This document shows, piece after piece, positions 1-20,892 of a DNA stretch of 20,892 nucleotides. The position numbers and the translations under genes were made by a program. Source of the stretch: a virus. Every line of letters begins with the position of its first letter. The first letter of the stretch is position 1. The stretch spans positions 1 through 20,892 of the IMG/VR virus record IMGVR_UViG_3300022746_000058, one strand, 5' to 3'. The notes beneath the pieces were generated by a model. The model was not told where the DNA came from, ran no database searches, and saw only the letters and a list, made by a program, of their open reading frames with translations.

Positions 1-96
1 GTCAATTACGGGATAACCGTAATTCAGCAGGGGGTGTACGAACCGGTTCGGTTGTGTTACGCTTGCCAAAAACAAGACAAGGAAGGATATGAATGA
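1..96 (+). CDS. 3' end of an unidentified phage gene (partial)
   Basis: Frame 1 is open from the first base to TGA at 94-96 and reads 31 residues ending LCYACQKQDKEGYE. The piece contains a C-x-x-C pair (CYAC) that could be half of a zinc-binding site. The stop overlaps the ATG at 93 as ATGA, the classic phage arrangement for translational coupling, and also overlaps the methyltransferase ATG at 89 by 8 bases. This supports a genuine gene end rather than a chance frame. The product cannot be identified from so short a tail. Confidence 0.6.
   Translation, partial: VNYGITVIQQGVYEPVRLCYACQKQDKEGYE
79..95 (+). promoter_or_regulatory. Tandem Shine-Dalgarno sites serving two start codons in different frames
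   Basis: The sequence AAGGAAGGA holds two AAGG cores, at 79-82 and 83-86. The first is 6 bases before ATG 89 (methyltransferase frame). The second, as AAGGA 83-87, is 5 bases before ATG 93 (overlapping +1-frame ORF). ATG 93 also overlaps the upstream stop TGA 94-96. Each start therefore has its own well-spaced site. Use of both starts is inferred, not shown. Confidence 0.55.
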
Positions 97-832
97 GTTG
101 GCTCTTTTCGCAGGTGCTGGTGGAGGAATACTTGGGGGAAAACTCCTTGGATGGCGAACAGTCTGCGCTGTTGAATGGGAACCCTATCCCGCAAGCGTAT
201 TGTGCGCCCGACAAAATGACGGACTTCTCCCGCCTTTCCCAATCTGGGATGACGTACAAACCTTTGACGGAAAACCGTGGCGAGGAATTGTTGATGTCGT
301 ATCGGGAGGCTTTCCATGCCAAGATATTTCAGCGTCAGGAAAAGGCGCAGGAATTGATGGAGAACGTTCCGGAATGTGGCGAGAAATGGCACGGGTCATT
401 CACGAAGTGGGACCCAGATTCGTCTTTGTGGAGAACTCACCAATGCTCACTTCTAGGGGACTTGGAACCGTTCTCGGAGACTTGGCCGCAATGGGGTTTG
501 ATGCGAAATGGGGAGTGCTGGGAGCAGCGGACGTTGGAGCAAACCATCAGAGGGACAGAATCTGGATTGTTGCAAAAGTTCCCAACGCCAGATGCGAGTT
601 GCGGTCAACGTGGAACACAACCGAATTGGACTCCCAAAAGAAAGTCGGGACATCCGGCTCAGTACACCATCAATCAAGCAGTTCGGGATATGGAGCAAAA
701 CAATGGTGGGAAGCTGAACCCGGTGTGGGTCGAATGGTTGATGGGGTGGCCGCTGGGGTGGACAGACTTAGAGCCATTGGTAATGGACAAGTCCCACTTT
801 GTGCTGCAACAGCATGGAAATTATTAAGTTAA
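89..832 (+). CDS. C5-cytosine DNA methyltransferase (Dcm/M.HhaI superfamily), phage orphan type
   Basis: This 247-residue protein transfers a methyl group from S-adenosylmethionine to cytosine C5 in DNA. The family motifs appear in order: FAGAGGG (7-13, SAM binding), GGFPCQDIS (73-81, catalytic Cys77), ENSP (115-118, motif VI), QRDRIWI (154-160, motif VIII) and GNGQVP (231-236, motif X). The target-recognition region between about 163 and 215 is very short and rich in Ser, Asn and Gln, so the sequence specificity cannot be read. No restriction endonuclease lies beside it. In phages such orphan enzymes usually shield DNA from host restriction or mark it (family knowledge). ATG 89 is the first start in frame: an in-frame stop lies at 20-22 and no ATG intervenes. 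A second ORF overlaps nearly the whole gene in the +1 frame. Confidence 0.88.
   Translation: MNELALFAGAGGGILGGKLLGWRTVCAVEWEPYPASVLCARQNDGLLPPFPIWDDVQTFDGKPWRGIVDVVSGGFPCQDISASGKGAGIDGERSGMWREMARVIHEVGPRFVFVENSPMLTSRGLGTVLGDLAAMGFDAKWGVLGAADVGANHQRDRIWIVAKVPNARCELRSTWNTTELDSQKKVGTSGSVHHQSSSSGYGAKQWWEAEPGVGRMVDGVAAGVDRLRAIGNGQVPLCAATAWKLLS
93..827 (+). CDS. Overlapping +1-frame ORF: conserved phage hypothetical protein nested in the methyltransferase gene
   Basis: This 244-codon ORF shares almost every base with the methyltransferase gene but is read one base on. It starts MSWLFSQVLVEEY and carries FSETWPQWGLMRNGECW (127-143), FPTPDA (163-168) and LNPVWVEWLMGWPLGWTDL (208-226). From memory, this motif order is typical of phage and methyltransferase-associated hypothetical proteins, some encoded without a known overlap; I could not search. 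Its start has AAGGA 5 bases upstream and an ATGA overlap with the preceding stop, a better context than the methyltransferase start. It is rich in Trp and looks like a folded protein. Function is unknown; a partner or recognition role for the methyltransferase is speculation. The alternative is a shadow frame kept open by conservation of the methyltransferase. Confidence 0.5.
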   Translation: MSWLFSQVLVEEYLGENSLDGEQSALLNGNPIPQAYCAPDKMTDFSRLSQSGMTYKPLTENRGEELLMSYREAFHAKIFQRQEKAQELMENVPECGEKWHGSFTKWDPDSSLWRTHQCSLLGDLEPFSETWPQWGLMRNGECWEQRTLEQTIRGTESGLLQKFPTPDASCGQRGTQPNWTPKRKSGHPAQYTINQAVRDMEQNNGGKLNPVWVEWLMGWPLGWTDLEPLVMDKSHFVLQQHGNY

Positions 833-853
833 ACTTTATAAGACAGAAAACCT

Positions 854-1225
854 ATGGCAAAAAAACCTCGTCACATTCTTGGCTACTTGAACGACCCCAA
901 CTCATGGAGCAGGGAAGCGTTCGAGACTGCTATTCGCGCAGAAGTTGAAAGCTCGACTGGCGCACTCACGGCATCCGATGAACTGCTGATTGGCACATTG
1001 GTGATTACTGTGGACAGCTTGCTGACTGCCGAAATCAACATCCGTGAGCAAGGGCATACATTCCATTACAACTCTGGTGAAGCCACAGGACCGTGGTACA
1101 AGATTCGGACTGAGATGGCTGACAAGGCTGTGAAGATTCTTGCGGAGCTTGGGCTGGTTGCCCGTGGTCGTCCAAAGTTAAAAGCCAAAGTAAGTGATGT
1201 AGATGAGTTATTCGCCACAGCTTGA
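854..1225 (+). CDS. terS: Terminase small subunit, P27 family
   Basis: This 123-residue protein is the DNA-recognition subunit of the packaging motor. It binds the packaging site and hands DNA to the large subunit. The C-terminal half has the P27-family pattern: a GPWYKIRTEMADKAVKIL helix, then GLVARGRPK (about 100-108), and an acidic tail SDVDELFATA. Length is typical of the family. The start at ATG 854 has no clear Shine-Dalgarno sequence, so initiation may be weak or coupled to the preceding genes, which end 21 bases upstream. The end overlaps the large terminase gene by 23 bases, as expected for a co-translated packaging pair. Confidence 0.85.
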   Translation: MAKKPRHILGYLNDPNSWSREAFETAIRAEVESSTGALTASDELLIGTLVITVDSLLTAEINIREQGHTFHYNSGEATGPWYKIRTEMADKAVKILAELGLVARGRPKLKAKVSDVDELFATA

Positions 1226-2882
1226 ATCAGCGTTTCAATACGCCATTAGTGTAGTTCGTGGGGATATAGCAGCGTGTGAGGATGTCAAACTGGCTTGCCA
1301 GCGATTCCTTGACATGGCTGAACGCAAGGATGCGCCCTACGAATTTGTGGCTGACAAAGCCGAACACATTTTGAAGTTTGTCAGGTTCTGCCGACATGTC
1401 AAAGGTCCAGATGCTGGCAAAGCAATTGAGCTTGAGCCGTTCCAGATTATGTTTCTGGCTGGCATATATGGCTTTCGCGCTAAGAACGATGTGAACACTC
1501 GGTGGACAACCGATGTCATTTTGTTTGTTCCACGCAAATCAGGGAAAACCACTATAGCGTCCATTATTGCGCTTTATGAGTTGCAATTTGGCGATGCTGG
1601 CGCGGAGGTGTTTACTCTGGCTACCAACCGTGACCAAGCGTCTATTTGCTTTGATTCGTCTAAAGCTATTGTCGAAGGCATGAAGGCAGAACTGGCGGCT
1701 AAGTTTATTGTTTACCGCAGTGAGCTAAAGAAGGCTGGCGACTCGACTTCTACTTACCGCGCCCTGTCCCGTGAGAACAGAAAAACCGGTGATGGTAAAA
1801 ACCCTAGTGTCGCGATGATTGACGAAGCTGCCCAGATTGTGGAGCGGTCCAGTATTGAAGTGTTGCACTCTGGTATGGGCGCTCGTAAGAATCCATTGCG
1901 GATGTATTTGACCACTGCCAGCTTTACCAAAGAGACAAAGTTCTACGAGGATTTGAACCATTTCCGGTCGGTTTTGCGTGGTGCTGCTGCTGACAATTTC
2001 AGGTGGTTTGGACTGCTGTACAGCATCGACCCCGGTGACGAATGGAGCAATCCTGAAGTTTGGGGCAAAGCCAATCCTATGCTAGGTGTGTCAGTTACCA
2101 AAGAACACATCAAGCACATGGCTGAAGAGGCATCTGCCAAGCCAGCCAGCCTGAATGAGTTCCTGTGCAAACAATTGAACATCTATGTGTCTGCCAATGC
2201 CGCATGGGTTGACAGGCGCTTCTGGGATGAGTCTGTTGCTGAAAAACCACAGGATAAACCTGAGTCAACATTTATCGGTTTTGACTTGGCGCACACGCGA
2301 GATTTAAACGCTGTCGTTACTTTGCACCGATATGGCGAAGAAGATTTCTATTCGCAGTTCCAATTCTTCTTGCCAGAGGAGTCATTGGATTTTGTGCCGA
2401 ACCATTACAAGTCTATCTACCAACAGGCTCACAAAAGTGGCATTTTGAGGCTCACACCGGGTAACGTGACTGACTTGAATGAGATTGAATCGTTCATCAA
2501 GCAACAGTGTGAGAAATATGAAGTCAAAGAAATTGGATACGATCCCTATAACGCTGCGGCTCTTGTCGCCAATCTTTATGCTGACGGTTTACCTGTTAAA
2601 AAGGTCGGTCAGGGTATGGCGGTTCTATCAAACCCGTCTAAAACAACCGAGCAATTGATTCTGAAGAAAGCCATTAAGCATGATGGCAATCCTTTTGTTG
2701 GTTGGCAGCTAGGAAATTGCGAGGTTTACATTGATGTCAACGGAAACGTGAAGGTCAGAAAGAACGAAGCAGACCCATCTGCCAAAGTTGACGGTATTAT
2801 TGCCATGATTATGGCGATGCACTGCCATTTGGATAACGTATTTGTGAGCGATTCATTTGGATTCCGTTCATTTGAATGGTAA
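1203..2882 (+). CDS. terL: Terminase large subunit (packaging ATPase and nuclease)
   Basis: This 559-residue motor protein pumps DNA into the prohead and cuts the concatemer. The N-terminal ATPase has a Walker A motif VPRKSGKTT (109-117) and a Walker B motif VAMIDE (203-208), followed by a coupling-type segment YLTTAS (235-240). The C-terminal RNase H-like nuclease has the expected acidic residues: Asp361 in GFDLAHTRD, Asp447 in GYDPYN and Asp530 in KVDGIIA. Length and motif spacing match HK97-type (Terminase_1) large subunits. It starts inside the end of the small subunit gene, and the portal follows 24 bases later, giving the standard packaging order. Whether packaging is cos or headful cannot be told from the sequence. 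Confidence 0.95.
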   Translation: MSYSPQLESAFQYAISVVRGDIAACEDVKLACQRFLDMAERKDAPYEFVADKAEHILKFVRFCRHVKGPDAGKAIELEPFQIMFLAGIYGFRAKNDVNTRWTTDVILFVPRKSGKTTIASIIALYELQFGDAGAEVFTLATNRDQASICFDSSKAIVEGMKAELAAKFIVYRSELKKAGDSTSTYRALSRENRKTGDGKNPSVAMIDEAAQIVERSSIEVLHSGMGARKNPLRMYLTTASFTKETKFYEDLNHFRSVLRGAAADNFRWFGLLYSIDPGDEWSNPEVWGKANPMLGVSVTKEHIKHMAEEASAKPASLNEFLCKQLNIYVSANAAWVDRRFWDESVAEKPQDKPESTFIGFDLAHTRDLNAVVTLHRYGEEDFYSQFQFFLPEESLDFVPNHYKSIYQQAHKSGILRLTPGNVTDLNEIESFIKQQCEKYEVKEIGYDPYNAAALVANLYADGLPVKKVGQGMAVLSNPSKTTEQLILKKAIKHDGNPFVGWQLGNCEVYIDVNGNVKVRKNEADPSAKVDGIIAMIMAMHCHLDNVFVSDSFGFRSFEW

Positions 2883-2906
2883 TATGTCGTCAAATAGGAG
2901 CTAATC

Positions 2907-4304
2907 ATGGGACTTTTGGACATTTTCAAGGGTAAAAAACAGGTTGATGAATCGAACTCAATGTTCGGTCAGACGGCTCTTGGTAACAACATTGTTTATC
3001 AAGGCGACAACAAAAACCCGACAGTTAATACCCAAATCCTGTATGTAACCACAGCAAGCACGACCAATGCTGGTCGGCCTGTGGATATGTCGATGCTGGC
3101 TCGAAACAGCACGATCATGTCCTGTGTGGCGATTAAAGCTCGGGCTTTGGCGCAGTTGCCTATCCGTGTCATGTACGAGACAGAGGAAGGCGATTACGTT
3201 GATGCTGTCAAAAGCAAGATTGTTGGTGATCGTGACAAGACGAAAGCCAAGCAAGTTGCCAAGCTCCTGAACAAGCCAAACAATTTCCAGTCTCGCTATG
3301 AGTTCTGGTATCAATGGCTGATGTGGTACGAACTGTCTGGCGAAGCCTTTACTCTGTGGTGGAGGAAAGACCAAGAGAGTTCGACTCAGACTCCTTTGGA
3401 GATGTACATTCTTGACTCAACTTTGATTGCAGTCACGATTACACCTACCCGCTATCCGAGCTATCGTCTTTCGACTCCTTCCTATGGTTTCAGCAAAGAC
3501 CAGCCTCTGAAAGCGCATCAGGTCATGCACTGCAAAGAGATGGCATGGCAAGGTTCGGCTGGCTTCAACAAAGGCGTGTTGATGGCTGAACTGTGTGGCT
3601 TGGATCAGGACATCGACCTGTATGCCAACTACGTCATGCAAAATGGTGCAAAACCTTCTGGCATGTTTGTGACAGATACGGTCATTCCTGATGGCAAGTA
3701 CAAGGAGATTGCTGCTCGTCTGAAAGAGGCTTGGAGCAACATGGTTGGTTCTCGCCAATCTGATCCATCCAAGCCCGGTCAAGGCATGTTGCTGGACCAA
3801 GGCATGAAGTACCAGAAGTTGGAGATGCTGACGCTCCAAGATGCTGATGCTGCTGCCCTGAAACTCCAGACAATGCGCCGAATCTGCGGTCTGTTTGGCG
3901 TACCACCTTCCATGATTGGCATCCATGACGGCAAATTCAATAACAGCCAGACTGCAATGGACGAGTTTTATAAATCGGCTATGTATCCGGTCATTGTGAA
4001 CGCGCAAGAGAAACTTGCCGATCACTTGTTCCCCGGCTATCCATCTCTGAGCATCGAATTTGACACCAAGGACTTCCTGAAAGGTGCGCCTTTGGATCAG
4101 ATGAACTTTGTCACCGCTGGCGTGACTAATGGCATCATGACACCGAACGAAGCCCGTGAATACATGGGCATGGCGAACAAAGAAGGTGCTGATGAACTGG
4201 TCAAAGATGCCAAAGCAGCCGAACCAACTCCCGGCAGCAGTAAGCAGGATACAGGCGGTGGTGGTGGAAATCAGACCAAGAAAATGAATATCGGGAAGAC
4301 TTGA
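2907..4304 (+). CDS. Portal protein, HK97 family
   Basis: This 465-residue protein would form the dodecameric ring at one capsid vertex through which DNA enters and to which the tail attaches. The N-terminus (MGLLDIFKGKK) and the SIMSCVAIKARALAQLPI-like segment near residue 75 (here NSTIMSCVAIKARALAQLP), the WQGSAGFNKGVL region and GVPPSMIGIHDG (about 336-347) followed by NNSQTAMDEFY are the standard landmarks of HK97-type portals. The C-terminus is a low-complexity Gly/Lys/Gln tail. AGGAG (2896-2900) lies 6 bases before the ATG. It is flanked by the large terminase and the prohead protease, as expected. Confidence 0.94.
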   Translation: MGLLDIFKGKKQVDESNSMFGQTALGNNIVYQGDNKNPTVNTQILYVTTASTTNAGRPVDMSMLARNSTIMSCVAIKARALAQLPIRVMYETEEGDYVDAVKSKIVGDRDKTKAKQVAKLLNKPNNFQSRYEFWYQWLMWYELSGEAFTLWWRKDQESSTQTPLEMYILDSTLIAVTITPTRYPSYRLSTPSYGFSKDQPLKAHQVMHCKEMAWQGSAGFNKGVLMAELCGLDQDIDLYANYVMQNGAKPSGMFVTDTVIPDGKYKEIAARLKEAWSNMVGSRQSDPSKPGQGMLLDQGMKYQKLEMLTLQDADAAALKLQTMRRICGLFGVPPSMIGIHDGKFNNSQTAMDEFYKSAMYPVIVNAQEKLADHLFPGYPSLSIEFDTKDFLKGAPLDQMNFVTAGVTNGIMTPNEAREYMGMANKEGADELVKDAKAAEPTPGSSKQDTGGGGGNQTKKMNIGKT

Positions 4305-4310
4305 TAAAAA

Positions 4311-4526
4311 ATGCGTACTGATTCAAAATATCTGGTAGCATTGGCAAAACAGGTCATTAGACCTAAGACACCGTTGCCTGTATTACAAGGGCAACCCCCT
4401 AAAATACAAGACAACAACCAGTCAATTGGTTTAGGGGCAATCAATGAAGCAAATCAATCTCATCTGCGAAGCAAAACTGAACCTGTCCGAAAAGGCCGCA
4501 AGCGGCGAACCGACAGGAAAGATTGA
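4311..4526 (+). CDS. Possible small basic protein between portal and protease (uncertain)
   Basis: This 71-codon ORF fills the only sizeable gap in the head block, starting 6 bases after the portal stop and overlapping the protease gene by 83 bases in another frame. The product is basic, with a Lys/Arg-rich end (RKGRKRRTDRKD) that lies within the protease-overlapping part. A GGGAAG sequence lies 12 bases upstream, which is too far for a good ribosome site. I recognise no family. It may be a genuine small gene, a leader whose translation opens the protease ribosome-site hairpin at 4396-4437, or a chance ORF. Confidence 0.3.
   Translation: MRTDSKYLVALAKQVIRPKTPLPVLQGQPPKIQDNNQSIGLGAINEANQSHLRSKTEPVRKGRKRRTDRKD
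4396..4437 (+). promoter_or_regulatory. Hairpin able to mask the protease ribosome-binding site
   Basis: CCCCTAAA (4396-4403) is the exact reverse complement of TTTAGGGG (4430-4437). The second arm contains the AGGGG Shine-Dalgarno sequence, 6 bases before the protease ATG at 4444. An 8-bp stem with a 26-base loop would cover the ribosome site in the mRNA. The small ORF at 4311-4526 runs through the hairpin, so its translation could open it. Regulation is inferred. Confidence 0.45.
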
Positions 4527-5241
4527 AGCTCGTATCACTACTTGGGGCGCACGCGAAGGCGCTGATGGTCGTAAGTTCTTCTACAAGCCAGAAGGATTTA
4601 TGGAATGGGCAAAGGAATTTGCCGCATCGGGCCGTCCTCTCCCAATGTACGTTAATCACAACTCGGACCAGATTCCTGTTGGTGAATGGACCTCTCTTGA
4701 AATGGACGATGATGGCATGAATGCCAGTGGTCGTTTGTTCCTGAACACCACAAGTGGTTCGGACCTTTATCAAGTCATGAGCGAATCGCCAAACATGTTT
4801 GGTGGCGTTTCTGTTGGTGCTTATGCTGACGAATATCAGTGGGTCAAAGAAGATGGCACACCGATGACTGTTGGCTCGGACAATGTTTACGAAGATGGTT
4901 ACTTCCAAATCACCAAAGGTGGTCTGCGCGAGACCAGCGTTGTGATGCATCCAAACAACCCCAAAGCAGAAGTGAAGAAGCTGGAGTATTTCCGTCCAGA
5001 TGGCTCTGCTGATTTGAAGGTATTGGAAGAAGCCCTGCGGGATGCAGGTCTGTCCAAACAGATGTCGGTTGCCGCCGCATCTGTATTCAAGCAGGTGATC
5101 GAACAGCGTGATGCCGTTGGTGAATCTGCTGAAACTGCGCCTATTCAGAGTGATTCTGATGTGGAGGCAACCGCCGAAATTCTCGCGGCTCTTGAGCAGC
5201 GTGAACTTCTTAAACTCCTAGACAAACGCTTGAAAGGCTAA
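4444..5241 (+). CDS. Prohead protease, HK97 family (peptidase U35-like)
   Basis: This 265-residue protein is the maturation protease that cleaves scaffold and capsid N-terminal domains during head assembly. The core fold motifs are visible: MYVNHNSDQIPVGEW (68-82), with candidate catalytic His72; GGVSVGAYAD (120-129), with candidate catalytic Ser123; and LRETSVVMHPNNPKAEV (161-177), which resembles the family's conserved strand. The last ~80 residues are Ala/Glu-rich and helical, perhaps acting as extra scaffold. The gene lies between portal and capsid genes and ends 2 bases before the capsid gene starts. A sequestering hairpin may limit its translation, which would suit an enzyme needed in few copies. 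Confidence 0.9.
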   Translation: MKQINLICEAKLNLSEKAASGEPTGKIEARITTWGAREGADGRKFFYKPEGFMEWAKEFAASGRPLPMYVNHNSDQIPVGEWTSLEMDDDGMNASGRLFLNTTSGSDLYQVMSESPNMFGGVSVGAYADEYQWVKEDGTPMTVGSDNVYEDGYFQITKGGLRETSVVMHPNNPKAEVKKLEYFRPDGSADLKVLEEALRDAGLSKQMSVAAASVFKQVIEQRDAVGESAETAPIQSDSDVEATAEILAALEQRELLKLLDKRLKG

Positions 5242-5243
5242 TC

Positions 5244-6593
5244 ATGTCTAAAGAAATCATCGAAAAACTGGATGCTATCGAGGCTTCGCAAGCCGAGAAA
5301 ATCCAAGCAGTTGAAGCTGCTATCCCCGCTGCTGTTGAAGCTGTCAAAGCTGAATTCAGCGAAATGGTGTCTGCTCTGGAAGCCAAAGTTGCTTCTGTGC
5401 AAGCTCCTGCTATCCACAAAGAGAAGGCCAAGAGCGTTCGTCAAGACGTTAACCGTCTGGTGCGCGAACAACTCAAAGAGATGGCTTCTGGCAAGTCCAA
5501 TGTGGACAAAGAACTGAAGATTTTCTCTGACGAGTCGCAACTGGCTGCGTACATGACTGAAGCCTCTGCTCTGACCGCTGGCGGTGATGGCAAAGGTGGT
5601 CGTACTGCTTACGATCCCGTGTTCCGCGCTCTGCGTCTGGAAAACCCTCTGCGCGGCGTGTCTCGCACCGTTGCTACCGATGGTTCCAGCTATCAGTTCC
5701 GTGTGAAGACTGGCAACGCTGGCGCTCAGTGGGGCTATGCAATCCAGAACAACGGTTCGGCTACTACTGAAAACACCAGTATCTGGCAAATCGTTCTGAA
5801 GGACATCAACGTGCAGTTCCCGATCCGTACTGCGGCTCTGGACGACATCGACGGCTTGGAAGCCAACGTGGTTGATGACATGCTGGCTGAATTCGCGCAA
5901 GCTGAAGCTCAGTCCATGATCTCCAACAACGACCAGTCTGGTGACGGTACTACCGTAGCTACTGGTGGTGCTGATGGTCTGCGTGGTCTGGATCAGTACG
6001 GCGGTGCTAACGCTACCTACACTGGTGGTACGCACTCGACTGCTGCTTTCGGTACTTCCGGTACTGGCTCCAACACTGGTCTGCATAGCCTGAACACCTA
6101 TGACCAGTTGACCACTAACGCCAACACCGTGGGCGCTGGTAACGTGACCTACAAGGACATCGTTAACTTCATCTACGCTCTGCCACAGCAGTATTGGACC
6201 CCCAATGCCAAGATCATGATGAACAACGTGTTCTTGTCGCAAGTGCGTGGTCTGGTTGATGACAACGGCGCTCCTATCTTCAACCGTAACGAAGGTTTGT
6301 CGGTTGACGGTATCGTCGGTCAACTGTTGGGCTTCGATGTGGTTGTTAACAGCTACGTTGACGCTCCTGCACAAGCCACTACTGGCTCTGCTGGCACTAC
6401 CAGCCTGTACCCTGCGTACTTCGCTGACTGGTCGCGTTTCCACACGATCATCGACCGTCTGAACATGCTGGTTCGTCGCTATGACCAGACATTGCCCGGC
6501 TACATCACCTTCTACGGTGAAAAGCGTCTGGCAACTTCTGTGCGCGATCCGTTCGCTGGCGTTCGCTATCGTTCGACAGGTACAGCAACCTGA
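5244..6593 (+). CDS. Major capsid protein 1, HK97 fold with N-terminal scaffold (delta) domain
   Basis: The 449-residue product has an N-terminal Ala/Glu/Lys-rich coiled-coil segment (about 1-90), resembling the HK97 delta domain that acts as a built-in scaffold and is removed by the protease. The capsid core (about 105-449) follows, starting SALTAGGDGKGG. It ends with PGYITFYGEKR and VRDPFAG, typical of the HK97 P/A domain and C-terminus. AAAGG (5233-5237) is 6 bases before the ATG. Codon choice is strongly biased to CTG, CGT, GGT and AAC, as expected for the most abundant protein. A strong intrinsic terminator follows. The next gene is a paralogue of residues 107-449. Confidence 0.95.
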   Translation: MSKEIIEKLDAIEASQAEKIQAVEAAIPAAVEAVKAEFSEMVSALEAKVASVQAPAIHKEKAKSVRQDVNRLVREQLKEMASGKSNVDKELKIFSDESQLAAYMTEASALTAGGDGKGGRTAYDPVFRALRLENPLRGVSRTVATDGSSYQFRVKTGNAGAQWGYAIQNNGSATTENTSIWQIVLKDINVQFPIRTAALDDIDGLEANVVDDMLAEFAQAEAQSMISNNDQSGDGTTVATGGADGLRGLDQYGGANATYTGGTHSTAAFGTSGTGSNTGLHSLNTYDQLTTNANTVGAGNVTYKDIVNFIYALPQQYWTPNAKIMMNNVFLSQVRGLVDDNGAPIFNRNEGLSVDGIVGQLLGFDVVVNSYVDAPAQATTGSAGTTSLYPAYFADWSRFHTIIDRLNMLVRRYDQTLPGYITFYGEKRLATSVRDPFAGVRYRSTGTAT

Positions 6594-6597
6594 TGAA

Positions 6598-6623
6598 AGT
6601 GGGGGCTACGGCCCCCGCTTTTT
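6598..6623 (+). terminator. Strong intrinsic terminator between the two capsid genes
   Basis: AGTGGGGGC (6598-6606) pairs with GCCCCCGCT (6611-6619) with one G-U pair. The loop is TACG closed by a C-G pair, the very stable UNCG type, and five Ts follow (6619-6623). It begins 4 bases after the capsid 1 stop, so it would lower transcription of the second capsid gene and everything downstream unless read through or antiterminated. Confidence 0.85.
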
Positions 6624-6646
6624 AATTCGCTTTTTTAGGAAATGCC

Positions 6647-7663
6647 ATGACTACTATCACCGAGAAAATCCTTAGCGGAATCAAACAAGCCTATACAGAA
6701 GGCAGCACAGTCTCCATCGACCTCAAGGAAGCGTCCTCGTTGACTGGTTCCGGTTCGGGTATTGGTGGTCGTGTTATCTTTGATGACGCATTCGCAACGC
6801 TGCGATATGCAAACCCTTTCCGTCAAGCTGCCCGCGTGGTGACAACTGACGGTTCTGATGAACAGTTCGTTGCCAAGACTGGTAACGCTGCTTATCAAAC
6901 GAATCCTTGGGGCTATCCAGTTCAGAATAACACTGGTACTCCCGGCACAAACACCTCGATCTGGCAATTGCCCGTTCGTGCTGTGACTGCACAGCTTCCC
7001 GTCCGTACAGCAGTTCTGTCGGATGTGAACAACTTGCAAAACACTTTGGTTGAAGACCTGATGTTGGAATTCTCGCAAATCGAAGGTGCTTCGATGGCGA
7101 TCAACAACGACCAAGCTGGCTCTACAACCACTTCCACTGGCGCAACATCTGGCCTTCGCGGTCTGGACATGTATACGTCTGGTTCAGAGGCTGCTTATGG
7201 CACTTCTGGCACTGCAATCACTGCTGGTATTCACACACTGGCTACAGTTGCACAAACCAGCGGTGGCGTGACCTATGACAACATTGTTGACATCGTGAAC
7301 GCTTTCCCAAGCCAATACTGGCCTCTTCCCGGCAACGCATGGCACATTCGTCCTTCCATGATTGACTCTCTGCGTAAGCTGAAAGACGGTCAAGGTTTGC
7401 CGCTGTTCGTGGAAACTGGTGATGACGATGGTGGTGCTGTAGCTTATATGTTCGGTTTCAAAGTTGTGCCGAACCCATATTTGTCTACCAGCTTCCCAAT
7501 TTATTTGGCAAACTGGCCTCGTTTCATGACAATCGGCGACAATGAGGAAATGTCGATTCAATTGTTTGAACAGACCACTCCCGGCTTCATGACCATCTAT
7601 GCTGAAAAGCGTGTTGTGTCTACTGTCCGTGATCCGTTTGCTGGCGCTCGTATGAGTGCTTAA
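6647..7663 (+). CDS. Second HK97-fold capsid protein (paralogue lacking the scaffold domain)
   Basis: The 338-residue protein aligns along its whole length with residues 107-449 of the preceding capsid protein. Matching blocks include SSLTGSGSGIGGR with SALTAGGDGKGGR, NTSIWQLPVRAVTAQLPVRT with NTSIWQIVLKDINVQFPIRT, NNDQAG with NNDQSG, GLRGLDMY with GLRGLDQY, and VRDPFAGAR with VRDPFAGVR. The N-terminal ~28 residues are unrelated to the 106-residue scaffold domain. Its own Shine-Dalgarno AGGA (6637-6640) is 6 bases before the ATG. The terminator just upstream suggests lower expression. A minor capsomer, such as a pentamer or vertex subunit comparable to T4 gp24 beside gp23, is the favoured inference. 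A redundant or variant capsid protein is the alternative. Confidence 0.88.
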   Translation: MTTITEKILSGIKQAYTEGSTVSIDLKEASSLTGSGSGIGGRVIFDDAFATLRYANPFRQAARVVTTDGSDEQFVAKTGNAAYQTNPWGYPVQNNTGTPGTNTSIWQLPVRAVTAQLPVRTAVLSDVNNLQNTLVEDLMLEFSQIEGASMAINNDQAGSTTTSTGATSGLRGLDMYTSGSEAAYGTSGTAITAGIHTLATVAQTSGGVTYDNIVDIVNAFPSQYWPLPGNAWHIRPSMIDSLRKLKDGQGLPLFVETGDDDGGAVAYMFGFKVVPNPYLSTSFPIYLANWPRFMTIGDNEEMSIQLFEQTTPGFMTIYAEKRVVSTVRDPFAGARMSA

Positions 7664-7673
7664 GAGGTGAAGT

Positions 7674-8345
7674 ATGGCTGCTGATAACGCTCTTTCCGGT
7701 CTGCCGTTTGGCGCACAAACGCGCAATCCGTTCAACTACACAAAGGTTGAGCAGATTGACCGCGATGTGGTTACGCCTTGGCTGACGCTGGATGAGATTA
7801 CACAGCATATCAACCTGTTTGAAGACGAAAGCCAAGATACATACCTCAAGAGCCTTGAACTGGCTACGCGCCAAGCAATTGAGGATTATCTTGGCCTGTC
7901 GATTTTCCCTGTGACGTACCGAGTTTGGTACGGACCAGAAAGCCTTGTGGCTTCTCCAACTTGCCTTGACCTTCCTGAAGTCAGCCAGAATCAGTATCCT
8001 GATTTGTCTGGTGTGGAAATCAATCGTGTGGCATTCTGGAGCGATGCAACGCCTCCTGTCCTGACTGTCATCAGCGACACTGAGTATTACTACGATGCAA
8101 GCGGCAACAAGGTCATCGTGTCGAGTCTGCCGACCAACATCAACAGCAGCATGACTGCGCCAATCATTGTTGAGTACACCACTGCTCCGAACCCGTTGCA
8201 GACGTACCCTGTGATTAAGCAAGCTGGTCTGCTGTTGTTCACGCACTTGTACAACAATCGTGCAAATGCTACTGAAACCAAACTGAAGGACATTCCGTTT
8301 GGTGTGACAACGCTGCTCCGTTCATACAAGCCATTGGTGATGTAA
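7674..8345 (+). CDS. Head-tail connector protein (HK97 gp6-like adaptor)
   Basis: This 223-residue protein probably forms the ring below the portal. The segment TPWLTLDEITQHINLFEDES followed by a helix LELATRQAIEDYLGL is the typical opening of gp6-like connectors, and the end (VIKQAGLLLFTHLYNNR...LLRSYKPLVM) is the family's C-terminal helix. The central part is a longer beta-rich insertion than in minimal gp6 proteins. GAGGTGA (7664-7670) lies just before the ATG. The stop overlaps the next start as TAATG. Confidence 0.82.
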   Translation: MAADNALSGLPFGAQTRNPFNYTKVEQIDRDVVTPWLTLDEITQHINLFEDESQDTYLKSLELATRQAIEDYLGLSIFPVTYRVWYGPESLVASPTCLDLPEVSQNQYPDLSGVEINRVAFWSDATPPVLTVISDTEYYYDASGNKVIVSSLPTNINSSMTAPIIVEYTTAPNPLQTYPVIKQAGLLLFTHLYNNRANATETKLKDIPFGVTTLLRSYKPLVM

Positions 8346-8689
8346 TGACAATCGCTCGTTTTGAGAACATCACGATCAACAATCTGGCTTTTGGAAAGTC
8401 GGATTTCGGTGAGCAATCGACCACGCAAACGGTGTGGTTTGGTACTCGCGCAAGGGTTGCTGATGTCGCAAACAGTGTGAAGATTGCGGACAGGTATCGT
8501 CTGTATCAGGATTTGGTCAATTTCACGTTGAACTACACTCCGAACATGAAGACGATTGTTGATAACCAGCAGTCGTATTCAATCACTTGGCGCGGTAACG
8601 ATTGGCGCATCACGGATGTTCGTGAATCGAATGACCGTATGCGCGTGACGTTGATGTGCTATCGTTCTGATCCAGTTACGGCGGTCTAA
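8345..8689 (+). CDS. Head-closure / head-tail joining protein (SPP1 gp16-like)
   Basis: The 114-residue beta-rich protein starts at the TAATG overlap with the connector gene. Its ending TWRGNDWRITDVRESNDRMRVTLMCYR matches the pattern of small head-closure proteins, where a conserved W-R-I-xx-V strand is followed by a final strand with a Cys or Arg. Size and position after the connector fit this role. Such proteins plug the connector after DNA filling and dock the tail. Assignment rests more on position than on motifs. Confidence 0.65.
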   Translation: MTIARFENITINNLAFGKSDFGEQSTTQTVWFGTRARVADVANSVKIADRYRLYQDLVNFTLNYTPNMKTIVDNQQSYSITWRGNDWRITDVRESNDRMRVTLMCYRSDPVTAV

Positions 8690-9109
8690 ATGGTCCAGCA
8701 ACTCAATGTCGTTGATTACGGTAAAGCGATTCAGTACCAACTGACGCAAATCGTCAATCCTGTGCCCGTGTATGCGGCGTTCAACAGGAACTTTGCCAAT
8801 CAGCCCAAGTTCATTACTTGGATGCTGCGTGATGTCCATCAGCCTGTGTATACGGGCCAGACAAAGGGCAACAAGGGCATTGACAGGCCGACATTTCAGA
8901 TTTCCATTTTCACTCAGCAGATTGAAGATGGATTCACAATTTCCAATCAAATTCTCCAGCAGTTGCATGGATATAGCGGTCAGTTTGGTTCGCCTTCTGA
9001 CGGTTTCTTCATCGCAAAAGCTGATGTTTTGTGGCTATATAACAGCTACAATAACGAAGAGAAGATGGCGCAAATCTATTTGGATTGCACCATTGACATC
9101 CCAGCTTAA
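8690..9109 (+). CDS. Tail terminator / tail completion protein
   Basis: The 139-residue protein follows directly after the head-closure stop. The opening has a helix typical of tail terminators (DYGKAIQYQLTQIV), then PVYAAFNRNF, a PTFQISIFTQQIEDGFTISNQILQQLHG core (strand plus helix) and a final strand MAQIYLDCTIDI. This alpha-beta layout and the position just before the tail tube gene match lambda gpU/HK97 gp11-type terminators, which cap the tail tube. No catalytic role is expected. Confidence 0.65.
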   Translation: MVQQLNVVDYGKAIQYQLTQIVNPVPVYAAFNRNFANQPKFITWMLRDVHQPVYTGQTKGNKGIDRPTFQISIFTQQIEDGFTISNQILQQLHGYSGQFGSPSDGFFIAKADVLWLYNSYNNEEKMAQIYLDCTIDIPA

Positions 9110-9147
9110 AACAAGATAATTGTTCAACTCTTTAAAGGAAGCTCAAA

Positions 9148-9672
9148 ATGGCTCTGATTAACAAAGTCTTGCCCGGTTACGTTGCTACGCTGTGGTGTCA
9201 AACCGGCTCTAACCCTACTGCTCTGACAGATACCCAACTGGGTACTTGGACAGGTCAAGTTGCTGACATTATCGGTACGTCTGCTGGCGGCACTGGCACT
9301 GATGGCGAACAGATTCCTGTGGAAGCAGTCCCCGCCTTCGGTTCTGATGACGCTTTTGCAGCTTACTCGGTTGCTGGTGCTCGTACTGGTGCAAAGATCA
9401 CTACCCAAAACCAAGTGACTTCTTTGACCATCACTGCCGCATGGAACCCTGCTGATCCTGCTCAGTTGCTGATGCGTGCTGACGGCACAAGCGGTACGAT
9501 CATCCGTACCTATGTTGTTGCTGTGTATGACGGCACTGACACTGTGGCATACGCCTTCAATGGTCGCGTTGGTGGCCTGAAGTGGGACATGTCTCCTACT
9601 GCTGAAGGTAAATTTGAATTCACCATCCATCCGGTTGGTGGCAACAGCTACGGTTGGTCGAACAACGCTTAA
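9148..9672 (+). CDS. Major tail tube protein
   Basis: The 174-residue beta-rich protein would polymerise into the tail tube around the tape measure. It has repeated TVTSLTIT-like strands (NQVTSLTITAAWNPADPAQ) and a DGTDTVAYAFNGRVGGLKWD stretch typical of siphovirus tube proteins, where a surface beta hairpin is followed by the ring-forming sheet. AAAGGA (9134-9139) lies 8 bases before the ATG. It sits between the tail terminator and the chaperone genes, and a hairpin follows the stop, as after the capsid gene. Confidence 0.82.
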   Translation: MALINKVLPGYVATLWCQTGSNPTALTDTQLGTWTGQVADIIGTSAGGTGTDGEQIPVEAVPAFGSDDAFAAYSVAGARTGAKITTQNQVTSLTITAAWNPADPAQLLMRADGTSGTIIRTYVVAVYDGTDTVAYAFNGRVGGLKWDMSPTAEGKFEFTIHPVGGNSYGWSNNA

Positions 9673-9679
9673 AAAGCGC

Positions 9680-9709
9680 AAAGCCCCAGTGTTGGCGCAC
9701 TGAGGCTTT
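9680..9709 (+). terminator. Terminator-like hairpin after the tail tube gene
   Basis: AAAGCC (9680-9685) pairs with GGCTTT (9704-9709), and CAGTG (9687-9691) with CACTG (9698-9702), separated by one C-A mismatch and closed by a 6-base loop. Only three Ts plus an interrupted T run follow, so it may be a weak terminator or an RNA 3'-end stabiliser. Its place after a highly expressed gene parallels the capsid terminator. Confidence 0.45.
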
Positions 9710-9737
9710 ACTTCCCATGACGTTAATGGAGAACGAA

Positions 9738-10286
9738 ATGAGCGAAACAATTGTATTGAAAAAACAATGTGGTACATGCAAAGAGACAAAAGAAATTTTG
9801 TGTTTTTCTGCAAATCCACAAGGCAAATATGGTTTGTCTAGCAGATGCAAATCTTGTGACAAGTTGTATTATCAGAAAAATGCAGAAAAAATAAAACAAA
9901 ACGCCAAACAATGGAAAGCAAACAATTTGCAAAAAGTTCTTGAGCAAAAGAAGAATCATTATTCTAAAAATAGTGATGTCTACAAATCAAGAGCAAGAAG
10001 CTGGGAATCTTTGAATAAAGAAAAACATGCCGAGTTGTCGTACTTTTATTGCGCCAAAAGAAGATCGCACAAAAAAACATGCACTCCATCTTGGGCGAAT
10101 CTTGAGGCAATTAAAGAAATTTATGCAAAGGCGTCAAGAATGAGAAAGAATGGATTTGATGTTGAAGTTGACCACATCATTCCTTTGATAAATAATAAGG
10201 TTTGTGGGCTTCATGTTCCAGAAAATCTTATGATTATCACAAAACAAGAAAACAGAAAAAAACACAATCAATTTTTAATAGAATAA
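9738..10286 (+). CDS. HNH endonuclease, probably a mobile (homing-type) insertion
   Basis: Start ATG 9738 (182 residues) is chosen because GGAGA (9728-9732) lies 5 bases upstream; the frame also runs back to ATG 9654 but that part overlaps the tube gene and the hairpin. N-terminal zinc ligands are CGTC (11-14) and CKSC (37-40). The HNH core near the C-terminus reads VDHIIPL (144-150), GLHVPENLMII (157-167) and ENRKKHNQ (171-178), with His146, Asn163 and Asn177 as the candidate metal and catalytic residues. The middle is Lys/Asn-rich and likely helical, suited to DNA binding. The gene is plainly more A-rich than its neighbours: bases 9901-9960 are 20 G+C of 60, against 33 of 60 at 9541-9600. 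It sits between tail genes in the same direction, as free-standing homing nucleases do. Confidence 0.85.
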   Translation: MSETIVLKKQCGTCKETKEILCFSANPQGKYGLSSRCKSCDKLYYQKNAEKIKQNAKQWKANNLQKVLEQKKNHYSKNSDVYKSRARSWESLNKEKHAELSYFYCAKRRSHKKTCTPSWANLEAIKEIYAKASRMRKNGFDVEVDHIIPLINNKVCGLHVPENLMIITKQENRKKHNQFLIE

Positions 10287-10288
10287 AT

Positions 10289-10519
10289 ATGACAAAAGAC
10301 GACAAAAAATCAAGTTTAGACCTCTTACATTTTTTGCTTCTTCAATCAAGTGAAAGAAAAGATTGGTTTAGCTTTTCAACTCAAAGAATTACGGCGGTTG
10401 CGCTATCTCATGAAATTGCAGCCAAACATGCAGATAAACTGACTCCAACAGAGGCGGTGGACTATGCTGTCGAACTGAATCAAGAGATTTACAACAAGAT
10501 TATCAACAACAGGAAATGA
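10289..10519 (+). CDS. Small hypothetical protein next to the HNH gene
   Basis: The 76-residue product begins MTKDDKKSSLDLLHFLLLQ and ends ELNQEIYNKIINNRK; it is charged and mostly helical by eye. ATG 10289 starts 3 bases after the HNH stop with no clear Shine-Dalgarno, suggesting coupled translation. An upstream in-frame ATG (10202) overlaps the HNH gene and is less likely. The stop is followed one base later by the chaperone ATG. I do not recognise a family. It may belong to the native tail operon, as a small protein before the chaperone, or have arrived with the HNH gene. Confidence 0.55.
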   Translation: MTKDDKKSSLDLLHFLLLQSSERKDWFSFSTQRITAVALSHEIAAKHADKLTPTEAVDYAVELNQEIYNKIINNRK

Positions 10520-10520
10520 C

Positions 10521-10976
10521 ATGACAAGGCTCGGAGCAGCATTTAAGAATTCACAAGACCTGCGGATCAAGACGTTTGAGATTGCAGGTCAAACCTTTCG
10601 CGTCCGTATTCCTTTGACCAAGGAAATGGAAGCGATTGAAGAGCGTGTCAAAGAAGTCGATCAGGCAAAGTTTGATGAACGCTATGAAAAATTGGTCGCT
10701 GGGTTCGATAAGAATATCGAGACAGCAGGCGTGGTCTTCACTGATGATGATGTCATCGTTGATGGTCGCTCCACAAAAGATGTGGTTCGTATTGGCCTTC
10801 AATTTGAAGCCCGTGTGGTCGAATTCATCCGGTTGCTGGTCCCACAAGAGGGGACCTTGGATGATCTGACATACGAAGAGATTGAAGCCGAGTGGCCTTT
10901 GTCCGTCCAGATTGAAATCGTGGGCAAGATTGGCGATGCCATCCAGCCCGGATACAAGGACGAGCGAAAAAACTAA
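10521..10976 (+). CDS. Tail assembly chaperone, short form (gpG-like)
   Basis: The 151-residue protein occupies the lambda G position between tail tube and tape measure. It opens with an alpha-beta region (KTFEIAGQTFRVRIPLTKEMEAIEERV), typical of chaperones with a tube-like beta fold, and ends in DERKN just before TAA. AGGAA (10511-10515) is 5 bases before the ATG. The final codons lie on a -1 slippery heptamer, so a fraction of ribosomes should continue into the T domain. In lambda, G and GT coat the tape measure until the tube polymerises (family knowledge). Confidence 0.82.
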   Translation: MTRLGAAFKNSQDLRIKTFEIAGQTFRVRIPLTKEMEAIEERVKEVDQAKFDERYEKLVAGFDKNIETAGVVFTDDDVIVDGRSTKDVVRIGLQFEARVVEFIRLLVPQEGTLDDLTYEEIEAEWPLSVQIEIVGKIGDAIQPGYKDERKN

Positions 10977-11317
10977 TACAGGACATTCGTCGCCAAGCTA
11001 GGGCTTATGTCTATGCTCACGGCGGGTGTCCTGACGAGATTCCAGTGGATGACATGCGATCCATTGAAATCATGTTGTCTGATGGTATGCTTGGACCCAA
11101 GGCGGTGCTTCTGGCCTTGAGTTGTTTGACCACAGGCAACCTGAACGCGAAAATACAGAAAACAGCTACGCCCTTCAAGATGCAGGACGTATTGCCGTCA
11201 ACACACGATTACATTGTTCCACCTCTTTCCGAGGAACAGAAGCGAGAACAGGCCAACACCAACTTGTTGTCCTTCATTGCCATGAAACCGGGGTCGGAGG
11301 CTTACATAAAGGCGTGA
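10521..11317 (+). CDS. Tail assembly chaperone, -1 frameshift fusion (gpGT-like)
   Basis: Slippage by one base on A AAA AAC (10967-10973) skips TAA 10974-10976 and continues at CTA 10973-10975. The new frame is open to TGA 11315-11317, adding 114 residues for a 265-residue fusion: DERKN is followed by LIQDIRRQARAYVYAHGG and so on. The T part contains CPDEIPVDDMRSIEIMLSDG and ends GSEAYIKA. It is the expected partner domain that contacts the tail tube protein. The frame is open between the slip site and the first T-domain ATG (11045), which agrees with a frameshift origin. Confidence 0.85.
10967..10973 (+). other. Programmed -1 ribosomal frameshift site (A AAA AAC)
   Basis: Six As and a C are in the correct phase: the zero-frame codons are CGA AAA AAC TAA. 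This is a canonical X XXY YYZ heptamer directly before the stop, in the gene position where tailed phages conserve such sites. No obvious downstream pseudoknot was seen by eye. Confidence 0.9.
11045..11317 (+). CDS. T domain of the tail assembly chaperone (stand-alone ORF, expressed mainly by frameshift)
   Basis: The first ATG in the T frame would give 90 residues, but it lacks a convincing Shine-Dalgarno sequence, and conserved-looking sequence (RRQARAYVYAHGG) lies upstream in the same frame. It is therefore best read as the downstream part of the fusion at 10521-11317. The stop is one base before the gp10-like ATG. Confidence 0.45.
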   Translation: MDDMRSIEIMLSDGMLGPKAVLLALSCLTTGNLNAKIQKTATPFKMQDVLPSTHDYIVPPLSEEQKREQANTNLLSFIAMKPGSEAYIKA

Positions 11318-11318
11318 C

Positions 11319-11798
11319 ATGGCAACTGAGATTTTTCGGATAGAAGGTTTGGAAGAGCTTGAGTCCAAACTTTCCGATCTGATGGCTCTTGGAAGAGCAG
11401 ATACAGTTGCCCGTCAAACCTTGGTTAAAGCCGCCAAGGATGCGATGGAGCCTGTCTACAACGAGGTTCTGACCACGGTTCCTGTCGGCACAAAAGCCCG
11501 TGACGAGAAGAATCCGATCCACATGCGGGATACGGTCAAAGTCACGGCACGAATTCCTAACGAAACAGATAGAAAGTCCCTGATGGTCAATCAGACCGAT
11601 GTGGCTATTGCTGTCGTTTCAGTCAAAAAATCAGCAGTCTCTTTGGCCCAAGAATTCGGGACAAAGAAGATTCCTGCTCAGTCTTTTTTGCGTCCAGCCA
11701 TATCCAAACACAGGGATAATGTGGTCAGCATTTTCAAAGAAAACTTGGTTGAATACATCAACACAGTGGCGGCTAAACAAGCCCGGAGGAAGAAATAA
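11319..11798 (+). CDS. HK97 gp10-like tail completion protein
   Basis: The 159-residue protein carries the gp10 family pattern: an opening IEGLEELESKLSDL, a central PVGTKARDEKNP/MRDTV segment where others have a VDTG-R-LRDS motif, and near the end SLAQEFGTKKIPAQSFLRPAI, the family signature. These proteins act at the head-tail or tail-end junction. In most HK97-like phages the gene lies before the tail tube; here it sits between the chaperone and the tape measure, which is unusual. Its last base overlaps the tape measure start. Confidence 0.82.
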   Translation: MATEIFRIEGLEELESKLSDLMALGRADTVARQTLVKAAKDAMEPVYNEVLTTVPVGTKARDEKNPIHMRDTVKVTARIPNETDRKSLMVNQTDVAIAVVSVKKSAVSLAQEFGTKKIPAQSFLRPAISKHRDNVVSIFKENLVEYINTVAAKQARRKK

Positions 11799-14260
11799 TG
11801 GCTTCTCAATACCTAGCCAGACTTGGCATTGTTCTTGGCGTTGACAGCGGTGAGCTTGTTACGGGGATTGACGCTGCCAAAAAACAATTCAAAGAATTTT
11901 CCAATCAAGTTGAGAAAGATACCAAGGCTGCTTTGCGTGAGGTTTCTGCGCTCAAAGATGCTACTGAAGACTATGGCAAGACTCTAACAAAAGTCGAGCA
12001 GATTGAGCGTGAAATCAGCAAGGGCCGCTTTATGTATGCGGCTCAGAACACAAAAGACATGTTGCTTGCTGAAGCAAAAGCCTATGACGCAAAAGCGGCA
12101 TCCATGAAGAAGATGAGTGGTGCAATGTCTGAGCAGCAAAAGTTGCAAGTGACATATCAGCTTACCGACTTCTTTACACAGATTGCCAGCGGTCAGAACG
12201 CGATGATTGCCTTCATTCAGCAAGGTGGTCAGTTGAAAGATTCGATGGGCGGTGTTGGCAATGCTTTCCGCGCTGTGCTTTCTTTGTTCTCTCCATTTAA
12301 GTTGGCTCTTGGAGGCATCATTGGTAGCTTTGCTGCGCTTGCTTATGCGGCATACAAGGCTGATGAAGAGATTGATAACTTCAACAAAACCATTGCGCTG
12401 ACTGGCAACTATTCTGGTGTAACTCTTGAGAAGTGGCGCAGCCTTTCCAAAGAAATGGCTCAGGCCAGTGGAACATCAATCAGCACTGCAAAAGATGCTT
12501 TGATGGGCTTAATGGAGTCTGGGAAGTTCACGGAAGAGTCCATTGGTGCGGCTGAACGTGCTGTGCTTACATATGCTCGGGTTGCAGGAATCTCTGGTGC
12601 TGATGCAGCAAAAGCATTGTCTGGTGCTCTTAGTGGCTCAGCTTCTGAGGCAAAGTCACTCAATGACAAGATGAATTTCTTGACTCTTGAGCAGTACAAG
12701 AACATTGAATCGCTTGAGAAACTTGGAAAGACTCAAGAGGCCGCAAAAGAGATTTCTATTGCCTTGACAACCAAACTTGAGCAGCAAGCCCGTGGCGTTG
12801 GGATGCTTCAAGAAAAATGGCGTTTCCTGCAAAAGACTTTTAGCGATTGGTGGGACTCTACCAAAGAAGCTCTTTCTGGCCCGACCATTGAGCAAAATAT
12901 CGCTGCATTGACAAAGCAGATTGATACTTTGAATGAAAGCATGATGCAACATACGTTGTTCAATGCTTTGTTCAAGGAAGGCAACTTCAAAAACCTTCAA
13001 GCACTCAAAGATCAAAAAGAGGCTTTGCTTGAGATTGTTCGTTTGCGTAGTCGTTCGGATGCAGCAAAAGATGTTGGCACATCCAAGGAGGAAATCAATC
13101 TTTGGGATAAAGCTGGCGGTCTTGCTGGCTATAAGAAGATTGCGGAAGAAGTTGAGAAGGCAAAGACAGACGCAAGGTTCAAGGCGCGTATGGCTAATGC
13201 ATCTGAAGAGATGCAGATTGAACTGGAGCTTGCTCGAAAAATTGAGCAAGCCAAAAACGAAGAGCGTAAAAAGAACGAAGAGACTTTTAATCAGTACGCT
13301 GGTGAAACAGAAAAATTGCGTCAGAGCAAAATTTCTGAAGCTGTTGCTGAAGCTGAAAAGAAACGTGTTGAACTCCGTAAGAAAAGATTTATTCAAGAGC
13401 TTGATGCTGAGATTGCTGCATTGCGTCATCAAGAAGAATTTGAGAATCAATTGAATCAAAAGAAAATTGATGCCAAATTAAAGGTATTTCGTGAGACTGA
13501 AACATCAAAAGATGAGGTCAAGTATCAGTCTGATTTGTTGCATCTCCAGATGGAAATGATTGGTGCAACTGAAAAGGAAAAGAGCATTGCCGAAGAGAAG
13601 CTGAAGATTGAAAAAGAGATTGCTCAATGGAAGCGAAGCGAAGAGTATGGTCTTCTCTCCAAAGAAGATCAGGATTACTACGAGAAGCAAAAGCGTGGAG
13701 TTTCTGAAGCTCGTATTGAAAACCTGAAGTTCATGGAATCGCTTAAGTACATGCAAGGCATGTATGACGCTGTATGGAGCAACATGTCTTCTGCCATCGA
13801 AAACTTTGTCCGCACTGGCAAGTTCAGCATCAAGGATTTCACTCGTAGTGTCATTCAAGACATGCTCATCATGAACATGAAGCTGCAAGCCATGACGTTG
13901 TTGCGTGGGCTGCTTGGTAGCTTTTTTGCTGGAGCATCTGCAAATCCAAGTCAATATGCTTTGAATTTCAGTGGCGTTAAATTGGGTCCGGGACATGCTG
14001 CTGGTGGGCCGGTTGATGCTGGGACGGCATATCCTGTTGGCGAAAAAGGACCCGAGCTTTTTATTCCACGATCTGCCGGGACAATCATTCCAAACAACCA
14101 ACTTGCTGGTATGGGCGGCTCTACAACTGTGAACAATACATATATCAATGCGATTGATACCAAGTCGTTTGAGCAGCGTTTGCTGGAAAGCTCAAACACC
14201 ATTTGGGCTGCAAACACATATGCAAACAAGTCATTGGCCTCTAACGGGAGAAGGGCATGA
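11798..14260 (+). CDS. Tape measure protein, lambda gpH-like
   Basis: The 820-residue protein sets tail length and is probably ejected into the host envelope. The N-terminal part has the TMP_2-type block QLTDFFTQIASGQNAMIAF followed by GGQLKDSMGGVGNAFRAV, then a hydrophobic segment FKLALGGIIGSFAALAYAAY (about 167-186) able to span a membrane. Residues about 440-615 are charged coiled coil rich in Lys and Glu. The lambda-type C-terminal domain (about 627-711) includes WSNMSSAIENFVRTGKFSIKD, and GGPVDAGTAYPVGEKGPELF follows, typical of tape measure ends. At roughly 1.5 A per residue the tail would be about 120 nm, so a siphovirus. GGAGGA (11785-11790) gives strong initiation. Confidence 0.93.
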   Translation: MASQYLARLGIVLGVDSGELVTGIDAAKKQFKEFSNQVEKDTKAALREVSALKDATEDYGKTLTKVEQIEREISKGRFMYAAQNTKDMLLAEAKAYDAKAASMKKMSGAMSEQQKLQVTYQLTDFFTQIASGQNAMIAFIQQGGQLKDSMGGVGNAFRAVLSLFSPFKLALGGIIGSFAALAYAAYKADEEIDNFNKTIALTGNYSGVTLEKWRSLSKEMAQASGTSISTAKDALMGLMESGKFTEESIGAAERAVLTYARVAGISGADAAKALSGALSGSASEAKSLNDKMNFLTLEQYKNIESLEKLGKTQEAAKEISIALTTKLEQQARGVGMLQEKWRFLQKTFSDWWDSTKEALSGPTIEQNIAALTKQIDTLNESMMQHTLFNALFKEGNFKNLQALKDQKEALLEIVRLRSRSDAAKDVGTSKEEINLWDKAGGLAGYKKIAEEVEKAKTDARFKARMANASEEMQIELELARKIEQAKNEERKKNEETFNQYAGETEKLRQSKISEAVAEAEKKRVELRKKRFIQELDAEIAALRHQEEFENQLNQKKIDAKLKVFRETETSKDEVKYQSDLLHLQMEMIGATEKEKSIAEEKLKIEKEIAQWKRSEEYGLLSKEDQDYYEKQKRGVSEARIENLKFMESLKYMQGMYDAVWSNMSSAIENFVRTGKFSIKDFTRSVIQDMLIMNMKLQAMTLLRGLLGSFFAGASANPSQYALNFSGVKLGPGHAAGGPVDAGTAYPVGEKGPELFIPRSAGTIIPNNQLAGMGGSTTVNNTYINAIDTKSFEQRLLESSNTIWAANTYANKSLASNGRRA

Positions 14261-14853
14261 GTTTCCAAACAATCTTTGAGATTCAGCAGGCGATGACTGT
14301 GAACAACCGTCGAATGGTTGGTCAACAAGTCACTCGCTCTGGATACATCACTGTGGCTCAATATCTGACTGCTGTGCCTTGGGTTTTCACCGTGACTCCG
14401 CACAACTATCTGTACTATCCACAAGCCAGAGAAATTATCCAGACAATTGACAACAAAGATCGTCAGTTGCCTGAAACCATCACATTCGATAGCAACAATC
14501 TGTCTTGGTTCTTGGAGATGCAGGGTACGGCTACGGCTGCAACCTTGAATGGTACTCCAGCAGCCAATACACAGACTTTGAATCTGACTTCAAATGGCAC
14601 ATTCAAGGCTGGTGATTTCATCATGATTGGTGGCTACACCTACAAAATCACGGCTGATTCGGCTGGCTCTGTGGTGACAATTCACCGTCCTCTGATTGGA
14701 ACGCCAAGTTCTGGGACGACTGTCTACATGGGCACAGAATGCACGTTCACGGTTGTCGCAGAGCGTTGCCCAACGTATACTCTTACTCCAATGACGGATG
14801 GCGCATTCGTCAATTGGGATGATGCATTTGTCTTTCGGGAGTACATCACATGA
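14257..14853 (+). CDS. Distal tail / minor tail protein (lambda gpM position)
   Basis: The 198-residue beta-rich protein starts in an ATGA overlap with the tape measure stop, with GGGAG (14246-14250) 6 bases upstream. Position after the tape measure matches the distal tail protein that joins tube and tip hub. The middle (GTPAANTQTLNLTSNGTFKAGDFIMIGG) resembles a small beta-barrel module of the kind inserted in tail proteins to present a domain outward. No family signature is certain; the role rests on synteny. The stop overlaps the next start. Confidence 0.6.
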   Translation: MSFQTIFEIQQAMTVNNRRMVGQQVTRSGYITVAQYLTAVPWVFTVTPHNYLYYPQAREIIQTIDNKDRQLPETITFDSNNLSWFLEMQGTATAATLNGTPAANTQTLNLTSNGTFKAGDFIMIGGYTYKITADSAGSVVTIHRPLIGTPSSGTTVYMGTECTFTVVAERCPTYTLTPMTDGAFVNWDDAFVFREYIT

Positions 14854-15524
14854 CAGCAATGTCGGCCCTTAATGGGCCACAAATTAGACAGGCAGAATTT
14901 GTTCGTCTTACAGTCGGTAAGGCTGAGACTGTATATACATTCTGCAATGCCGCAGCGCCAATCACGGTTGATGGCATCTCATTCACTAACCTTGGCATTC
15001 TTTTGTCTGTTGGTGATGTCCAGCGTGACATGAGAGCAACCAGTGATGATATGACCATTTCCCTCACTGGCATCAACCCAGAAGCTGTGTCGATCATTTT
15101 GAGTAGCGACATCAAAGGATCATTGGTTGAAATCTGGCGTGGCTTCTTTGATGACAACAACCAAATCATCACAAGCCCGACAACTCAATTCTTCAAGCGT
15201 TATCAAGGCATCATCAACAGTGTTTCGATTTCGGAAGATTTCAACACTCAAGCTCGGACAAGGGTTGCAACTTGTTCAATTGCTTGCTCTTCAATGCGAA
15301 GAGTCCTTGAGAATCGTTTGTCAGGCGTAAAAACCAATCAAAGTAGCTGGCAATTTTTCTATCCCGGCGACATAAGCATGAATAGAGTGTCTACGATTGC
15401 CAATACCTACTTTGACTTTGGTAAGCCACCACAAACTGACACACAGGCAACTGACACGACGACTTCTTATGATGGGTCAATGGCTGCAACTGGCGAAAAC
15501 ATTCCCGGAACATATGGATATTAA
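14850..15524 (+). CDS. Tail hub-type minor tail protein (lambda gpL position)
   Basis: The 224-residue protein overlaps the preceding stop (ATGA) with GGGAG 8 bases upstream. It has a SLTGINPEAVSIILSSDIKGS segment followed by VEIWRGFFDDNNQIITSP, a pattern I recall from DUF2163-like/BR0599-like baseplate hub proteins in which a ligand strand leads to an IWRG turn, and then RTRVATCSIACSSMRRVLENR and WQFFYPGD. The two Cys residues in CSIACSS could be structural; lambda gpL carries an Fe-S cluster, but no matching four-Cys motif is seen here. Assigned to the tip by position and pattern. Confidence 0.6.
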   Translation: MTAMSALNGPQIRQAEFVRLTVGKAETVYTFCNAAAPITVDGISFTNLGILLSVGDVQRDMRATSDDMTISLTGINPEAVSIILSSDIKGSLVEIWRGFFDDNNQIITSPTTQFFKRYQGIINSVSISEDFNTQARTRVATCSIACSSMRRVLENRLSGVKTNQSSWQFFYPGDISMNRVSTIANTYFDFGKPPQTDTQATDTTTSYDGSMAATGENIPGTYGY

Positions 15525-15971
15525 ATGATAAGACTTGCAACAAGATATGACATTCCAAGACTTTTGGAGATTGTTGAGTCATATGCTTATGAGAACCCAA
15601 TTCAAGTTCTCGCGCAGCCACACAATCATTTTCCAAAGTATGTAGAAGAGCTTTTGTTCAGCATCATTGCAGGGCGTGGGTTCATCTACATTGATAACAA
15701 TATGCGAGGGGCCATCATTGCAATCAAACAAAGCAATATCTGGTCCCCAAAGGTTAAAGAACTCCATGAGCTTCTTTGGTGGGTAGAGCCAGAGCATCGT
15801 AATGGAACAGTTGGTGGAAGGCTGTGGAAGGCTTTTGATGAGCGTGCAACAAAGATGCTTGAGGTTGGTGACATTGATGTTGCCATTACAAGCATCTCTG
15901 CAAGCGGCCCATTGATTGATTACAGCAAACGTGGCTACAAGCCATTTGGCGCAAGTTTTGTGAAGGAATAA
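15525..15971 (+). CDS. GNAT-family N-acetyltransferase
   Basis: The 148-residue protein has the GNAT layout: an opening strand and helix (IRLATRYDIPRLLEIVESY), a central strand pair (GFIYIDNNMRGAIIAIK), motif A with the acetyl-CoA loop VEPEHRNGTVGGRLWKAF (87-104, pyrophosphate loop R92-N-G-T-V-G-G98) and a C-terminal YSKRGYKPFG (133-142), the usual closing strand. It sits between the hub and tip protein genes, with the stop 2 bases before the tip ATG, so it is made with the tail. Its substrate is unknown: it could modify a virion protein or a host target. Lambda has gpK, a peptidase, in this region instead. Confidence 0.82.
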   Translation: MIRLATRYDIPRLLEIVESYAYENPIQVLAQPHNHFPKYVEELLFSIIAGRGFIYIDNNMRGAIIAIKQSNIWSPKVKELHELLWWVEPEHRNGTVGGRLWKAFDERATKMLEVGDIDVAITSISASGPLIDYSKRGYKPFGASFVKE

Positions 15972-15973
15972 AA

Positions 15974-18900
15974 ATGGTCGGGTCAATCATTGTTGCGGAA
16001 ATTACTTCGACAGCAGTTGCTGCGTTTTCTGCTGCCCAAACCGCTGCTGCTTTTGCCATTAACTTTGCTGTTTCTCAGATCGTGACCCGTGTGTTTGGTC
16101 AGAATCAGCAAGGTCAACAAGACAATGGCGTTCGCCAGCAAGTTCCGCCATCGAATGTGAATGCAATTCCGGTTGTATATGGTGATGCGTATCTTGGCGG
16201 CACATTTGTTGATGCTGTTCTTTCGACAGACCAAAAGACCATGTACTATGTTATGGCTGTGTCTTGCATCAGCCCTAATGGTCAATTCTCTTTTGATACA
16301 ACCAAGTTCTATTATGGGGATCGACTAATCACGTTTGACACCACAGATTTGACAAAAGTTGTGAGCCTGAGCGATGAGGCGACACCGCCTAACGTGGACA
16401 CAAAGATCAGCGGCAATTTGTACATCAGTCTGTACAAGTCATCTGCGACTGGAACGATTACATCTCTGAACGGCGCTGCGGCTCCAAGTACAGTGATGGG
16501 TGGCTCTGACATTGCATCTGCACAGCGTTGGCCTTCTACTGGTCGCCAGATGAATGGATTGGCATTTGCAATCATCAAGCTGAACTACAGCCAAGATGCT
16601 GGCACAACAAGTCTCAGCCCAATCACATTCCATGCAAGCCATTATTTGAATGGCACTGGTGTTGCAAAGCCGGGTGATGTTTGGTATGACTACGTTACCA
16701 ACCCATACTACGGCGGTGCTGTAGATGCTGCATTTGTTGACTCTGCATCAGCAACTGCATTGAATACTTATTCTGATGGATTGATAACTTATACGCCATC
16801 TGGAGGCGGTTCTGCGACTGAAGCTCGTTATCGCATCAATGGTGTTTTGGATGCTGGTCAATCTGTGTTGAACAATATCGACAAGATCATGACTTGTTGC
16901 GATAGCTGGATGTCTTACAACGCCGCTGCTGGTCAATGGTCTGCTGTCATCAACAAATCTGAAACAGCAGTTTATTCTTTTGATGATGACAACATCATTG
17001 GCGAGATTCGTGTCAGTGCTACAGACATCACGCAATCTATCAATCAAGTCGAAGCCAAGTTTCCCAATAGTGCAAACAGGGATCAGCCTGATTATGTGAA
17101 TTTGGAAACACCTTCAATCCTGTTGTATCCAAATGAGCCTGTAAACAAATACAGTGTTAGCTATGACTTGGTGAATGACAGCGTTCGCGCTCAGTATCTT
17201 GCCAATCGGATTCTTGAGCAGTCACGCGAAGATTTGATTGTCAGCTTCAGCACAACTTACTACGGCATTCAGGTTGATGCTGGTGCTGTGGTTAGCGTGA
17301 CAAACTCTGACTATGGCTGGACAAACAAATTGTTCCGTGTTGTCAAAGTGAATGAGGCATCTTTGCCTGATGGTTCGCTTGGCGCTCGTCTTGAGATGAA
17401 TGAGTACAGTGCCGCTGTCTATGATGACTTTGACATCACGCAGTACACACCTGTTCCAAATAGCAACATTCCAAGCGCCATCTATTTCAGCGCACTGACT
17501 GCCCCTACGGTTGTTGCAAACAACTATAACGTCACGCCCCCCACATTCACAGTTCGTGTAACTGTGCCGACAACAGGTCGTGTGACTTATGGCACGTTGT
17601 ACTACACCACATCATCTTCACCTCTTGATTTTGATTGGAAAGTTCTGGCTACTGCCAATGCGCCAGCAGGTACAGCGGCGGTCAATGGTTCAACATACGA
17701 CTTTGCCAATTTGACATTGGCTGGCGGCACATATTATTTTGCGTATGTGGTTGGTAATGAACTTGGTCAATCCACAAGGTCTTCAAGCAGCACAGCGTTT
17801 GTATGGTCTCCAGTCAACAGTGAGTCTGGTAATGTGGCTTTCCTTCAAGGCGAGATTGATGGCCTGACTATTGATGTTGCTGATAAGGTGAGCAAGACAT
17901 CAACAAGCGTTTTGACCGGCACGATTGTTCCAACTACATCTGGTGGAATTAAAACAGGAACAATCACATGGAACTCATCTGGCGTTCTGACTGGCGGCTC
18001 TGGTGTCGCCATTACATCTAACGGTATTGTTGGCGCTCAGTCTGGAGTTGCAAAATTCACCATTGATACGGCTGGCAATGCATTGTTTATGGGCGACATT
18101 AACACCGATGGCGATGCATATTTTGAAGGTCGCAATCCAGCATCATTCTCTGTTTTGATTGGCTCCACTTCATACAGCATTGATTATTCTTCTCTTTCTA
18201 ATGGCATTTCCGCTGCTTCTGGAAAAGTTCGTGGTGGGGTTGTAGGTTATTCTGCATCGCTTACAAGTTCATACAACGTGGGTGTACTTGGCGTTGGTCG
18301 AAATGGGGTCGCTTGTCCCGGCATTGGCGTTGTTGGAGAAGGTGATTCAATTGGTGGTTACTTCAGCACCACAAGTTCAACAGGCTCGGCTCTTGAATGT
18401 AATAACACTGGCGGCGGTTTTGCTTTAAGGATTGATTCTGGAACATTCAGTTGGGGTGGCTATACCGTTGCTTCCCCAACTGGATCAACAACGACTTTCT
18501 TGCGAAATGATGGTACATGGGCCATTCCATCTGGAAGTGGTGGAGGTACGGTTACCAGCGTAAGCGGCACAGGCAACGTCTATGGCTTGACGCTAAGTGG
18601 CACAGTCACAACCAGTGGAAGTTTGACGCTTGGCGGCTCATTCAATACTGCAAGCATTCCGCTGTCAGCCGTTAACCTTTCTGGCTCAAATATCACGGCT
18701 CGTTTGATTGGTACTTCTGGAAATACCAGTGGTGTCACAGATGTGACTTTTAGTGGAACATTAACAGGCGGCGCATCGGGAACCATCTCATGGACGATGG
18801 GCACAAATACTGCTGCCATCAACATCAACGTCACTTCCGATTCAAGGCTCAAGAAAGACATCGTTGATTTATCTTATGGTCTGGATTTCGTCAAGAAACT

Positions 18901-19144
18901 TCGTCCAGTCCAATTCAAATGGAATCATGAATTGTTTGCTCACTATGGCGACAAACAAGCCTATGGTTTCTTGGCAAACGAGGTTGAGGAAATCGTGGGA
19001 ACAGATACTACGATGGTCACAACCATTGAGCAAGGTCCGCTGGAAGGGTACAAATCTTTCAGCAATGACGGTATCGTTGCGGCTTTGGTGAAGTCCATTC
19101 AGCAGCTTGAAGAAAGAATTGCTGCATTGGAAAACAAGGTATAA
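15974..19144 (+). CDS. Tip attachment protein (J-like) fused to a fibre stalk and S74 intramolecular chaperone
   Basis: The 1056-residue product is the likely central receptor-binding tip. The N-terminus (1-45) is hydrophobic, with Ala-rich helices, common in this J subclass. A J-type hub core runs to about 490, with RYRINGVLDAGQSVLNNIDK (about 282-301) and SVSYDLVNDSVRAQYLANRI as landmarks. A fibronectin-like region (about 505-612) follows. Residues about 615-950 are Gly/Ser/Thr-rich stalk with LRNDGTW near 845. The C-terminal 102 residues (955-1056) are a peptidase S74 domain starting SDSRLKKDI, the known self-cleavage motif; it folds the fibre trimer and is released. A final coiled coil SIQQLEERIAALENKV closes it. 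AAGGAA (15963-15968) is 6 bases before the ATG. Confidence 0.87.
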   Translation: MVGSIIVAEITSTAVAAFSAAQTAAAFAINFAVSQIVTRVFGQNQQGQQDNGVRQQVPPSNVNAIPVVYGDAYLGGTFVDAVLSTDQKTMYYVMAVSCISPNGQFSFDTTKFYYGDRLITFDTTDLTKVVSLSDEATPPNVDTKISGNLYISLYKSSATGTITSLNGAAAPSTVMGGSDIASAQRWPSTGRQMNGLAFAIIKLNYSQDAGTTSLSPITFHASHYLNGTGVAKPGDVWYDYVTNPYYGGAVDAAFVDSASATALNTYSDGLITYTPSGGGSATEARYRINGVLDAGQSVLNNIDKIMTCCDSWMSYNAAAGQWSAVINKSETAVYSFDDDNIIGEIRVSATDITQSINQVEAKFPNSANRDQPDYVNLETPSILLYPNEPVNKYSVSYDLVNDSVRAQYLANRILEQSREDLIVSFSTTYYGIQVDAGAVVSVTNSDYGWTNKLFRVVKVNEASLPDGSLGARLEMNEYSAAVYDDFDITQYTPVPNSNIPSAIYFSALTAPTVVANNYNVTPPTFTVRVTVPTTGRVTYGTLYYTTSSSPLDFDWKVLATANAPAGTAAVNGSTYDFANLTLAGGTYYFAYVVGNELGQSTRSSSSTAFVWSPVNSESGNVAFLQGEIDGLTIDVADKVSKTSTSVLTGTIVPTTSGGIKTGTITWNSSGVLTGGSGVAITSNGIVGAQSGVAKFTIDTAGNALFMGDINTDGDAYFEGRNPASFSVLIGSTSYSIDYSSLSNGISAASGKVRGGVVGYSASLTSSYNVGVLGVGRNGVACPGIGVVGEGDSIGGYFSTTSSTGSALECNNTGGGFALRIDSGTFSWGGYTVASPTGSTTTFLRNDGTWAIPSGSGGGTVTSVSGTGNVYGLTLSGTVTTSGSLTLGGSFNTASIPLSAVNLSGSNITARLIGTSGNTSGVTDVTFSGTLTGGASGTISWTMGTNTAAININVTSDSRLKKDIVDLSYGLDFVKKLRPVQFKWNHELFAHYGDKQAYGFLANEVEEIVGTDTTMVTTIEQGPLEGYKSFSNDGIVAALVKSIQQLEERIAALENKV
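18836..18862 (+). other. Predicted S74 self-cleavage site (SDSRLKKDI)
   Basis: The codons encode residues 955-963. In endosialidase-type chaperones cleavage occurs at the serine that opens this S-D-x-R-L-K motif (family knowledge), which would leave a mature tip protein of 954 residues and a 102-residue released chaperone. Confidence 0.65.
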
Positions 19145-19213
19145 AATCGCTAAAACAAGACAGCATTCGCCCGTGGGAATCACGGATGTTCTAACTGTGT
19201 GCAGGGAACTGAC

Positions 19214-19696
19214 ATGGCGGTCTTTAATCGCAATACTTTGGCCCAGGTTTCGGGCTTTGACAATCCTATTCTTGCTGGCGAACTTGTTTGGGACCAGCAG
19301 ACCTATTGGAATCTGTCTTTCACATCAAATGGCCTTCCAGTCGATTTGACTGGAGCAACCATTGATGCTCAAATCGTTCGCCGCGAACTGTCAAACATTG
19401 TGGATACCCGCAACGGGTTGACGTTTGACATCGCTGATTACAGCCCCACTCCTACAGCAATTCCTCTGACTGTCAGCAATATCAATACGGCCTTGGGTAC
19501 TTGCACCCTTGTGATTGATGCTGGCGCTTGGTCTTTGATGTCTACAGACCCCGAACTGGAAATCAACGCACAAAATCCTGTTGGATATTCTGGTCGCGTC
19601 AAAGTATCTTTCCCTGCGGTTGGCTCTGTCCCGGCAGATGACATGATTATTTTCCTGTTGTTCATCGTCCGTTCTGACGGCGTGATTGTTCTGTAA
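19214..19696 (+). CDS. Small beta-sandwich tail protein, possible fibre adaptor (BppU N-domain-like)
   Basis: This 160-residue protein is read from ATG 19214 because AGGGA (19203-19207) lies 6 bases before it; the frame also extends to a GTG at 19199. The opening has WDQQTYWNLSFTSNGLPVDLTG followed by ATIDAQIVRRELS, the pattern of small N-terminal domains of baseplate upper proteins: a strand, a DLTG turn and a strand with alternating residues. The rest is beta-rich and ends IIFLLFIVRSDGVIVL. It lies between the tip gene and the collagen-like fibre, so it may anchor the fibre to the tail. Identification is by pattern memory only. Confidence 0.6.
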   Translation: MAVFNRNTLAQVSGFDNPILAGELVWDQQTYWNLSFTSNGLPVDLTGATIDAQIVRRELSNIVDTRNGLTFDIADYSPTPTAIPLTVSNINTALGTCTLVIDAGAWSLMSTDPELEINAQNPVGYSGRVKVSFPAVGSVPADDMIIFLLFIVRSDGVIVL

Positions 19697-19705
19697 GGAT
19701 TGGCT

Positions 19706-20892
19706 ATGAGCAACTTGAAGGTTACGGTTCTTGATGGCAACAACGTCAGTCTTGAGGTTGTTCCACAGCCTCGCGTTGAAGCACGCATTGATCGTGGTGT
19801 AGCTGGTCCAACTGGCCCTATGGGGCCAACTGGTAGCGGTCCTACAGGCCCACAAGGAAATGCTGGACCTACTGGTCCTACGGGCGCTATGGGGCCAACA
19901 GGCACAGGTCCAACTGGTCCGCAGGGAAATGCTGGGCCTACGGGTCCAACTGGCTCAATGGGGGCAACTGGGCCAACAGGACAGGCTGGAACTACTGGCG
20001 ATGTTGGCCCAACAGGTCCACAAGGTGTCCAAGGTATTCAAGGGGTTCAGGGCATTCAAGGCCCAACAGGACCTCAAGGTGAACAGGGCATTCAAGGCAT
20101 TGCTGGACCCACTGGACCAACTGGTGCTAATGGTGCTAATGGAGCCACAGGCCCAACAGGCCCTACAGGCGCACAAGGCATCCAAGGTGTCGCAGGCCCG
20201 ACAGGCGCACAAGGTATTCAAGGCAATATTGGACCAACTGGTCCGACAGGCGCTGATTCGACTGTTGCTGGCCCTACTGGGCCGACAGGCGCTCAAGGCA
20301 TTCAAGGTATCCAAGGTAATGTCGGTCCAACTGGTCCACAGGGCATTCAGGGCGATCAAGGCGTTCAAGGTATTGCTGGCCCTACTGGCCCTCAAGGTAT
20401 TCAAGGAGACACTGGTCCCACTGGACCTACAGGCGCTCAAGGCGATCAAGGTGCAGTCGGCCCAACAGGACCTACGGGAGCGCAAGGCGCACAAGGTACA
20501 TCCATTAACCTTAAAGGTGAAGTTGCTACTGTTGGCGATCTCCCTATGGTTGGCAACCTTCCCAATGATGCATACATCGTTACCTCTGAAGGTAATCTGT
20601 ATGTATGGAACGGTACATCATGGTTTGATGCTGGTCAGATTGTTGGTCCTCAAGGCCCAACTGGCGCTCAAGGGCCAACTGGCCCAACGGGCGCTCAAGG
20701 CATTCAAGGCATCCAAGGTGATGTTGGGCCGACTGGCCCTACAGGCGCACAAGGCGATGTCGGCCCTACCGGTCCTCAAGGTATTCAAGGCATTCAAGGG
20801 GTACAAGGCGATGTTGGTCCAACGGGTCCTACTGGAGCGCAAGGCATCCAAGGTGAGGTTGGTCCTACTGGCCCCCAAGGCATTCAGGGTGT
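19706..20892 (+). CDS. Collagen-like tail fibre protein (3' end beyond the window)
   Basis: ATG 19706 follows AAGGA (19695-19699) by 6 bases; the frame stays open to the window edge for 395 codons plus two bases. A short N-terminal domain ([20 protein letters not shown] to about residue 32) probably attaches to the tail. Gly-X-Y triplets follow, mainly GPT, GPQ, GIQ and GAQ, which should form a triple helix. The collagen run is broken at about 20489-20640 by a 50-residue insert ([14 protein letters not shown], then [17 protein letters not shown]), which looks like a small knob or trimerisation or sugar-binding module, then resumes. It is likely a long side or tip fibre used in host recognition. 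The C-terminal end and any adhesin tip are not seen. Confidence 0.88.
19802..20892 (+). repeat. Imperfect 9-base Gly-X-Y repeat tract (with one non-repeat insert)
   Basis: Runs of near-identical units, such as GGCCCAACAGGCCCTACAGG and GGCATTCAAGGTATCCAAGG, recur through the fibre gene. They are interrupted by unique sequence at about 20489-20640 and continue past the window edge. Such tracts recombine and change length easily, so allele length may vary between relatives. Confidence 0.8.

Follow-up and report, generated by a model that had tools for sequence, protein, structure and literature searches.

An overlapping pair of reading frames in a phage probably encodes the two chains of one C5-cytosine DNA methyltransferase

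At one end of a viral contig two long open reading frames of the same strand occupy nearly the same bases, one of them specifying a C5-cytosine DNA methyltransferase. One question then is whether the second frame is coding at all and, if it is, how its product would be related to the methyltransferase with which it shares its DNA. The window, by which we mean the whole stretch of 20,892 nucleotides analysed here (IMG/VR virus record IMGVR_UViG_3300022746_000058, positions 1 to 20,892), contains in its ORF list the frame that we call alpha (247 residues, ATG start) and, in the +1 frame relative to it, the frame that we call beta (244 residues, ATG start). The initial observation, made from the sequence alone, that both cover almost the same bases of one strand is borne out, the overlap amounting to 735 of the 744 nucleotides of alpha (Table 1). 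We consider it highly probable, on the strength of the sequence comparisons set out below, that the two overlapping frames specify the subunits of a single heterodimeric C5-cytosine DNA methyltransferase, in which alpha would provide the AdoMet-binding and catalytic core with motifs I-VIII and X, and beta the parts usually found between motifs VIII and X of a single chain, namely the target-recognition region and motif IX.

Table 1. Features of the alpha/beta locus and the adjoining terminase genes, in window coordinates
Feature	Position	Strand	Basis
Candidate Shine-Dalgarno-like sequence AAGGAAGG, able to serve both starts	79..86	+	Sequence
Alpha, predicted catalytic chain (C5-cytosine DNA methyltransferase) with motifs I-VIII and X but without IX	89..832	+	PF00145 E 3.4e-29, residues 4-184; phrog_363 E 3.6e-66; M.HhaI E 1.4e-12
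Alpha motifs I-VIII (AdoMet site, PCQ nucleophile, ENS, QRDRI)	89..574	+	
Beta, +1-frame chain: conserved N-terminal region, predicted recognition region, motif IX	93..827	+	phrog_1008 E 8.2e-26; synonymous constraint; hhalign to split beta chains and single-chain enzymes
Beta motif FSETWPQWGLMRNGECW	471..521	+	Alpha p4 0.10 at codons 121-140, among the most constrained
Variable region: putative beta recognition (TRD-like, PTP); low-conservation linker in alpha	582..713	+	Identity beta 0.237 vs alpha 0.165; aligns with VIII-IX region of single-chain enzymes
Beta motif IX LNPVWVEWLMGWPLGWTDL	714..770	+	Motif-IX model 27.5 bits; p4 0.065, alpha codons 201-220
Alpha motif X (RLRAIGNGQVP...)	764..826	+	Motif-X pattern in alpha frame
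Terminase small subunit (Terminase_4)	854-1225		Pfam
Terminase large subunit	1203-2882		

Proposed division of the enzyme between two frames

The terminase genes lie directly downstream of the locus, on what is a tailed-phage contig. Elsewhere in the window there are two tandem capsid-family genes, each with a PF05065 match (5244-6593 and 6647-7663), a Cys-rich ORF among the tail genes, HNH-like by eye and without a Pfam match (9654-10286), a long gene judged by its position to encode a tail protein, with a C-terminal Peptidase_S74 chaperone-of-endosialidase domain (15974-19144), and a gene for a collagen-like protein with GPTGP repeats (PF01391), which runs off the window end (19700-20890). 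A promoter and terminator scan of window positions 1-900 gave no excess over shuffles, and the RNA fold near the two starts is unremarkable (z 0.37).

Alpha matches PF00145 above the cut-off, the match spanning residues 4-184 only, and its closest PDB sequence is M.HhaI. It carries the core of a C5-methyltransferase, motifs I-VIII with the PCQ nucleophile, labelled as is usual for these enzymes, and the bases of this core double as the coding region for the N-terminal part of beta. Motifs IX and X are complete only if both frames are counted, IX lying in beta and X in alpha. The sequence-only reading had credited the methyltransferase frame with all catalytic motifs, which holds for I-VIII and X but is not quite right for IX, because the motif-IX model reported no match in the alpha frame of the window. 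PADLOC assigned alpha to generic methyltransferase models and beta to no model. Both sequence families have already been catalogued, since the window proteins match phrog_363 (alpha) and phrog_1008 (beta); both are labelled DNA methyltransferase, and nothing in the labels shown points to a gene read in two frames or to a two-chain enzyme.

To judge by homology, the C-terminus of beta is the recognition region and motif IX that alpha lacks. With hhalign, beta aligns to the beta chains of split enzymes (E 2.8e-13) and to the VIII-IX segment of the single-chain enzymes (E 2e-10). When motif IX was modelled from 13 single-chain sequences alone, the +1 frame of the window scored 27.5 bits, and among 148 other fully overlapping loci 147 exceed the 99th percentile of the null; none of the 2960 shuffles of these loci reached the score of its own locus. 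One more locus (L319) gave no score and is omitted, together with its 20 shuffles, which had been counted as reaching the observed score. Likewise, ShiLan gp70 matches both the alpha and the beta family and is, by these matches, a natural fusion of alpha and beta. The recognition region seems to lie in beta, where the fold prediction is of low confidence: AlphaFold gives beta alone a pLDDT of 48, and for a single-chain relative (L381) a pLDDT of 69 and a pTM of 0.71, with a low-confidence recognition region in the middle. The model of this relative aligns with M.HhaI end to end (2-352 on 10-326, Z 22.0, rmsd 3.7, 245 aligned), the E value of its best Foldseek match being 3.3e-17; the collinear HMMER alignment of motifs IX-X to M.HhaI scores -2.2 bits, which is not significant alone, and PF00145 covers only the first part of the single-chain relatives, not IX-X.

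The conserved N-terminal part of beta spans about 120 residues in the genes of the window group, and neither hhalign nor phrog_1008 revealed a counterpart in the single-chain enzymes; the hhalign match of beta to these enzymes starts at column 164, and the match between ShiLan gp70 and phrog_1008 at position 127. Beta has no Pfam or NCBIfam match at the curated cut-off, its sequence matched nothing in the PDB, and its profile gave there three weak, unrelated matches, none of them significant. A conserved N-terminal part of this kind would suit a real overprinted protein of unrelated function, such as an anti-restriction factor or a regulator. We regard this as unlikely, given that single-chain and split enzymes alike contain a recognition-IX part homologous to the C-terminus of beta, that alpha is without exactly the part that beta supplies, and that alpha adjoins beta in 10 of 10 beta-positive bacterial genomes. 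The initial proposal that beta is a partner or specificity factor is consistent with these data and can be made more precise, beta being the enzyme's own predicted recognition region plus motif IX, whereas the term "overprinted" would apply at most to the N-terminal extension and not to the C-terminal part, which is homologous to the enzyme's own region.

On sequence comparison, the homologues form a series from single-chain enzymes, through split genes with a short +1 overlap, to full overlap with motif X in alpha. In ShiLan gp70 and Deb65 gp64 motifs I-VIII, a PTP-rich region, IX (FSEWMMGWPAGWV or FPEWMMGWPAGWV) and X (GNGVVP / GNGVCP) follow one another in one frame. The gene is split after motif VIII in Eagle (gp78/77), Vash (gp32/33) and PrincessTrina (gp81/82), with overlaps of 23, 32 and 38 nucleotides, respectively, and the overlap reaches 209 nucleotides in NiebruSaylor (gp6/5); in Eagle gp77, Vash gp33, PrincessTrina gp82, NiebruSaylor gp5 and Geodirt gp4 the second chain carries IX and then X. 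Pagassa gp59/60 has beta wholly within alpha and motif X in alpha, much like the window. Relatives of beta outside such an overlap, the absence of which had been named as speaking against the initial claim, do exist, as nearly separate genes in Eagle gp77, Vash gp33 and PrincessTrina gp82 and as part of the single-chain enzymes.

Other layouts are also seen. In the Gordonia phage Geodirt (L192) the beta-like gp4 (2069-2935) is the sole annotated chain, and an alpha core (match 1801-2274) overlaps its start without a CDS of its own. A Paenibacillus copy (L314, 2013-2774), either a natural fusion or a sequence error, has alpha running into the beta frame and ending after IX without X, and in a Gallionella genome (L175, 3886-4984) alpha switches frame midway, by mutation or sequence error, continuing in the frame in which beta starts. 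In the E. coli PT62 prophage the same region holds a second annotated DNA cytosine methyltransferase (L455, 43-1029) with a weak +1 motif-IX match of 16.3 bits.

We infer that the arrangement began with the splitting of a single-chain gene; beta would then have extended upstream into alpha, and motif X would have passed from one chain to the other. The variable region of alpha would be a linker, kept open such that alpha reaches motif X.

Translation starts and selection on the second frame

The sequence AAGGAAGG precedes both ATG codons (at 89 and at 93), and AAGGA was scored 5 nucleotides before that of beta. All 89 loci compared have ATG at the beta start position, and 68 have an alpha start codon (46 ATG, 12 TTG, 10 GTG) 4 nucleotides upstream of it. 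Among the other 21, alpha starts 13-22 nucleotides upstream in 13, with a Shine-Dalgarno-like match still 6-8 nucleotides before the beta ATG; the remaining eight have no such match, and those inspected among them (L028, L057) have a beta MSWL start further upstream, so that the ATG counted there is probably not the beta start. No match of at least 4 nucleotides to the Shine-Dalgarno consensus is found within 22 nucleotides upstream in 15 of the 89 loci. The kept beta ATG and the Shine-Dalgarno-like matches make independent initiation of beta likely. Each chain would be translated from its own start, the two being 4 nucleotides apart and served by one ribosome site, and a single mRNA with this single site would make both chains in step.

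A programmed +1 frameshift in alpha, leaving the beta start unused, would yield instead a fused chain of motifs I-VIII, recognition region and IX, the order being that of the single-chain enzymes, and a frame-fused copy does exist in Paenibacillus (L314). We hold such a frameshift to be very improbable: its product would be without motif X, the beta ATG is kept throughout the 89 loci, with a Shine-Dalgarno-like match 6-8 nucleotides before it in 13, beta of the window group is constrained from its first codons, and no slippery site is evident, because the VIII-IX region is poorly conserved.

Beta is a real coding sequence, and both frames are under purifying selection. The +1 frame of the window has no stops, as against a mean of 4.7 in 300 synonymous-codon shuffles of alpha, none of which left it open; the +2 frame of the window has 13. 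Among 80 loci chosen by alpha alone, 79 are free of internal +1 stops (the exception is L141), in a count that ignores the TGA just before the beta ATG and the terminal beta stop; their +2 frame has a mean of 17 stops, and the alpha frame itself is stopped in two (L126, L145). In 89 non-redundant genes (less than 90% identical) synonymous shuffling would leave the +1 frame open with a mean probability of 0.0008; a total of 44 "+1 stops" in this set includes terminal beta stops and is not relied on. Identity in the +2 frame is 0.51-0.65 outside the variable region, compared with 0.30-0.40 in shuffles, and identity in the +1 frame exceeds that in the +2 frame in each of the six regions. A chance ORF is ruled out, as synonymous shuffles close the frame and lose motif IX, and so is a sequencing or assembly frameshift, because the arrangement recurs in hundreds of loci, in named phages, plasmids and genomes.

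The fourfold-degenerate third positions of alpha, which are second positions of beta, diverge by 0.26-0.30 at 55-85% protein identity, compared with 0.56-0.66 in control ORFs from the same contigs at the same identity (348 of 845 control pairs in range). These controls were mechanical ORFs from both strands; a stricter set, the longest non-overlapping ORFs, gives the same answer (0.55-0.66; 290 of 721 pairs in range). Above 85% identity the controls drop to 0.33-0.44 and alpha to 0.22-0.24. The minima of alpha, 0.10 at codons 121-140 and 0.065 at codons 201-220, coincide with beta ETWPQWGLMRNG and LNPVWVEWLMGWP. In the window group constraint is present from the first codons, as is beta itself, parts of the variable region being weakly constrained (0.56-0.58, few sites).

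In two distant groups beta opens further downstream, and alpha there therefore supplies its own control. In the S-H1 group (58 genes) divergence is 0.61-0.69 in columns 1-60, 0.56-0.57 at 61-90, 0.44 at 91-105, 0.16-0.43 at 106-165, 0.09 at motif IX and 0.70 at columns 241-255, past the beta stop; in the Pagassa group (55 genes) it falls from 0.67-0.72 over columns 1-60 to 0.25-0.61 within the overlap, and is 0.68-0.70 beyond column 240. A recount with 74 genes per group placed the first possible start of beta at a median column of 45 (S-H1) and 59 (Pagassa), and its stop some 25-27 columns past the start of motif IX. In the Pagassa group constraint begins shortly past the opening of beta, and in the S-H1 group it builds up gradually, about 45 columns after the first possible start; it ends approximately where beta ends. 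Since divergence is low within the span of beta and high outside it, synonymous constraint in both groups is confined to the open frame of beta.

That the +1 ORF is a passive shadow of the alpha protein's conservation and codon usage is scarcely credible: alpha is highly conserved, and identity in the +2 frame also lies above the shuffles, but shuffles that keep the alpha protein and its codon usage close the frame and lose motif IX, +1 identity is the higher in all six regions, and the synonymous sites of alpha are constrained chiefly where beta lies.

The claim of true dual coding is thus supported by the open frames, by the low synonymous variation of alpha relative to the controls, a comparison of homologous loci that had been proposed with the claim, and by the within-gene controls; the pattern named as speaking against it, a +1 frame broken at neutral rates, is not what the alpha-chosen loci display. 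The trade of constraint between the frames, placed at positions 575-705, stands insofar as alpha is there a linker and beta the better conserved (for alpha codons 166-205, identities from 1500 sampled pairs are in Table 1); the LNP motif assigned to that stretch starts at 714 and falls outside it. The two beta motifs quoted earlier are those at 471-521 and 714-770.

Breadth, known two-chain enzymes and significance

In a survey of 452 alpha loci, which counts related, similarity-picked loci, many sharing contigs, and not independent events, motif IX lies in the +1 frame with alpha spanning it in 372, and in the +1 frame with alpha ending before it and the ORFs still overlapping in 40; 22 are single-chain, 11 have other arrangements, and seven are without a motif-IX match, six of these being cut by the contig end. 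Where alpha crosses the overlap it also carries motif X, which otherwise mostly goes with motif IX. Scored by a simple pattern, motif X falls in the alpha frame of 363 among the 372 full overlaps, is not seen in the other nine and in none of them lies in the motif-IX frame; it accompanies IX in 33 of the 40 partial overlaps, the other seven being without this, and in 21 of the 22 single chains.

Among 23 annotated phage and plasmid loci examined, 21 have motif IX in the +1 frame and the other two are single chains; of 11 loci from bacterial genomes, 10 have it there and the eleventh (L167) ends before the motif, with a beta match in +1; L171-L173 were judged from the 452-locus survey and a later recount. 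Such loci include plasmids of an archaeon, Bacteroides and Nostoc, and phages of Salmonella, Pseudomonas, Klebsiella, Synechococcus and Mycobacterium. In one class-level sample, the seed genome included, beta occurs in 10 of 369 bacterial genomes, with alpha adjoining in all ten and motif IX in +1 in nine. A DNA relative of the Salmonella phage version is present in 4 of 5426 E. coli genomes. Of 50,697 phage records, 209 contain beta relatives (E 0.01 or better) and 1048 alpha relatives, the latter number taking in more distant methyltransferases as well, whatever their arrangement. Annotation of 16 fully overlapping loci covers alpha only in 13, beta only in two and both in one, the plasmid gene tables (L176-L179) being incomplete.

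Among known systems M.EcoHK31I, a bacterial restriction-modification enzyme, has its small-chain gene in another frame of the large-chain gene. The window enzyme would work like it, the two being likened by their described motif layout. According to PMC3404938, the large chain of M.EcoHK31I (YGGCCR) bears motifs I-VIII and X, a separate small polypeptide bears IX, and the target-recognition domain is predicted to belong to the large chain. The window likewise has I-VIII and X on the large chain and IX on beta only; in contrast, its predicted recognition region reads in the beta frame, and the gene is a phage gene beside terminase, with 735 of 744 nucleotides in common. The same paper (PMC3404938) describes M.AquI as naturally split after VIII, with I-VIII and part of the variable region on the large chain and the distal variable region, IX and X on the small one. 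The pairs of Eagle, Vash and PrincessTrina resemble M.AquI and, as does NiebruSaylor, carry both IX and X on the small chain, whereas the window, with motif X in the large chain and an almost complete overlap, falls outside this type. Since two-polypeptide C5-methyltransferases are known from M.EcoHK31I and M.AquI, the principle is not new. Another second frame hidden in a phage methylase gene is the ShiLan domain, in the available text of PMC11855218 an out-of-frame HNH endonuclease inside a mycobacteriophage methylase; that domain is a mobile nuclease insertion, whereas the second frame of the window would be the enzyme's own missing part.

We found no report of a two-frame phage methyltransferase in the open-licence PMC literature, as far as its text was available and with subscription papers and REBASE outside the scope, nor in the available portions of PMC3404938, PMC3439449, PMC5944983, PMC6456624, PMC3711429, PMC11855218 and PMC6070908. 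As far as these searches show, what is new is the near-total overlap with the predicted recognition region in the beta frame, a series of extant forms running from a single chain to full overlap, along which motif X passes to the other chain, and the spread over phages, prophages and plasmids, usually with one frame annotated.

In the heterodimer that we propose, alpha and beta would assemble into an active enzyme, which would methylate the phage DNA, most likely against host restriction, to judge by phage orphan methyltransferases in general. We lean, if only slightly, towards the more general reading that a class of "complete" C5-methyltransferases of phages and prophages are half-enzymes, the second half of which lies in the +1 frame, and that they arose stepwise from single-chain genes. 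The steps would have been a split of the frame after motif VIII, a transfer of motif X to the catalytic chain, and an upstream overprinting of the catalytic core by beta, which would have gained a new N-terminal domain.

If this is true, many annotated phage and prophage cytosine methyltransferases may be only half of their enzyme, and cloning such an annotated ORF after recoding of the second frame would yield a protein that is inactive or has the wrong specificity. Since single-chain, split and overlapping forms are all living, the origin of a gene overlap becomes directly testable, and this in a long, well-sampled same-strand overlap, the two proteins of which are probably partners in one enzyme.
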